Position numbers and translations under genes: made by a program. The notes under the pieces are model-generated. The model was not told where the DNA came from. It ran no database searches and saw only the letters and a program-made list of their open reading frames with translations. 64,000 nucleotides of DNA from Candidatus Poribacteria bacterium (GTDB lineage Bacteria > Poribacteria > WGA-4E > WGA-3G), in contig JAAXGN010000044.1 of the NCBI GenBank assembly GCA_012267415.1, positions 1 through 64,000 of the forward strand. The letters run 5' to 3'. Shown here one piece after another: positions 1-64,000 of the stretch (positions are counted from its first letter, which is position 1; each line of letters begins with the position of its first letter).

Positions 1-1
1 T

Positions 2-853
2 GTCCCGTTTGATGATGTCGTCAAACGCCTCGCAGAACTTGAATTTGATGGGATTGAAATCGGTGCTTTTAAACCACATATTGACATCAACGATTACCCC
101 ATGAAGAGTGACCGTGATGCCGTAAAGGGACTGATTAGTTACTACGGTTTAGAAGTATCAGGATTAGCAGCTGATTTCTGGTCTCATCCAGGTCCCGGAA
201 CGGATGAAGCACAAGAGGACGATGCATATTTCAAACTCTTCAGACGCAACCTTCAACTTGCACTTGATCTCGGTTCACCATCAATACGGGTTGACACAGT
301 AACAGGTGCCGAAGATGAAATCGAAGGTGTTTCACGTGAAGAGGCTTGGGATCGGATTGCATCCGTATGGAGCCGCTGCGCACAAGTCGCTGAAGACTAT
401 GGCGTACTGATGTTATGGGAATTTGAACCAGGCTTTATGTTCAATAAACCGAGTGACATTATAAATATGCCAAAAGCAGTTGACCATCCGAATTTTAAGG
501 TGATGTTCGATACTTGCCACGCACAGATGTGTGCAACAGTCGGTTCAAGACAAGTCGGTGAAAAGGAAACACTCGGTGATAATGGGGTTATTGAACTTGC
601 ACGTCAACTCAAAGGTGAGATTGGACACTTCCACCTTATCGATTCTGATAATACATTACATGGAGACGAAACAAGCACTCACGCTCCATTTGGAGATGGT
701 GTGCTGGATTTTGATGCTATTATACCTGTGATAATGGACGAAACAGGATACGATGGTGAGTGGTTCTCAATTGACCTATGTTTCTGGCCAAATGCTTGGG
801 AGGTAACGGAAGATGCAAAGAAATTCCTTACACCCTATTTGGAGAGATATTAG
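2..853 (+). CDS. Sugar phosphate isomerase/epimerase (TIM barrel), 5' end missing
   Basis: The frame is open from the window's left edge, so the true start lies upstream; the first in-frame ATG here is at 101. The upstream codons read like the first strand and helix of a xylose-isomerase-like TIM barrel (a VKRLAELEFDGIEIG-type segment). Inside are the acidic and histidine positions typical of the family's metal site: LWEFEPG, MFDTCHAQ, GHFHLIDSD and WFSIDL. Family members isomerise or epimerise sugars or inositol derivatives, but the substrate cannot be read from the sequence. nadC follows 22 bases later on the same strand and may be co-transcribed, although no functional link is apparent. 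The family call is firm; the reaction is unknown. Confidence 0.85.
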   Translation, partial: VPFDDVVKRLAELEFDGIEIGAFKPHIDINDYPMKSDRDAVKGLISYYGLEVSGLAADFWSHPGPGTDEAQEDDAYFKLFRRNLQLALDLGSPSIRVDTVTGAEDEIEGVSREEAWDRIASVWSRCAQVAEDYGVLMLWEFEPGFMFNKPSDIINMPKAVDHPNFKVMFDTCHAQMCATVGSRQVGEKETLGDNGVIELARQLKGEIGHFHLIDSDNTLHGDETSTHAPFGDGVLDFDAIIPVIMDETGYDGEWFSIDLCFWPNAWEVTEDAKKFLTPYLERY

Positions 854-875
854 TTGATGAAACAGAGTTAAACCC

Positions 876-1721
876 ATGCTAAATCTGCAGTCTGTAGATG
901 CATTAATTGATCTTGCATTTGCAGAAGACATCGGAATAGGTGACATTACAACCGAGTCTACTGTACCTTCGTTACAAAAAGGTAAAGGAACACTCGTTGC
1001 TAAGAGTTCCGGTATTATCGCTGGTTTGCCTGTTGCAGAACGTACGTTTAAGAGGTTTGATACCAGTCTTGTTTTTAAGTCAATAGTGACTGATGGTGAT
1101 GCAGTCAAAGCAGGTGATTCTATCGCTTCGGTACAAGGCAGTGCAAAGTCTATATTGATAGTGGAGAGAACTGCATTGAACTTTCTTCAACGACTCTCTG
1201 GTGTTGCAACCTTGACATCAGAATATGTTGCTGCAGTAGCCGATTATGATGTAAGGATAGTTGATACACGAAAAACAACACCGGGTTGGCGCGCACTTCA
1301 AAAATACGCTGTTCGTGTTGGCGGTGGAAACAACCACCGATTCGGTCTTTACGATGCAATTCTCATCAAAGACAATCATATTGTCGCAGCAGGAGGAATA
1401 CGCAATGCAGTTAAAAGTGCAAGGTTAGCTGCACCGCATACCTCAAAAGTTGAAATTGAAGTTGAGACAATTGAACAGGTCAACGAAGCACTTGATGCAA
1501 AAGCAGACATCTTACTTTTGGATAATATGTCACCTTCTACGATGACGCAGGTTATAAAAATAGTAAAGAAACGGGCATTAACTGAAGCTTCAGGCGGGAT
1601 TACATTGGAACAGGTGCGGACAGTCGCTGCAACTGGTGTTGATTTAATCTCCGTCGGTGCGTTAACGCATTCCGCAATGCCTATGGATATAAGTCTAAAC
1701 TTGACACTTGTGGAAACATAG
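876..1721 (+). CDS. nadC: Nicotinate-nucleotide pyrophosphorylase (carboxylating)
   Basis: Quinolinate phosphoribosyltransferase converts quinolinate and PRPP to nicotinate mononucleotide in de novo NAD synthesis. The 281 residues match the family's usual length. Visible signatures are AEDIGIGDITTE at the N-terminus, ERTALNFLQRLSG, the DTRKTTPGWR loop, a KYAVRVGGGNNHRFGL segment and LIKDNHI. Further on are the barrel strands VEIEVET and ILLLDNMSP and the C-terminal GGI and SVGALTHS phosphate-binding region. These are essentially all the conserved blocks, so the enzyme should be active. nadA and nadB are not in the window. The start is the first ATG after the upstream gene. Confidence 0.95.
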   Translation: MLNLQSVDALIDLAFAEDIGIGDITTESTVPSLQKGKGTLVAKSSGIIAGLPVAERTFKRFDTSLVFKSIVTDGDAVKAGDSIASVQGSAKSILIVERTALNFLQRLSGVATLTSEYVAAVADYDVRIVDTRKTTPGWRALQKYAVRVGGGNNHRFGLYDAILIKDNHIVAAGGIRNAVKSARLAAPHTSKVEIEVETIEQVNEALDAKADILLLDNMSPSTMTQVIKIVKKRALTEASGGITLEQVRTVAATGVDLISVGALTHSAMPMDISLNLTLVET

Positions 1722-1732
1722 ATAAACTTAAT

Positions 1733-1848
1733 AGGACTTACGCAGTTTCTCTTAAAGTCCCCTGATAAGGGGATTTAGGGGTTAAATGACTGAAATAACG
1801 ACTTTTTAACCCCCTAACCCCCTTATCAAAGGGGAATGCATAAGTCCT
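1733..1848. repeat. Inverted-repeat (MITE-like) element
   Basis: A 12-base terminal inverted repeat (AGGACTTACGCA at 1733, matched by TGCATAAGTCCT at 1837 with one mismatch) encloses a second imperfect palindrome: CCCCTGATAAGGGG on the left and an arm containing CCCCCTTATCAAAGGGG on the right. It carries no ORF. It fills most of the gap between nadC and the next gene and could also act as a terminator for nadC. Confidence 0.7.
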
Positions 1849-1901
1849 GCTTAACTTAGCAAACAGCAGACACAGCAGACAATAAAGGATATCATATTAT
1901 A

Positions 1902-3008
1902 ATGCGAGCCCCTATCAGCCGTGAAAACATGATTCGCGGTGTGCTTTTTTTTGTTTTGTTCACGATAATAGGGTTAGTACTCAGTTTTATTTGGAGTAGT
2001 GGAGTCCAGGATCTCAAAGGAGGAGCAGAAGCGTTTAAGAAAGTCTTTGTAGAGATGCACTATGAATTTCTAATCGGTGCATTCGTCTGTATGATTTTAG
2101 ATTGGCTATGTGCAGGTCTAAGATTCCATGTTTTCATTAGGGTGGTGACGCCGACAATGAAATTCAGGAATAGTTTCCGCGCAATCTTAGCCACAATCTG
2201 CGTCTCTGCAATCACGCCTTTTCAGACAGGTGGTGTTGGACATCTTTACATATATGCAAGGTCGGGTGCTAAACTGTCGGCTGCTATTACAGCAGGAATT
2301 GCTTCCTTTTTATCAACTTTGGTAATACTCATCCTCTCCGCAGGTGGTATACTTTGGATAAATCCCCATGTGATGCCAAAAGGTTCTGAATGGCTTAGTC
2401 TGTTTAGTTTGTTGATATTCAGTTTAGTATTTACAACATTCGTGTTATTGCTGTTTAAACCAGAGATTGTTTTCCGTATTTTCTATTGGATTTCTGACCA
2501 TGTAGGACGAAGGTTCAAACCTATCGCGCCATTCTTAAAACGTGTCCAACTAAAAGCTGAGCAGATAACCACTGAACACAAGGCTTTTGCTCAGACGTTA
2601 ATTCGTAAACATAAATGGACATGTTTTCTGAGTTTGCTGCTGACTTGCGGATTCTTCGCCGCACGAATTGTTGGTGGATACTATGTTATAAGAGCATTTA
2701 ATGAGAATGCTTCCCTATGGGATCTCACCGTAGTAGAGATGTTGTATAACTTTGTTGTACTGTTTATGCCGACTCCTGGTGCCAGTGGTTTCGCGGAACT
2801 TACAAAAAATGGGTTAATGGAAAAGATCATCCCTAAAGTGTTTATTCCACCTTTTGTATTGTTGAACCGATTCTTCGCTGTTTATTCAGGTGTTGTTGCA
2901 GGAGGCATCGTAATTGCATTACAGATCGCAAAAGATCTGAAGGGAACAAGAAAAGATATAACCGAAGATCCACTGGAACAGATGAAAACACCTCAATCGG
3001 TGAATTAA
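1902..3008 (+). CDS. Flippase-like / lysylphosphatidylglycerol synthase transmembrane-region family protein
   Basis: A 368-residue integral membrane protein with about eight hydrophobic segments, starting with one at residues 11-30 (LFFVLFTIIGLVLSFIW). The blocks SAITPFQTGGVGHLYIYAR, a following SFLSTLV helix and the later MPTPGASGFAEL motif are characteristic of the UPF0104/LPG_synthase_TM family. Members resemble the N-terminal flippase half of MprF and often act on lipid or glycolipid substrates. The C-terminus is cytoplasmic and charged. There is no catalytic synthase domain, so the substrate is unknown. It stands alone between two repeat-bearing gaps. Confidence 0.85.
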   Translation: MRAPISRENMIRGVLFFVLFTIIGLVLSFIWSSGVQDLKGGAEAFKKVFVEMHYEFLIGAFVCMILDWLCAGLRFHVFIRVVTPTMKFRNSFRAILATICVSAITPFQTGGVGHLYIYARSGAKLSAAITAGIASFLSTLVILILSAGGILWINPHVMPKGSEWLSLFSLLIFSLVFTTFVLLLFKPEIVFRIFYWISDHVGRRFKPIAPFLKRVQLKAEQITTEHKAFAQTLIRKHKWTCFLSLLLTCGFFAARIVGGYYVIRAFNENASLWDLTVVEMLYNFVVLFMPTPGASGFAELTKNGLMEKIIPKVFIPPFVLLNRFFAVYSGVVAGGIVIALQIAKDLKGTRKDITEDPLEQMKTPQSVN

Positions 3009-3079
3009 GGAATGAGAAAGTATAAAACTGACTCTTTATTGTAGCGTAAACTTCATGAGGATTCAGGTATTTATTAATA

Positions 3080-3106
3080 CGCGGGCGGGGAAACCCCGCC
3101 CCTACG
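3080..3106. repeat. Short GC-rich palindrome, GGGGCGGGG-type
   Basis: GCGGGCGGGG-AAA-CCCCGCCCC followed by TACG is a strong hairpin. Related copies occur at 22113-22139, 52427-52482 and 53278-53303, all intergenic. It may be a dispersed palindromic repeat or a terminator-like hairpin. Confidence 0.65.
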
Positions 3107-3195
3107 AAATCTTGCTTCAAAATGGGAGAGAATATAATAGAAATGGTTTTAATTTTAGATAACACCAACATGGCAATATCTGTGAAAGGAGAATT

Positions 3196-4113
3196 ATGAG
3201 TAACCGAATTGATAAAGTTGATCCCAAGACAACAAAACTTGGTTGGATTGGAATAGGTGTAATGGGACGTTGGATGTGTCAGCATCTCATGGATTTGGGG
3301 TATGGCATGACTGTCTATAATCGGACAAAATCAAAAGCACAACCCTTAATTGATGATGGGGCAGCTTGGGCAGATTCCCCCAGTGAAGTCGCTGCCGATT
3401 CAGATGTGGTCTTCACCATTGTCGGTTTCCCACCCGATGTCCGTGAAGTATACCTTGGCGATAACGGTATATTGAAAGGTGCAAAACCCGGTAGTATCAT
3501 TGTTGACATGACGACCACTGAACCTTCCCTGGCACAAGAGATTTACGCAGCAGCCAGAGAACAGGATATCGCATCTGTGGATGCCCCTGTTTCAGGTGGA
3601 GATGTGGGTGCACGTGAAGCACGACTCTCCATTATGGTTGGTGGGGACGAAGCAGCTGTCCAAGCAGTTATGCCGCTCTTTGAGGCAATGGGGAAGAACA
3701 TAGTTTATCAAGGTGGTGCAGGTGCTGGACAACATACAAAAATGTGTAATCAGATTACTATCTCTGGCACTATGATCGGTGTTTGCGAAGGACTCATCTA
3801 TGGACACAAAGCAGGATTGGATTTAGAAACGATGCTATCTTCAATCAGCGGTGGTGCCGCTGCGTGCTGGTCATTAGACAACTTAGCACCGCGAGTGCTA
3901 CAACGGAATTTTGATCCCGGTTTCTTCGTTGAGCACTTCATCAAAGACATGAGCATTGCCTTAGACGAAGCTCGCAAAATGAACCTTAGTCTCCCTGGAC
4001 TGGCATTAGTGCATCAACTCTATACTGCTGTGCAAGCACAAGGACACGGACGTTTAGGGACACAAGCATTGCTACTTGCATTGGAACAGATGTCAGGAAC
4101 AGAGGTAAAGTAA
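3196..4113 (+). CDS. NAD(P)-dependent beta-hydroxyacid dehydrogenase (3-hydroxyisobutyrate dehydrogenase / GarR type)
   Basis: The 305-residue protein has the family layout: an N-terminal Rossmann fold with [11 protein letters not shown] at about residues 17-27, then VYNRT, and a [16 protein letters not shown] substrate-binding block near residue 131. The catalytic-lysine region [11 protein letters not shown] follows near residue 180. The all-helical C-terminal domain contains [12 protein letters not shown]. Enzymes of this family oxidise 3-hydroxyisobutyrate, tartronate semialdehyde or related short hydroxyacids; the exact substrate cannot be told. A GAAAGGAG ribosome site precedes the ATG. 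The gene is single, with convergent dinG downstream. Confidence 0.9.
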
Positions 4114-4128
4114 GGGGTGCTTAAAAGT

Positions 4129-4152
4129 AGTAGGCACACGCCGTGTGCCGTC
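4129..4152. repeat. Palindrome between convergent genes
   Basis: GTAGGCACACGCCGTGTGCC is a near-perfect palindrome located between the convergent dehydrogenase and helicase genes, where it could work as a bidirectional terminator. An inverted copy lies at 21272-21294, which points to a dispersed repeat. Confidence 0.55.
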
Positions 4153-4212
4153 AACGAATGAATTCTCCTACTACAAACAGCATTCTTTCAATCAAGCGGC
4201 ACCTGATACCTC

Positions 4213-6195
4213 TTATGACACAATATTACACTGTGGCAGAGAGTCTATAAAGAGTTTACCGTACCTACGTGTCCTGATTCTTGCATCCAGGATGACAACG
4301 ATTCCTTGGTCGGTTTGCGTCCGGATAAGTCGTCCAAATCCCTGCTTAAATCGCAGAATCGCTTCTGGCAAACTGAATTCCATAAACTCGTTGCCACCTT
4401 TTTCCTTAATCTGTTTGACGCGTGCTTCCAACACAGGATGGGTTGGTACTTCAAACGGTAATCTTGTAATAACGACGCTGCTCAACGCTTCACCGCGAAC
4501 ATCAACACCTTCCCAGAAACTGGAAGTGCCGAACAGCACAGAGTCTGTATTTTCTCGAAAAGCTTGTAGCATATCCGATCGCGAAAGATCGCTTCCCTGT
4601 TTGAATGTTTCAATACCGATTTCAGCAAGGTAAGGAGCTACCTCCTCGTAGACTTCATCCATCATCTTGTAGCTTGTGAATAGAACAAATGCCTTTCCGT
4701 GAGTCATTTTAAGATAGTGTTTTATCTCCTTAATGGCGGCGGGAACAAATTCACTACTATTCGGTTCAGGCATTGCGCGAGGAATGTGGAGCTCAACCTG
4801 TTCTTTGAAATTAAAGGGTGATTGTACAAGGTGTTCTTGGCAATCAACTATACCGATTCGACTCTTGAAATAATCAAATGTTTGATTAGTGGATAGTGTA
4901 GCACTTGTCATGACGACACTCTCTTTAACCTCAAATAGGGTATCTCGCAACATCTGACTGATATTTACGGGTGTAGCATTCAGCATAATCCGCGGCGTGC
5001 GTCCCCATCTTGAAGTTTCTATCCAGTAGATGTAGTTAGGGTCCGGTTGACGTATCATCAGATCCAACTCATCTCGTAGTCTCACACACTGGTTGTAATA
5101 GGATGATAATTCCTGTTCATCATCTTCCAGTGGAGCAGTATCTCGCATCTGTTTAAGTGTCTTCTCGATTTCTAAGAGCGGTTGATCCAACGTATTTCCC
5201 TTTGAGAACACCCTATTAAGGTTGGTCTCATCGACTCTAACAGTTGTATTTCTGTCCTCTAATTCGCTGAAATATGTTTCAACGGCGTCAAAGAACTGGT
5301 TGGCTTGTTCACGCGTTTCATCGACCTGTTCTTTTAGGACATCGGACTCGAATCGGGTTGCTGTACCACTCTCGTTCCGTTCACTGAATAATGCATCTAA
5401 GAACCATTTTACGCGTGTATTGCTAAGTTCAACACTGGCATGCGTTGTCGCTGTCGCTTCAAGATGATGTGCTTCATCAATGATGAGATAGTCATAGTCA
5501 GGAAGTATACCTATAGAAGGGTCTTTCTGTTTAAGTGCTAAATCGCTAAAGAGGAGATGATGGTTAACAATTAATAGGTCTGCCTCATACATCTGATTCC
5601 GTGCCTTAAAATAGAAACAGACTTCGTAAGTTGGACAATTTCTTCGAAGACAGTTATCTCTATCAGATGCAACCTTGTCCCAGATATGAGGTTTTGGTTC
5701 AAAATGTAGGTCTGCACGACTACCATCATCGGTTGTTTCAACCCATTTGACAATATCCTGTACCTGTTCAACTTCTTCAAAGGTATCAAACAAACCCCGA
5801 TCATATTGCATGAAACTGTCTAATCTTCGCCGCGAGAGATAGTTCCGTCTACCTTTCGCGAGGACAGCATTGAAATCCCGTGGGAGAACCTTCTGAAGGA
5901 AAGGAATATCTTTGGTAACGAGTTGTTCTTGCAGGCTAATTGTGTTTGTTGATACAACTACGGTCTGTTGATTCCTCAGCGCGAGCGAGATGGCAGGAAT
6001 GAGATACGCAAAACTCTTACCAACACCTGTACCAGCTTCAACTATCAGATGGTCGGAAGAAGCAAATGCGCGTGCGACAGCATTCGCCATGTTTAATTGT
6101 CCTTCACGAAACTCATAACCTGTCAGGTGTTGGGAGATGATTCCGCCCGGACTAAATATATCTCTAAGGGTAAGTGTTTTAGAAGTTTGTGACAT
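4213..6195 (-). CDS. DinG-family ATP-dependent DNA helicase (XPD-like, Fe-S)
   Basis: A 660-residue superfamily 2 helicase. Walker A is EAGTGVGKS at residues 53-61 and the DEAH box is IIDEAHHLEA. Between them a cysteine cluster (C-L-R-R-N-C-P-T-Y-E-V-C plus an upstream region) is consistent with the 4Fe-4S cluster of DinG/XPD/Rad3 proteins. Motifs III-VI follow: VVMTSATL, VLFGTSSFWEGVD, and a C-terminal QGFGRLIR with the arginine finger. Such enzymes unwind 5'-to-3' and resolve R-loops, D-loops or quadruplexes during repair. There is no exonuclease domain at the N-terminus. The htrA-like gene lies 20 bases upstream on the same strand and may be co-transcribed. Confidence 0.92.
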   Translation of the reverse strand: MSQTSKTLTLRDIFSPGGIISQHLTGYEFREGQLNMANAVARAFASSDHLIVEAGTGVGKSFAYLIPAISLALRNQQTVVVSTNTISLQEQLVTKDIPFLQKVLPRDFNAVLAKGRRNYLSRRRLDSFMQYDRGLFDTFEEVEQVQDIVKWVETTDDGSRADLHFEPKPHIWDKVASDRDNCLRRNCPTYEVCFYFKARNQMYEADLLIVNHHLLFSDLALKQKDPSIGILPDYDYLIIDEAHHLEATATTHASVELSNTRVKWFLDALFSERNESGTATRFESDVLKEQVDETREQANQFFDAVETYFSELEDRNTTVRVDETNLNRVFSKGNTLDQPLLEIEKTLKQMRDTAPLEDDEQELSSYYNQCVRLRDELDLMIRQPDPNYIYWIETSRWGRTPRIMLNATPVNISQMLRDTLFEVKESVVMTSATLSTNQTFDYFKSRIGIVDCQEHLVQSPFNFKEQVELHIPRAMPEPNSSEFVPAAIKEIKHYLKMTHGKAFVLFTSYKMMDEVYEEVAPYLAEIGIETFKQGSDLSRSDMLQAFRENTDSVLFGTSSFWEGVDVRGEALSSVVITRLPFEVPTHPVLEARVKQIKEKGGNEFMEFSLPEAILRFKQGFGRLIRTQTDQGIVVILDARIRTRRYGKLFIDSLPQCNIVS

Positions 6196-6215
6196 AAAGT
6201 TGAATGACTATATGA

Positions 6216-7550
6216 CTATTCTTTTGTTAGGTGAACTGTAACCTGTTCTACACCGAAGCTACTTTTTATCTCAATCTTCATCTCTTCAGCTTCTCGCTCA
6301 AGTTGAAGGATTGCTTCAAGAGCTGCGACATCAGGTATCTCTTTTCCGTTGATTTTAAGGATAAGTGAACCGCGTGGAATCTTGGCATTGTAGCCTGGAG
6401 CGTCTACTTTCACCCTTTCAACAACAACGCCACTATCTTCTTCAGTTAGGTAAGTGTACCTTTCAAAATCCTGTTTTTCCAATTTCCGTACTGCTAATCC
6501 GAGTGTCTTCCATGATACGGAATCGTCTTCGTAAGGTATGCCCGCTAATTCAGGTGGTATTTCATCAATTATTACATTTAAGGTTTTATCTTTACCGCGG
6601 CGCAATACCTTTATCACTGCCTTTTTGCCAACTTTTGATTCAGCGATTAGCATCATCAGGTCAACTGATTTTCTTATCTTTTCACCATTGTATTCAACGA
6701 TTACATCATTTCGCCTCATCCCTGCTCGGTATGCGGGTGTATCCGATCTCACGAAAGTGACACGAATCCCATCCTGTACCTCTCGCATTCTAATTCCCAG
6801 ATATCCACGTATGATCTTTCCATTTGCGATGAGTTGATCCCCGATGTTATTAACCATATTGCTTGGGATGGCAAATCCTGCGCCTGCCCGAACCGGTGCA
6901 GGAGTATTCTCTACCTTCCGAATGAGCGCGTTTATTCCGATAACTTCTCCGTAGATGTTAAGCAGCGGTCCGCCACTGCTACCCGTATGAATCCAAGCGT
7001 CCGTCTGAATAAAGTTCTGGTGTCGAATAAATTGGAGTCCGAGCGGTACAGACCGTCCCTTACCACTTACAACACCCGTCGTTACCGAATACTCAAGCTG
7101 AAAAGGGTTACCGATGGCAACCGCAAATTGTCCGACTTTAACCTTTTCAGAATTTGCTAAGGATAGGGTTGGGAACGTCTCTTCACGATCCACTTTTAAG
7201 ACAGCGATATCAGTGATAATATCCGTACCAACTAATTTTGCATCAAGTTCAGTTCCATCTAATAACCTGATCCTATAGTATTCTGCGCCACGGACGATGT
7301 GGTCATTTGTCAAAATATGACCGTCTTCACGATAAAAGAAACCAGAACCGGCACGATTTAACTCCCGATCTGAGTGTCCCGCAAAAATTCCAACAATTGC
7401 AGGTTTTGCTTTCGTAGCAATGTCAACGAAGGCACTTTCAATAGCACTCAGTAATTCCAAATTACTCGGCAATTCTGTTTTGTTTGCACAGGATGCACAT
7501 ATAACGATCATAATGGCAAGTGTGCAATACAGGGATAACTTCTTTCGCAT
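6216..7550 (-). CDS. HtrA/DegP-type serine protease, probable lipoprotein, two PDZ domains
   Basis: The 444-residue protein begins with a short signal sequence ending in C-A-S-C, so Cys21 is a plausible lipidation site. The trypsin-like domain shows the triad: His84 in TNDHIV, Asp114 in ITDIAVL and Ser192 in HTGSSGGPLL. The oxyanion motif is GSSGGP rather than the commoner GNSGGP. Two PDZ domains follow, one from about residue 240 (RGYLGIRM, AGMRRNDVIVEYNG) and one from about residue 350 (APGYNAKIPRGSLILKING). HtrA proteases degrade or refold damaged envelope proteins. The predicted location is the periplasm, membrane-anchored. Function is confident; the lipid anchor is an inference because position -3 is not a classic lipobox residue. 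Confidence 0.92.
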   Translation of the reverse strand: MRKKLSLYCTLAIMIVICASCANKTELPSNLELLSAIESAFVDIATKAKPAIVGIFAGHSDRELNRAGSGFFYREDGHILTNDHIVRGAEYYRIRLLDGTELDAKLVGTDIITDIAVLKVDREETFPTLSLANSEKVKVGQFAVAIGNPFQLEYSVTTGVVSGKGRSVPLGLQFIRHQNFIQTDAWIHTGSSGGPLLNIYGEVIGINALIRKVENTPAPVRAGAGFAIPSNMVNNIGDQLIANGKIIRGYLGIRMREVQDGIRVTFVRSDTPAYRAGMRRNDVIVEYNGEKIRKSVDLMMLIAESKVGKKAVIKVLRRGKDKTLNVIIDEIPPELAGIPYEDDSVSWKTLGLAVRKLEKQDFERYTYLTEEDSGVVVERVKVDAPGYNAKIPRGSLILKINGKEIPDVAALEAILQLEREAEEMKIEIKSSFGVEQVTVHLTKE

Positions 7551-7631
7551 AATGTGTTCCTTTTATTCAACTGGTTGATGTATAGTTTATTTTAACAGAT
7601 TCTCATGGGATTATCAACTCAATTTAATGGA

Positions 7632-8441
7632 CTATTCAATGATACCTTCCATGCGTGCTTGAATCCACGGTTTGTGTTCAGGATGTGTGTGAATATAGAA
7701 AACACCATTTTGAATTGCGTTGACAACGTGTTCAGCGACTTCAGCCGGCGATAAACCTGCCTGCATTTCGACGTGTGCATTCCGGATAAAACTCTCTGTT
7801 CCAGCATCGTGATCTACTTCTGTTTCTGGATTCTGTAATGAATCTGGTCGGTTTCGTTCAGTGTTTAGGATGCCTGTTTGCACCCAACCTGGACATAACA
7901 CATGCACCTGAATCAGTGAATTGATCTGTGCTAATTCGTCTGCAAGGGTTTCAGAAAGTGCAACTACACCGTGTTTACTTACCTTATATATACCTTGACC
8001 TGGACTTCGAATCAGTCCGAGAATTGAAGCAGTATTTACGATATGGCATTCTGTTTTTTGTGACAGCATTTGTGGAACGAAGGTTCGAATTCCGTGTATG
8101 ACTCCCCAGAGGTTAACCCCGAGTACCCATTCCCAATCGGCGATCGTATGTTCCCATATCAGACGACTGCAAACCACGCCAGCATTGTTGCATAGAATAT
8201 GGACAGCACCAAACGCCTCAATCGTTCGTGTTGCCAGGTTTTCAACGTCTTGTGCATTAGCCACATCCGTCTTCACAGCGAGGACAGTTGCTCCATTTGC
8301 TTGTAAATCATCTCTAAGTCTGAATAGGGGTTTTTCCTCAACATCTGCAAGGACAACTATCATCCCTTCAGCAGCGAAACGTTCTGCCATTCCTCTGCCT
8401 ATACCACTCGCTGCGCCTGTAATTACTGCGACTTGTTTCAT
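7632..8441 (-). CDS. Short-chain dehydrogenase/reductase (SDR)
   Basis: A 269-residue classical SDR. The cofactor motif TGAASGIG is at residues 8-15, NNAG at 85-88, Ser139 in NTASILG, and the catalytic Tyr152-x3-Lys156 in YKVSK. Asp33 after the second strand (LADVEE) suggests NAD preference over NADP. The C-terminal part, with a PAEVAEHVVNAI segment, is typical of general SDR family oxidoreductases acting on alcohols or ketones. The substrate cannot be assigned. The gene starts at an ATG preceded by AAAGGAAA and has no close operon partner. Confidence 0.9.
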   Translation of the reverse strand: MKQVAVITGAASGIGRGMAERFAAEGMIVVLADVEEKPLFRLRDDLQANGATVLAVKTDVANAQDVENLATRTIEAFGAVHILCNNAGVVCSRLIWEHTIADWEWVLGVNLWGVIHGIRTFVPQMLSQKTECHIVNTASILGLIRSPGQGIYKVSKHGVVALSETLADELAQINSLIQVHVLCPGWVQTGILNTERNRPDSLQNPETEVDHDAGTESFIRNAHVEMQAGLSPAEVAEHVVNAIQNGVFYIHTHPEHKPWIQARMEGIIE

Positions 8442-8476
8442 TCACATTTCCTTTTGTGCTCTGTCAATTCCTATAT

Positions 8477-8540
8477 TGTAGGTCGAGTAGAGCGAAGCGC
8501 CATTAAAATATTAACTGGCGACACGTATTGATTCTGTCTA
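8477..8540. repeat. Dispersed 60-bp repeat (copy A)
   Basis: A segment reading GTAGAGCGAAGCGCCATTAA and continuing to ACGTATTGAT is nearly identical to 20077-20141, with one indel and a few substitutions. Its left part, GGTCGAGTAGAGCGAAGCG, is also related to the palindrome at 23704-23741. It has no coding content. Confidence 0.7.
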
Positions 8541-8646
8541 TCATGTCCAAATCAACGCAGAATGCGCTTGGATGAATACGCGTTTGGTATTCGTCATGAT
8601 TTGTCGGGTGTAAAGTTAAGGGTTTTTCCATACAGAGAGTTTCTCC

Positions 8647-8811
8647 AGTCCCGTAGGGACGATATGTTTATAGATAAACGTTGACTCACCCCTCTCCAGT
8701 CCCGTAGGGACGATATGTGTGGAACAAAGACATTAGATAAACATATCGTCCCTACGGGACTAAAGTACCTCCTTCAACCGTGTTCTATAAACATAGCGTC
8801 CCTACGGGACT
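8647..8811. repeat. Cluster of four palindromic repeats, two direct and two inverted
   Basis: Four copies of a unit starting AGTCCCGTAGGGACGATATG lie at 8647-8679, 8698-8718, 8735-8761 (inverted) and 8785-8811 (inverted). The core GTCCCGTAGGGAC is itself palindromic, and the whole array forms a large inverted repeat. Unit spacing is irregular (about 19-24 bases between units), orientation is mixed and no cas genes are near, so it is not a CRISPR array. This array and the fragment to its right are the only content I see in the 500-base gap 8442-8949 apart from the copy A repeat. Confidence 0.75.
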
Positions 8812-8918
8812 GAAGAGGTTTTCCACGCGTGGTACGTCCTCTGGTAGTGTATCGTGAAACGTACGTAATTGCAATGGGTGGTGTCTAAACCGAGTAGTTC
8901 TTGTAATTGTTCTGCCAT
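8802..8918 (-). pseudogene. Possible 5' gene remnant cut by the palindromic repeat
   Basis: A 39-codon frame starts with ATG at 8918 behind a good AAAGGAGAAG ribosome site and begins MAEQLQELLGLD. It runs into the last repeat of the array, where it stops at TAG. The strong translation start with an immediate dead end suggests the beginning of a former gene truncated by the repeat array. I cannot name its family. It could also be a genuine small peptide, but that is less likely because its last codons are repeat sequence. Confidence 0.3.
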
Positions 8919-8949
8919 ATCTTCTCCTTTGTAGTTGGATGTGTGAAGT

Positions 8950-11145
8950 TTATCGTTGTGGGATGTCCCAGATTAGGACTGTGCCATCCCAATGTCCTGT
9001 AGCGATTGTCTTGCTGTCAGGTGAGAATTTAAGAGAGTTACCACAATAGGTATAACCTTTGAGTGTTTTCAGGTGTTTGCCTGTGGATGTCTCCCATAAC
9101 CGCACCTTCCCCCCTAAATTACCAAGTTGGACTGTCGCGAACGTATTGCCATCCGGAGTGTATACTATATCAGTAACAGTAATTTCGTCCGATGGATCAT
9201 CTTTAGGGGGCTTTATCAATTTTCCTATTCTTTTTCCTGTGCTTATATCCCACATTTGGACCGTATTGTTATTTTTGACAGTCGCAACAGATTTACCATT
9301 TGGTGAGTACTTCGCTTTTCGAATGTGTTCCGGAGGTGCCCCAAATCTTCTCTTTTGTTTTTTTCCAAGAGAGAATCGTCTCAAAACATCAAAACCTCTT
9401 TTTTTGTGTCCTTCAAATTCCTTTAGGAGCTGTTCCGTTTCAACATTCCACATTGACACCGTTTCCTTATAAGATGTAATTGCGATCAGCTCTCCATCTG
9501 GTGTATGCAGAACAGAATTGACTGTCCCCATTATGTTAAGTGTGTTTATATTCTCCCCAGTGTGTACATTCCACAAACGTACTGAACGATCTTTACTATG
9601 CGTCACCATCGTATTTCCATTGGAAGAAAATAAAGGGGGATGGACATATTGGGAATGTCTAACGAATGTTCTTATTTTTTCACCCGTGCTTGTATTCCAC
9701 AACGAAACGTCTCCAGCCTCTGTTGCAATTGCAAGTGTTCGACTATCTGGAGAAAAAGTAAAATTCACACTTTGTTTTTCTCTTTGATACGTTATTATAT
9801 TTTTTCCTGTGTTTATGTCCCATAACCGTAGGGCATTGTCATTACAGCGAGTCATAAGTTTATTTCCATCCGGCGAAAAAACTGGTGTGTAGACAGTATC
9901 TGTATGTCCTGTGAGTGTCCTTATGCTTTCGCCTGTATGTGCATTCCACAAACGTGCTGTTTTATCTGCACTGCCGGTTGCGATTGTATCGCCTGATTCA
10001 GAAAATGCAACATCCCAAATATACTCAGTATGACCTTTAAGAGTAATCAGATGCTTTCCTGTAGTTGCATCTCGTAACCAAACCTTATCATCTCGTATTA
10101 TTGCGATTGTTTTACCATCTGGAGAATACTTCATGTGAGAACGACCGCCTAAATATTCACTGAATGTTTTTATGTTTTCTGCTGTGTGAATATCCCACCA
10201 TCGCATCGTATCATCCCGACCGGCAGTAGCAAGTGTTTTACCGTCTGGTGAAAACACAACATCAACAACAGTGTCCGTATGTGCTTTGAAGGTTTTTATA
10301 GTTTGTCCTGTGGTTGCATCCCACAACCTTATCGTCCCATCATAATCTCCAGCTGCGATTATGTTGCTATCTGCGGAAAACGCGGCAGAACAAACAAGAT
10401 TGTTCCAATGGAGCGTTTTTATGAGTTCTCCAGTCATAGCATTCAACATCTGGAGCTGATGTGGGTTACTACTTCTCCCGAGCAGTACTTTGCCATCTGG
10501 TGAAAATTCAATTGGTGTCTGTGCCTCAGTAAAAGTCTTTATGAGTTTTCCTGTATGCATATTCCACAACCGAATCGTTTTATCTGCGCTGCCTGATGCG
10601 ATTGTTTCGCCATTCGGTGAAAACTTAACTGTAAAAACAGCTTCAGTATGTCCTGTGAGTGTCTTTAGATATTCGCCTGTCTGGGCATCCCACAATCGAA
10701 TTGTCTTGTCATCACTCGCCGTAGCGATTGTGTTGCTATCAAGGGAAAACTTGACAGTGTTTATTTTCTCTTTATGTCCTGTGAGTGTCTTTATAAGTTT
10801 GCTATTTCGACTATTCCAGAGTTGGACCCAGGTAATCGGATTCATATAAGTTACGTATCTCTTATGATCTGGTGAAAATAAAGCATTACTATTGCTGTAT
10901 CTATTTTTGAGGTCAAGTTCTTTTCCTGTCTGTGCATCATGAAGCCAAACGCCAATAGAAGTGGTAACAGCGACCTGTGACCCATCTGGGGAATAATCAA
11001 TTTTTCTGATAACACCTCTACTGAAACGTGCTATTGCCCCATCGGGTACCCCTATTTGCATAGATGGTTCATATTGTGCAGAGGTGTGTGAAATACACAA
11101 TGTTACAGAGAAAAATAATACTAACGTTACACATAACTTTTTCAT
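8950..11145 (-). CDS. Secreted WD40-repeat protein (beta-propeller), 731 residues
   Basis: About fourteen or more WD40 blades run through the protein. Most have the form [35 protein letters not shown], which suggests two propellers. The ATG at 11145 (MKKLCVTL) is preferred over the ATG at 11160 because GGAG lies nine bases before it, and it directly begins a signal peptide ending near TSAQ. The protein is therefore exported, probably periplasmic or surface-exposed. A GH-rich segment with a [18 protein letters not shown] insertion interrupts one blade near residue 590. WD40 propellers bind partners rather than catalyse; no catalytic domain is attached. It is a paralogue of the broken gene just upstream (11194-13389) and more distantly of 18059-19981. 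Confidence 0.9.
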   Translation of the reverse strand: [731 protein letters not shown]

Positions 11146-11193
11146 CGTTCCAATCTCCATTATTTATTGATGTCGGATGTTTTCCGGTTATTT

Positions 11194-13389
11194 CTAACGA
11201 GAAGGGATGTCCCACAGAAGCACTGTGCCGCTCTCATGAGGTGTAATGATTGTCCTACTGTCCGGTGAAAATGTCACTGAGTTGGTGCAATTGTCATATC
11301 CTTTAAGTGTTTTTAGATGTTTTCCTGTTTTTGTATTCCACAGGCGAACCGTGCTTCCTCTATTACCAATCTGTTTTGTTGCGAGTGTTTTGCCATCTGG
11401 TGAATATACAACGTCAGTTGTTCCATCTGGGGGATCATCTTTCAGAGGTAATATCGGTTTACCGATATGCTTGCCTGTGTTAATATTCCACAGTTGTACC
11501 GTCTCGTCATGCCTAACAGCTGCAATTGTTTCACCAGTTGGTGAGCATCTCACTCTTCGGACCTGTTCTGGAGGCATTACTTCAAAATGCGATCTTCTAC
11601 CGCGATATCTTTTAGGTAAGTATCTTGTTTTAGGTCCATCAAATGTCTTCAAAAGTTGAGCTGTTGTAACATCCCAGAGTGACAGTTTTTCTCTATTTAC
11701 AGTAATCGCTAAAGGCATTCCATCAGATGAATACAGGACTGCGATCGCTTTATCTCTTATGTTGAGAGTTTTTATTTCTTTTCCTGTATGTGCATGCCAC
11801 AACACAACTGTACCATTTCTGCCTTTAGTAAGGATTTTATTACCATTAGGGGAATATAATACAGTATAGATATAATCAGAATTTCCGCGAAGGGTTTTTA
11901 TTTTCTCGCCTGTTTGTGCATCAAACAAGCCGACTGTCCCATTTGAGTTCCCAACAGCGAACGTCGTGCTATCTGGTGAGAACATAAAATTCATACCCTC
12001 GTTACCTCTAAGAATAGTCTTTATATTCTTACCTGAAGAGGTATCCCACAGCCGCAAAGTATCATCTCTACTACGAGTTGCGAGGGGGCCTTGCCATCAG
12101 GTGAATACACGGGTCTATAAACATGATCTGTATGTCCTTCAAGTATCCTAATAGTTTGTCCGGTGTGTATATCCCATAAACGTGCTGTATGATCCGCACT
12201 CCCTGTAGCAAGTATCTTACTATCAGGAGAAAAATCTACAGGTGATACATTACCTCTATGACCCTTTAGAGTTCTGAGATACTGTCCGGTGGATACATCC
12301 CACAGATGCACCTGTCCACCCGCCGTGATGGCGATTGTTTTTTTGTCAGGTGAGTATGTTGTTAGTTTGCCTCCGAGATATCCAGTAAAGGTTTTTTTGT
12401 TTTCTCCTGTATGTACGTCCCACCACTTCATTGTTCCTTCTCCGCCACCCGTTGTGATTGTCTTTCCATCTGGAGAAAATACGAGTGAACGTACGGTGCC
12501 ATTATGTGCATTAATTTCTTTTATTAGTTGAACAGTAGCAGCATCCCAAATCCGTATCATAGAGTCCCCGCCACCCGTTGCGAGTGTCTTTCCATCTGGA
12601 GAAAAAGCAAGAGAACTGACTCTATCTTTATGTGCATTGATCTCTTTTAAGGGTTGAGGAGCAGTGGCAACATCCCATAACGCTAACGTTTCCATTCCAC
12701 CGATTGCAATAGTCTTGCTATCTGGAGAATATGCTATGGAATAGATGTATTCCGTATGTGGTTTGAATGTGGCAATGTTATTTCCTGTGCGTGCATTCCT
12801 GAGTCCTACACTATTTTGTCCATCAATGCTTGCGATTGTTTCTCCATCTGGGGAGAACTTTACTGAATTTACGCCTTCACCAGTTTCGGTAAGGATTTTT
12901 GTGTTTTTTCCTGTACGTGCATTCCAAATTTGAAGAGTATTATCTGCAGCCCCACTTACGATTGTTTTTCCATCTGGAGAATACGCAACTGATGAAATGC
13001 CGTAGTAGCCGTGTCGTTTGAGTGTTTTTCTGTTTTTTCCTGTTCGCACATCCCATAACCGTATCGTATTATCCCAACTACCTGTTATGATCATTTTTCC
13101 ATCTGGAGAATAGTCTGCAGAATAGACAAAATGTGAATGTTCTCCAGCAAGAAGTTTAAGTTCTTCACCAGTGTTAGTAGCGTGAATCCAAACACCAATT
13201 ACTAGTGGTAACAGCAAGCTGTGTTCCATCCCGAGAATACATAATCTCATGTATACCACCTCTACCGAAACGCGCTATCGCACCTTCGGGTAAGCCGAAT
13301 TGTGATGACGGTACAAATTGGGCATTGGCAAACGATGAACTCAGCATCGCAATGGAGAATACCATTAACATCAGAGCAGATTTTTTCAC
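11194..13389 (-). pseudogene. WD40-repeat protein gene broken by two frameshifts
   Basis: This is a close paralogue of the adjacent intact WD40 gene, starting at a GTG (13389, GGAGG eight bases upstream) with a signal peptide ending in FANAQ. The frame is lost twice. Near 13200 an extra base in ACTAGTAATTGG shifts AVTTS-IGVW out of frame. Near 12080 a C-rich run (GGCCCCCTCG on the coding strand) causes a second shift of opposite sign. All three pieces (13389-13174, 13259-12021 and 12057-11194) keep intact WD40 blades and the end matches the intact copy (LLWDIPSR). Either two recent mutations or two assembly errors explain it; the homopolymer at the second site makes an error plausible there. 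If both are errors, it is a normal gene of about 731 codons. Confidence 0.75.
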
Positions 13390-13454
13390 TTTGTCATCCT
13401 CCAATCAGAATCAGATGAAATACACACCGATTTTCCGATGCAGCATCATCCATT

Positions 13455-13597
13455 ATAGTAGACTGTCTACCTTTGAATTACATGTGCATTCGTTCGTAGT
13501 AGGGCAATTCATTGCCCGTTCTTCCCGCAGAAACGGGCAATGAATTGCCCTACTACGAACGGGGTTACTGCAGTTTTAAAGTGGACAGTCCAATAGT
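13455..13597. repeat. MITE-like element, family 1 (copy 1)
   Basis: Outer ends resemble imperfect inverted repeats (TAGTAGACTGTC on the left, GGACAGTCCAATA on the right). Inside is a 29-base perfect hairpin arm (13492-13520 with 13532-13560) reading GTAGGGCAATTCATTGCCCG. Its loop is CTTCCCGCAG-like. Other copies are at 29721-29859 and 45988-46126, with a fragment at 27126-27156. It has no ORF. Confidence 0.8.
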
Positions 13598-13621
13598 CTG
13601 TAGTTCATGACTCAGCAAAGA

Positions 13622-15070
13622 TCACAGGTAAGGATAAGTCGCATCCGGTTTATAATCAGGCAGCAACGCATTATGCGGTTGTCCGGCGATAAGTTGCTTC
13701 CCATCAGTAAAACCTTCGGGACGATCCTTGAGAATCTCAATTAAGCGGTTTCGCCAAGGTGTTAAAAGCGTTTCAGCATCGTTCTGCAATGCTAAATCCC
13801 GTGTTTCGTGCGGATCCTCGTCCAAATTAAAGAGATGTTCCTGTCCCGTCTGAGAATACCAGATATACTTACAACGTCCATCTGTTAGATAGTGATTGCC
13901 GTGTTTGTAATTGTAGCAACCAGAATGCTCACCGTGCAGACATTCACGCACACGGTCAACATCACCCTTCATAATGGGTAGAAGGCTTTTACCAGTGCAA
14001 GTATTCGGTATCTCAATATCAGCAGCGTCAAGTATCGTAGGCATGATGTCCTGCAAACCGACAGGTGTGTTGCAGACGGATTCTTTCGGATATCTCCATC
14101 TTGCTGGTGCTCGCATCAGGAACGGCACCCGTGCTGATGCTTCATAAGGGAAGGTTTTCCGATACATATTATGGTCACCTAGCATTTCACCGTGATCAGA
14201 TGTGAAGATGACGAGACAGTCATTCAGCCCCCCCATGTTCTGCATCAGACGTCCAATTTGATCGTCAATGAAGTTGATCATCCCGTAATAGGCAGCCCGC
14301 GCACATTGCATATCATACTTAGAGAGAGAAATCTCCCACGCATTTGGATTAAAACCTCTCTGTTGTCCATCTAATTCTGGTGCCCAATCTCCCACTACAG
14401 GTTCAGGTAGTTCTCGTTGTATGTATCGTTCGTAGTAGTGTGCTGGTGGTGTTAAGGGTGGATGCGGGTCGATAAAGGAGATATTGAGAAAGTAAGGGGT
14501 AGAAGGGTCGCGTTTTCGCATGAATTTCAGGGCACGATCAACGCACCAAAAGGTATGCATCTGCTCTTCTGGTAAGTGATGTGGACGACCTACCCATCCG
14601 TTAGCAGAGACACCATGTGCCATCCCCGGATCATAATCATGTCGACGATGGTATTGCTGTAACCATTCAACATAGTCATTGTTTGCGGTTCCATGCGTAG
14701 CATCAGACAATTGAAGATGATCAAAACCGTAACGTTTACGCGGTGGACTCAGATGTAGTTTACCGATCATCTCCGTTTGATAACCGGCTGCAGACAACTC
14801 ACCAGCAAGCGTATGCGGCGGGTTCCATTCTGCTCCTCTATATCCGACTGCTCCATTTGCAGCGGGTGCGGTGCCGGTCATTATCCCACGACGTGCGGGG
14901 ATACAACTTGGACATTCAGCGTAACCACGACGGAAGTGTGTACCGCTGCGACCTATCCAATTCAAGTTTGGTGTCTGTAGACAATCGGGACCGTCTGGAT
15001 CGAGACCTAAACAGTCTCCGCGTTGTTGGTCAGTAGTGATAAGAAGTATATTTGGACGAGAATCAGGCAT
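13622..15070 (-). CDS. Sulfatase (formylglycine-dependent arylsulfatase family)
   Basis: Hydrolyses sulfate esters, probably of a sulfated glycan or a choline-type ester; the substrate is unknown. The N-terminal ILLITTDQQRGD supplies the metal-binding aspartates. The modification motif is C-I-P-A-R (Cys56 from the chosen start), which fits the C-x-[PA]-x-R signature for conversion to formylglycine. Further metal and substrate residues are visible in MIGKLHL, SDHGEMLGDHNMYRKTFPYE and the C-terminal HGEHSGCYN and YIWYSQTGQEHLFNL. The second ATG at 15070 is chosen over 15082 because a GGAG lies six bases upstream. No signal peptide is visible, so it may be cytoplasmic. No sulfatase-maturating enzyme is in the window. 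Confidence 0.92.
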   Translation of the reverse strand: MPDSRPNILLITTDQQRGDCLGLDPDGPDCLQTPNLNWIGRSGTHFRRGYAECPSCIPARRGIMTGTAPAANGAVGYRGAEWNPPHTLAGELSAAGYQTEMIGKLHLSPPRKRYGFDHLQLSDATHGTANNDYVEWLQQYHRRHDYDPGMAHGVSANGWVGRPHHLPEEQMHTFWCVDRALKFMRKRDPSTPYFLNISFIDPHPPLTPPAHYYERYIQRELPEPVVGDWAPELDGQQRGFNPNAWEISLSKYDMQCARAAYYGMINFIDDQIGRLMQNMGGLNDCLVIFTSDHGEMLGDHNMYRKTFPYEASARVPFLMRAPARWRYPKESVCNTPVGLQDIMPTILDAADIEIPNTCTGKSLLPIMKGDVDRVRECLHGEHSGCYNYKHGNHYLTDGRCKYIWYSQTGQEHLFNLDEDPHETRDLALQNDAETLLTPWRNRLIEILKDRPEGFTDGKQLIAGQPHNALLPDYKPDATYPYL

Positions 15071-15200
15071 TTCTGTCTCCATGATGGAAAATAATATAAT
15101 GGGGTTGTTTGCACAGGCTACAAAGGAGAAGGAGAATGCATGCAGTGCACTCTCCTCCTAATAAAACATTATCCTGTATTCAACACGTTATACTGAAGGT

Positions 15201-17657
15201 CTATTCACCTTTCTTGATAGTAAGACGGTAGTGTTCTCCGATCTTCTTCGTATCAAGAATCTCATGTCCATCGTTTGTCAGACTCTTCGGCACGTTCTCA
15301 ATCGGTTCACCATCATCAATGGTGATTTCTAAGAGTTGACCGATTTCCATTGTTTCCAGTCTAACCTTGGCTTGGACATAGTTGAACGGACATGCAACAC
15401 CCTTCAGATCAAGACTATCCGTGATTTCCTCAACAGGTTTTGTTTTTTTGACAACTCTCGGTTTCGGAGCGGGACGCGATCTACGTGTCCTGCGTTTACT
15501 CGCCTCCTCTTCTTCCTGTTTAATCCTCATCCGATTATACACGTTATGGGATTCCTCTACGAAAAGTGTAGCTTCCTCAACCCGGTGGTGTGTCTTTTCC
15601 TGATCGAAGGTTGAAGTGTCTTCTTCCGTAGCCTTAAACAGATGTGCTCCGAACCCCACAAAGAAGTTACCTGCATCAAAGAAGTGTTTGCGAAATTCAC
15701 TGACTGTCGTCGCATCGTCAATATATTGCAGACCTACTGTCGTCAAGAGTCCATCAGCAGCTCTAATCATCGCATCAAATGCCTTTTGTGCAGAATCAGT
15801 GTAAGTACCATTTTCCAAACTTAATCCGGCTTCATAGATAAGACGGTCAGCTTCTTCCAACTTCATTGAAACAAGCGTTACTAATTTACCAGCACATTCA
15901 CCGACACCTGTCTTAAGTTGGAAATCCTTCGTATCACCGGTGTCAACATAGAATTCAGGTGCTTCTTCGTAAGGTGGAATCTTATCGTATTTCGACAGGA
16001 TTGTCTTGATTTCCGCTTTACCGAGTCGGTTGACATAGTCTGTAAATGTTTCCTCTTCGCCTCGTTCTGCTGTATACATCCCAGTTAACTCTTCAATAAA
16101 CTCAGGGATATACTTTGCGTGGATTTTACCTGTCGCGAGCCCATAAGAACTAGCGTTTTCAATCATGTGTCCACCCAGGAAGACGAGGTAGAGTGGCGCG
16201 ATATGTTTACCCATGCGTTTTGATGAACCGAAGAACCCAATATTCGCAATATGGTGCTGTCCGCATGAGTTCGGACAACCGCTAATCTTTATGCGAAAGT
16301 CTTTGATGTCCTCTTGGAGTCCGTGTTCAATGAAATGACCACGTAGGTGCGCTGCTAAACCACGGGATGAAGAGACACCAAGTTTACAGGAGTCAGTTCC
16401 GGGGCAAGCAGTAATATCTACCAGTGATTCTGCCCCAGGATCACCTAAACCGATAGCTTTCAGTTCACGATAGAGTGCAGGTAAATCTGTCATTGTTACC
16501 CAGCGCAGCACGACGTTCTGTTCAACAGTAGCACGAATCGTATCCTTCACATACTTACGCGATATTTCAGCTAACGCACGGGTCTGATCCGCTGTTAAAT
16601 CTCCAAGTGGGAGTGTAATCGTGACAAACGCATAACCGGGTTGACGTTGTAAGCGAATGTTCGATTTATACCACTCATCAAACCCATCTGGTTTTACGGA
16701 ACCGTTCAGTTGGGTCGGAGCTTTGAGTGGACTTTCATCATAAGCATTGAGATTATCAAGATAGTCCGTCCACGCAGGATCGTGTCGCAGTGTTTCTCGA
16801 TCTTCGTAGACAAGTCGTCGAAATTCTTCAATACCATATTTCGCTACCACAAACTTCAAACGGGCTTTATTACGATTTTTTCGTTCACCTAAACGTGTAA
16901 AGACTCGGCAAATAGACTGTGAAATCGGTAGGAGTTCTTCTGCAGGAACAAAATCATCCAAAACTTTTGCTTGATGTGGCACAGCACCAAGTCCGCCACC
17001 TACATATAGTTTGAATCCCTTCTTAACTTCACCATCAATTTCTTTAACGGCAGCAACAGCACCGATGTCGTGCATATTTGCTAAACCGCATGCATGTTCT
17101 TCACAACCAGAAAATGCGATTTTGAACTTACGACCAAAATCTTGTGCATCTGGGTGTCCTAATAGGAATGCGGACAGTGCCTTTGAATATGGTGTAACGT
17201 CAAATGTTTCATCTTGACACACACCACTGATAGGACATGCTGTGACGTTTCGGACAACATTACCGCATGCTTCTTTCGTCGTGATTCCAACGCTTGCTAA
17301 CCGTCGCATCAATTCAGGTGTATTGTTGATGTCGACGTAGTGATATTGGACATCTTGTCGTGTCGTGATGTGTATGATGTTATCAGAAAATTCTTCGGCT
17401 ACATCTGCTAACATCTCAAGTTGGTCGGCAGTCATGCCACCGAAAGGAATCTTGACCCGAATCATCTGTGATCTATCATCACGTTGACCGTAGACGCCAT
17501 GTCTTAGTCTAAATTCTGTCCATATATCCACTTCAACTTGGTCTGCTTGTGCACGACCAAGTTGGATCTCATATTCCTCAATTTCGCGGGCAACATCAGC
17601 GGGGATAACTGACGAATCATAGGCTCCCTCCCCGCGATATATGCTATCAATAGCCAT
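15201..17657 (-). CDS. Nitrite/sulfite reductase (siroheme, 4Fe-4S) with C-terminal TusA-like domain
   Basis: An 818-residue fusion. Residues 1 to about 560 form a duplicated ferredoxin-type sulfite/nitrite reductase. The first half has the siroheme-contact region IIHITTRQDVQYHYV, ACPISGVC and SGCEEHACG. The second half has CPGTDSC (C-x5-C) and CPNSC (C-x3-C), the ligands of the 4Fe-4S/siroheme centre. A helical segment of about 100 residues follows (AFDAMIRAADGLLTTVG, DAGNFFVGFGAHLF), tentatively HEPN-like. Then comes a basic linker (RRTRRSRPAPKPRVVKK) and residues 748-818 as a TusA/SirA-like sulfur-carrier fold with Cys756 in GVACPFN. The family's CPxP is CPFN here, but the Cys is kept. The TusA module favours sulfur metabolism over nitrite, as an inference. 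No assimilation partners are adjacent. Confidence 0.88.
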   Translation of the reverse strand: MAIDSIYRGEGAYDSSVIPADVAREIEEYEIQLGRAQADQVEVDIWTEFRLRHGVYGQRDDRSQMIRVKIPFGGMTADQLEMLADVAEEFSDNIIHITTRQDVQYHYVDINNTPELMRRLASVGITTKEACGNVVRNVTACPISGVCQDETFDVTPYSKALSAFLLGHPDAQDFGRKFKIAFSGCEEHACGLANMHDIGAVAAVKEIDGEVKKGFKLYVGGGLGAVPHQAKVLDDFVPAEELLPISQSICRVFTRLGERKNRNKARLKFVVAKYGIEEFRRLVYEDRETLRHDPAWTDYLDNLNAYDESPLKAPTQLNGSVKPDGFDEWYKSNIRLQRQPGYAFVTITLPLGDLTADQTRALAEISRKYVKDTIRATVEQNVVLRWVTMTDLPALYRELKAIGLGDPGAESLVDITACPGTDSCKLGVSSSRGLAAHLRGHFIEHGLQEDIKDFRIKISGCPNSCGQHHIANIGFFGSSKRMGKHIAPLYLVFLGGHMIENASSYGLATGKIHAKYIPEFIEELTGMYTAERGEEETFTDYVNRLGKAEIKTILSKYDKIPPYEEAPEFYVDTGDTKDFQLKTGVGECAGKLVTLVSMKLEEADRLIYEAGLSLENGTYTDSAQKAFDAMIRAADGLLTTVGLQYIDDATTVSEFRKHFFDAGNFFVGFGAHLFKATEEDTSTFDQEKTHHRVEEATLFVEESHNVYNRMRIKQEEEEASKRRTRRSRPAPKPRVVKKTKPVEEITDSLDLKGVACPFNYVQAKVRLETMEIGQLLEITIDDGEPIENVPKSLTNDGHEILDTKKIGEHYRLTIKKGE

Positions 17658-17826
17658 TCTATACTCCTTCTAACTCATTATCTCTGTTGAAAGTTGATTG
17701 ATCTCCAGTATTTTACGCTCTTGATATTCTTTCAGGACGATAGTTCAGGGTGACACTTTAATATGTAAACTCCTCTTAAATCAAATATTATATCTTAAAA
17801 TGCAATTAAAAGCAAGAATATTATAA

Positions 17827-17969
17827 AATTGGGGTGCGTAAAGTTTTTGGCATTAACCGACATATTCATTGTAGGAGGGAACTCCGATTCCCGACAGGTC
17901 GCGATTCGGAGATCGCTCCTACAGGTTTTCTGTGCATATTTTGCCAAAAACTTTACACACCCTAAAATT
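17827..17969. repeat. MITE-like element, family 2 (full copy)
   Basis: Terminal arms (GGTGCGTAAAGTTTTTGGCA on the left, TGCCAAAAACTTTACACACC on the right) enclose an inner palindrome that begins TGTAGGAG and ends CTCCTACA, with GATTCGGAGATCG within. Relatives are at 26082-26148 (core only), 49852-49932 (one end plus part of the core) and 62415-62435 (one end). A further short GGGTGTGCAAAGTTCTT lies just beyond it. The rest of the 400-base gap 17658-18058 shows only AT-rich sequence and no gene. Confidence 0.75.
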
Positions 17970-18058
17970 GGGTGTGCAAAGTTCTTGTTATCCATTATGT
18001 CAGAATCGCGGATTACGCGGGGAACACGGAAGACACAGAAAGTGTTATCGCACATCCC

Positions 18059-19981
18059 TCATTGTTTTATACTCCACAATTTCACAATAGAGTCTTCGCT
18101 TTGACTCACAAGCATTTTGCCATCTGAGATAAACGCAACTTGACGAACTCTATCCCAATGTCCCGTGCACTTCTGCCGAATTGCCCCAGAACGTACATCA
18201 ATAATATCCACAACCCCGCCCGTATTACCAGCAGCAAGATGTTTTCCATCCGGACTGAAATCAATACATAAATAACTTGACCTATAGCCACTTAACACGC
18301 GCTTTTGTCTACCTGTGTCCGTATCCCACAGATGGATTGTTCGGGTGTTATCTACGGTAGCAAGTGTTTTTCCGTTCGGACTGAAAGCAGCATTTAAGAC
18401 TGCCAACCGATGTCCTTTGAGAACTCTAAGTTGCTTGCCTGTGTCCGCATCCCACAAACGGACAGTGCGATCCTGACTGCAACTTGCTAACAGGGAACTA
18501 TCTGGACTGAATGCTACGCTACGGATCCAATCCGTATGTCCTGTGAGTATTTCCTTTAGCACTCCCGTGTCCCCATCCCACAAACGAATAGTGTTATCCT
18601 CCCCACAAGCACCAGCAAACGTCTTGCCATCTGGATTGAAAGCGATAGCAGTAATGGGATTACGGTCAACTTTTTCAAGGGTTATCAGTTCCTTCCCACT
18701 GTCTATATTCCAGAAACGGATAGAATCATCGTAATGTGCGGTTGCAAGTGCCTTTCCTTCTGGATGGAATGTAAGGTATTTTATAGGATAAAATTCTTCA
18801 GACAAAGGCATTCGTGTTGTTTTCTGTAGTATGCCTGATGTTGTATTCCAGTAACAGATAGTATAAGTTCCGCTCGAAATAGTTGCAAGTATCTTTCCAT
18901 CGGTACTGATGGCAATACTTCGAAACTCACCATAATGTTCGGTGAACATATATATCTGTTGGCCGGAGGCGACATCCCAAATACGTATACTCCCATCCCA
19001 ACTGCTACTCGCAATCGTCCGCATATCTGGACTAAAAGAGATAGCTGGAATTCCTCCATTATGTCCTTTGAGTGTTTTCCAGAGTTTACCAATGTTTATA
19101 TTCCATATCTGTGTAGTTCCATCAATGCACCCAATGGCTAATAGGCTACCATCTGGACTCAAGCTGAGACTCTCAACACGTGGTAGATTTTCAGTTAGTA
19201 CGTGTTTCTGTGCACCTATGTCTGTATCCCACAGACGTATGCTCCCATCCTGACTCCCACTTATCAATGTCCTTCCATCCTGACTAAAGACGATGCTTCG
19301 CATTTCAAAATCATCCTCGTGTCCCTTAAGTGAGTGTTCAAGTTCTCTCGTAACCGTATTCCACAGATAGATTGTTTTGTCGTAATGTGCACTTGCCAAT
19401 ATCTTTCCATCCTGTCTATAGGCGAGACTGTGAACGGTTGAGTTTCTTCCATCCACGGTTGTGAGTACATTCTTTTTTATACCAGTTTCAACATCCCAGA
19501 AATGTATATGTTGTTTACCCCCATGTGAAACTGCAAGTGTTCCACCATCTGGACTGTAGACGGCAGATTTAACATAAGCATCAGTATGAAGGGTGTGCTT
19601 ATGTTTTAGGGTATCCGTATCCCAGAAATGAATGATACCTTTTTTATCAACACTGATGAAGGTACTCCCATCTGGACTAAAAGCGGTGCAAATAACAGGC
19701 TTTTTGTGTATGTTCAGAATACGGATTAATTGAAAGTTGATTACGTCATATACGCAAATACCTATAGAAGTGGCAACAACGAGGCGTTTGCCGTCCGGAG
19801 TATACGCCATATCATTGATGCATCCTTTGCCGATACGGGAAATTAGAACATTTTCAAACGGCTTTTGTGTTGGCGTAGATCCTCCACCACCGATCAACGT
19901 ATCAGAAGAAAAGGTAGGGATATAGACAATTAAGACGATACATAGTGTCAGTATGATTGAGTGGCGTCCCTTTCTTTTCAT
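18059..19981 (-). CDS. Secreted WD40-repeat protein, 640 residues
   Basis: A third WD40 protein in this cluster, more divergent. An N-terminal signal peptide ([24 protein letters not shown]) is followed by a Gly-rich stretch and then about thirteen blades. Most have the pattern [34 protein letters not shown]. Blade sequences differ from those of 8950-11145 (DADTGKQ rather than DAQTGK), so this is not a recent duplicate. It should be exported and act as a binding scaffold. There is no enzymatic domain. It shares strand and export signal with the other two WD40 genes but is separated from them by two enzymes. Confidence 0.9.
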   Translation of the reverse strand: [640 protein letters not shown]

Positions 19982-20076
19982 AACTGTGTTTCCTGCATTA
20001 AGATTCTAAGGTAAGCATGTATACTATACAGATAGAAATAGTCTAACAAGTCTAGTTCTTTGTCGAGTCTCTTTGT

Positions 20077-20141
20077 AAGTCGGGTAGAGCGAAGCGCCAT
20101 TAAAAATATTAACTGGCGACATGTATTGATGAAGGCTATCT
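20077..20141. repeat. Dispersed 60-bp repeat (copy B)
   Basis: Nearly identical to 8477-8540 in the same orientation (GGGTAGAGCGAAGCGCCATT through ATGTATTGAT). It ends at the stop codon of the following oxidoreductase gene on the minus strand. Confidence 0.7.
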
Positions 20142-21234
20142 AACCTTTTGGTGCGTCACCCCAGTCAGGAACCTTTAACACTTCTCCATCTTTCAGTGCT
20201 GATTCATGTGCTACCAATCCCGGTGCACAATATCTTACCGCTTCCCATACGTTAATACGGGGTGTCCGTTGCCGATTTACAGAATCAACAAATTCGTGAA
20301 CAAGATAGGCGTGTGAACCCCCATGACCGCCTAAATTATCCAAAAGTTCCTCTGGTAAAAATTCATGCATTTGGGTTGGTTGGACGTTTTCTCTGCTGCG
20401 CTTCGTTGCCCATACGCTACCAGCAAGACTCTGTTCATAGCTGCCCTCAGTTCCATAAATCCCGCTTGGGCGTTCACAACCAGGATGACCAATCCTTCTG
20501 AACTCACAAATCTGCATGGTTGCACCATTACTCATCGTGAAAAGTCCTACCTCATTTGAATACGGATTTTTGTGGATTGTGTCTAATCGAAACCAGTCGT
20601 CATTTGGATAGACATATCCCTGTGCTGAAACTGAAGTTGCATGTGCATTCATCACTGATATAGGAAAACAGGTTGAATGTGTAGAATAATACATTGGTAT
20701 CCCACCGCTCTTGTCCATACTCCATTGTGCACCCCACCGATTTTTTGCGACATCATACAGACCGTGATCCATATCATGAAAATACTCCGCACGACAGTGG
20801 ACAAACTCTCCAAATGCACCTTCTGCTGCCTTCTGGCGACAGAAAGCTGCCTCTGGTCGAAAATAACTCGTTTCACCGTTCATGTAAATCATACCAGTCT
20901 GTTCAACAGTCCTCACCAACGCTTCACACTCATCCAAAGATACTGCTGCGGGAACGGCAGTATAGACATGCTTACCTGCTTCCATTGCCTGTATTGCTTG
21001 CGGTGCATGCATCCAGTGCTGTGTAATGATCACGAGTGCATCTAAATCTGATTTGCAGATGTCATCAAGACTTGAATAGGTTTCAGAAATCTCAAACTGC
21101 TCTGCCCATTTTGATAGTCTATCAGATCGCAAATCGCATAATGCAAGACGATTAACATCTGGATGTGCTTTATAGGACTGAATAAATGAGGGACCGAAGC
21201 TCCCCAATCCAACCATGCCAACACTTATACCCAT
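20140..21234 (-). CDS. Gfo/Idh/MocA-family oxidoreductase
   Basis: The N-terminal Rossmann fold begins GISVGMVGLGSFGPSF and is followed by a C-terminal alpha/beta dehydratase-like domain with DHGLYDVAKNRWGAQW and GGHGGSHAYLVHEF. The ATG at 21234 is chosen because AGGAG lies seven bases upstream and the glycine motif starts right after it; the longer frame from 21279 adds 15 unlikely residues. Family enzymes oxidise or reduce sugars with bound NAD(P). The usual E-K-P motif with its catalytic lysine reads T-A-V-P here (KHVYTAVPAAVS), so catalysis may be altered. Conserved histidines remain. It neighbours pdxJ but shows no functional tie to it. Confidence 0.85.
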   Translation of the reverse strand: MGISVGMVGLGSFGPSFIQSYKAHPDVNRLALCDLRSDRLSKWAEQFEISETYSSLDDICKSDLDALVIITQHWMHAPQAIQAMEAGKHVYTAVPAAVSLDECEALVRTVEQTGMIYMNGETSYFRPEAAFCRQKAAEGAFGEFVHCRAEYFHDMDHGLYDVAKNRWGAQWSMDKSGGIPMYYSTHSTCFPISVMNAHATSVSAQGYVYPNDDWFRLDTIHKNPYSNEVGLFTMSNGATMQICEFRRIGHPGCERPSGIYGTEGSYEQSLAGSVWATKRSRENVQPTQMHEFLPEELLDNLGGHGGSHAYLVHEFVDSVNRQRTPRINVWEAVRYCAPGLVAHESALKDGEVLKVPDWGDAPKG

Positions 21235-21332
21235 ATAGTTTCTCCTATCCAATAGTTCTAGGGTTTGATTGGACGGCACACGGCGTGTGCCTACTACATT
21301 AACTTTCTCCTATCAAATAATTCTGTAATCTG

Positions 21333-22085
21333 TTACGCAATATCCTGACCTAATGCTAAACGATATGCTTTTACTGCTACATATAATCCAAAATAGAGTG
21401 CATCCGCCATCAGATGATGTCCGATGGATACTTCAAGAAGTCCAGGTAATTTTTGCATAAGTGGAAGGTTTTCAAGATTGAGATCATGTCCAGCGTTCAC
21501 ACCGAGACCAACATCAAGTGCCCGTTCAGATGCTGCTCTTAGTAGCGCAAATTCTCGATTTATTTCTGGTTTTGTCTCTGCCATTGCATAAGGAGCGGTG
21601 TAGAGTTCTATTCTATCTGCTCCAATATCAACTGTCCTTTCAATCTGATTTATGTCTGTTCCACTGAATAGACTTACACGTATACCTGCATTTTTCAAAG
21701 AGGCGATTATCGGTTTCAACATCTCACCGTCTTTTTCTATATTCCATACAGTGTGGCTTGTGATTTCACCGCTAACAACAGGGACAAGTGTGCATTGCGT
21801 AGGACAGACATCTAAGACCATCTCAATAAGTTCTAGACGCGGGTCACCTTCTATATTGTATTCTATTTCGTTGCTTCTTTTGGCATTGATGTTTTTTAGT
21901 CTCTCTGAGATTTCATAGACATCTGAAGGTTTAATGTGTCGCTGATCTTCACGCGGATGTACCGTTATGCCTTGTGCACCTGCATTGATACAGGTATCCA
22001 CAGCAGTAAGGACTTTTGGAATATCACCGCCTCTTGAGTTTCGTACGGTTGCGACTTTGTTTACATTGACACTCAAACTGATCAT
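21333..22085 (-). CDS. pdxJ: Pyridoxine 5'-phosphate synthase
   Basis: Condenses 1-deoxyxylulose 5-phosphate with 3-amino-2-oxopropyl phosphate, the last step of the DXP-dependent vitamin B6 route. The 250 residues fit the family. Visible blocks are LSVNVNKVATVRNSRGG at the N-terminus, AGAQGITVHPREDQRHI, the NIEGDP loop, CTLVPVVSGEITSHT, VSLFSGTDINQI, DRIELYTAPYA, and the closing LGVNAGHDLNLENL with EVSIGHHLMADAL. All expected catalytic His and Glu positions appear present. pdxA is not in the window. It is preceded by an AGGAGAGAA ribosome site. Confidence 0.95.
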   Translation of the reverse strand: MISLSVNVNKVATVRNSRGGDIPKVLTAVDTCINAGAQGITVHPREDQRHIKPSDVYEISERLKNINAKRSNEIEYNIEGDPRLELIEMVLDVCPTQCTLVPVVSGEITSHTVWNIEKDGEMLKPIIASLKNAGIRVSLFSGTDINQIERTVDIGADRIELYTAPYAMAETKPEINREFALLRAASERALDVGLGVNAGHDLNLENLPLMQKLPGLLEVSIGHHLMADALYFGLYVAVKAYRLALGQDIA

Positions 22086-22112
22086 GTTCTCTCCTTATTT
22101 TCTGGCTTCACA

Positions 22113-22139
22113 ACGGGCGAGGAGACCTCGCCCCTACGC
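22113..22139. repeat. Short GC-rich palindrome
   Basis: CGGGCGAGG-AGA-CCTCGCCCC followed by TACG is another copy of the family at 3080-3106, with a compensated stem change (GA/TC instead of GG/CC). The compensatory change means the hairpin itself is conserved. Confidence 0.65.
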
Positions 22140-22219
22140 TGGGTATTCTCCATAAACGTTAAAATGTCTCATAAATATTCACTTTACTATAAAAGATATG
22201 GAACGAATGGTCTGTAATA

Positions 22220-23635
22220 CTACGGAAAAATGCCGAGTTGCATGTAGGATTGTGCGATTTTGTGAATAGCTTTGATGTATGCAGCAGTTCTGATATCTAT
22301 CTTATCTCTTCCATGCTCTAATTGGATTTCACGAATTTCTTGATATGCGTTGACCATTGTATCTTGAAGACCGGAATTGACCAAAGTTTGCTCATCAGCA
22401 CCATGCACAGGTCCACGTTCATCATCCGTTAATTGATAACCCGTTGCTTGTTCAATAAAGTGGAGCATTGCATTGAATGCACTCTCTTCATAACGTCTAC
22501 CAAGTCTACCAAATCCAACGTGCGATAGATTACGGAGCCATTCAAAATAGGAAACAGTTACACCGCCAGCGTTAAGATAGGTATCAGGAATTATCAGAAC
22601 GCCACGTTCTTGTAGGATTTCGTTTGCTTCGGCTGTTGTAGGTCCGTTTGCAGCTTCGGCAACGATCCTTGCTTTGATACGACGTGCATTCTCTGCTGTT
22701 AACTGGTTTTCAAGTGCAGCTGGAATGAGAATGTTGCATTCCAATTCCAGACAGTCATTCGGATTCTCAATAAATGTTGCATCTGGAAAGTGTCGTATTG
22801 AACCGTTTTCTGCGCGGAACGTAGCGACTTTCTCAAAATCTAATCCATTAGGGTTATAGATAGCACCATCTACCTCTGCGATGCAAATAATATTCGCTTC
22901 ATATTCGCTCAAGTATTTCGCAGCATTGTAACCAACATTTCCAAACCCTTGTAGCACAACGGTTTTACCTCGCAGTCCAGGGGAGAGTCCAGTCAGTTTC
23001 ATATCTTCCTCGTAGCTGCAGACCTCTTCTAAACCGAAGACAACACCGCGTCCAGTAGCCTCTCTTCGTCCTTGAATTCCGTTCTGTTCAATCGGTTTCC
23101 CTGTCACACATGCGATTGCATCAAGTTTGTCTGGAGACATCGTGAGATAGGTGTCCAGTATCCAAGCCATCTCTTTTTCACTTGTCCCGAAGTCGGGAGC
23201 TGGTACATCTATACCTGGACCGATGTAGTTTTTCTGGATGAGTTCATACGTATAACGGCGTGTAATGCGCTCTAATTCACTTTCTGAATAATCACTTCTA
23301 TCCAGTTGGATGCCACCTTTTGCCCCGCCGAAGGGTATATCAACGACAGCACATTTGTATGTCATCAAGGCTGCAAGAGCCATGATCTCATCTTCGTTAA
23401 CCAACGTGCTGTAACGAATACCACCTTTAGTTGGTAGATTATGATGACTATGTTCTGCTCGCCACCCATGAATAGTTTTTATTGTGCCATCATCACGTTT
23501 AACAGGGAAGGTGAAATGACACGAACTATTGCAGACTTTTATCTGCTCTAATAGTCCTTTTGGATAGTTCGTATAACGAGCAGCCTTATCAAAATTCAGA
23601 TTCACTTTATCGAAAAATGAGAGATCTTCTGTCAT
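22220..23635 (-). CDS. Glu/Leu/Phe/Val dehydrogenase family (glutamate dehydrogenase)
   Basis: Interconverts glutamate and 2-oxoglutarate plus ammonia, linking nitrogen and central carbon metabolism. The ATG at 23635 (MTEDLSF) is preferred over 23659 because AAAGGTGG lies just upstream of it. The substrate domain holds PTKGGIRYS with the conserved lysine, FGGAKGGI, and [15 protein letters not shown] with the catalytic Asp. The NAD(P) domain has [16 protein letters not shown] (a GxGxxG-type motif), [12 protein letters not shown] and EAANGPTT. The C-terminal [14 protein letters not shown] is also standard. Length and motifs fit bacterial GluDH; amino acid specificity is inferred from overall similarity. 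Confidence 0.9.
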
Positions 23636-23679
23636 TGATATCCACCTTTTATAGAACAAAAGTAGAGCGAAAACACATC

Positions 23680-23764
23680 ATAGTAGAATGTCCAGTCTTC
23701 TCTTGTAGGTCGGGTTTCGCTTCGCTCTACCCGACCTACAATGTAATAATAGACAATCCAATAG
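23680..23764. repeat. MITE-like element sharing outer ends with family 1 but a different core
   Basis: Ends read TAGTAGAATGTCC and AGACAATCCAATAG, matching the ends of the family 1 elements. The core is a different perfect palindrome, GTAGGTCGGGTTTCGCTTCG and its complement, at 23704-23741. It lies between the stop of the NHL gene and the start of the dehydrogenase gene. Confidence 0.65.
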
Positions 23765-23765
23765 A

Positions 23766-24626
23766 TTACCGCTGCCTGATGAACTTCTGTAGTCTTGCAT
23801 CCGCCTGCACTTCTCCGACATAAACATCACCATGTGAATCAATCCAAATACCGTGTGGACATGCCAGAAATTCACCTGGCACTGTGCTTCCCCGTTCACT
23901 CCCCCATTGAGATACAACTTCACCATCCAAAGTCATAATGGTAATACGTTGATCAAGTTCAGCTATGTATACCAGTTCATCTTCGTCTATGAAGATCGTA
24001 TCTGGATGTAATAGGTCAGTCCATTCTTGAATGAAATCTCCGTCCAATGTAAAGAACTGAATTCGGTTATTTTCACGATCAGCAACTAATAGCCGATTAC
24101 GCGGGTCCACTCTAACGCAGTGAGGCAGGTCAAATTCACCTGGTCCAGCACCGGGTTTACCCCATGATTTTATGAACTCACCATCTGGAGAGAATTTATG
24201 TATTCGTGCATTTCCGTATCCGTCACTGATATACATTTCACCATCAGGACCGAGTGCTAAATCTGTTGGAAGATTGAAGGGGTCACCCTCAGCACCGGGT
24301 TTGTCCATAGTACCGAGGGTCATGAGAAGTTCACCATCAGTCGTGAATTTGTGCATGACATGCGTCTCACGTTCCACACAATAGATATTGTCTTCTGCAT
24401 CAATGAGAATACCGTGTGCGTCCTTAAGGATTTCATCACCCCACGAGGTTAAGAAATTACCATCACGATCAAATACAACCATCGGATGCTCACTTCTACT
24501 ATAGACATAGACACGGTCTTGTGAATCAACTGCTACAGCAGGAATCCAACCGAATTCCCATCCATCAGGTAAAGTCCACCAATTTTCTTGTACTGTATAC
24601 TGATGAGTCCCTTGTCCAAAAATCAT
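23766..24626 (-). CDS. NHL-repeat beta-propeller protein
   Basis: A 286-residue six-bladed propeller of NHL type. Repeated blades have the form VYVYSRSEHPMVVFDRDGNF, NARIHKFSPDGEFIKSWG and NRIQFFTLDGDFIQEW. The GPGEFDLPHCVRVDP and PHGIWIDSHGDVYVGEV segments resemble the peptidyl-alpha-hydroxyglycine alpha-amidating lyase group. No signal peptide is visible, unlike the WD40 proteins. The role could be ligand binding or a lyase; the catalytic zinc ligands cannot be confirmed by eye. It ends directly against a repeat element. Confidence 0.85.
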   Translation of the reverse strand: MIFGQGTHQYTVQENWWTLPDGWEFGWIPAVAVDSQDRVYVYSRSEHPMVVFDRDGNFLTSWGDEILKDAHGILIDAEDNIYCVERETHVMHKFTTDGELLMTLGTMDKPGAEGDPFNLPTDLALGPDGEMYISDGYGNARIHKFSPDGEFIKSWGKPGAGPGEFDLPHCVRVDPRNRLLVADRENNRIQFFTLDGDFIQEWTDLLHPDTIFIDEDELVYIAELDQRITIMTLDGEVVSQWGSERGSTVPGEFLACPHGIWIDSHGDVYVGEVQADARLQKFIRQR

Positions 24627-24811
24627 CTCTTACTCCTAATCTCATAAGGATAGTGAGTCATTCTAACAGATACAAGGTATAATATCAAGCGTATTTACCG
24701 CAATGGTATAGACTGTGTAAATAAATCTATATTCTACCATAGTAAAGAAATAATGTTCACATAAGCAAGAAATGTGATATACTATCTTTCAATTCTGTGG
24801 GAGAAATATAA

Positions 24812-26011
24812 ATGGGTAGAACATTCAATAAATCGTTGGCGTGGCGAGAACGGGCTAAAATCGCATTGGTCGGTGGTGGACAACCACATAAACAGAGCAA
24901 TCCACCACAACCGATTATGGTTGCTGGTGCTAAAGGTTCACACTTCTGGGACGCAGATGGTAACGACTATATTGATTATCTGATGGGATATGGTCCGATG
25001 ATCCTCGGACATGCATATCCCACTGTGATAACGGCAGTGGCAAAAGCACTGGAACAAGGAAATGTATATAACGTTGGTCATACATTAGAGATAGAACTCG
25101 CTGAAAAACTTGTTGAGATTATACCATCTGCTGACAGAGTCGCATACTTTGTAGGGGGTTCGGATGCTACCTCGGGGGCATTAAAGTTTGCACGTGCATA
25201 CACTGAGAAGGACAAAGTCATTCGGTGCGGATACCACGGGTGGCACGACTGGTGTCATAGCACACGTGGACATTTAGCAGCAAGTGCAGACGCAACACTC
25301 AGCGTGGGATTCAACGATATTGATGCGCTTGAAGACCTATTCAAAGATAACCCAGGTGAAATAGCGTGTCTGATTATGGAGCCTTCAGGACATGATCTCC
25401 CCAAAGAAGGATACTTGGAAAATGTAAAATCTGTTGTAAATGCTAACGATGCAGTATTGATCTTTGATGAAGTCAAAACAGGTTTTCGGTATGCTTTAGG
25501 CGGTGCACAGGAATACTTCGGTGTTACCCCAGATATGTCCGTCTTTGGTAAAGCACTTGCAAATGGATTTGCTACTGCCGTTGTTGTTGGCAGGAAGGAC
25601 ATTATGGACGAAGTGAGTGACGTTTGGGTTGCCGCTACATTCCACGGTGAAGTTTCCCTCGTTGCGGCTGCAATGGCGACCATCGCCGAATTGGAGGCGA
25701 AAGACGGTGTAGATTTCATGTGGAAACAGGGACAAAAACTATTGGATGGGTATAGAGAAATGACAGACCGTTTAGAGATAGATCAAGCACGTATTGCTGG
25801 AATCGCACCAATGCCTTTTTTCGGTCTAAACGCAAATAGTGATAAGGAAAGTCTATTCCGCAGAACTTTCTATGAAGCAACTTTAGATGGAGGTTTGTAT
25901 CTACCCGAAGGACATATCTGGTTTATGTCTATGTCCCACTCCGATAACGATATTGCTAAGACTCTCAATGTGTGTGAAGACGCGTTAAAACTTGCGAAAG
26001 CCAGAACATAA
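24812..26011 (+). CDS. Class III aminotransferase, glutamate-1-semialdehyde aminomutase-like
   Basis: A PLP enzyme of 399 residues. Fold-type I landmarks are WDADGNDYIDYLMGYGPMILGHA, VGGSDATSGALKFARAYT, YHGWHDW, DEVKTGFRYALGG and the PLP lysine in FGKALANGF. The arrangement matches the GSA-aminomutase-like branch of class III aminotransferases. The SDATSGAL block and a short N-terminus differ from the HemL norm (usually GTEA), so it is more likely a transaminase of unknown substrate than the haem enzyme. An ATG with GGGAGAAATATA upstream fits translation. It is unlinked to haem genes here. Confidence 0.87.
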   Translation: MGRTFNKSLAWRERAKIALVGGGQPHKQSNPPQPIMVAGAKGSHFWDADGNDYIDYLMGYGPMILGHAYPTVITAVAKALEQGNVYNVGHTLEIELAEKLVEIIPSADRVAYFVGGSDATSGALKFARAYTEKDKVIRCGYHGWHDWCHSTRGHLAASADATLSVGFNDIDALEDLFKDNPGEIACLIMEPSGHDLPKEGYLENVKSVVNANDAVLIFDEVKTGFRYALGGAQEYFGVTPDMSVFGKALANGFATAVVVGRKDIMDEVSDVWVAATFHGEVSLVAAAMATIAELEAKDGVDFMWKQGQKLLDGYREMTDRLEIDQARIAGIAPMPFFGLNANSDKESLFRRTFYEATLDGGLYLPEGHIWFMSMSHSDNDIAKTLNVCEDALKLAKART

Positions 26012-26081
26012 GAATTTGTCAATATCTGATAATATGTAAAACCAATTATGGGGGAATATACAATTAATTCTACATTCTGAG

Positions 26082-26148
26082 TTGTAGGAGGGAACTCCGC
26101 TTCCCGACTATCAAAGGATTTGGTCGCGATTCGGAGATCGCTCCTACA
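26082..26148. repeat. Family 2 repeat core
   Basis: TTGTAGGAGGGAACTCCG at the left and GCGATTCGGAGATCGCTCCT at the right form a hairpin closely matching the core of 17827-17969, with a short insertion in the loop. The flanking GTAAAGTTTTTGG-type ends of the full element are not present. Confidence 0.65.
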
Positions 26149-26205
26149 GGTGGGTGTATACTTATTTCAATAATTCACCATAAAAACAAGAAATAGGATG
26201 ATTTT

Positions 26206-27078
26206 ATGACACATGCTACAGATTACACAAAACCCTTTATTGTTGATAAGAACTTGGGACGGGCACTTGATGAAGACAATGCCAATCTCCCTGAAACAAA
26301 CGCGGACGGTTTACCTGTCGTTCCACCTACACAAGAACAGAAATACGTGTTTGACAAACAGGGATGGCTATTAGTTCCCAGTGTATTATCAGGGGATGAA
26401 CTAAAGGAGATGCAAGATTTCTGCCATCGTTTGCGACATGATCCAGAGTCTATCCCCGCGCATGAACGTTCCCCTTTAGGTGGACCGATGCAAAAGTTGT
26501 CCGACCATCCAAACGTTGTCGGATTTCTCAATGAGTTTCTTGCACATCCAGCACTATCAAGTCAAGAATGCTACGGTTTTCGTATGGAATCGTGTCACAT
26601 GTTCTATCGCACTGTAGGAGATGGGAACTTTGGACCCCATAATGGCAATGGAATGTTACGATTTCCTGGAGATTCACATCTGTACAGATGTATTCCTGGG
26701 AAAGCGTATAGCGGTTTAACTCGAATCGTTTGGGAACTCAATCCTGTCAAGTACAGACAGGGAGGAACGCTTTTCATCACAGGCAGTCATAAAGCGGTAT
26801 ATACTGCTCCAGATTCAATTCAGAGTCCGGATTCTCCGATATGGGATACTTATGAATGTCCTGCAGGTTCGTTGCTATTTTTCACTGAAGCGTGTACGCA
26901 TAGCACTCATAAATGGACTAACGAAGAAAACAACAGAGTCGCAATTTTTAGCTGTTACAACACTGTGAATAGCAAATGGCATGATTGGAATCCGCATCCG
27001 AAGTTGCTGGAAGAGATGCCACCGAAACGACAGACACTCTTTCGACCCGTTCGTGCTGCGAATAATCTGATCGGATGA
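26206..27078 (+). CDS. Phytanoyl-CoA dioxygenase (PhyH)-family protein
   Basis: A 290-residue member of the PhyH superfamily of Fe(II)/2-oxoglutarate oxygenases. The YVFDKQGWLLVPSVLS segment is the classic N-terminal start of the fold. The distal region FFTEACTHSTHKWT with the downstream VAIFSCYN contains the second metal histidine and jelly-roll strands. The place where the metal H-x-D motif is expected reads FGPHNGNGML, that is H-N-G without the acid. Metal binding may therefore be changed or the ligand taken from elsewhere. It is followed by a repeat fragment. The substrate is unknown. A second, canonical PhyH protein is at 45189. Confidence 0.85.
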   Translation: MTHATDYTKPFIVDKNLGRALDEDNANLPETNADGLPVVPPTQEQKYVFDKQGWLLVPSVLSGDELKEMQDFCHRLRHDPESIPAHERSPLGGPMQKLSDHPNVVGFLNEFLAHPALSSQECYGFRMESCHMFYRTVGDGNFGPHNGNGMLRFPGDSHLYRCIPGKAYSGLTRIVWELNPVKYRQGGTLFITGSHKAVYTAPDSIQSPDSPIWDTYECPAGSLLFFTEACTHSTHKWTNEENNRVAIFSCYNTVNSKWHDWNPHPKLLEEMPPKRQTLFRPVRAANNLIG

Positions 27079-27125
27079 GCGTAAATACAATGAAACCCGA
27101 AAATATCATGACACTTCTTGGCACG

Positions 27126-27156
27126 ACGGGCAATGAATTGCCCTACTACTAACGGG
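27126..27156. repeat. Family 1 MITE fragment
   Basis: ACGGGCAATGAATTGCCCTA followed by CTACTAACGGG matches the right arm of the family 1 hairpin only; the left arm and outer ends are absent. Confidence 0.6.
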
Positions 27157-27208
27157 TATCTGTTAGCGAACAAGCGGATATTTAATTCTAAGTCTTACTA
27201 ATAATCCA

Positions 27209-28846
27209 TCACGTATCGGTTTCAACTTTTCTTGACTGCAAAAAGCGATAAAATGTCCATACACCTGAGATTAAAATCACTATGACCAAGACGACGATAC
27301 CAATATTAACATAATTACGCCAAGGATTTAGCTGCCATAAACGTTGACCAGCCATTTTAGCCTCTGGACTGCCTTGCTGTGCATTTAGTTTTGCCAGTTT
27401 CCAGTATTTCTTCGCTACTTCCGGCTGCTGATATGAATCTGCCAATTTTGCAGTCACTATTATATACTTCACATCTTGTACCTGTGAACGGTCAATAGCA
27501 TCAGCAAAAGTACTAAGGAGTAAAGTGGTCAAATCCTCTGATATAGCCGGAAAATCAGTCGTGTCTCCGATCCCTTTCTGAAACGCATTGACTGCTTGCT
27601 GGTGGTTGTTCCGAGCAAACTCAAACTCAGCTATCTCAAACCACGTCATTCTGTTTAGCTTGATAGGTTGATCAATTGACTCAAACCCGTCATAAGTGAA
27701 GGTAGCAGAACCGTGGTGGAAATCTCCTTTCTTGGCATACAGTGTATATTTACGACTCGGTGTTAGCAAATTATCAATGCTCCAATCAGCAAAAGTGTAC
27801 GTTCCATCCGCATTGACCTGTGCGACATATTCTGTTCCTTCAATTGAAACCCGCGTACCAGCGACATCCTCACCTGTTGCAGTTGTCACAGTGCCATAGA
27901 CAGAGATTGGTGTCAATACCCATGCAAAGTTTACTACCTCACCCTGTTTTAATTCCAATTCAGCGGTTTTTGATTCAGTTCTATTGAAACCTGCTTTGCT
28001 GACAGACACTGTATAACTTCCTTCCAGGAGACCTTCTGTGAACAACTTAGGTGTCAACCCGCTTTCTGTCTCATTTAGCATAATCTGTGCCGCTTCAGGA
28101 AATGTCGTTACTTTAATCGCAGGACTTAATTTCATCACCGTGTCATCAACATCTCCTATAGGCGCGAAAATTGACCTACCAAATGACCTGTTTTCCTGAA
28201 TGTATTGAGAAATCTCTATAACACTCATCAGTCTATTGTCATCAGCATCCGTTTCATCGGTAGATAACGCATCAATCAATGCCTGAAGAAAGGATTGATT
28301 CCCAATTGGTTCAACTGTGTCTGCCGGGTGAATTACGTTTAAAGAACTACCACCAAGAATCTCTCTGTTCGCGTAATATATACCTAAATTCTCCTCGTTT
28401 GCATAGCCATCAATAATAACGAGTACTTTGTCTGCACGAGTTTCTTTGAACCACTTATTCAAGGTAGAGTCTTGTATTGTTTCCTCCGATTGTGTCGTAA
28501 AATGCATACTGTTTGAATTAGAGGGTTTTGACACTTCTCCGTGAAAAAGGAAGACGACAGTCTCTATTGTAGTAGTTTTGTTGCCTATTTCATTGAGTGC
28601 CGCATGAATCTCCTCATTTGTGGCAATCTCACCCTCAACACGATTTATATTATCCTTGGATACTTTCCCTTTTTCAACTAAGTGACCTGTTAATGTGTTC
28701 AACATCCTTTTCGTCCGTGCATCAGGTGTTGCATCAACTAACAACCAATATGTACCTGAATCTGTAGGTTCAGCTGAACTAAAGTCTGCAACCAAAGTAA
28801 ATATAAAGAACAATAGGATGATGGTTGTGATTTTCTGGTGAAGCAT
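27209..28846 (-). CDS. Membrane-anchored caspase-fold-like protein with PEGA-like repeat domains
   Basis: A 545-residue exported protein. A signal peptide (MLHQKITTIILLFFIFTLVADF) precedes a region of about 220 residues with caspase-like (C14) order. TYWLLVDATPDART is the first strand, TVVFLFHGEVS stands where the catalytic His segment sits, and VLVIIDGYANEE where the catalytic Cys follows an Asp. The Cys position is Tyr, so the fold is probably non-proteolytic. Next come PEGA/carboxypeptidase-regulatory-like beta domains (IKVTTFPEAAQIMLN, GSYTVSVSKAGFN, SVYGTVTTATGEDV). A helical TPR-like segment follows, and a C-terminal membrane helix (IGIVVLVIVILISGVWTF) ends in basic residues. A periplasmic scaffold role is an inference; the caspase-fold call is tentative. 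Confidence 0.6.
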   Translation of the reverse strand: MLHQKITTIILLFFIFTLVADFSSAEPTDSGTYWLLVDATPDARTKRMLNTLTGHLVEKGKVSKDNINRVEGEIATNEEIHAALNEIGNKTTTIETVVFLFHGEVSKPSNSNSMHFTTQSEETIQDSTLNKWFKETRADKVLVIIDGYANEENLGIYYANREILGGSSLNVIHPADTVEPIGNQSFLQALIDALSTDETDADDNRLMSVIEISQYIQENRSFGRSIFAPIGDVDDTVMKLSPAIKVTTFPEAAQIMLNETESGLTPKLFTEGLLEGSYTVSVSKAGFNRTESKTAELELKQGEVVNFAWVLTPISVYGTVTTATGEDVAGTRVSIEGTEYVAQVNADGTYTFADWSIDNLLTPSRKYTLYAKKGDFHHGSATFTYDGFESIDQPIKLNRMTWFEIAEFEFARNNHQQAVNAFQKGIGDTTDFPAISEDLTTLLLSTFADAIDRSQVQDVKYIIVTAKLADSYQQPEVAKKYWKLAKLNAQQGSPEAKMAGQRLWQLNPWRNYVNIGIVVLVIVILISGVWTFYRFLQSRKVETDT

Positions 28847-28862
28847 GCTTGATACCTAACAT

Positions 28863-29684
28863 CTACCTGCCGTGAATTGCTCTTAAATCCAGTCTTGCGT
28901 CCACATCATCAGAAACAGCGTTAGTCCAATCTACATCTTCCTTGCTATGCAAACTCATCAAAGCAACATCAACATCTAAGTTTGACAACGCGTAGTTAAG
29001 CAGAAAACTATCAACATCAACATCAGCCATTTCATCCGCAAAACATTGTGCGATAAGATTCTGGAAGGTGTTGCTGGTGGTTGACCGCATAAGCACAATA
29101 CCCATCTCATGTTCAACTGCATCGGGAATCACACCACGTTTACTGAACATGTCGCATGTGCTCTGATACATCAGATTGTAATGGATTTGCATCATATCAA
29201 ACGCATTTGTGGCAATAAGCTGCTCTGTGCCGCCTGAAGGACCGTCTGCTGAGAACCCGATGTAACGCACCGTGCCCTCTTTCTTGAGTTGTAGATATTT
29301 CTCCAGACCACCACCATTCAGTATCTGGTTAGTTTCTCCTTCATAAAACCAGCCACCATGAAATTGGAGAACATCAATATAATCAGTATCAAGTCGCTTT
29401 AGGCTACCTTCAACATCAGAGACAATACCATCAGGATCTAACGCTTCCGTTTTCGTAGCAACGATACAACGTTCTCTGCGGTCAGAGATTGCTTTGCCAA
29501 TAACTGTTTCACTATAACCGCCGCCATAAGTGGGGGCTGTATCAATGAAATTGATGCCGCAATCAACGGCATAATGGATCATATTCACAAGTTCATTTAT
29601 ATCATGCTCAGGACGAATTCTCCCACCACCGTAGCCGATCTCTGATACGCGAAGTCCAGTCTTACCAAGTGTGCGATACTGCAT
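28863..29684 (-). CDS. Aldo/keto reductase family protein
   Basis: Family enzymes reduce carbonyls with NADPH in a TIM barrel. The 273 residues open with YRTLGKTGLRVSEIGYGGGR and then show NFIDTAPTYGGGYSE, which contains the catalytic Asp and Tyr of the tetrad. CIVATKTEA holds the Lys, and YIDVLQFHGGW the His position. RYIGFSADGPSG and a DMMQIHYNLMYQ strand follow. The C-terminal NADP-binding part is shorter than usual (LSNLDVDVALMSLHS). An AGAGGAGAT ribosome site supports the start. It lies 16 bases upstream of 27209 on the same strand and could be transcribed with it. Confidence 0.88.
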   Translation of the reverse strand: MQYRTLGKTGLRVSEIGYGGGRIRPEHDINELVNMIHYAVDCGINFIDTAPTYGGGYSETVIGKAISDRRERCIVATKTEALDPDGIVSDVEGSLKRLDTDYIDVLQFHGGWFYEGETNQILNGGGLEKYLQLKKEGTVRYIGFSADGPSGGTEQLIATNAFDMMQIHYNLMYQSTCDMFSKRGVIPDAVEHEMGIVLMRSTTSNTFQNLIAQCFADEMADVDVDSFLLNYALSNLDVDVALMSLHSKEDVDWTNAVSDDVDARLDLRAIHGR

Positions 29685-29720
29685 TATGTTCTGATCTCCT
29701 CTGATGTTTTTGAGTATTTA

Positions 29721-29859
29721 CTAGTAGACTGTCTGCCTTTGAATTACATGTGAATCTGTTTAATGGCAATTCATTGCCCGTTCTTCCCGCAGAAACGGGC
29801 AATGAATTGCCCTACTACAAACGGGTGCACCCCATTTTTTGATTGGACAGAACAGTAGA
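29721..29859. repeat. MITE-like element, family 1 (copy 2)
   Basis: Closely similar to copy 1 at 13455, with ends TAGTAGACTGTC and GATTGGACAGAACAGTAG. The hairpin arm GGCAATTCATTGCCCG is perfect; the loop is in the CTTCCCGCAG orientation. It fills the gap between dnaE and the aldo/keto reductase gene. Confidence 0.8.
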
Positions 29860-29867
29860 TAATGTTA

Positions 29868-32800
29868 TCAGACATAGTTTCTGCGAGAATTACGTCTGTT
29901 GTTCTTCTTTTTCGGTTTCGTCCGATTGCTACGTTTAATGCAGTCTTCTCCATATAAGTCCTCTACCTGACTAAAAACGGATTCTGAATCTGAAATCTTA
30001 TAGTTGGAGTTACATCTCATGATAACTTCACCGAATCGTGGCGTCATCAAACGTAAGACTAAATCAAGCTTCCCTCTGTTTGCAAGTGCGATTTCCTTTA
30101 AAGATTTCAGTTTGTCATGGTTCTCCAAATCAGATTCTTGGATAGTAACCTCAACAGTAGAAGTCTGTTCCTCACGGACAACATCTATATTGCTGACTTC
30201 GTTTGCTTGAATCTGACGTTCCTCTTCCGATTCCTCATCAGCATCCTGATTTCTGCTGCCGTTCTGATTGAGTTTAACGGTGCCTTCTATCCAAACGATT
30301 CTATCTTCATATAGCTCTCCAGCCTCTTTATATGTATCTGGAAAGATAACGACTTCAACAGAACCTTCTAAATCTTCAAGAGCGATTACCGCCATTGAAT
30401 CACCCTTTCTGGTGGTGATTTGCTTAACTTCCGTTATCATCCCCGCTACAGAGACGTTTGAGTCAATCGCGTGTTCTCCAAGTGTCTGCGTGCTGGCAAT
30501 AGTATAATATTCTATTATATCTTTGTACTGTTCAAGCGGATGTCCTGATACGTAAAAACCGAGTTGTTGCTTCTCTAACTTTAGTCGTTCAAGTGGTTCA
30601 TATTCTGCTGTCTCTGTAAGAGCGATAGGTGCAGATTCTGCTTCACTTGCGTTTCCGAAGAGATTCAATTGTCCTCTATCACGTTCTGCTTGTGCACTTT
30701 GCGCAGCTTTGAGCATAACTTCTAAGTTTGCGTGCAGTTTTGCCCGATTGGTATCCAGTGAATCAAAAGCACCACATAGTATTAGACCCTCAACAGCACG
30801 TTTATTAACAACTTTTGTATCAACCCTTTCACAGAAGTCTTGTATTGAGGTAAAGTTACCATCCTGATTTCGCGCTGCAATGATTGAATCAATTGCGTTA
30901 TCACCAACGTTTTTCACCGCTACAAAACCGAAACAGATATCATTTCCATCTACAGAAAAGTTCTTATTGCTTGTGTTGACATCTGGGGGTAGTACGTTTA
31001 TTTCTACGTCAAGGTATTCAGCAAGTTTTGCACATTCAGCTCGATATCTCGTGACTTTTTCTGAGTTTCCGGATTCACCTGTCATCATTGCAGCCATGAA
31101 TTCTCGTGGGTAGTGCGTTTTTAGAAACGCCATCTGATAACCCGTCATAGCGTAGGCAACACAGTGTGATTTATTGAATGCATATCCACTGAAAGGTTCG
31201 AGCAGATCGTAGATTTCTTCTGCTTCTTTCCTATTAATTCCATTTTTTTGTGCGCCATCAACGAATTTCTCTCTTTGTGCTTGGAGGAGTTCTGGATCTT
31301 TCTTACCCATTGCAGAACGCAGCACATCTGCCTCTCCAAGCGTGAAACCTGCCAGATCCTGAACAATCTGCATCACCTGTTCCTGATACACACAGACACC
31401 GTAGGTTTTTTTAAGAGCGTTCTCAAGCAATGGGTGTTTGTATTCTACCTTTTCTAAACCGACTTTCCTATCAATGAACTGCTGCGTCATGCCACTTGTC
31501 AAAGGTCCCGGACGGTAGAGCGCGGGAATTGCAACGAAATCCTCAAAGTTATCTGCTTTTAGTTGGGTCACAACCCTATACATCCCTGATGATGTCTCCA
31601 ACTGAAATAAACCCGCAAGTAAACCTTTACTTATGAGTGAGAAAGTCTTTTCATCATCAAAAGGAATTTCATTTATATTAATCTCAATGTCATGATTGGT
31701 TTTAACCATCTGAATACAGTCATAAATTTCTGTGAGTGTACGAATCCCGAGCAAATCGAATTTAACAATACCTACGCTTTCAACGGTTTTTCCGCCATAC
31801 TGGGTTGCGACCTGATCGTTTTTATCCTTGAAAAGGGGTGCGAAATCTGTTAGTGGACCGTTTGCAATAACGTAAGCGGAAGCATGACAAGATACGTGTC
31901 GTTTCATCCCTTCAACTGCTTTACTGAGATCCATCAGTTCCTTATTCTCTGGCTGTTCAGCAAGCGACTTAAACTCTGGAACCTGTTCCAAGGCATCGTC
32001 CAAGGTTATCCCCGCCGGAATGGTTGGGATTAACTGCGTTAACTTGTTCACATTGTCCAGGGGAACATCAAGTACACGTCCAACATCCTTAATCGACCCT
32101 CTTGCACCCATAGTCGCGAATGTTGCGACTTTACCTACGGAGTCGTGTCCGTATTTTTCAACAAGATACTCAACAATAAATGCGCGTGCACGGTCAGAAA
32201 AGTCAATGTCAATATCAGGAGGACTTATACGTTCAAGGTTCAGGAAACGTTCAAAAAGACAGTCATAATCCATTGGATTAATTGCAATTACATCAAGGGC
32301 ATAAAGCACAAGACTGCCGACAGCAGAACCTCTCGCAGTGAGTGGATATCCTTGTTGGTGTGCGTATTTAACATAATCCCATACAATTAGAAAATATCCG
32401 GGATATCCTGTCTGATTTATGATATCAAGTTCGTGTTCTAACCTTTTCTGTGCCTCTGCCGATAATTCACCACCAAATTTTTCGCGTAATCCTTGAATAC
32501 ATAGTTCCTTCAAGTAACTTTCATTCGTATGTCCTTCTGGGACATCATACTTTGGCATCACACTTTCACTAAAATCGAGTTCAAGATTACAGCGATTGGC
32601 AATTTCAAGTGTGTTAGTGATTGCTTCAGGTGGAAAGTCCTTAAGCACTTCACGCATTTCATCAACATTTTTAAAGTAGAAATGATTCTCAAAACGCATT
32701 CTATCAGGATCGTTGACTGTCTTCTTCATCTGAATACAGAGAAGTACATCATGCATCCGGTGATCTGATTTCAGGAGATAGTGACAATCATTCGTCCCAA

Positions 32801-33404
32801 CCAAAGGAAGTTCAAATTCCTTTGCCAATTCCACCATTATCGGATATGCTTGAAGTTCTTTGTCAATATAATGGTTCTGGACCTCAACATACAAGTTCCG
32901 TTCTCCCATGATGTCCATCAACGTTTTGAAGTTTTTAATACCCTCCTCACGTCTGTCTGAAGAGATAAGTTGTGGCACTTGTCCTTGAATACAACCTGTC
33001 AGCGCGATTATACCTTCACGGTATTCCCGAAGGATTTCCATATCAATACGGGGTTTGCTATAGAAACCTTCTGTATATCCGAGCGATACCAGTTTGATTA
33101 GGTTCTGATAGCCAATGGCATTTTCAACAAGCAGTGTGAGATGGTATGCGCTCCCTTGCTCTTTCCCGCGTGTTGTGCGATTTCCGGGGGCGACATATAC
33201 CTCACATCCAACGATGGGATTTACACCTGCCTTTTTTGCTGCGGTGTAGAATTCCAATGCACCGAACATATTACCGTGATCGGTAAGAGCGACTGCTGGT
33301 GCACTATTCTTAACAGCCCATTGAATCATATCTGAGATGCGGCACGCACCATCCAGCATGCTATATTCACTGTGGTTGTGTAAATGGACAAATTCTGATG
33401 ACAT
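29868..33404 (-). CDS. dnaE: DNA polymerase III subunit alpha
   Basis: The replicative polymerase, 1178 residues, the normal DnaE size. The PHP domain starts HLHNHSEYSMLDG at residue 7 and keeps its metal-type histidines. The catalytic aspartates lie in PPDIDIDFSDRAR (D397, D399, D401). Further palm and fingers blocks are GSAVGSL, CHASAYVI, YRPGPL, GVCVYQEQVMQI and YAFNKSHCVAYA. A helix-hairpin-helix region, then an OB-fold domain (VSVAGMITEVKQI, MAVIALEDLEGSVEVVIFPD) follow. The C-terminus ends in a very basic tail (KRSNRTKPKKKNNRRNSRR). It is DnaE1-like rather than PolC because no exonuclease insert is present. The start has an AGGAA site just upstream. Confidence 0.97.
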   Translation of the reverse strand: MSSEFVHLHNHSEYSMLDGACRISDMIQWAVKNSAPAVALTDHGNMFGALEFYTAAKKAGVNPIVGCEVYVAPGNRTTRGKEQGSAYHLTLLVENAIGYQNLIKLVSLGYTEGFYSKPRIDMEILREYREGIIALTGCIQGQVPQLISSDRREEGIKNFKTLMDIMGERNLYVEVQNHYIDKELQAYPIMVELAKEFELPLVGTNDCHYLLKSDHRMHDVLLCIQMKKTVNDPDRMRFENHFYFKNVDEMREVLKDFPPEAITNTLEIANRCNLELDFSESVMPKYDVPEGHTNESYLKELCIQGLREKFGGELSAEAQKRLEHELDIINQTGYPGYFLIVWDYVKYAHQQGYPLTARGSAVGSLVLYALDVIAINPMDYDCLFERFLNLERISPPDIDIDFSDRARAFIVEYLVEKYGHDSVGKVATFATMGARGSIKDVGRVLDVPLDNVNKLTQLIPTIPAGITLDDALEQVPEFKSLAEQPENKELMDLSKAVEGMKRHVSCHASAYVIANGPLTDFAPLFKDKNDQVATQYGGKTVESVGIVKFDLLGIRTLTEIYDCIQMVKTNHDIEININEIPFDDEKTFSLISKGLLAGLFQLETSSGMYRVVTQLKADNFEDFVAIPALYRPGPLTSGMTQQFIDRKVGLEKVEYKHPLLENALKKTYGVCVYQEQVMQIVQDLAGFTLGEADVLRSAMGKKDPELLQAQREKFVDGAQKNGINRKEAEEIYDLLEPFSGYAFNKSHCVAYAMTGYQMAFLKTHYPREFMAAMMTGESGNSEKVTRYRAECAKLAEYLDVEINVLPPDVNTSNKNFSVDGNDICFGFVAVKNVGDNAIDSIIAARNQDGNFTSIQDFCERVDTKVVNKRAVEGLILCGAFDSLDTNRAKLHANLEVMLKAAQSAQAERDRGQLNLFGNASEAESAPIALTETAEYEPLERLKLEKQQLGFYVSGHPLEQYKDIIEYYTIASTQTLGEHAIDSNVSVAGMITEVKQITTRKGDSMAVIALEDLEGSVEVVIFPDTYKEAGELYEDRIVWIEGTVKLNQNGSRNQDADEESEEERQIQANEVSNIDVVREEQTSTVEVTIQESDLENHDKLKSLKEIALANRGKLDLVLRLMTPRFGEVIMRCNSNYKISDSESVFSQVEDLYGEDCIKRSNRTKPKKKNNRRNSRRNYV

Positions 33405-33637
33405 GCATTTCCTACCTGTGCAAGATTTATATTTATGGTGAGATTTGAAAATAAGTATACACTCTTATCCCCAGGTAGGTGCGATTTCCTTATCGCACCG
33501 ATGTTGACTGTATAATTAATTCCATATTCTACCATAATTTACGCAAAAAAATGTGTTTAGTTTTCAAGTAATTTGTCTTGGAATTATATCAGAAAAAATT
33601 GCAAATTACACGACAAATTCACTTTACCCCGTGTATG

Positions 33638-35434
33638 TCAATGATAGGGTTCGTTTATTTTGTTTGCGTCAGGAATTACCATCCAAATACCACCTGTTTG
33701 TAGTGCGACTTGTTGTTGAAAAGTGTCGTTTGTTCCAATCACACTGACTGTAACGGGTATATCCTTGAGAAAATTAATAGTCCCTGCGGTCGGGTACTTC
33801 GAATTCCCGGGTTCGTCTGTAAAAATGATGAAATGCGTTTTGGCATTTTGTCTTGTTTTTATACGTTTCGTTGCTTCAGTGACTGCTGAAAGTAAATCTT
33901 CATTATCTTGACAGGGGAGGTGTAAAATCTTGTGTATTTGGCTTTGTGTTTGTGGTGGGTTGTAAACATTCACCAGGTTGACTGCGCCTTTTGCACGGAA
34001 TCTAACAACACCAACTCGGTAGTCAATCATTGAATTATCCCAATCGCGTAACCACATATCAATATGTTGTGTAATATACGACATTTTTCTTTCCATACTT
34101 TTGCTTGTGTCAACAAACAGGATAATATCAGTGGGAATATTAGTCGCTGATCGTAGTATCATCTGTCCGATCTTTTGTGTTGTGTTCGTGTTTTGTGCAG
34201 TATGCTGCAGGGTTGGGTCTTTTGGTACAGCGTGCCATGTTCCGCCAGTTTCTTTAGCCAAGCGTTTATGTTCGGCATACTCCTCACCGAGGACATTCAC
34301 ATAAACCTCTCTGTTCCGACAAAGGGTGATGACTCTTTCTACTGGCAGTCTATTTAAGCTCGTGAAAGGTTCGTCTGTGAGTACAATCAAGTGTTTGACC
34401 GTATTGTTTCGGAACTTGCATTTTTCCAGCGTTTGATTGATCGCGTCCAACGCGTTTTCATCACCTCTCGGTACAATTGCATACAGCATGCCTTTGTATG
34501 ATGACAAATCGTCTGTCAACTGGTGGACAATGATTCTGTTTCGACCAGTACTATCCGCATTAAAAGTCGTTAGACCTAACAGATAATCAATTTCAGAGGA
34601 TTTGTAGGCATCAATCATTTCCACCAGGTGTTCCGCGACAGCGTTGATATTATCACCCATACTCCCACTGGAATCAACGACAAAAACAACATCAATTGGA
34701 CCCCCGCCACTACTTTGGATAATGTCATCAGCAAGCTGCTGAATGATACTGCTGAATGTTGAACCGTTACCGCTATCTGTTCCTGTCCCTGTTCCTTTTC
34801 CTATTCCAATAACACCTTTACCTTTATCTGTTCTTGTGCTTTGGATGTTTATTGTTCTTTTTTGACCTGTTCCGCGTGTTTTTACACGTGTATCTCTGCG
34901 GCTAACACCGCTTTCAATACCGTCTCTTACATCTGTTCCGCCTGTAGTAGGAGATAACACAGATTTAGGATCGTTAGGCAAATCCGCATCTGTAGATAAC
35001 TCTACAGAATCCAATGGCACTGTGGCAGGTGTTTCTGATTTTTTTGGGATACCTACTGGGGTAGGGGTGGGTGATTGGGCTGACATCTTTGCGACCGTTA
35101 ATGAACGTTGGTGCATCACAACGTTGACTTCTTTAGTGATGTCGGATTGTCTCGGTTTGATGACAGGTTCTTCCATCGTTTCGGGTATCTTAACGGTTTC
35201 TGGTTCAGGTTCTTTCATCGGAATCAGAAACTTTTTCTTCTTTTCAATAGGAGTGCGTGGTACTTCTGAAATAAGGTCTACCTGAATTGCATCCTCCGCT
35301 TCTTGCACCAAAGATGGAATAAAAAATAGCGCATACACAACAGTCAAAATGACATGCACAATCACGCTGATACCCAACGCACGTTTTGCTTTTTGTCTTT
35401 GTAGAGCACGTTTGATTAACCTATTATTCGTCAT
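33638..35434 (-). CDS. Membrane-anchored protein with TonB-like N-terminus and two von Willebrand A domains
   Basis: About 598 residues. An N-terminal basic stretch and one membrane helix (ISVIVHVILTVVYALFFIP) are followed by a Pro/Glu/Lys-rich span (PEPETVKIPETMEEP), an arrangement like TonB or TolA. A Ser/Thr/Gly linker leads to two VWA domains, each with an intact MIDAS motif: DSSGS (256-260, counted from TTG 35440) and DTSKS (444-448). VWA domains bind ligands through a metal ion. The ATG at 35434 has AGGAG ten bases upstream; the TTG at 35440 is too close to it. The TPR gene begins 13 bases upstream of that ATG, so the two are probably one operon and may form an envelope complex. Confidence 0.82.
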   Translation of the reverse strand: MTNNRLIKRALQRQKAKRALGISVIVHVILTVVYALFFIPSLVQEAEDAIQVDLISEVPRTPIEKKKKFLIPMKEPEPETVKIPETMEEPVIKPRQSDITKEVNVVMHQRSLTVAKMSAQSPTPTPVGIPKKSETPATVPLDSVELSTDADLPNDPKSVLSPTTGGTDVRDGIESGVSRRDTRVKTRGTGQKRTINIQSTRTDKGKGVIGIGKGTGTGTDSGNGSTFSSIIQQLADDIIQSSGGGPIDVVFVVDSSGSMGDNINAVAEHLVEMIDAYKSSEIDYLLGLTTFNADSTGRNRIIVHQLTDDLSSYKGMLYAIVPRGDENALDAINQTLEKCKFRNNTVKHLIVLTDEPFTSLNRLPVERVITLCRNREVYVNVLGEEYAEHKRLAKETGGTWHAVPKDPTLQHTAQNTNTTQKIGQMILRSATNIPTDIILFVDTSKSMERKMSYITQHIDMWLRDWDNSMIDYRVGVVRFRAKGAVNLVNVYNPPQTQSQIHKILHLPCQDNEDLLSAVTEATKRIKTRQNAKTHFIIFTDEPGNSKYPTAGTINFLKDIPVTVSVIGTNDTFQQQVALQTGGIWMVIPDANKINEPYH

Positions 35435-35447
35435 AACCAACTTTCTC

Positions 35448-36584
35448 CTATTTGGACTTTATATCAAAGATGAGATCAGTATCAGCCAGAATCTTTTGAG
35501 TTTTATCTAATACCTCTATCTTTACTGGCACTTTTCGCGTCCGGACTTTATTATCCGCAAAGATCGGAACACGCACCGTTTCAAAACCGTTCTTATGTAT
35601 CGTCAACAATCTTTCGGGAGACGTATATCTCAAACCGCCTATTGACTTTGGCGTTAGATGGACGCGCAAATTTCTGACGGTGTTTCCGCTATTAGTTAGC
35701 GTCAATTTCAAACGTACATGTTCACCCGCTTCAATTAAACCGTTATCGTTAGTTGGATCCTCTAAAGTCGCATCAATAGATACAATCGGCTCATTTTCAG
35801 GTAGCAACCCAGCAATAAAACCTCTACCGAAAATTATAGATAGAACAACCGCAACAACGCAAACTGGGATAACATATCTTGTCAAATTACGTGTCAGTTG
35901 TTGCTGTTGAGAACGTTTTCTCAGAAAAGATACAGCCTTTTTCAGTTCTACCGCTGCAGGATAATCAGGTTTGATACGTAACGCCAAATCCGCCTCACGA
36001 ACCGCATCATCATACGCGCCAATCTCCAAATAGGTCTGTCCAAGATTGAAGTGTGCATTTGCATTGTGTGAATCCGACTTTAGCACCTTCTTGAAACAGG
36101 CTTCTGCCTGTGGATACTGCTTATTCGTCAGGAAAACAAGACCACGTTGCATCTCCTTATCCGTGTCTACCAATGTCTGAGGTGTATCGGGGGCCTGAAG
36201 TGTATCGGGTCGTGGTGGTATGACAGAAGTCGAGGATAGTTCTTTCGGTATTTCTGTTTTGTTGGATGGTGTTGTTGACTCATCAGATACCTCGGACTCA
36301 GACGCAGTGGCGTCCAGATTCAAATCTGATACCGTAATTGCACGTAAAAATGATACGGACGGTTGATAGGACCCATCTATTGTAAGAGCTTGTTCCGCTG
36401 CAGAACGAGCACTCGCTAAGTCACCCTGTCCAAAATAACACAACGCTAACGCATGGTAAGCATCAATGAAGTTCGTATCAAGCGCAAGAGCAGCCTCAAA
36501 TTGAGTAATTGCTTGTTCATATTGACCATCCTCAAAATAGGCTTTACCCAATGTGTAGTGACTATCTCTGATTGAACTCATCAC
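35448..36584 (-). CDS. TPR-repeat membrane protein with CARDB-like C-terminal domain
   Basis: A 378-residue protein. TPR units cover residues 5-75 (YTLGKAYFEDGQYEQAITQF, AYHALALCYFGQGDLASA) and about 150-215 (AHFNLGQTYLEIGAYDDAV), with a Ser/Thr/Pro-rich linker between. A membrane helix near residues 235-255 (VIPVCVVAVVLSIIFGRGFI) leads to an Ig-like domain of the type used for binding (NGLIEAGEHVRLKLTLTNSG, a CARDB/NEW3-like strand pattern). The topology suggests cytoplasmic TPRs and an exported beta domain. It precedes the VWA gene by only a few bases. The partner is unknown. Confidence 0.8.
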   Translation of the reverse strand: MMSSIRDSHYTLGKAYFEDGQYEQAITQFEAALALDTNFIDAYHALALCYFGQGDLASARSAAEQALTIDGSYQPSVSFLRAITVSDLNLDATASESEVSDESTTPSNKTEIPKELSSTSVIPPRPDTLQAPDTPQTLVDTDKEMQRGLVFLTNKQYPQAEACFKKVLKSDSHNANAHFNLGQTYLEIGAYDDAVREADLALRIKPDYPAAVELKKAVSFLRKRSQQQQLTRNLTRYVIPVCVVAVVLSIIFGRGFIAGLLPENEPIVSIDATLEDPTNDNGLIEAGEHVRLKLTLTNSGNTVRNLRVHLTPKSIGGLRYTSPERLLTIHKNGFETVRVPIFADNKVRTRKVPVKIEVLDKTQKILADTDLIFDIKSK

Positions 36585-36600
36585 AATCCTTTTACTTTGA

Positions 36601-37155
36601 TTACCTCTGTTCTACATAAGTCTCAATTGCCGTCGTCATTGCAAATTCTAAAAATTCAATTGCCTGCTTGCGTGACACAGAAGGAAAACCTTCAAGAAAA
36701 TCATCAAGGCTTTCGCCTGCCTTTAAATGGTGAATTAGCGAGTGTATTGGAACCCGCGTACCGGCAAACACTGTCGCTCCGTGATGAATGTCAGGGTTTT
36801 GGTCTATCATCGCTTTGAATAAACGAAACGCAGTCCACTCGGTATCTATAGTTTTCCGTGATGTCTCAAGACCGCTCCTATAGAACGTGCCTTGTGGACA
36901 CACTTCTGACAGAAACTGAACTCCTATTGCTTGAGATAACTTCTTACAAATATCGTCAATAACCCTGCGATTGCGCTTAGTATTTTCTTTTCCTTCTTTT
37001 ACTTGGATATACAGAGCATCATTCCTCACTTCCTCCAAAAAATCATCTGATAATCTTTTAGACATGTGCTCATTATATTCCAAATACGGATAATCCTCTT
37101 TTAGAATACATACCAATTCATTTACAACGAACGGCGTTTCGTGTAGTTTTTCCAT
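36601..37155 (-). CDS. DUF433-containing protein (antitoxin-like C-terminus)
   Basis: Residues about 120-184 form a DUF433 module (HHGATVFAGTRVPIHSLIHHL, SLDDFLEGFPSVSRKQAIEFLEFA), a small winged-helix domain common in antitoxins of DUF5615 toxins. The N-terminal 110 residues (VNELVCILKEDYPYLEYNEHM, VQFLSEVCPQGTFYRSGLE) are not recognised. No DUF5615 partner is adjacent here, unlike the standard pair at 59076-59631, so this copy may be a solitary regulator. The tail ends just inside the gap to the TPR gene. Confidence 0.7.
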   Translation of the reverse strand: MEKLHETPFVVNELVCILKEDYPYLEYNEHMSKRLSDDFLEEVRNDALYIQVKEGKENTKRNRRVIDDICKKLSQAIGVQFLSEVCPQGTFYRSGLETSRKTIDTEWTAFRLFKAMIDQNPDIHHGATVFAGTRVPIHSLIHHLKAGESLDDFLEGFPSVSRKQAIEFLEFAMTTAIETYVEQR

Positions 37156-37301
37156 GATTATTCCTTATAGGTTTCATTCTTCAGATTTTCGCTCTATGAA
37201 AAGTCGTAAATTGGATTTGCCTTGATAAACGCAATTATAGCATAAATATCAGAACTTACGCAAATTATGACCTAAGACGGAATTTCCAACATGATTGCAA
37301 C

Positions 37302-38111
37302 TTATTTTAACTGACCGCGTCTATTTGCATATAACAACATAACACTGATCGCATAAATTGGTGCTGTGAAGGCAGAAACACACGAACCTACCAAACTGCT
37401 TATTGCTACTGATGGAGAGAGTGGCCAGTTGTAATTCGGCTCAAATGCATCTGCTATCATGGACAATATTTTCTGCATCGGTGTCCCGTCTCCAAAATCT
37501 AATAACACGAGTATCACCATGTATCCAATAGCGTATATCGTATCAACCGCAACTATAACAACGATGATTGCCACGATAGTACCACATACACGCCACCACG
37601 CACCTCGAACTAAATCTCTACTTCTACTCAGCGGATGCCGTAACATCGGAGTTTCAAGAAGCACAACGGGACCATACAGAACCCAAGCGATAAGATAATA
37701 ACAAACAAAAGGTATACTCAAAAGAATGAAGAATGACAGAGAAGGATCAGGCGGTTCATTCATCTCTGTTAGGAAATGCCACCCCGTGAAGAACATAAGA
37801 TATAGAAGTGTGCTGCCAAAATAGCGAGTAAAGCAAGAAGCAAACCTCCGGAACACTTCACGAATCGTGATATGTCTACCGTAATGAACTTCTCCTGCAA
37901 TGATAATCAATAATCCTATCTCTAATGTCAGAAGTAGATCGTAGAGAATGTCATCAAAAATATGGTAGGCACTATATTTCCAAAAAAGGAATAACATACA
38001 TTCTCGCAGCACAAATACACCGGTACAGATCACAATTGTACCAAGAAAGCAACGAAAATAACCACGATACAGACTAAACGCCCGGTCTATAATATCTGTC
38101 CAATTCATCAT
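37302..38111 (-). CDS. Multi-pass membrane protein of unknown function
   Basis: A 269-residue protein with six or so hydrophobic helices, including LGTIVICTGVFVLRECMLFLF, LLLTLEIGLLIIIAGEV and GTIVAIIVVIVAVDTIYAIGY. LLETPMLRHPLSRSRDLVRGAWWRV lies on the cytoplasmic side and resembles glycerophosphoryl-diester-phosphodiesterase-membrane-domain proteins, where a similar basic segment precedes a helix. No catalytic residues can be named. It is divergent from the MFS gene downstream on +, sharing a 119-base promoter region. Confidence 0.75.
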   Translation of the reverse strand: MMNWTDIIDRAFSLYRGYFRCFLGTIVICTGVFVLRECMLFLFWKYSAYHIFDDILYDLLLTLEIGLLIIIAGEVHYGRHITIREVFRRFASCFTRYFGSTLLYLMFFTGWHFLTEMNEPPDPSLSFFILLSIPFVCYYLIAWVLYGPVVLLETPMLRHPLSRSRDLVRGAWWRVCGTIVAIIVVIVAVDTIYAIGYMVILVLLDFGDGTPMQKILSMIADAFEPNYNWPLSPSVAISSLVGSCVSAFTAPIYAISVMLLYANRRGQLK

Positions 38112-38230
38112 TAAAAACCAAATAACCCTGACGCCAACCTTGACACATCATCATTGCTTTGCTACAATAGGTGATACTGCATATTCTATAACTATCTAAG
38201 CTGTGCTCAATCAGGTATTTTAACTTTCGA

Positions 38231-39520
38231 ATGCAAAAATCGAGACTTCTTCTCCTGTTCTTAACCCTCTTTTTTGTGATGCTTGGGTTTGGGATCATTA
38301 TACCACATCTTGCTTATTACGCAGAAGATATTGGTGCATCTTCTACCGAAATTGCAGTCTTAATGTCAATCTATGCCGGAATGCATCTGGTATTTGCACC
38401 ACTATGGGGACGACTGTCTGATAAATACGGAAGAAAACCCGCTATACTGCTTGGTTTGTTAGGTAATGCCTTTTCGTTAGTCGGTTTTGGATTAAGCACA
38501 GATTATATTTGGTTAGTTTTGACTCGTAGTGGGGCAGGAATTGCGTCCGCTGCAGTGATACCGAGTGTGATGGCTTATGTTGCAGATGTTACTACACCTG
38601 AAGAACGCGGTCGCGGTATGGGTTTAATGGGTGCAGCGATGGGACTCGGTTTCATTCTCGGACCGGCTTTAGGCGGGATGTTCCATGGTCATGATATACC
38701 CTTTTTTGTTGCTGGTGGCCTATCATTACTAACTTTTTTCTTTGTACTTGTGATCCTACCAGAGTCTATCAAGGAGGAAACAGAATCTGCACACGAATGG
38801 GTATCACCTCGCGAACTATTCCGAAGGTCTTCATTAAAATCACCACTAACACCCCTATTCCTTCTCGCTTTTTTCTCTGCCTTCAGTTTTGCTGGTTTAG
38901 AGTTAACATTTCCACTGTTTGTAAGAGATGTTTGGGGGTATGAACAAAAAGAGTTGGGACTCATGTTCATGGTCATGGGTGCTATTGTGGTACCGTTACA
39001 AGGGGGATTACTCGGTAGGTTGATTAACATGTTTGGTGAACGCAAGATAATAGTAGCAGGTATACTGCTGAATGTTTTAGGGATGGTGCTTTTTGTCTAC
39101 GCTTCTTCTTTTGTTACTCTCACGATCTATTTGACTATAACTGGCATCGGTTATCAATTAATCCGTCCGACAAATACTTCGTGGATATCTAAACAAACGC
39201 ATATTGGACAAGGGACGGCAATCGGGATTATGGATGCTTTCTTAAGTTTAGGACGTGTCCTGGGTCCGATTCTCAGTGGATGGCTTTATGATAAAGCTGT
39301 AAACCCGACAACTTTAGGACGTGTCCTGGGTCCGATTCTCAGTGGATGGCTTTATGATAAAGCTGTAAACCCGACAACAGGAAAGAACACATTTATCAAG
39401 GTTTTGGGGGACTGGTTATCCGGGAACTATGCTTATCCTTATGTGATTCTGGCAGGTATCTTATTAATTGCAGCTTGTTGTTTATATCTTCCGTTACGTC
39501 GTGTTGAACAGAAAACCTAA
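38231..39520 (+). CDS. MFS transporter with a 22-residue tandem duplication
   Basis: A 429-residue major facilitator protein. The conserved loop after helix 2 reads GRLSDKYGRKP. Twelve or so hydrophobic helices are spaced normally, and the family is the drug/sugar-type DHA1 group. At 39247-39378 the DNA carries an exact 66-base tandem duplication, so the segment LGRVLGPILSGWLYDKAVNP occurs twice in a row around residues 339-382, followed by TTGKNTF. The first copy would be part of a late helix and its loop, so the extra 22 residues may disturb topology. It may be a recent event or an assembly error. The substrate is unknown. Confidence 0.85.
   Translation: MQKSRLLLLFLTLFFVMLGFGIIIPHLAYYAEDIGASSTEIAVLMSIYAGMHLVFAPLWGRLSDKYGRKPAILLGLLGNAFSLVGFGLSTDYIWLVLTRSGAGIASAAVIPSVMAYVADVTTPEERGRGMGLMGAAMGLGFILGPALGGMFHGHDIPFFVAGGLSLLTFFFVLVILPESIKEETESAHEWVSPRELFRRSSLKSPLTPLFLLAFFSAFSFAGLELTFPLFVRDVWGYEQKELGLMFMVMGAIVVPLQGGLLGRLINMFGERKIIVAGILLNVLGMVLFVYASSFVTLTIYLTITGIGYQLIRPTNTSWISKQTHIGQGTAIGIMDAFLSLGRVLGPILSGWLYDKAVNPTTLGRVLGPILSGWLYDKAVNPTTGKNTFIKVLGDWLSGNYAYPYVILAGILLIAACCLYLPLRRVEQKT
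39247..39378 (+). repeat. Exact 66-bp tandem duplication in the MFS gene
   Basis: Two back-to-back identical copies (39247-39312 and 39313-39378), each starting TTTAGGACGTGTCCTGGGTC and ending CCCGACAAC. The unit is 22 codons, so the reading frame is kept. Confidence 0.95.
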
Positions 39521-39529
39521 TTTCTGAAT

Positions 39530-42500
39530 TCATTCACTTCTGTAAAACTGGGGAAGTTTATGTTTCACACGACGTGTGTTGTATTCTAACCGATAACGTT
39601 GATGTGCCTCACCATCAGGGTAATGTTCATGACTCGGATACGGATATGATGACATCCCGTGAAAGGGTAATGGCTCAACTGTCTGAGAAGTGAGTGTATT
39701 GATGTCCCCATCCTTATCCCATCCATCGCTATAGAGGATAAAGTCACGCTTCCATCCAGTTTTTAGTGGTGGTAGACGCGATGCGTCAAACTCAACTGTC
39801 ATTTCATCTCCCGCATTGAGGATAACATACATATCATCAACCGTCTGTAGTAAAGGCTTAACATCTCCATAACGTGTGTAGTATCCAGCTAAGTCTCGCC
39901 ATTGTGGTGTTGTTGTGAGTTTTTGGTAGTCAAACAGATGGGGTGCATGCTCGTTTGGACGATACATCTCAGAAAAACCGCGATAGTGAAGGTCTGCACT
40001 GTCTGGATTCAGTTCTGTTATTTTCATAGGAACATTCTGAGTTCCGACTGTGAAGAAGGCTGCATCCCAATAGATTTGCATATCTGTAGAAATACGAACC
40101 TGACGGTCTTCCGATAGAAAAATACCTGTCAGATCAACAGTTATAGTCTTGTTTTTGCCTGCGGGAATTCCAATCATATCCTTCACAGTAATCCAATTTC
40201 CTGCTGCATTCTTCACTGATACGGAAGGAAAACTCGGTATAAGTGATCGGTTTTGAGATAAAGCAACATTGATACTGGTGTCTGTTGGGAATATCCATCC
40301 GTTCAGATAGAGGATTATCCCTTCATCGTTCGGCACATCACCGAGATCAAGAATGATTGAATGTGGTGTTACGACACCTTGATATGGACCAGGATTATGT
40401 TCAACGGCATAACGATAATCAGAAGTTTTGAGTGCATCAGACACATCATTGCCAAGATGATCAACTGCTGACTTCGGATACCGTTTTTCAGACACCTTAT
40501 ATATGGTAAATTCTGAAAAAGGTGGCGGTGTATACTGTTCGTTTACATAAATATCAGTACCTTCAGGATGGTCGACCGCGATAAGTTTGACCATATCAAA
40601 ATATGCGGTTTCCCATAGTTCCTCTGTAATCTGAATGGAATATTTACCCGATTTTGGCTTTATCTGTGATGCGGGGATTTTTATGAAATCTCTGGTTTCA
40701 TCGGGTGCAACGAACCCCATAGCAGTTACCAGTCCAAGGGGTGCACGCCACAGTAGGTCAGTGACAAACTGATACTTTTCACCATCATACACATAGAGAA
40801 AAGGACATGACCCTTTCAATACCTGTTTCTCAAGGATTTTCTGTTTCGCTTTCGGTTCAATCACGTTCTGTGGGACACCGTTCGTCCAGACAACCCTGAT
40901 GACATCCGCAATATCATAAGACCCCAAACCGAAATGTGAAACCTGTTCTGATGTATAACGCACTTGATATAGATCGCTAACTTTTACTTCAAGCTTCGAC
41001 CCGATACCGTTCCTATTGACTTTGTTGTTTCCTGTGGTGATACCCTCTAACTGTATCTTGATCCAGCTGTTTCTGTTACCACCGTTGTTTTGTAATGCTC
41101 GTATTTGTCCATTTCTGTTGTTGAAGAATAGGTCTAAATCTCCATCATTGTCATAATCAGCAATTGCCCCTGAGATACCTTCCTGCTTCCGGGTGCTTGC
41201 GTCTAAAGTTGAGCTCTTATCAGTGAAACGACCTATGCCATCATTACGATATAGGAACAATCCATTTAGGGTGATAGACCATAAATCTAAAAATCCGTCA
41301 TTGTCATAGTCGAGACTTATTAACTTTGTTACATTGACAGGTTTTTTCTCTAATACTTGAGTTGATCGTTTGTCTACAACAAAGGTCCCATCCCCCCTAT
41401 TTCTATAGAGATGTATACCTGTTTGGGATGCAAGCATAAGGTCAATGTCCCCATCGTTGTCATAATCACATAAGGTAATGGCAGTGAAACGTTCATTTTG
41501 AGGGATTCCAGTTTCCTCAGATAACGCGCGCAGTTTCCCTTGTCTTAAATTGTCAAAGAGTGTGCATCCGTTGTTGCTATGAATGGCAATAATATCAATA
41601 TCCCCATCGTCATCAAAATCCGCTGCGAGTGCATCATCTACCACCATTTCTTTCTCTGTTTTATTATCAGCATCCGTTGTTATAAAGGTTTGTGCACTTA
41701 CATCCACAAACGATCCATCACCGTTATTGCGATACATCTTAATGCCTACGTGTTGTAAGAAGATGTCCAGATCACCGTCATGGTCATAATCAACCGGAAG
41801 AAGGAAGTTCCTTATAGGTCCATACTCCTGATGCTGTATTATTGGCGTTGCGTTCCAAGATTTGTCGTCGGCTGTTTTAAGAACCGTAATGCCGGATGTT
41901 GAATGGAACAGAGTCTCATGTTTTCCATCTTTGTTTAGATCCGCAAAGTAGGATGCATAAGGGTTAAGTGAAAACTGCCGTATGATTTCTTGATAATGTG
42001 AGTCAGGGACGAACGCACCATCTTTATTATTGAATAGCGTTGGTGATTGCGTTGAGAATATATCAAGATCACCATCATTATCGTAGTCAACGAAAGAGAA
42101 ACGCTTGTGTCCAACACGTTGATTCTGACTCGCTACCAATCCTATCTGATCAGAAGAATCTACAAATTCAATGTCTATAGGAATGCTCTGTTTTGCGGTA
42201 AGTCTTGATTTTAGCCCCGGCGGAAACTTCTCGATCGGATGTCCAATAATATTAGTAACAAGTTCACCAATTCCTTGTTGATATCTTGGACTTGCGCGAT
42301 GCACATTCTCAAAAATCTGGATGTTTCGTGAAGCTAATGTCTGATCGCTTTTCTTTATTGCATCTATTCCCTCAGTTAGGTATTTTAGTTTATCTATATC
42401 GGTGTCTTCCAAGAGGATTTTCAATTGCAGGCATATCTTTTCTGCGGCATTGTACTGTTCTTGTCTGATGAGTGCTTGCGACAATTTCATGAGAATTACG

Positions 42501-43042
42501 ATGTTGACGGGAGTGCGTGAGTGAAGTTCCTGTAGATGTGTGAGTGCTTCTTTCTGTGCATTAGGATCATTTCTTTGTCCAATGTAATGACGGACAAGCC
42601 TATACCGAAATTCTAAGTCATCTGGTGCTAATCGGATTGCCTCTTTCATCGCTTCTATTGCTTGATCCACCTGTCCTTTCAATAGATGGACTTCAGACAG
42701 TATAAAATGCAATTGACTCTCCATTGGTGTTACCGCTATCCCTTTCTTAACCCACTCTTCAGCAATATCCGCTTGTTGTAGACGTAGATGTGCAACTGCC
42801 AAGTTACCATATCCGATTGCTTCATCAGGCAGTAATGCGATGAGTTCTGTAAACGCTGGAATTGCTTTAGACGGTTGTGATTCTTCCAGAAACGCTAATC
42901 CTAAGTTTTGTTGCCGAATCGCTTCTTGCATTATATTTTCGGTCTCTGTTTCCTGTGCAGAAACACACAATACAATAGCGAGTAAAAAGACAATACAAAG
43001 GTAGGGGACAGTGTTGTTTAGATAGGGGGTGAGGATAGTCAT
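39530..43042 (-). CDS. Secreted TPR / FG-GAP (VCBS) / ASPIC-UnbV protein, 1170 residues
   Basis: The signal peptide (YLCIVFLLAIVLCVSAQ) precedes about six TPR units (residues 40-240; for example LGLAFLEESQPSKAIPAFTE). Seven-bladed FG-GAP/VCBS repeats follow, each with a calcium-type DYDNDGDLDIF or DLNKDGK motif (about 300-660). Then comes an ASPIC/UnbV domain (SHFGLGSYDIADVIRVVW). The C-terminal 430 residues (from KGSCPFLYVYDGEKYQFVTD) include WRAPLGLVTAMGF and beta-rich stretches that I do not recognise. FG-GAP/UnbV proteins of this type are usually large exported binding proteins. A small coiled-coil gene lies 3 bases upstream in the same orientation and is likely translated with it. Confidence 0.88.
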   Translation of the reverse strand: MTILTPYLNNTVPYLCIVFLLAIVLCVSAQETETENIMQEAIRQQNLGLAFLEESQPSKAIPAFTELIALLPDEAIGYGNLAVAHLRLQQADIAEEWVKKGIAVTPMESQLHFILSEVHLLKGQVDQAIEAMKEAIRLAPDDLEFRYRLVRHYIGQRNDPNAQKEALTHLQELHSRTPVNIVILMKLSQALIRQEQYNAAEKICLQLKILLEDTDIDKLKYLTEGIDAIKKSDQTLASRNIQIFENVHRASPRYQQGIGELVTNIIGHPIEKFPPGLKSRLTAKQSIPIDIEFVDSSDQIGLVASQNQRVGHKRFSFVDYDNDGDLDIFSTQSPTLFNNKDGAFVPDSHYQEIIRQFSLNPYASYFADLNKDGKHETLFHSTSGITVLKTADDKSWNATPIIQHQEYGPIRNFLLPVDYDHDGDLDIFLQHVGIKMYRNNGDGSFVDVSAQTFITTDADNKTEKEMVVDDALAADFDDDGDIDIIAIHSNNGCTLFDNLRQGKLRALSEETGIPQNERFTAITLCDYDNDGDIDLMLASQTGIHLYRNRGDGTFVVDKRSTQVLEKKPVNVTKLISLDYDNDGFLDLWSITLNGLFLYRNDGIGRFTDKSSTLDASTRKQEGISGAIADYDNDGDLDLFFNNRNGQIRALQNNGGNRNSWIKIQLEGITTGNNKVNRNGIGSKLEVKVSDLYQVRYTSEQVSHFGLGSYDIADVIRVVWTNGVPQNVIEPKAKQKILEKQVLKGSCPFLYVYDGEKYQFVTDLLWRAPLGLVTAMGFVAPDETRDFIKIPASQIKPKSGKYSIQITEELWETAYFDMVKLIAVDHPEGTDIYVNEQYTPPPFSEFTIYKVSEKRYPKSAVDHLGNDVSDALKTSDYRYAVEHNPGPYQGVVTPHSIILDLGDVPNDEGIILYLNGWIFPTDTSINVALSQNRSLIPSFPSVSVKNAAGNWITVKDMIGIPAGKNKTITVDLTGIFLSEDRQVRISTDMQIYWDAAFFTVGTQNVPMKITELNPDSADLHYRGFSEMYRPNEHAPHLFDYQKLTTTPQWRDLAGYYTRYGDVKPLLQTVDDMYVILNAGDEMTVEFDASRLPPLKTGWKRDFILYSDGWDKDGDINTLTSQTVEPLPFHGMSSYPYPSHEHYPDGEAHQRYRLEYNTRRVKHKLPQFYRSE

Positions 43043-43045
43043 TTG

Positions 43046-43309
43046 CTATTCTGTTTCTGATTGTTGGAAGGATGAAGTGGAGTCCTGAATGGCTTGCTTT
43101 AATGATTTTAATCGTACTTCTAATGAATCTTCCAACTGTTTGAGGTGCAGCAACCATGAATCTTTGGATGCACCTTCATCGGTACCAAATCCATCGGTCA
43201 TTTGCAGGCGTATATATTTCAATCGTTCCGCTTGTAGTGTTTTCAGCTGTTCATCATAAGATGCAATCCCGGTTTCCAAGAGTAGAGCAAGTTCTCGTAT
43301 CTTTTCCAT
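43046..43309 (-). CDS. Small coiled-coil protein
   Basis: 87 residues, almost all charged and helical with heptad-like leucines (IRELALLLETGIASYDEQL and LHLKQLEDSLEVRLKSLKQA). A good AGGAG site precedes ATG. No family recognised. It lies directly upstream of the giant FG-GAP gene with a 3-base gap, so translational coupling is likely; a role linked to that protein is an inference. Confidence 0.6.
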   Translation of the reverse strand: MEKIRELALLLETGIASYDEQLKTLQAERLKYIRLQMTDGFGTDEGASKDSWLLHLKQLEDSLEVRLKSLKQAIQDSTSSFQQSETE

Positions 43310-43390
43310 CTAATACTCCTATAACGTCAGTTTGATTAATCAATTCGGATAGGTTCACTCGCGCCATTTTCGTATCCGAGATGTGTGAAT

Positions 43391-43449
43391 TGTAGCACAA
43401 ACTTTCCAGTTTGTGGCACGTCTTCGCAAACTGGAAAGTTTGCGCTACA
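43391..43449. repeat. Palindrome (GTAGCACAAACTTTCCAGTT type)
   Basis: A near-perfect hairpin: TGTAGCACAAACTTTCCAGT on the left and ACTGGAAAGTTTGCGCTACA on the right. Similar but non-identical hairpins are at 45117-45172 and 50143-50171. It lies in the gap between the coiled-coil gene and the secreted paralogue, where it could serve as a terminator. Confidence 0.65.
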
Positions 43450-43516
43450 TTTATCAAACTCACGTTCCTATAAGGAATTGTGAACGGTTTTGGAAACCGT
43501 TCACAATCAGTCCAAT

Positions 43517-44122
43517 TTAACGGGCAGCCTTGAGAGAACCCCATGTGGTAGTTACTTTACCTTGTGGTTGAACGGGAGTGGATGGGAGTTCACCGACAAT
43601 TTTTCTGAAATAGACATCGTCTTCACCATCATTAGGACCTGCCCAGACCCAGTATGCGGTAGAATCGGGGTTATTGAGTGTTTCTCGCATTGTAGCAGCT
43701 CCGAATCCCCAGATGCCTGACCCGAACTGGTCGAGTTGAGTTGCGTTTTCCCAACCACTGTCGTCAAAATCAATTGTTTCCCATCCATCATTTCTTTCAG
43801 CGAGTACTGGTCCAGCATCTGCTTTCCATGTTTCATCTGATGGAATATAAGTGCCATCGTCAAGTATGACATCAAAGAGGGCACCACCGCGTCCAGTGGC
43901 TCCGGGTTCAGCATCGTGAACATAGACTCCGATGATAGCATAACCGTCAGGCATTTCAAATTCAGTTACAGTGGCGACTTGCCAATTGTCCCCTTCAGCC
44001 ACTTGTTCACCATTGATGAATCCGACCCAAGAGTTGTCTCCATTGATTCTAAGTTTTGCTGCCCATAGACTGGATGCAGTTAAGCAAATGACGATAAAAG
44101 TAAAAACAAAAAGTTTTTTCAT
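43517..44122 (-). CDS. Secreted jelly-roll-like protein, paralogue 1
   Basis: A 201-residue protein with a signal peptide (MKKLFVFTFIVICLTASSLWA). The mature part contains a galactose-binding-like beta-sandwich pattern: GDNSWVGFINGEQV, GYAIIGVYVHDAEPGATGRGG and the F-D-D-S-G-W motif common to carbohydrate-binding jelly rolls (TIDFDDSGWENA). Trp and Asp/Glu are abundant. It is followed downstream by a basic tail. It is 50-60 per cent similar by eye to 44255-44890, located 132 bases away in tandem. There is no catalytic domain. The role may be carbohydrate binding; this is an inference. Confidence 0.75.
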   Translation of the reverse strand: MKKLFVFTFIVICLTASSLWAAKLRINGDNSWVGFINGEQVAEGDNWQVATVTEFEMPDGYAIIGVYVHDAEPGATGRGGALFDVILDDGTYIPSDETWKADAGPVLAERNDGWETIDFDDSGWENATQLDQFGSGIWGFGAATMRETLNNPDSTAYWVWAGPNDGEDDVYFRKIVGELPSTPVQPQGKVTTTWGSLKAAR

Positions 44123-44254
44123 TGTATTCTCCTTTTTTGTGTTAATATTGTTTTAAATGACCCAAGTTGGCACAATGTGCAAAATATGCACTACTAAAGG
44201 TTTACGTTACAAATATCACTGAAACGATTAAATACGACACTTGCGTTCCAGAAA

Positions 44255-44890
44255 TTACATTACACTGTTTTTAATGTTTGCCCAAGATGTTGTGACTTTG
44301 CCTTTCGGTTCAACAGGGAGTTGACCAATTGTATAACGAAAATAAATATCGTCTTCTCCATCATTGGGACCACACCAAACCCAATTCGCTTCACAGTCCG
44401 GATCATTGAGAACTTGTCGCATCGTTGCAGCTCCGAATCCCCATATACCTTCACCGAATTTCTCATAGATTTCCAGTTCATCTTCCCAATCGCTATCATC
44501 AAAATTTATCTTCTCCCAGCCATCCTTTCGGTCAGCAATAGGGGAACCAGCCTGACATCGCCACCCATCTTCACCAGTGCCAATATAGTTAGGTTTGTCA
44601 TTAAGGATGATGTCAGCGAGGAATCCGCCTTTACCCGAAGCACCCGGTTCAGCATCGTGAACATAGATTGCAATTAAAGCATATCCACTGTCAAGAGTGA
44701 ATTCGCTAACAGTTGGAACCTGCCAATTAGTATTTCGTGCAACTTCTTCTCCGTTCACAAAGACGACCCACTCGTTATCACCACTGACGCGCACTGTCCC
44801 TTTTGTCGGTGCAGCGTCTGCTATCTGAAATAGTATCAAACTACCTGACATTAAAAATAGTGTTAGACAGATCAAAAAACGTTTAACCAT
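44255..44890 (-). CDS. Secreted jelly-roll-like protein, paralogue 2
   Basis: A 211-residue tandem paralogue of the gene at 43517, with its own signal peptide (MVKRFLICLTLFLMSGSLILF) and good GGAGG site. The same landmarks occur in the same order: GDNEWVVFVNGEEVA, GYALIAIYVHDAEPGASGKGG, INFDDSDWEDE and GEGIWGFGAATMRQVLNDPD. The last block is nearly identical to paralogue 1. An additional Cys in the WRCQAG segment and in the ending NDPDCEANWVWCG distinguishes it. Function unknown. Confidence 0.75.
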   Translation of the reverse strand: MVKRFLICLTLFLMSGSLILFQIADAAPTKGTVRVSGDNEWVVFVNGEEVARNTNWQVPTVSEFTLDSGYALIAIYVHDAEPGASGKGGFLADIILNDKPNYIGTGEDGWRCQAGSPIADRKDGWEKINFDDSDWEDELEIYEKFGEGIWGFGAATMRQVLNDPDCEANWVWCGPNDGEDDIYFRYTIGQLPVEPKGKVTTSWANIKNSVM

Positions 44891-45027
44891 AATTTACCTC
44901 CATTCTGGCGTTTAAGTTTTTAACCAAAGTGCATATTTTCTTTATTTGAACTTGCTTGGTTGTATCTTGTTTTGATTCAAAGGAATCATTCACTACTACT
45001 ATTTTACCCTCTATATGAATAATATTC

Positions 45028-45196
45028 AATTAAAATAACCTAAATTGCTACCTATAAGTTTTTGGGCAGGCAGATGCCGTTTTTATGGAAGAAAAGTTCA
45101 TACTTATCGAAATATCGTAGCGTAAACTTTCAGTTTGCGCCGTTTTGACACAAACTAAAAGTTTGTGCTACATAGGTAGCAACTTGGGTTAAAATA
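45028..45196. repeat. MITE-like element ending inside the next gene
   Basis: Terminal inverted repeats of about 22 bases (AACCTAAATTGCTACCTAT near 45037 and ATAGGTAGCAACTTGGGTT near 45172, two mismatches) flank a second palindrome at 45117-45172 (GTAGCGTAAACTTTCAGTTT and relatives). The right end overlaps the last codons and the TAA stop (45189-45191) of the PhyH gene on the minus strand. The rest of the gap 44891-45027 is AT-rich with no gene. Confidence 0.6.
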
Positions 45197-45965
45197 GGGA
45201 TGGGAAATGTCGATGCGGATCAGCAGGTTCTCGGAATAGTATTTTTTGGCGTTCTGTCAGTTCAATGTTCTCTGGTATCGCAACGCGGCGAGATGTCCAC
45301 GCTAAATAAGAGATACAATACTTATACAATAGGGACCTGCGTTGATGTTTACCGTTCCAAGCTGCTGTTCCGTGTGTTAATGCTTCAGAGAAGAGGATTG
45401 CGGATCCGGAGGGTGCATTTGGAATGATGACACAAGGTGAATCCTCTGGATTGGCAGCTATGTCATGGGGTAATCGGTAATTGCTTTTATGACTTCCCGG
45501 TATACAGCAGAATCCACCATAATCTGGACCTGTGTCCGCCAAATTCCACGTTACGACAACGAAACCGTTGTGTATCTCGCTGTCACGAAATGGAAAATAC
45601 TCTCCATGCTTTGCTCTGGATGTCGGTGATGATGCGCCGTAATCTGCGTGCAGCCCCCCTCTTTGCATGCCATCGCGCATATACATACCGTATATCCTGT
45701 CAAGACGGAAGCAGTCCCCTAAACGAAATCGCAGCACATCCATAATCCTTTGATGATCAAGTAAATCACAGAACGGTTTACCCCATTGTAAGAAACCGGA
45801 TCCATCAGGCGCACTACCGAATCTTTGCCCCTTTCCCGGTTCTGGCAGATTCTGTTCATCAATGTGTTGGTTGAGTGCTGCTACCTGTTCATTCTCTATA
45901 ACATCTTCCAAAACTAAGTATCCTTGAACGTCGAAAAGGTATTGTAGTGTTTCTATATTGTCCAT
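45189..45965 (-). CDS. Phytanoyl-CoA dioxygenase (PhyH)-family protein, canonical metal site
   Basis: A 258-residue oxygenase. YLFDVQGYLVLEDVIENEQV is the usual N-terminal block. Unlike 26206-27078, the metal motif H-x-D is intact in GLHADYGASSP, the distal His is in EALTHGTAAWNG and the 2-oxoglutarate Arg in RRSLLYKYC. ILFSEAL and CCIPGSHKSNYRLP are typical strands. The substrate is unknown. The gene's stop codon lies inside the right end of a repeat element (45028-45196), so the original C-terminus may have been slightly different. Confidence 0.88.
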   Translation of the reverse strand: MDNIETLQYLFDVQGYLVLEDVIENEQVAALNQHIDEQNLPEPGKGQRFGSAPDGSGFLQWGKPFCDLLDHQRIMDVLRFRLGDCFRLDRIYGMYMRDGMQRGGLHADYGASSPTSRAKHGEYFPFRDSEIHNGFVVVTWNLADTGPDYGGFCCIPGSHKSNYRLPHDIAANPEDSPCVIIPNAPSGSAILFSEALTHGTAAWNGKHQRRSLLYKYCISYLAWTSRRVAIPENIELTERQKILFREPADPHRHFPSLF

Positions 45966-45987
45966 TTAAGTATTCCTCTCAGATTTA

Positions 45988-46126
45988 CTAGTAGAGTGTT
46001 TAATATTGAATTACATGTGAATTTGTTTAATGGCAATTCATTGCCCGTTTCTGCGGGAAGAACGGGCAATGAATTGCCCTACTACAAACGGGTGCACCCC
46101 ATTTTTTGATTGGACAGAACATTAGT
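45988..46126. repeat. MITE-like element, family 1 (copy 3, loop inverted)
   Basis: Outer ends and flanks align with copy 2 (GAATTACATGTGAATTTGTT on the left, GGGTGCACCCCATTTTTTGA on the right), but the hairpin loop reads CTGCGGGAAG, the reverse complement of the CTTCCCGCAG loop in copies 1 and 2. It fills the gap between the PhyH gene and the ATPase gene. Confidence 0.8.
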
Positions 46127-46128
46127 GA

Positions 46129-47031
46129 TTAGGTATGCACATTTTTCTTACCCAATTCTATTCTACCTGCAAGGTCTGTTACAAATTGATATGCCACCCG
46201 TCCTGAACGTCCACTTGATAACGACTCCCATTCTAATGCCGCTTGATGTAATTCCGCTTTCGGTAATGTTAGTCCAAGTTTCTCTGCATAGTGTGAGACA
46301 ATCTGTAGATAAGTGTTCTGTGAAATGCGATAGAATGCAAGTCGCAGTCCGAACCGGTCGCTCAGTGAGACCTTCTCCTCAGTTGCCTCACGTGGATAGA
46401 GTTCGTCTTCATCGTTCTGTGGAAATCTATTCTCATTCACAAGTCGCGGCATCAGATGTCTACGATTTGAGGTTGCATAGATGAGGACATTATCAGGTTG
46501 TGCTGCAATTCCCCCCTCAAGCATTGCCTTAAGTTCTCTATATTCTGGTTCATCTTCGTTAAATGCCAAGTCATCGCAGAATAGGATAAATCGTTCAGGA
46601 CGATCCCAGAGTAGTTCAGTAATCTGATGGAGATGAATCAATCCCTCTTTTCCGATACTGATAACCCGCAATCCGTTCTCGGCATATTTGCTAAGCATTG
46701 CTTTCACAAGTGAGGATTTGCCTGTTCCTCTGTCCCCCCATAAAAGGACATGGTTCGCTGGAAAGTTATGTAAAAACTGCCGTGTGTTTCTATCTAATGC
46801 TTCACATTGTGAATCTATTCCGATAAGGTCGTCAGTGTTAACAAGATGCGGATGTTTGACTGGAACAAGCTGTCCAGTGCCATTTTGTGATAACCACCGA
46901 AAGGCGATGTATCTGTCCATTTCCAGATTGGCAGATTGTGCTTGCGTGATTTGTAATCTGTTTAAGAAACTATCTATTCTGTCCAGAAACTGGGAATAGA
47001 ATTCTTCTTGACTGTGTTTATTTTCTGACAT
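46129..47031 (-). CDS. DUF815-family AAA+ ATPase
   Basis: A 300-residue single-domain ATPase. Walker A is GDRGTGKSS and Walker B is FILFCDDLAF, followed by LKAMLEGGI and a YATSNRRHLMPR sensor-1-type block, the order known for DUF815 proteins. The C-terminus with a SDRFGLRLAFYRISQ segment and YVSL is also typical. The function of the family is not established; a remodelling role is plausible. The small membrane gene upstream (47087-47284) is in the same orientation, 55 bases away. Confidence 0.85.
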   Translation of the reverse strand: MSENKHSQEEFYSQFLDRIDSFLNRLQITQAQSANLEMDRYIAFRWLSQNGTGQLVPVKHPHLVNTDDLIGIDSQCEALDRNTRQFLHNFPANHVLLWGDRGTGKSSLVKAMLSKYAENGLRVISIGKEGLIHLHQITELLWDRPERFILFCDDLAFNEDEPEYRELKAMLEGGIAAQPDNVLIYATSNRRHLMPRLVNENRFPQNDEDELYPREATEEKVSLSDRFGLRLAFYRISQNTYLQIVSHYAEKLGLTLPKAELHQAALEWESLSSGRSGRVAYQFVTDLAGRIELGKKNVHT

Positions 47032-47086
47032 TGTTTAATTTCGTTTTATGCTTACGCCATTTTCTTAGCATTAATTTTATAGACAA

Positions 47087-47284
47087 TTACTTTTCGGGTG
47101 GTTTTAGCATATCCTTAAGTCTATTTACCAATATTGGATCATCTAAGATGTCTTTTAGCAGCCATTTTCCTCCCCAACTAATTCCTAATGAGATGGCTAC
47201 TGCAAGCATTACTACGGCTAAGATTATACCCGATATATAGATCAAAACTACGATAATGAGTTCGGCAAAAGACGGTGCAAACAT
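47087..47284 (-). CDS. Small single-pass membrane protein
   Basis: 65 residues with one long hydrophobic stretch (AELIIVVLIYISGIILAVVM continuing to LAVAISLGIS) followed by an amphipathic Lys/Pro-rich tail (RLKDMLKPPEK). An AGGAG site nine bases before ATG supports translation. No family recognised. It could work with the following ATPase, but the proximity is the only evidence. Confidence 0.5.
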   Translation of the reverse strand: MFAPSFAELIIVVLIYISGIILAVVMLAVAISLGISWGGKWLLKDILDDPILVNRLKDMLKPPEK

Positions 47285-47473
47285 TTGATAAACTCCTATA
47301 GGAACTTTCTTTGTAGAATTATGCTTTTGACTTAAGTATACATCTTTTTTGAATCATCGTCAAACAAAATCAGAATTCCGTACTATAGTATGAAATAAGG
47401 AAAAATCACTTGACATCGTATTAAATGTGGATACAATAAAAAACACAATAATCTTGAACAGTGGAGGCAATGT

Positions 47474-48469
47474 ATGCCAAAAATACGGATGGCGCAATAT
47501 GGGACGAAACATGGACATGCACGAGGTAAATTGCAGGCGATGTTGGGTAATCCTAATGTAGAAGTCGCGGGCGTGTTTGAACCTGATACGGAACGTCGAA
47601 CTCAACTACAAGCAGATGGGAGTGGCTTCAGTGATGTGCATTTTTATGCAAATGCATCCGAGATGTTAGGTGATGATACTATTGTTGCAGTTGCTTCCGA
47701 AGGGAGTAATGCTGAGAGTTTAGACCAAACCGAACAGATCGTGAATGCAGGTAAACATGTGTGGTATGATAAACCTGCAGGTGAAAATTGGGAGCAATGG
47801 CAAGGTGTTATTAAAACTGCACAAGAGAAATCGCTCCATGTTCAGATGGGATACATGTTACGTTACCATTCCAGTTTTAGGCAGGTCACGGATTGGGCAC
47901 GGTCAGGGTTTCTGGGTCATGTGTTCTCAGTGCGAGCTCACATGTCAACCAATGTATCTGAGGATGCTCGAGTACGTATCAGTCAACATGTCGGTGGGAT
48001 ATTCTTTGATTTAGGTGGACATGTGCTTGATCAGGTTGTGTGGATGCTCGGTAGACCTGAAAAGGTTACTAGTTTTCTCCGAAATGACGGTGGTTCTGTT
48101 GAACCTTTCAAAGATAATACGTTGACGGTGTATGAATTTGAGAATGCGATGGCGTTTATCTCTATTTCTGCTTTGGAACCGCGTCCGATGGCACGTAGGT
48201 TTGAGGTGTATGGAACTGAGGGGAGCGCGATTATTGTTGAACCGTTTGAACCGGGTTATAATATTCGACTCTGTTTAGAGAAGGCGAAAGAGGGATATGC
48301 ACAAGGTGAACAGATTGTCAAGATAGATGGGGAGAGTCGTCAAAGGACTTATGAATTGGAATTAGAGGCTTTTTTAGCAACGCTTGCGGGGGAACAACCC
48401 CCTGATCGTCCGCTGTCTCATGAACTGTTGGTGCAGGAAACGTTGTTACGTGCGACAGGTGTAATTTAA
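47474..48469 (+). CDS. Gfo/Idh/MocA-family oxidoreductase
   Basis: A 331-residue NAD(P) sugar-type oxidoreductase. The N-terminal Rossmann strand is MAQYGTKHGHARGKLQAM, a non-standard glycine motif with a His. The conserved D-K-P motif is intact in KHVWYDKPAGENWE. GGIFFDLGGHVLDQVVWMLG supplies the helix with the catalytic His, and EVYGTEGSAII a common strand. The substrate cannot be told. It is divergent from the small membrane gene. Immediately downstream on the other strand is a decayed fragment of a P-type ATPase. Confidence 0.87.
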   Translation: MPKIRMAQYGTKHGHARGKLQAMLGNPNVEVAGVFEPDTERRTQLQADGSGFSDVHFYANASEMLGDDTIVAVASEGSNAESLDQTEQIVNAGKHVWYDKPAGENWEQWQGVIKTAQEKSLHVQMGYMLRYHSSFRQVTDWARSGFLGHVFSVRAHMSTNVSEDARVRISQHVGGIFFDLGGHVLDQVVWMLGRPEKVTSFLRNDGGSVEPFKDNTLTVYEFENAMAFISISALEPRPMARRFEVYGTEGSAIIVEPFEPGYNIRLCLEKAKEGYAQGEQIVKIDGESRQRTYELELEAFLATLAGEQPPDRPLSHELLVQETLLRATGVI

Positions 48470-48667
48470 TCCATTGTAATTTGTTGTGATTTCCACCACT
48501 GCAACCGTAAACTATTCAACACAACTGAGATGCTACTAAACGCCACTGCAAATGCAATAAGCATTAGATCTAACCTGCTTAGCCTTAACGGTAAGAACGA
48601 AAATGAAAACAGGACACCAGCACAACAAGAATTAACACAACGTTTTAGAAGAATGTCAAGTTGATTG
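48470..48667 (-). pseudogene. Decayed C-terminal fragment of a heavy-metal P-type ATPase
   Basis: Read on the minus strand this gap encodes [20 protein letters not shown], nearly identical to the last helix of the intact ATPase at 50191-52416 ([20 protein letters not shown]). Preceding it, AGVLFSFSFLPLRLSRL aligns with [17 protein letters not shown], and further up NVVLIL with NVLLIP, the latter across a frameshift and a TAA. It covers only the final ~65 codons. A YhgA-type gene lies between it and the intact copy. It is a relic of a duplication or of a second ATPase. Confidence 0.7.
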
Positions 48668-48717
48668 TATCCAACAAATAGTTCCGATTAATCCTTATGC
48701 CAGCTAAGATTGTCGTG

Positions 48718-49830
48718 CTATTGTTGATCAATATGATTATTGGGATTAGGCGGGGGCGGGTCATCAAAAGGGATACCTTTTTCTGCTGCTGTTTGCCTGC
48801 GTCTTTCCCATTCTGCATACCATGCCCGATAAATCTCATGTTTGCCTTCAGCTTTACCTTCAGCTTTACCTTCAGCTTTACCTTCAGCTTTGCCTTCAGC
48901 TTTGCCTCGTTCATAACCTTGTTCAATAAGGGTTTCTGCTGCTGATTTCATGATATTATCTACCTCCGTATCATCGGTATGTTGTTGAATCAATTTCATT
49001 AAGTCTTCACGTTCTCTTTCTGGACGGCGAAATAAAGCGAGATGTCCAAGAAACAATAAAGCTAAACGATGTTGAGCCGGATGTTCAGGTTCATGATTAC
49101 TCAAACGTGATAGTGCAGTCAACATCGTCCGATGCAGTGTCTCCGCATCTGCTCTCTCCTTTTGCAAAACGGAGAGCAACCATCCAAACGGATGATCCAT
49201 ATTCCACAATTCTGTTTCACTGATCTCTTGCACATTCAGAAATAGGATATCAAATTTAGGGATAAACCGGTCTAATGTCTCAGGTGCGTCAATCAGGTCT
49301 GAGAGCGACACCGGTTTCTCCCACCGCTGACCACCTGTGAAATAAACGATGGGTAAGATCGGACTGAACTGCCATTTATTTCGGGGTATATCTGATCTCT
49401 CTAATATCCGACGCTCTGCATCATGTATCTGACCCATATAATATAGGACACGATGAGACATTATTCTGTCAACAGTGGATTGATGTTCTATCAAAATATA
49501 GATCAAGAGATCATCGGTTTTCCCATCTATTTCAAACGGAACTTGCAACACTATATCGGACTCTACTTCTCTTAGTGTTTCGGCTAAATGACTCTGTTTT
49601 ATCGGTGTAATGCGGCTAAAATCGATGTTCTCCACCAGTTCATCAGCGACGATTTGTAGCAGACCGCGCACGTTTTCGGGGTCGCTAAACAGTAGCTTGG
49701 CATTCCTGTCAGATGCTTGTGAAACAGGGATATTAAAGAAGTCCTCTATCTGCTGTTCAGTTAGCATATTCTCCAAACTGGATTCCTTCATATAATTCAA
49801 GTTTTCTCTATTATACCCGATTTCATACAT
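48718..49830 (-). CDS. YhgA/Rpn-like putative nuclease or transposase, with KAEG tandem repeats
   Basis: A 370-residue member of the PD-(D/E)XK YhgA-like (Rpn recombination-promoting nuclease) group. SDIVLQVPFEIDGKTDDLLIYILIEHQST carries the Asp ... Glu-x-Gln pattern of the active site. Following helices (MSHRVLYYMGQIHDAE, FSPILPIVYFTGGQRWEKP) are typical. Near the end are five or more tandem Lys-Ala-Glu-Gly units (a 12-base repeat at about 48844-48908) and a proline-rich tail. An in-frame ATG at M14 (49791, MKESSLENML) is an alternative start because the first residues lack a clear ribosome site. It sits between an ATPase fragment and the intact ATPase gene. Confidence 0.8.
   Translation of the reverse strand: MYEIGYNRENLNYMKESSLENMLTEQQIEDFFNIPVSQASDRNAKLLFSDPENVRGLLQIVADELVENIDFSRITPIKQSHLAETLREVESDIVLQVPFEIDGKTDDLLIYILIEHQSTVDRIMSHRVLYYMGQIHDAERRILERSDIPRNKWQFSPILPIVYFTGGQRWEKPVSLSDLIDAPETLDRFIPKFDILFLNVQEISETELWNMDHPFGWLLSVLQKERADAETLHRTMLTALSRLSNHEPEHPAQHRLALLFLGHLALFRRPEREREDLMKLIQQHTDDTEVDNIMKSAAETLIEQGYERGKAEGKAEGKAEGKAEGKAEGKHEIYRAWYAEWERRRQTAAEKGIPFDDPPPPNPNNHIDQQ
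48844..48908. repeat. 12-bp tandem repeat encoding KAEG
   Basis: About five direct repeats of CTTCAGCTTTAC with minor GCC/ACC changes, in frame, coding for GKAE units. Copy number can change by slippage and would shift the length of the encoded protein by four residues per unit. Confidence 0.9.
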
Positions 49831-49851
49831 AAATTCAATAGGACTTATAAC

Positions 49852-49932
49852 GGGTGTGTAAAGTTTTGGTTATATGCCCCAAAAATACGCTGTAGTAGGA
49901 ACTCCGATTCCCCAAAGTTCGCGATAAGGTAG
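49852..49932. repeat. Partial family 2 repeat
   Basis: GGGTGTGTAAAGTTTTGG followed by GTAGTAGGAACTCCGATTCC matches one end and half of the core of the family 2 element at 17827-17969; the other half is missing, and a remnant gene begins right after. Confidence 0.6.
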
Positions 49933-50113
49933 AATCGATGAGAAACGGACATCCGTTCTCAAAGTAGTGCGTCATAAGTTTGCTGACTTCTCAGACATTG
50001 TTCTCAATGAGATTAGTGGGATAGATGACCTTGTCTATCTTGATGATCTGTTTGACCAAGTCCTCACCGCAGAATCGTTTGATGACATTGACTTTTCAAA
50101 GAACGGTAAGTAG
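49928..50113 (+). pseudogene. Remnant C-terminus of a DUF4351/YhgA-type gene
   Basis: An open frame without a start codon reads RTSVLKVVRHKFADFSDIVL then DLFDQVLTAESFDDIDF and stops at TAG 50111. The pattern (R-K/H-F-x-D-x-S/P ... L-L-x-x-A-L-x-A-E-S) is the C-terminal helical piece often found on YhgA/DUF4351 proteins. It is adjacent to, and convergent with, the copper ATPase gene and shares the strand opposite to the intact YhgA gene. The upstream part of the gene has been replaced by a repeat. Confidence 0.45.
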
Positions 50114-50142
50114 TATATACCTACCCATATTTCACTCTGAAC

Positions 50143-50171
50143 TGTAGCACAATCTAACAGATTGTGCTACA
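50143..50171. repeat. Palindrome next to the ATPase gene
   Basis: TGTAGCACAATCT and AGATTGTGCTACA around AAC form a near-perfect hairpin of the 43391 type, just past the stop of the copper ATPase gene. It could act as its terminator. Confidence 0.6.
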
Positions 50172-50190
50172 AATGTGATCATATTCTCTA

Positions 50191-52416
50191 TCACAATTTC
50201 CGCCATTGCAAACGCAAACTATTCAACACAACTGAAACGCTACTAAATGCCATTGCGAACGCTGCAAGCATCGGGTGTAACTTGCGCAGCATCTCTGGCA
50301 GGAATTCGATGGGATATAACACGCCTGCAGCGACAGGTATTAGCAGCACATTATAGAAAAATGCCCAGAAAAGATTCTGCTTGATTGTTCGGAGCGTGGA
50401 ACGGCTTAATCGGATGGCGTCGGGGATCGTCTTCAGGTCACCATGCATTAATGTTAGATCAGCTGTCTCCATTGCAATATCTGTTCCGGTGCCGAGTGCC
50501 ATGCCGACATCTGCTTGTGCTAACGCGGGTGCATCGTTGATGCCGTCTCCGACCATAGCGACGAATCCATCCGTCTCTTCTTGTGCTTGTTCGACTGCTG
50601 TTGCCTTGTCTTCAGGTAGAAGTTCAGACATTACATCTGAAATCCCGACACTTTTTGCGATAGCATTGGCAGTGCCCTTGTTGTCCCCTGTCATCATGGT
50701 TACATCACATCCAAGATCACGGATTTTTTTGATAGCTGCTTCTGCTTCTGGTTTTACAGTATCTGCTACAGCCAGCAGTCCACACAGTTGAGAATCAATT
50801 GCAACCCATAACACTGTCTTGGCATCATCTTGCAGTCTTTCTGCGTCTTGTGATAATGTTTCTGTAGATATACCGTGCTGTTGCATGAAGTTCTGCTTAC
50901 CGATTATCACGGTCTTATCATCAAGTTTTGCAATGATACCATTGCCTGTGAAAGCAGTAAAGTCTGAAGGAACGGCAGTCTCAATGCCGCGTTCAGATGC
51001 AGCAGATACGACGGCTTTGCCGAGAGGATGTTCACTGCCACGTTCCGCTGATGCGGCTATCTGTAGTAGAAGATTCTCGTCTACACCGTTTGAAATTATA
51101 TCTGTGAGTGTTAATTTTCCTTGGGTCAATGTCCCAGTTTTATCCAGAACAATTTGAGAGACTTCACCGACATGTTCTAATGTTTCACTGTTCCGGAATA
51201 GGATACCACGATGTGCACCAATTCCCGTGCTTACCATAATCGCAGTGGGTGTAGCGAGACCTAAAGCACATGGACACGCGATGACTAAAACCGCTACCAA
51301 ACGTAACATTGCAGGCGTGAATCCTTCTCCGACAAAGAACAACCACACGAGAAACGTTATCACAGCAATGCATAAGACAATAGGAACAAACACACTTGCA
51401 ACAGCATCAGCAGTTCTTTGGATCGGTGCTTTGCTCTGTTGTGTCTGTTGCACTAACTGGACGAGTCGTGCCAGTGCAGTTTCAGAACCGACGCGTGTTG
51501 CTTCAATTGTGAGTATTCCGCTCTGATTAATTGTTGCACTGGTCACTGTGTCGTCTACTGACTTGTCAACAGGTATGCTTTCACCTGTGAAGACGCTTTC
51601 GTCAACAGCACTTGAACCTTCACGCACAATCCCGTCAACAGGTATACTTTCACCGGGACGGACGAGGAGCATATCACCAACGATTACATCTTCAATTGGA
51701 ATATGATCTTCGACTCCATCTTTGATGAGACAGGCTGTTTTTGGAGATAGACCTATCAGTTTCTTTAATGCAGAACCAGTTTTTCCTTTGGCGCGTGCCT
51801 CTAAATACTTACCAAGTTTAATCAGGGTTATGATAACCGCAGCTGTCTCAAAATAGACATGATCTCCAAATTGTTGACTATTACCTGTTAGGGCAATCAT
51901 GACCACTACACTAAATAGAAACGCCACAGATGAACCCATCGCAACGAGGACATCCATATTTGCAGAACGGTTACGTAGTGCCTTTATGCTGCCGACATAA
52001 TAATCCTGTGCAACATAAGTCTGGACAGGTAATGCTAAGGCAAACATCATCCATTTGACCCATATATCCTGTGACCATCCACCAATCAATCCCATATCGC
52101 TACCCATGCTGAGAAGGAACAGCGGGAACGTGAAGAGCATACCTACGTTAAACTGAAACTTCTGTCGTTTGAGTTCTGCATCGCGTTCTTCTGCTTCAGA
52201 ATCGGGATCAACGACATCAAAACCGAGAGAACGGATTTTGTCAACAATTGTTTCCTCATTGAGATCAGTGGGATTAAATGTAATTGCTGCCTGATCCGTA
52301 GCAATACTAACATTTGCAGTAAGTATACCCGTCATCTGCTCAAGATTATGGCTGATTGTAGATGCACAGTTTTCACAATGCATACCTGTGATAGGAAGGA
52401 TAATTTGCTGTTGCAT
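50191..52416 (-). CDS. copA: Copper-translocating P-type ATPase
   Basis: A 741-residue P1B-type pump. The N-terminal heavy-metal-associated domain holds the copper ligands in GMHCENCAS (Cys14 and Cys17). The transmembrane metal site is [10 protein letters not shown]. The phosphorylation motif is [19 protein letters not shown] is the P1B-specific nucleotide motif, and [10 protein letters not shown] with [19 protein letters not shown] completes the hinge. [15 protein letters not shown] and the closing [18 protein letters not shown] are typical of Cu(I) exporters. No chaperone or CueR-like regulator is adjacent. The specificity for copper over silver is inferred from the motifs. A decayed duplicate of its 3' end sits at 48470-48667. 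Confidence 0.95.
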
Positions 52417-52426
52417 GAACTTATGG

Positions 52427-52482
52427 TAGTAGGGGCGGGGTTTCCCCGCCCTACATTTGGTCGGGGCAACCCTGTCCCTACG
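52427..52482. repeat. GC-rich palindromic repeat pair
   Basis: GTAGGGGCGGGGTTTCCCCG and then GTCGGGGCAACCCTGTCCCT, two adjacent hairpins of the GGGGCGGGG family, lie upstream of copA. Confidence 0.6.
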
Positions 52483-52523
52483 ATGTTTGTGAAATATGTT
52501 CTAATCTCATTATGCGGTCATCA

Positions 52524-53183
52524 TCATTCTGTTTTCTTCTTAAAGACCAGTGTCTCTCCAGGCACGGACAGTGTGAGTGTATCTTGTTCAGTCTGTTGCG
52601 TATAATTAACCCCAACTTTGAATGGGAATGTTGACTCATCCTGTGCAAACCCCATTTCAGATCCAGTCGCTAATTCGTCTTGTAGTTGTTCTACTGTCAA
52701 CCTATGCTCTAATGGAGATTTTTCTAATTCCGCTTCCCAAACCTCTCTGGGAGTAAGAGTTGCCGTCACATCTACCTCAACATTTTGTGTCTCGATTGTT
52801 AATGTTGTCGCTCCCGCGGTGTATTCCCCTGTTACTGTATAGGTAATCGTAAACGTCAACGATCTCGGTGGGTCCACCGGGTATTGCTCAGAGACGGTGA
52901 ATATTAACTCGCCTGCCAATTTGCCTGTGGCATCAAAAACAAATTTTGAGGTGACAGCGAATGTAGATGGTGGAGATCCTTCTTCAGGCTCTGGCGTAAA
53001 GAGGGATTCAAGCGGTTGGTCATTAATCGTTGCTATCTCCCAAGGGGTATCAACGAAGCCTAAATCTTCGCTTCGAATGATATCCTTTGTCATAATCTTT
53101 TCACAACCAATAAAAACACAAAAAGTTGCGGACAGCAAAAATGTAAGTATTACGAATCTATGAAAAGCACATTTGCTAAACAT
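52524..53183 (-). CDS. Probable lipoprotein of unknown function
   Basis: 219 residues. A hydrophobic signal (RFVILTFLLSATFCVFIGC) ends in a plausible lipobox (F-I-G-C). The mature part is beta-rich (ATGKLAGELIFTVSEQY, SLTFTITYTVTGEYTAGATT) with Glu/Pro-rich stretches, and resembles small extracytoplasmic beta-sandwich proteins. No family recognised. A strong conserved Thr/Val alternation suggests a secreted beta fold. It is not close to another gene on its strand. Confidence 0.6.
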   Translation of the reverse strand: MFSKCAFHRFVILTFLLSATFCVFIGCEKIMTKDIIRSEDLGFVDTPWEIATINDQPLESLFTPEPEEGSPPSTFAVTSKFVFDATGKLAGELIFTVSEQYPVDPPRSLTFTITYTVTGEYTAGATTLTIETQNVEVDVTATLTPREVWEAELEKSPLEHRLTVEQLQDELATGSEMGFAQDESTFPFKVGVNYTQQTEQDTLTLSVPGETLVFKKKTE

Positions 53184-53277
53184 GATAATTTCCCCTTATC
53201 GTTAGTTTAATCTTTCAAACCTAAGCAATATTAAATAATGAATTATCAATTTTCCGATAATCCTGCAGGTGCCGAAC

Positions 53278-53303
53278 CCGTAGGGACGGGTCTCCCCGCC
53301 CGT
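53278..53303. repeat. GC-rich palindromic repeat
   Basis: CCGTAGGGACGGGTCTCCCC followed by GCCCGT is another member of the GC-rich hairpin family, in the gap between two - strand genes. Confidence 0.5.
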
Positions 53304-53411
53304 CATCATCGTGCCACCTGCCAATTTAATATTCAAACTTGCTTACGTAAACGAAATAACATGTCTGTAGTTTACAAACAGATAATATAGTGTAAGTCCT
53401 GTAATTATTGG

Positions 53412-55115
53412 TTACTTTTCAGTTTCAAGAGATAAAGGATTTAGCTTGTTTGGACCTGCGTCATAAAGATAAGCATCTCTACCTTGAAAATATTGCATGT
53501 AGACTGCTTGCCAATCGCTGTTCGTTAAACCCCATCTCGGATTTGGTCCTATCTTGAAATAGACTATATCTGCTTCATCCAGATTTTTAAACGGATAGTC
53601 GCCAATCGGTGCATCTCTGGTGTTAGGTATGAAGATGACAGCATTGTGAATATCGGATTGCTTAACCAACGGGGGTAACTTCTGATAGACTCTACTCCAA
53701 TTCTGATATACTTTACCGATGCGAACATAACTCCATACAACGTTTACGCTGAACAACAGTAGACATATACCTGTAACAAAAGCAAGTGCCTTTCTCCAAG
53801 TCAGTTCTTTCGCACGTTCGTAGATGATATGGACCCCACGCGCGAACAGAGGAATGAAACCGAGGAAAATCGCCTCCGTGTAGTAACGTGCATTGACCGG
53901 TGTGAATCCCCACGTTGATCCCTCAAAATAGAAGAATGCATAGAGCAATAGACTTACGACGATGAGAGAGATGCATAACACATCGTATCTGTTTCGTGAA
54001 TTATGGAAGAAAGGTATGAATACAAGAAACCACGGTATCAGCAATGGGAAAAAGTCTATGAAGAATCGGAAAGTTAGCTTAGGTTCTATGAGTAGTCTGG
54101 GGTGATAATTTCCCCAACCGAGTGCATTGAAACTGATGCAAGGAAGTATGTGTCGCCACGTTCTCTTAACTGACCATTCAGGTTTAAATTCTCCCGCACG
54201 TTCAATATCGGGATAGTAACCCTCGGTGCGCTTTCCAAAACCGACTTTGTCGTAAGGTTGTGCTGCCGTATGTGTGAACATGAAGGGATCGTCAGTGAAA
54301 TGGTAATTCCATGACATACATATAAGGACTAACACAGCAAACGGAATTAAGAAAACACCTAACTGACGAATTAGCTGCCTCCGTGTTTGCGATTCAACTG
54401 GAGCTTCCGTACTCAACTCAGCAGTTGACCCCTCTTTTTTTATAGGACTATATAAGTGGTATAGCGCAAAAACACCACCAACGAAGCCGAAGACAATAGC
54501 GGATAGCGGACGTGTATTGAATGCATATCCTAATGCGGAACCTGAAATCAATGGATAAATTACATTACCAGGATTATTCAGTGTTCTGACCAATGTGAAC
54601 AGAAAGAGTGTTAGGTAAAACCGACTGACGGGTTCGCTGAACCACGTTGACCCCATACCTGCAGTTGCAGGTGAAATAAGTGCGATGACTGCTGCAATCA
54701 GTGCAATCTGTTTTCCATACATATCCCTTACCAGCAAGAATAACAGGAAGAGTGCACCACCTGTTGCAAGTGCTGGAATTAGCCAAGGCACGTTAATAAA
54801 CACCCCAAACATCATCATTAGTGCATTTCCGAACGGGTATTTGGAATACCATTTGCCGTTCAGCATGTTGATGTGGGGTGATGGAGAGAATCCATATTCT
54901 GGTTTCGGTTTGCCGTTAGGTTCTATCGTTATCTCACCATTTATCGTTTGCGGTGGGACAGGAACAGATATTTTACCTTGGGCAAACAACTTTGCCTGAA
55001 ATAGATACGAAGCGGTATCTGGTTCAAAGTATGAGAAATTCAGGTAGATGCCACTTAGGATTATTGAAAGTAGTACTCCGAGTATGGAGATAATAATGAT
55101 AGGTGTGTTTTTCAT
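53412..55115 (-). CDS. GT-C-type glycosyltransferase (ArnT/PMT-like), multi-pass
   Basis: A 567-residue membrane protein with about eleven hydrophobic helices. The first loop contains YFEPDTASYLFQAKLFAQG, with the conserved acidic residue of lipid-linked-sugar GT-C enzymes. YSKYPFGNALMMMFGVFI and FLLVRDMYGKQIALIAAVI are typical of the PMT/ArnT family (dolichyl/undecaprenyl-phosphate-sugar donors). The C-terminal periplasmic part is large (HNAVIFIPNTRDAPIGDYPF, VYMQYFQGRDAYLYD). The donor and acceptor are unknown; protein or lipid glycosylation of the envelope is the likely field. Confidence 0.8.
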   Translation of the reverse strand: MKNTPIIIISILGVLLSIILSGIYLNFSYFEPDTASYLFQAKLFAQGKISVPVPPQTINGEITIEPNGKPKPEYGFSPSPHINMLNGKWYSKYPFGNALMMMFGVFINVPWLIPALATGGALFLLFLLVRDMYGKQIALIAAVIALISPATAGMGSTWFSEPVSRFYLTLFLFTLVRTLNNPGNVIYPLISGSALGYAFNTRPLSAIVFGFVGGVFALYHLYSPIKKEGSTAELSTEAPVESQTRRQLIRQLGVFLIPFAVLVLICMSWNYHFTDDPFMFTHTAAQPYDKVGFGKRTEGYYPDIERAGEFKPEWSVKRTWRHILPCISFNALGWGNYHPRLLIEPKLTFRFFIDFFPLLIPWFLVFIPFFHNSRNRYDVLCISLIVVSLLLYAFFYFEGSTWGFTPVNARYYTEAIFLGFIPLFARGVHIIYERAKELTWRKALAFVTGICLLLFSVNVVWSYVRIGKVYQNWSRVYQKLPPLVKQSDIHNAVIFIPNTRDAPIGDYPFKNLDEADIVYFKIGPNPRWGLTNSDWQAVYMQYFQGRDAYLYDAGPNKLNPLSLETEK

Positions 55116-55205
55116 GGTTTAGACTACAACCGGCAGCTATTTAAATGGATTTTGAGAATTTATTTCAAAATGATTCATTAACTAAAACGTATATATTCTA
55201 TAGAT

Positions 55206-55604
55206 TTACCAACGTTCGGTCTGCAGAGATTCAATTTCATCAAAATGTGCATCTCGTGTTACTAAGATTAAATTGTGTTGAAGCGCGATTGCTGCAATCC
55301 AGATATCGTTGTCCGGAATAGGAGTTCCTTTAGTCTGTAATCTCTCTTTAATAATTCCATACCAGTCCGCCGTTTCTAAATCACAGGAAAGAAAAATGTG
55401 CTCATCTACAAATGTGTTAACTCTCCGTAGATTCTCTAAAACTCTATCAGATTTTCGCGCACCATAGTAGAGTTCTCCAATCACTGGTGAAGCCAAGAAC
55501 ACGGTTCGGCTGTTTTGCATTCTTTCTTGGATCGCTCTATTACCGCTAAACATCCCAATCACGATGTTAGTGTCTAAAAGAAATCTACCAATCTGATTTA
55601 TCAA
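55206..55604 (-). CDS. PIN-domain ribonuclease (VapC-type toxin)
   Basis: The PIN fold shows LLDTNIVIGMF with the first catalytic Asp, the acidic YGARKSDRVLE region, and PDNDIWIAAIALQHN plus VTRDAHF with the remaining acids. VapC toxins cleave tRNA or rRNA sites. The exact start is uncertain because no ATG precedes the fold; a TTG at 55604 is assumed, overlapping the upstream antitoxin-like gene by 20 bases (GTG and TTG codons further up are alternatives). Overlap of toxin and antitoxin is normal for this module. Confidence 0.8.
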   Translation of the reverse strand: MINQIGRFLLDTNIVIGMFSGNRAIQERMQNSRTVFLASPVIGELYYGARKSDRVLENLRRVNTFVDEHIFLSCDLETADWYGIIKERLQTKGTPIPDNDIWIAAIALQHNLILVTRDAHFDEIESLQTERW

Positions 55605-55815
55605 CCTTGCCACAATCTTCCTCAATTGCTTGTTTTATCTGTTCAAGGTCTTCCGGTGGAAACAGACCAACAAATTTGAGTAATTCCTTGCCAGATGCAC
55701 CTCTTATTGGTTCACCTAAAAAAGATAGTATAGTATTTAAAATCTGTTTCTGTTGTCCGGGTGTAAGTTTATCTAATCGCTCCACTATTTCTTGGATAGT
55801 TGAAGAATCTTCCAT
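55585..55815 (-). CDS. Antitoxin-like protein paired with the PIN toxin
   Basis: 76 residues (from ATG 55815, chosen because AAGGAGG lies just upstream; the longer frame from 55854 lacks a site). The protein is helical and charged (STIQEIVERLDKLTPGQQKQ and EDLEQIKQAIEED) with no obvious AbrB or MetJ fold. Position directly in front of, and overlapping, a PIN gene makes it the likely antitoxin. The assignment is inference from context. Confidence 0.6.
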   Translation of the reverse strand: MEDSSTIQEIVERLDKLTPGQQKQILNTILSFLGEPIRGASGKELLKFVGLFPPEDLEQIKQAIEEDCGKVDKSDW

Positions 55816-56027
55816 TGTATTTCCTCCTTCGCTGATGTTAATTGTGGAGTGCAATTAACAAGTTTCTTGATTGGTGTCAGCTGTGTAACTGGCGTGATGC
55901 AGACAGTTAAGTGGCAAACACTTTACGCACCTATTCTCAGATTTCAATTGACATAATTGCAGAATATGATATAATAAACTTAGTAAACATGATACCACAT
56001 ATTTAGAAAAATTGAAAGGAACGATTT

Positions 56028-56897
56028 ATGGATTTGACACGACAACCACCGCGTCGTCCCTCTAATCTCGGTGTTGCAGGGATTGTTGGGGCAGCGCGTA
56101 TGACAGATAAGGCACGCGCACACAACGCTGAGACGCTCGGAGAATTTGTATATGGAAGATACTCAGGATTAGACCGACGAATATTAGCGTTCTTGGATAT
56201 TGCAGCCGATGATTTTGCGGCAGCAGCAGACGAATACGATGATGGTGCACTCACCAAGTGGATGCTTGAAAAAGGAAACAAAACTGCTGACGAGATTGAG
56301 GATTTCAACAGATCGGAACTTGAAAAACTCCCCGCTGACAAGAAACATCAACAACTCTTAGAAGAACGACTTGCGAAGTTTGCACCGGGACGCACGGATA
56401 TAAAGACAGTGCTGCAATCCATTGAACTGGATGATTGGGGTTGTTTTTGGCAGGTTGATCTGACCGTTCGTCCACCACGTAGCGCACGCGCAAGAGATGT
56501 TGCAGGAATCTGTGGTGTGGCACGCATGGCAGATAAGGCACGTGCAGAACGCGCAGGAAAAATCGGTGACTATAAATTTGGAGATAGTTCTGGACAAGAT
56601 GTTCGTATATTGGAATTCCTCGGTATTTCCGCAGACGCTTTTCAGGATGCAGCTGTCAAGAACCCAAATGATATTGAAATAAGTGAATGGGTGTTAGAGA
56701 ACTGTGATAAATCAGCAGAAGAAATTGATACTTTCAATCACGCTATGGTGAATCGCGGTCCCAGTGAAACGACACGCGAACGTTTTGAAGCAAGACGGCA
56801 GGAGATAGACCCGACCCGAACAGACATCAATACATGGGTTGCTTTACAGGACTTAGACGATGAGTTGAGTTTCGGTATTGTTGATCTTAATCGCTAA
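56028..56897 (+). CDS. Protein with two DUF5069-like repeats
   Basis: 289 residues made of two similar halves. Each opens with a PPRRPSNLGVAGIVGAARMT or PPRSARARDVAGICGVARMA segment followed by DKARA, then RILAFLDIAADDF or RILEFLGISADAF, and W-L/V-L-E. This is the DUF5069 pattern, which is usually a single helical domain; a fused pair in one chain is unusual. Function unknown; no catalytic residues can be pointed out. AAAGGAACG precedes the ATG. The YgiT-type gene follows 19 bases later. Confidence 0.75.
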   Translation: MDLTRQPPRRPSNLGVAGIVGAARMTDKARAHNAETLGEFVYGRYSGLDRRILAFLDIAADDFAAAADEYDDGALTKWMLEKGNKTADEIEDFNRSELEKLPADKKHQQLLEERLAKFAPGRTDIKTVLQSIELDDWGCFWQVDLTVRPPRSARARDVAGICGVARMADKARAERAGKIGDYKFGDSSGQDVRILEFLGISADAFQDAAVKNPNDIEISEWVLENCDKSAEEIDTFNHAMVNRGPSETTRERFEARRQEIDPTRTDINTWVALQDLDDELSFGIVDLNR

Positions 56898-56916
56898 AGT
56901 ATATGGGAGTCAAACA

Positions 56917-57165
56917 ATGATTTGCGATGTATGTGGAAAAGATGGAGCGCGTCAACGCTACCTTACTCGCAGTTACGGTAAAGGAGAATCGCTCCTGATT
57001 ATAGAAGATGTACCTGTAATCTGTTGTTCTCATTGCGGTGAGAGATATATGACTGCACAGACATTAGATCAGATTGAACTCATAAAACGTTCACCAGAAG
57101 GTCTCGTAAAAAAACGATCAGTGCCAGTTGCAGCTTTCGAACAGAACATCTCTATAAGTGAATAA
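56917..57165 (+). CDS. YgiT-type zinc finger protein (MqsA N-terminal-like)
   Basis: 82 residues from ATG 56917 (the longer frame from 56878 overlaps the previous gene). Two CxxC pairs, CDVCGKDGA and CSHCGERY, would bind zinc, as in YgiT/MqsA antitoxins. The intervening ESLLIIEDVPVICC strand is typical. The C-terminus (VKKRSVPVAAFE) is short and lacks the HTH of full MqsA. Such proteins normally act as antitoxins next to a small toxin gene; here the next gene, 29 bases on, is the ART-like 57195-57599. Confidence 0.8.
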   Translation: MICDVCGKDGARQRYLTRSYGKGESLLIIEDVPVICCSHCGERYMTAQTLDQIELIKRSPEGLVKKRSVPVAAFEQNISISE

Positions 57166-57194
57166 CAACCTATAAACTCTTGGATATACAGATA

Positions 57195-57599
57195 ATGTAT
57201 CTTTATCATGGAAGTAAGCAGCTATTTGAAAAACTGAAGAAACAGAAGGCGCAAGCTCCACCTGGGAGACCACCCGAAGAGGCTTTGGATGCGATATATC
57301 TCACTCCGGATTTCCTATTTGCATTGGCTTGTGCAGCAAGACCTCCAGGAGTCTCAAATATAGATTTAACAAACCGTACTATCCGCTTTGAAAATCCCGA
57401 TCTGTTTCAGCCTGACGAGACGATTTATATATATTATGTGGACCAAACCAAAATTCCTGAGGATAAGAAAATTCATGTTGATTCATATCAGGTTGCGGTA
57501 ACACTGAATGAAATAGTACCTGACAAAATTGAAAAGTATAAGTCTGGTGATGTGTTTAAACACTACAAATATATAGGAAAATTGGACCGAACGATTTGA
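57195..57599 (+). CDS. Small protein resembling an ADP-ribosyltransferase fold; candidate toxin
   Basis: 134 residues from ATG 57195 (the ORF begins at 57180; no clear ribosome site for either). MYLYHGSKQLFEKLK starts with H-G-S after an aromatic, the N-terminal NAD motif of PARP-type ARTs. AIYLTPDFLFALACAA resembles the second motif (PARP: G-I-Y-F-A ... A), and VTLNEIVPDKI near the end offers a glutamate in the position of the catalytic E. These are by-eye resemblances only. The size and the YgiT gene directly upstream fit a toxin-antitoxin pair. If the fold is wrong, it is a hypothetical protein. Confidence 0.45.
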   Translation: MYLYHGSKQLFEKLKKQKAQAPPGRPPEEALDAIYLTPDFLFALACAARPPGVSNIDLTNRTIRFENPDLFQPDETIYIYYVDQTKIPEDKKIHVDSYQVAVTLNEIVPDKIEKYKSGDVFKHYKYIGKLDRTI

Positions 57600-57632
57600 A
57601 GATAAGGATTTTATACCAAAGGAGAGAAAATT

Positions 57633-58607
57633 ATGTATTTTGCCACAAACAATGCCATCTATTCCATTGGAGACAATGGGGATGGCGAACCTATTGAAAT
57701 ATACAATGCAACTGAACAACAAAGTCCTGAAATAAGTGATAACTACGGTACGTTAATCTCAATACCAGAAATGCAGTCCGTAGCGGTTGCGCTTTCAGAT
57801 GGGACACTCTTGATGCTTACACCGGATGGCGAGAAGCGAATTTCAACTGGGATTGAAGACCCAATTGCTTCACTGCTTTTTATTCAGGAAGAACCTTTGA
57901 CACTACTCATCGGAACGGATGAAGGTGCTTATGTCTATCGCCTTGTTGGTGAGGAAGGACCCGCAGAACGTGTGCAAACTTTTGACAATTTAGAATGTCG
58001 AAAAGATTGGTATACACCCTGGGGAGGTCCACCAGCTGTAAGAACATTAGCTAAAACTAAGGACGGTTTTTGTTACGCGGATATCCATGTTGGCAGTATC
58101 ATGCGTTCACCCGATGAAGGTGTTTCATGGGAACCTGTTACACCGGACCTGAATAAAGATGTGCATCAGGTTGCTACCTGTCCCGCAGACGATGATCAAG
58201 TTTTCGCCAATACCGCAAACGGTGTCTATGTGAGTAAAGACCGAGGTGACTCGTGGATAAACAGACTTGAAGGATTACCTGTTCGGTACGGGACTGCTAT
58301 TGCAATAGATCCGACAGACCCGAACTTGATGATTGCCTCAGTCCAAAGAGGACCGAGAGGCGGTGGTGCTTGGTTATGTCGTACGGATGACGGTGGTGCA
58401 ACTTGGACTGACCTCAACGATCAACTCACAGAACCGGCAGATCGTATAGGTACCAGCTCCATTGCTTTTGCTGCCGATGGCACTGCATGGGCAGCTGTCG
58501 GAAAAACACTCTATATGGGTCAGGATCGTGCAACGGATTGGAGTCCTTTCTGGACAGCACCTGCATCCAATGCCTCTGCATATCCTATCAAAACCCTCGC
58601 TGCTTAG
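57633..58607 (+). CDS. BNR/sialidase-like beta-propeller protein
   Basis: A 324-residue propeller. Asp-box (BNR) motifs S-x-D-x-G-x-x-W are visible: SPDEGVSWEPV, SKDRGDSWINR and TDDGGATWTDL. They mark blades typical of photosynthesis-stability-factor HCF136-like or exo-alpha-sialidase-like proteins. The N-terminal blade is degenerate (VVALSDGTLLMLTPDGEK type). No signal peptide, so probably cytoplasmic. No catalytic sialidase residues are evident. An AGGAGAG site precedes the ATG. Confidence 0.8.
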   Translation: MYFATNNAIYSIGDNGDGEPIEIYNATEQQSPEISDNYGTLISIPEMQSVAVALSDGTLLMLTPDGEKRISTGIEDPIASLLFIQEEPLTLLIGTDEGAYVYRLVGEEGPAERVQTFDNLECRKDWYTPWGGPPAVRTLAKTKDGFCYADIHVGSIMRSPDEGVSWEPVTPDLNKDVHQVATCPADDDQVFANTANGVYVSKDRGDSWINRLEGLPVRYGTAIAIDPTDPNLMIASVQRGPRGGGAWLCRTDDGGATWTDLNDQLTEPADRIGTSSIAFAADGTAWAAVGKTLYMGQDRATDWSPFWTAPASNASAYPIKTLAA

Positions 58608-58641
58608 ATTATCTCTATGTCAGTTATGAAAGGTGGTAGTT

Positions 58642-59007
58642 ATGGATGTATTAGGCATTGATTTTACCTTCTTTGCAGTAAGCAACATGCAGGAATCAGT
58701 CACATTTTACCGTGATGTGCTTGGAATTCCGTTGTCGTGTTTGGTGCATGAAGGTAAATGGGCAGAATTTGAGATAAATCCAGGAACCTTGGCATTAGGT
58801 GAAGGTGATTTTTTTACAGAACCCGGTGGTGGGATGGTGGCTTTTGCTGTTGAGGACGTGAAGGCTGCTATCGCGGAATTAGAACAAGCAGGAATTAAAC
58901 TGCAATCATCTTTGGGTGAATCTGTCGTCTGTTTCTGGGTAGTGATTGAAGACCCAGATAGAAACCGTATTATCATACATCAGCGAAAGGATAAGACCGT
59001 TGGTTGA
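58642..59007 (+). CDS. VOC-superfamily protein (glyoxalase/bleomycin resistance-like)
   Basis: 121 residues from ATG 58642; the upstream GTG at 58633 is less likely because AAAGGTGG fits the ATG. The pattern of paired beta-alpha-beta-beta-beta units is clear: FTFFAVSNMQESVTFYRDVL, then MVAFAVEDVKAAIAELEQAG and VVIEDPDRNRIIIHQ. Metal-ligand-type residues appear as Glu in WAEFEI and Glu/Asp in the C-terminal unit. Members include glyoxalases, dioxygenases and resistance proteins; the substrate is unknown. Confidence 0.82.
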   Translation: MDVLGIDFTFFAVSNMQESVTFYRDVLGIPLSCLVHEGKWAEFEINPGTLALGEGDFFTEPGGGMVAFAVEDVKAAIAELEQAGIKLQSSLGESVVCFWVVIEDPDRNRIIIHQRKDKTVG

Positions 59008-59075
59008 ACCGATTCAAGAGTTTATTGTATAATTATAGATAAGCAGTATTCTTGGATTTGCTGGAGGATGTACTG

Positions 59076-59333
59076 ATGAATTACAGAGACATCATTACAA
59101 TTGAACCCGGAAAACGAGGAGGTAAGCCTTGTATTCGGGGAATGCGAATCACCGTTTATGATGTATTAGACTATCTGGCATCGGGTATGTCATTAAACGA
59201 GATTCTTGACGATTTTCCATATTTAACTGAAACAGATATCCGTGCATGTCTTGCGTATGCAGCGGACAGAGAAAAAGCGCAAATGGTCGTTTATACAGAT
59301 GAAACTCCTATTCGATCAGAATCTGTCCCCTAA
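59076..59333 (+). CDS. DUF433 antitoxin
   Basis: 85 residues from ATG 59076 (GGAGG eight bases upstream). PGKRGGKPCIRGMRITVYDV followed by LASGMSLNEILDDFPYLTETDIRACLAYAADREK is the DUF433 winged-helix domain used in VapB-like antitoxins. The toxin gene overlaps its end by 35 bases. It forms a standard pair and is a second member of the same family as 36601-37155. Confidence 0.85.
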   Translation: MNYRDIITIEPGKRGGKPCIRGMRITVYDVLDYLASGMSLNEILDDFPYLTETDIRACLAYAADREKAQMVVYTDETPIRSESVP

Positions 59334-59631
59334 GCTTGTGTATCGAATGGAAAAATTATTTCCTAATTCTATCCATGTCCAAAGTGTTGGCTTAGATACT
59401 GCTTCAGATTCTGTATTATGGCATTACGCACGTGCCAACGACTTTCTCATTGTAACAAAAGATGCAGACTTCAGTGACAGAAGTGCAATTGAAGGATACC
59501 CACCAAAAGTTATATGGTTTAGAGGTGGAAATAGTTCAACAGATGCTGTTGAGAGAGCATTGACAGAGAATTACTTGGATATTGAAGTCTTTGTGAGAAA
59601 TCCAGATCAAGGTGTGCTTGCACTCTTTTAG
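59299..59631 (+). CDS. DUF5615 PIN-like toxin
   Basis: 110 residues from ATG 59299, inside the antitoxin frame. MKLLFDQNLSPKLV carries the first acidic residue of the Mut7-C/PIN-like fold, GLDTASDSVLWHYA the second region and IVTKDADFSD the following Asp. Length and overlap with a DUF433 gene are the usual arrangement of this toxin-antitoxin pair. RNase activity is known for related PIN proteins and is inferred here. Confidence 0.85.
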   Translation: MKLLFDQNLSPKLVYRMEKLFPNSIHVQSVGLDTASDSVLWHYARANDFLIVTKDADFSDRSAIEGYPPKVIWFRGGNSSTDAVERALTENYLDIEVFVRNPDQGVLALF

Positions 59632-59699
59632 GAATAATGATAAATGATATTCATATCCTTAAATATCATCTCAAATGCTCAAAATAAAGGGAATATAAA

Positions 59700-60209
59700 G
59701 TGTATATGAGAAAAATAATTCAGTTGGTCTTTTTATTTTCTATCACCATTTTTATTGTTGGACTATTAGGATGTGAAAGGGTCAATCAAGTTTTAGACTT
59801 ACAAACAGAAACAGTTACTCCGATTGCGGAACGAGACCATGTGTGGCCTGTTGATCAAAACGGTATGGAGGTGCCTATTCCTGGGACTTGGGTATTAGTA
59901 TCCCATACACATGAAAACTCTACCTCTACTATTGGAGAAAGTTTTACATTACCTGCTGATCCGCAGCCTATTTTACAAGTATCAGATGGAACATACACAG
60001 ATGGTGAAGGTATCCTCTGGACAAGAATCAGACTTATAACCGCTGAAGGTGATAGATGGCAATTCCTTGAACGTGTAGACACAAGTGTGACCCCTCATCA
60101 ACTGCACGCTATCGTCACAGTAGATGATACCGGAATTCCCATCCTTGAATACGGGACATATCCATTTACCTTACCGAGACACAACGTACAGATTTGGGAG
60201 AAACAGTAA
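59700..60209 (+). CDS. Probable lipoprotein of unknown function
   Basis: 169 residues with a signal sequence (FLFSITIFIVGLLGC) and a good lipobox (G-L-L-G-C). Start may be the GTG at 59700 or the ATG at 59706. The mature domain is Trp/Thr-rich (VWPVDQNGMEVPIPGTWVL, GILWTRIRLITAEGDRW) and looks like a secreted beta-sandwich. No family recognised. It lies 17 bases upstream of the MFS gene, so the two could be co-transcribed. Confidence 0.6.
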   Translation: MYMRKIIQLVFLFSITIFIVGLLGCERVNQVLDLQTETVTPIAERDHVWPVDQNGMEVPIPGTWVLVSHTHENSTSTIGESFTLPADPQPILQVSDGTYTDGEGILWTRIRLITAEGDRWQFLERVDTSVTPHQLHAIVTVDDTGIPILEYGTYPFTLPRHNVQIWEKQ

Positions 60210-60226
60210 AGTATTATATCTAATCC

Positions 60227-61498
60227 ATGCGTATTCCAATGCTCTTCCGTTTTTCGCTATACGGCTTTCTAAAGAATCAACGCTACTACGACCCATTCCT
60301 GATTTTAGCGTTTCTTGAGAAAGGTCTGTCCTTTTTTCAGATCGGTATCCTCATCGGATTTCGAGAAATTTGCACGAATGTGTTTGAAATCCCTTCAGGT
60401 GCGGTTGCTGATCTTTACGGAAGACGTCGTGCAATGATCTTTTCGTTCTGTGCATATATCGCTTCGTTCGCTACGTTTGCACTGAGCGAATCATTTGCTG
60501 TTCTTTTCATGGCGATGTTCTTTTTCGGTTTAGGCGATGCTTTTAGGACGGGTACGCACAAAGCGATGATTTTCGATTGGTTGCGGATGCAAGATAGGTT
60601 AGATGAGAAAACAAAGGTCTACGGTTTTACACGTTCTTGGTCTCAGATGGGTTCTGCTTTATCCGTGCTTATCGCGGGTGCTTTGGTTTTCTATCGTGGA
60701 AATTACACTGACATTTTCTGGTATTCAATCATCCCTTACGGTGTCAACATTATCAATTTCCTCGGTTATCCATCTCAGTTAGATGGGAATAGACAAAGCG
60801 AATTCTCACTGAAAGCAGTCGCAAAACTACTCGGAAAAGCACTCAAAAGTGCAGTATACTTTCCCCCGCTCCGCAGACTTGTTTTTGAGGGCATGGGTTT
60901 TGAAGGTATGTATAAAGCCAGTAAAGACTTTCTGCAACCGATACTTAAACAGACTGCAATTGCATTACCTATATTAGTAGCATTGGATGATTCGAAACGT
61001 TCAGCATTGCTGGTTGCTGGGGTCTATTTTCTCCTCTATTTTCTATCATCTTTTGCTTCACGTAATTCTCACCGTTTCTCAGACTGGCGTGGTGGTGAAG
61101 AAGGAGCTGCACAATTGATGTGGTGGATAGATTTAGCACTCTTTGCATCCCTAATTCCGGCATTATGGTTCGGTTGGCTACCATCGGTAATAGTGTTATT
61201 CGTTGCATTAGCAATCCTCCAGAATATCTGGAGACCCGTGTTAATCAGCAGATTTGATGCACAGTCTACCCCTGATATGGGTGCGACGGTGCTGTCTATT
61301 GAAGCACAAGCGAAATCATTAGCGACTATTATCTTCGCGCCGCTGCTTGGATGGTTAGTGGACGCATTTGCACTATTTGCTCCCGTTGAAGTCGCTCAAT
61401 TTGTTCCGATAGGAATTGTTGGCACATGTATCGCCATCGCAATACTCTTTGCCTATCACAGCAAATTGGAAGCGAATCCTGCATTTACACCGGAATAA
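60227..61498 (+). CDS. MFS transporter
   Basis: 423 residues, about twelve membrane helices. The family-typical loop FEIPSGAVADLYGRRRAM follows helix 2, and FGLGDAFRTGTHKAMIFDWL is characteristic of the MFS subgroup often linked to quinolone or unknown-substrate export. The central loop (LKAVAKLLGKALKSAVYFPPL) is longer than average. The last helices (SIEAQAKSLATIIFAPLLGW) are normal. No duplication as in 38231-39520. The substrate is unknown. Confidence 0.85.
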   Translation: MRIPMLFRFSLYGFLKNQRYYDPFLILAFLEKGLSFFQIGILIGFREICTNVFEIPSGAVADLYGRRRAMIFSFCAYIASFATFALSESFAVLFMAMFFFGLGDAFRTGTHKAMIFDWLRMQDRLDEKTKVYGFTRSWSQMGSALSVLIAGALVFYRGNYTDIFWYSIIPYGVNIINFLGYPSQLDGNRQSEFSLKAVAKLLGKALKSAVYFPPLRRLVFEGMGFEGMYKASKDFLQPILKQTAIALPILVALDDSKRSALLVAGVYFLLYFLSSFASRNSHRFSDWRGGEEGAAQLMWWIDLALFASLIPALWFGWLPSVIVLFVALAILQNIWRPVLISRFDAQSTPDMGATVLSIEAQAKSLATIIFAPLLGWLVDAFALFAPVEVAQFVPIGIVGTCIAIAILFAYHSKLEANPAFTPE

Positions 61499-61518
61499 TA
61501 CAACCTGATTCATATACA

Positions 61519-61737
61519 ATGGAACAGCTACATTTATTCTCTTCGTTAGAACAGCAGATTATTCCGCAGCCTGACCCTCCACCGAACAACAGAGAAGCGA
61601 CAGATGTAATCCGTGGGTTACGCTATGTGCCAGATTATAAGGAGTGCTCAAAACTATACTTGAATGTAAACGTAAATAACGCTATCATCGTTAAGAGTAG
61701 AAATGCTAACACTATATTATTTGGCACTGATATCTAA
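61519..61737 (+). pseudogene. Possible truncated AlkB-like N-terminus
   Basis: A 72-codon frame beginning MEQLHLFSSLEQQ and continuing NREATDVIRGLRYVPDYKEC. The LRYVPDY segment is what many AlkB-type dioxygenases have at the N-terminus (LRYIPDFL). The rest, after about 45 codons, does not resemble AlkB and ends at TAA. It may be a truncated remnant or an unrelated small protein. The assignment is weak. Confidence 0.3.
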
Positions 61738-61824
61738 TAGCATGCTTTACTAAATCAAAACAACAATGACACACAGACATGTACCATCTGATTTTCTCAT
61801 GACTGTTGATGGAGGATGGAAACA

Positions 61825-62124
61825 ATGAGACTTACAAATACGCAAAAACACAACAACAACTGGACGACAGAACAGAAAACAGATAAGGAAGAATCCTTAT
61901 TAGCAATTATTGAAGAGTATTCTCAACTACCGGACAAAGATCAGGCACGTTATCAGCATCTGCTGGGTAAGTGTAAGAATAAGACAATAAGCCTTGAAGA
62001 ACTCGCTGAGTATCAAACACTCTCAAAACAATTGGAGACTCGTAACCTGAAACGGATTGAGGCTCTCATAGCCTTGGCTCAGATCAAAGGAAGACGTTAT
62101 TGCCGACACATCAAAAAGGAATGA
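61825..62124 (+). CDS. Small helical protein resembling antitoxin-type genes
   Basis: 99 residues from ATG 61825 (GGAGG nine bases upstream). The pattern LPDKDQARYQHLLGKCKNKT then ISLEELAEYQTLSKQLETRN and RIEALIALAQIKGR resembles a group of small proteins that in other bacteria stand before HNH-type nuclease genes. The following frame (from 62129) begins MNIRETIKEK, a plausible start of such a nuclease, but then breaks. The pairing is an inference. Confidence 0.5.
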   Translation: MRLTNTQKHNNNWTTEQKTDKEESLLAIIEEYSQLPDKDQARYQHLLGKCKNKTISLEELAEYQTLSKQLETRNLKRIEALIALAQIKGRRYCRHIKKE

Positions 62125-62128
62125 AGAG

Positions 62129-62214
62129 ATGAACATAAGAGAGACCATTAAAGAGAAAACTCTCAGATTAATCGTTATCCCACTTATGGTGTGTTATCCC
62201 ATACTACAAAAACC
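62129..62214 (+). pseudogene. Possible 5' remnant of an HNH-type gene, cut by a repeat
   Basis: A start ATG at 62129 (AAGAG just upstream) leads to MNIRETIKEK, after which the sequence no longer fits any family in this frame; a related reading in another frame gives INRYPTYGVL. At 62215 an inverted repeat begins and the coding character ends. It is most simply an interrupted toxin gene next to its small partner gene. The family call is a guess from a short N-terminus. Confidence 0.25.
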
Positions 62215-62347
62215 CAAGCACCAGCGGTGCGAAAGGTGTATAGAAAACGTTGATATTACCAGAATAAGCCCCAGAGGGGCGAAAGGTGTATCATGTTCCG
62301 GTATTAAAAACACACGTTCTATACACCTTTCGCACCGCTGGTGCTTG
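62215..62347. repeat. Inverted repeat with 30-bp perfect arms
   Basis: Arms at 62215-62244 and 62318-62347 are exact reverse complements, starting CAAGCACCAGCGGTGCGAAA. The inner region repeats the unit GGGGCGAAAGGTGTAT. It carries no gene and has displaced the 3' part of the frame starting at 62129. The rest of the gap to 62536 includes a fragment of family 2 ends (62415-62435) and a promoter-like AT-rich stretch. Confidence 0.8.
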
Positions 62348-62414
62348 GTCTGTTGCTGTTCACACGCTCTTGTCTTGGTATTCTTGAAATCATGTAAATC
62401 ATGGTTTAGGCAAG

Positions 62415-62435
62415 TAACCAAAACTTTACACACCC
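62415..62435. repeat. Family 2 repeat end
   Basis: TAACCAAAACTTTACACACC, the reverse complement of the GGTGTGTAAAGTTTTGGTTA seen at 49852, here without the rest of the element. Confidence 0.5.
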
Positions 62436-62536
62436 AACACCTATCAGAAATTTGACAAATGGTTTGGTAAATTGGTATAATACCCTAAGTCATAGACTAG
62501 TAACTGCTTATCCAATATAAACTCAGGAGGAACACA

Positions 62537-62842
62537 GTGAAATCAAATTTTTTCAGTACTGCAAATATAGGAAACTTGCCTGATTATTGTATAATGCAAG
62601 TAAATGATAAGAAAATTAGACTTTTTGATGTCGTTGCTCTCACACATGACCTGCCTGAACATAATCTGCGGCGAGGACAGGTCGGCACAGTTGTCGAGAT
62701 GCTTTCAAATGATGATGCTTATGAAGTTGAATTTAGTGACAGAGATGGACGCACTTACCAATCACTCGGATTTCGGGCACCGCAACTAATGGTACTCCAC
62801 CACGAACCAGTGAAAAACCCATCAAACCCTATTAGCGAATAA
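62537..62842 (+). CDS. DUF4926 protein
   Basis: 101 residues starting at GTG 62537, supported by AGGAGG six bases upstream. The core is IRLFDVVALTHDLPEHNLRR followed by GQVGTVVEML and YEVEFSDRDGRTYQSLGF, the DUF4926 SH3-like beta pattern. Members often stand beside DUF6883 genes in small toxin-antitoxin-like loci, but no DUF6883 gene is recognisable here. It may be a solitary antitoxin or immunity protein. Confidence 0.8.
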   Translation: MKSNFFSTANIGNLPDYCIMQVNDKKIRLFDVVALTHDLPEHNLRRGQVGTVVEMLSNDDAYEVEFSDRDGRTYQSLGFRAPQLMVLHHEPVKNPSNPISE

Positions 62843-62869
62843 CTACGCACAAGATAAGGAACGACGCCA

Positions 62870-63343
62870 ATGACAAAAACCATTGAAAAAGTCCAAAAAA
62901 CCACTACGACTCCCAACGAGGAAAGACTCAAAAAACTCAAACAACTTTATCCAGAATGTCTAATAGAAGGCGAAGTTGATTTAAAAAAACTGAAAGATTT
63001 CTTGTCTCTTGAAGATAGGGAAGATAATGGCGACGAACGTTACAGTTTTTCATGGGCAGGGAAAAAAGTGAGTGATTTAAAACAGTACGTAGAAAAACGT
63101 AAAAAGCGAGATCCAGAGTTTGCAGAAAATTACGAAAAAGGGTATTTAGAATTCAAACTCGGTGTCCTTCTCCGACAAGCTCGACAAGAAGCTGGGTTAA
63201 CCCAAGAAGATATGGCACTAAAGCTGAATACTAAGAAATCTGCTATTTCAAAAATTGAAAACCATGCTGAGAATGTTACGCTTTCAACTTTGAGAAAATA
63301 TGCAGAAGTTGTCGAAAAGAAAATACACTTCTCAGTAGGATAA
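62870..63343 (+). CDS. HigA-like HTH regulator with an N-terminal segment resembling a type III DNA methyltransferase
   Basis: 157 residues. The C-terminal 70 (YVEKRKKRDPEFAENYEK then LGVLLRQARQEAGLTQEDMA and SAISKIENHAENVTLSTL) are a HigA/XRE-type HTH antitoxin. The N-terminal 16-66 read RLKKLKQLYPECLIEGEVDL, KKLKDFLS, then ERYSFSWAGKK. This closely resembles the opening of type III restriction Mod subunits (LKELFPEC ... G-K-I-D-F-D-x-L ... Y-x-F-x-W-x-G-K). No methyltransferase catalytic motifs follow. The combination in one open frame suggests a gene fusion at a former Mod gene, or a shared fold I cannot distinguish by eye. No HigB toxin is adjacent. Confidence 0.7.
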   Translation: MTKTIEKVQKTTTTPNEERLKKLKQLYPECLIEGEVDLKKLKDFLSLEDREDNGDERYSFSWAGKKVSDLKQYVEKRKKRDPEFAENYEKGYLEFKLGVLLRQARQEAGLTQEDMALKLNTKKSAISKIENHAENVTLSTLRKYAEVVEKKIHFSVG

Positions 63344-63358
63344 TTAAGGAACAGCACC

Positions 63359-64000
63359 ATGAAATACTACATCCCTTACCTCACATTACTACTCTCTTTT
63401 ACGCTCTTTGCAACTGCAGCAGACCTCAGCAAAGACCCAATCCGAACCCTACTACCTTTTGATGCAATCCCTGCCATCACCAAACCGCAATTTGTTTCTG
63501 CCATTGAGGCAAGATTAGATGATGATGCTCCTGTGATTGGCGTAACTTTCAATGGCGAAAGCCATGCCTACTCACTCTATCTACTAAACGGTCACGAGAT
63601 CGTCAACGATGTTGTCGGCGGAAAGAAAATCGCAACGACATGGTGACCACTCTGCAACACGGCTATCGTGTATAGTCGGGAACTTGAGGGTAAGACCTAT
63701 ACCTTCGGTGTCAGCGGAAAACTGTGGCGCGATGCGTTGCTAATGTATGACCATCAAACCCGTTCCCTCTGGTCACATATCACTGGAGAAGCGATTCAAG
63801 GAAAACTCAAAGGAAAGAAACTGAAACCACTCGTCTCTATGCCACAAATCGCGTGGAAAGCATGGAAAAAGAACTATCCTGATACAAAAGTACTTTCAGT
63901 TAATTTCAGAGGGAAAATGGTAGAAAGTCTAAGTCATGACGCTTATCAGAGGTATCATAAAAGCCAAGACACAGGTGTGAGTGGAACAGAATACACGGAT
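63359..64000 (+). CDS. DUF3179-type secreted protein with an in-frame TGA at a conserved Cys; candidate selenoprotein, 3' end outside the window
   Basis: A signal peptide (MKYYIPYLTLLLSFTLFATA) leads into the DUF3179 pattern: PVIGVTFNGESHAYSLYLLN, then TTW-[TGA]-PLCNTAIVYSRE, YTFGVSGKLWRDALLMYDHQ, SLWSHITGEAIQGKLKGKKL, and YHKSQDTGVSG. In the family the motif is W/Y-C-P-L-C-N-T/S-A; here the first Cys codon is TGA (63644-63646, residue 96), giving a U-x-x-C redox-like pair with Cys99. The frame stays open for the remaining 118 codons with full family similarity. A SECIS-like hairpin begins just after the TGA. Read as Sec the protein is intact; read as stop it is a 95-residue fragment. A point mutation of TGC or TGT to TGA is the alternative. 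AAGGA precedes the ATG. The 3' end is cut by the window. Confidence 0.6.
63647..63679 (+). promoter_or_regulatory. Possible bacterial SECIS element
   Basis: Immediately after the in-frame TGA the RNA can fold into a two-part stem. A lower stem pairs CCACT (63647-63651) with AGTCGG (63674-63679, one bulged C). An upper 5-bp stem pairs ACACG (63657-63661) with CGTGT (63667-63671). The apical loop is GCTAT, with G as its first base. Position, a loop starting 15 bases after the TGA, and a G at the loop start are close to the bacterial SECIS pattern. The same bases encode conserved residues, so the fold could be accidental. Confidence 0.4.

Follow-up and report, generated by a model that had tools for sequence, protein, structure and literature searches.

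A DUF3179 protein of Candidatus Poribacteria with a predicted selenocysteine in a U-P-L-C motif

Results

The end of the window, i.e. the whole stretch of 64,000 nucleotides of Candidatus Poribacteria DNA that was analysed, holds the first part of a gene encoding a DUF3179 protein, a TGA codon within its frame and a hairpin directly behind this codon (Table 1). The ATG start codon at 63359 is preceded by AAGGA at 63346-63350, as judged by eye. The open reading frame upstream of the TGA encodes 95 amino acids, and another 118 codons are open from the TGA up to the window end, in agreement with the earlier note. Beyond the window, the frame continues to a TAA at contig positions 64493-64495, giving 378 codons of which this TGA is the only in-frame stop. 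The read-through protein matches PF11376 (DUF3179) with a score of 265.5 bits against a gathering score of 27 bits, and the match spans the TGA, both sides of it being matched, and reaches the end of the domain. Thus the view of an otherwise continuous DUF3179 frame interrupted by one TGA is confirmed, and no decay is found downstream of position 64000, where the frame is intact up to its TAA and the PF11376 match is complete. Translation and aligned homologues both place the TGA exactly where the earlier note had put it, at the first conserved Cys of C-P-L-C, which gives a motif of the UxxC/T type; the Cys homologues mostly have C-P-L-C or C-P-E-C at this position. The signal peptide that had been proposed is matched, by eye, by a hydrophobic, signal-like stretch at the N-terminus.

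Table 1. Features of the predicted selenoprotein gene, in window coordinates
Feature	Position	Strand	Basis
DUF3179 gene, predicted selenoprotein; codons 1-214 of 378, continuing to a TAA outside the window	63359..64000	+	frame, PF11376
TGA codon 96, read as Sec96	63644..63646	+	frame, relatives' codons
U-P-L-C motif, Sec96 to Cys99	63644..63655	+	translation, alignment
Signal-peptide-like hydrophobic N-terminus, residues 1-20	63359..63418	+	translation, by eye
First of two homologous DUF3179-domain repeats, residues about 57-180, bearing the UPLC	63527..63898	+	hhalign
Bacterial SECIS-type apical hairpin	63660..63678	+	folding, conservation, published rules

Selection on both sides of the TGA was compared in 44 UPLC genes. 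With the 13 codons behind the TGA excluded, the median dN/dS of 77 moderately diverged pairs was 0.11 upstream and 0.15 downstream, and the latter value therefore indicates that the downstream part is selected as protein in the same frame. Frames were set by TAA and TAG, and three genes (L029, L031 and L056) were trimmed at a TGA behind the domain that was taken as their natural stop; the statement that Sec genes contain no other stop is valid only within these frames and with this trimming.

The TGA recurs throughout the lineage. DUF3179 was detected in 53 of 59 genomes, the own genome included, and the 65 distinct hits from this set comprise 47 with TGA, 16 aligned Cys homologues with TGC or TGT at the Sec column and 2 without the site, so the relatives are by no means all of the Cys type. 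At the order level (49 genomes, two of which, G004 and G046, gave no hit and one, G021, only a fragment lacking the site), the TGA form is present in 45 of the 46 genomes whose DUF3179 covers the site. In one of these (G041) it is a fragment; three genomes (G040, G042 and G047) hold both Sec and Cys forms, and G048 has only Cys forms. At the phylum level, 74 of 84 genomes have DUF3179 and 68 have a TGA inside the match. Two class-level genes (L076 and L077) and one at the phylum level (L157) read UHLC, also with a TGA. A scan of GTDB genome contigs returned 60 loci, 57 of them from Candidatus Poribacteria, and the nearest named hits of the window gene, 90-95% identical, belong to this group as well. 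All 56 named Candidatus Poribacteria loci that cover the site have TGA, a count that leans to the Sec-type subfamily, because the scan relied on two peptide patterns that were derived from the Sec-type alignment and lie clear of the TGA, and that partly repeats genomes of the order-level set. The 44 genes used here and below were picked by WUPLC and are all-TGA by choice, and the fair counts are those by genome and by named locus. Left out of the sets of 44 and 16 were a contig-end fragment (L078) and two hits without the site (L085 and L086), while L076 and L077 were counted apart.

Outside the phylum, both Candidatus Neomarinimicrobiota loci found (L149 and L150) carry a TGA-bearing DUF3179, followed by a compensated version of the hairpin with the same loop as in Poribacteria. 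The single haloarchaeal locus (Halosegnis, L151) has TGT at the site. When 46 proteins (29 with Sec and 17 with Cys) were placed in a tree, those of the Sec type came to lie on one side of a branch with support 94/86; the tree was midpoint-rooted and the program warned of long branches. This is consistent with the Sec forms among the sampled proteins having arisen once, but does not prove it.

The SECIS-like hairpin that had been noticed just after the TGA was located 14-32 nt past it. Its 7-bp stem (63660-63666 with 63672-63678, CGGCUAU and AUAGUCG) closes a 5-nt loop, CGUGU (63667-63671), at a distance of 20 nt from the TGA. The bacterial SECIS rules given in the Fig. 2 legend of PMC13188914 are a loop of 3-9 nt, a stem of 4-16 bp, a G among the first two loop nucleotides, a spacing of 16-37 nt and an MFE of at most -7.5. 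The hairpin agrees with all of the rules found there, having its G at loop position 2, and the 51 nt that contain it fold with an MFE of -13.3 kcal/mol. The loop CGUGU is found in 51 of 52 Sec genes and all 7 stem pairs in 47 of 52, the gene L157 being an exception with 5 pairs kept and a different loop. In the 16 Cys homologues tested, a set to which L151 does not belong, only 1 to 3 of the 7 pairs are found and the SECIS hairpin is absent in every case.

The same region is also constrained at the level of codons. Among 153 conserved-residue columns of the 44 UPLC genes, the only ones with a single codon are +5 (ACG), +7 (ATC), +8 (GTG) and +9 (TAT), all within the hairpin; outside the hairpin region none of 137 such columns is codon-fixed and the mean normalised codon entropy is 0.77. 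Three pairs have changed on both sides, in 12 cells, a value reached by none of 500 shuffles (23 distinct sequences). The number of pairs with changes on both sides was itself not beyond shuffles (59 of 500 reach it), nor was that of further pair types (496 of 500). Slid control stems were 17-43% paired versus 95% for the true stem, and when the window peptide was re-drawn with synonymous codons, about 1.3% of the draws kept all 7 pairs. Folding energy of the single sequence was tried as proof of a SECIS and dropped, since that of a 65-nt stretch was unremarkable against shuffles (z = -0.63); for this reason we rely on conservation and covariation. Within the window, nine in-frame TGAs are preceded by at least 40 and followed by at least 90 open codons, and three of them have a hairpin under the scoring rule used here. 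The TGA at 63644 has the top score (15.5), yet the hairpin alone is not decisive here because an AU/GU-rich one at 23680 on the minus strand reaches 15.0. The U-x-x-C motif occurs only at the TGA at 63644 among these nine contexts.

The genome of the DUF3179 gene (5.46 Mb in 170 contigs) encodes a complete selenocysteine machinery, all four genes exceeding their curated cut-offs. Profile searches gave matches for selA (590 bits), selB (353 bits) and selD (366 bits), and the tRNA-Sec encoded by selC (RF01852, 77.7 bits) lies at the 3′ end of selB, its match beginning at 47118 and the selB frame ending at 47127-47129. Moreover, selD is a second Sec gene of the same genome. Its in-frame TGA at 2397 (L014, minus strand; G000:C157) lies in the motif KCAG-U-ASK, and the 7-bp stem and CGGGU loop behind it are similar in shape to the DUF3179 hairpin; PMC13188914 counts selenophosphate synthetase with the motif UxxK among the verified selenoproteins. 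Of the 68 genomes of the phylum that have a TGA-bearing match, 63 have SelA over the cut-off, versus 8 of the 16 others (Fisher p 0.0002), an association that is only indicative as the genomes are related. The five remaining TGA genomes (G006, G010, G068, G069 and G079) are drafts, and SelA fragments are present in G068 and G079.

The two DUF3179 repeats are homologous, with a probability of 99.3% in hhalign of the halves of 23 relatives, and are predicted to form a tandem of Rieske-like beta folds. In the predicted structure, the UxxC position falls in a turn that joins two strands; a model of the N-terminal part within the window alone had a mean pLDDT of 66, too weak to build on. Besides Sec96, the read-through protein has one Cys. 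When the two repeats were compared as profiles with Rieske ferredoxins encoded in this genome, neither matched (probability 0.2% for the N-repeat and 0.9% for the C-repeat). Elsewhere in this genome (G000) there are nine PF00355 Rieske matches, and the DUF3179 gene is not among them. A search for solved homologues by sequence returned only five weak matches (E 0.14 or worse), lying over or beside a collagen-like stretch, and no NCBIfam model for DUF3179 matched. The collagen-like stretch, a Gly-X-Y run of 33 aa just past the window (contig 64055-64153; L011:4056-4154), is placed in the turn after VIGVQV of the second repeat and measures 15-60 aa in other genes. Of the 17 genes from the genus, 12 carry such an insert, as do three from a sister genus (L158-L160; named loci L103 and L144); the remaining UPLC genes of the 65-hit set lack it.

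The surroundings of the gene were surveyed at 57 loci through the 14 largest neighbour clusters, among which no clear operon partner was seen. The commonest neighbour, short-chain-dehydrogenase-like by eye, lies on the opposite strand at 46 of the 57 loci and is not beside the DUF3179 gene of the window; some co-directional families are found 2-3 kb away in 22-32 loci. Upstream of the window's gene, at 62537-63343, there are a DUF4926 gene and an HTH_3 antitoxin-like gene; at 13 of the 57 loci, upstream ORFs fall into one cluster with the former.

Discussion

Taken as a whole, the locus very probably encodes a DUF3179 selenoprotein of Candidatus Poribacteria, apparently exported, with Sec96 in a UPLC motif that may be redox-active. 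SelB with Sec-tRNA(Sec) would bind the hairpin just past the UGA at 63644, selenocysteine would be placed at residue 96, forming U-P-L-C, and translation would continue to residue 378; the signal-like N-terminus seen by eye suggests that the protein is exported. The Sec-Cys pair would then cycle between selenol/thiol and selenenylsulfide and may serve in electron transfer or in reduction of peroxides or disulfides. As the protein has a single other Cys and no CxH/CxxH cluster motif, it is the UxxC turn that would act as redox centre. A redox role for this exported selenol/thiol pair is our best guess, with about as much to be said for it as against it.

Could UPLC instead be chiefly a metal-binding site? 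Such a role would be compatible with Sec decoding, CxxC motifs often bind metals, and 27-30 of 30 DUF3179 sequences retain H79, E80, N83, D84 and D131, a conservation similar to that of the motif itself. However, the replacement of Cys by Sec is typical of redox-active Cys, and many of the UxxC families tabulated in PMC13188914 are redox proteins; we therefore regard a mainly metal-binding site as doubtful, though not far-fetched, and retain the catalytic redox pair as the preferred role.

As to the TGA itself, it is almost certainly decoded as selenocysteine, as argued by the Sec machinery, the lineage-wide TGA, the conserved and covarying hairpin and the purifying selection downstream, and none of the findings speaks directly against such decoding; the selenoprotein claim of the earlier note is thus strongly supported. 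The presence of the TGA within the DUF3179 frame in many genomes could also reflect its reassignment to another residue in this lineage, or read-through without Sec. This is very improbable: the genome has the machinery for Sec, the hairpin accompanies the TGA-bearing genes and not the Cys-type ones, and TGA seems to be an ordinary stop in the window because 9 of its 38 non-overlapping ORFs of at least 200 aa (mechanical ORFs) end in it. Even though a TGA is one base away from TGC or TGT and this is a single draft genome, a decayed gene with a true stop, or a sequencing or assembly error, is refuted for practical purposes by the conservation of the TGA in 45 of 46 order-level genomes and 56 of 56 named loci, besides the selection on both sides of it and the PF11376 match that stays intact to the domain end.

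With TGA read as selenocysteine, many Poribacteria genomes would be corrected, as a gene caller taking it for a stop would split the DUF3179 gene in two, and selenocysteine use would be established across the phylum (TGA-bearing match in 68 of 84 genomes). The predicted Rieske-like fold would offer the first structural lead for the DUF3179 family. Poribacteria are known mainly from sponges. Perhaps, and this is an improbable idea, DUF3179 represents a duplicated Rieske-type fold in which a Sec-Cys pair has taken the place of a lost iron-sulphur site, the collagen-like arm in the second repeat of some Poribacteria allowing the secreted protein to work within, or attach to, the matrix of the sponge host, so that it would be an extracellular antioxidant or redox tool of the symbiosis.

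The earlier note's idea of DUF3179 as a possibly new family of selenoproteins does not stand: the family is known, since DUF3179/PF11376 with the motif UxxC/T appears in selenoprotein tables of both PMC9312934 and PMC13188914. PMC9312934 attributes its entry to Zhang & Gladyshev 2007 (its reference 63), a work that, by its title in that reference list, concerns the deltaproteobacterial symbiont of the worm Olavius algarvensis. Neither review was found to mention Poribacteria by name. In the literature searched, no paper pairs "Poribacteria" with "selenoprotein"; two pair it with "selenocysteine". Possibly new are the use of Sec throughout this lineage, the predicted tandem Rieske-like fold without Rieske ligands and the collagen-like insert.

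Compared with Rieske [2Fe-2S] ferredoxins (e.g. 2qpz), the DUF3179 protein is without the CxH...CxxH cluster ligands. The Cys-type DUF3179 proteins (L024, L025, L082 and others, and the archaeal Halosegnis L151) share its domain, yet have Cys at the site, encoded by TGC or TGT, and the 16 of them tested, L151 being outside this number, have no SECIS hairpin. The closest known counterparts are the DUF3179 selenoproteins entered in the two tables, with which the protein shares the Pfam family, the UxxC motif and a predicted Sec, and from whose tabulated description it differs in its lineage-wide use in Poribacteria and in the collagen-like insert of part of that lineage.
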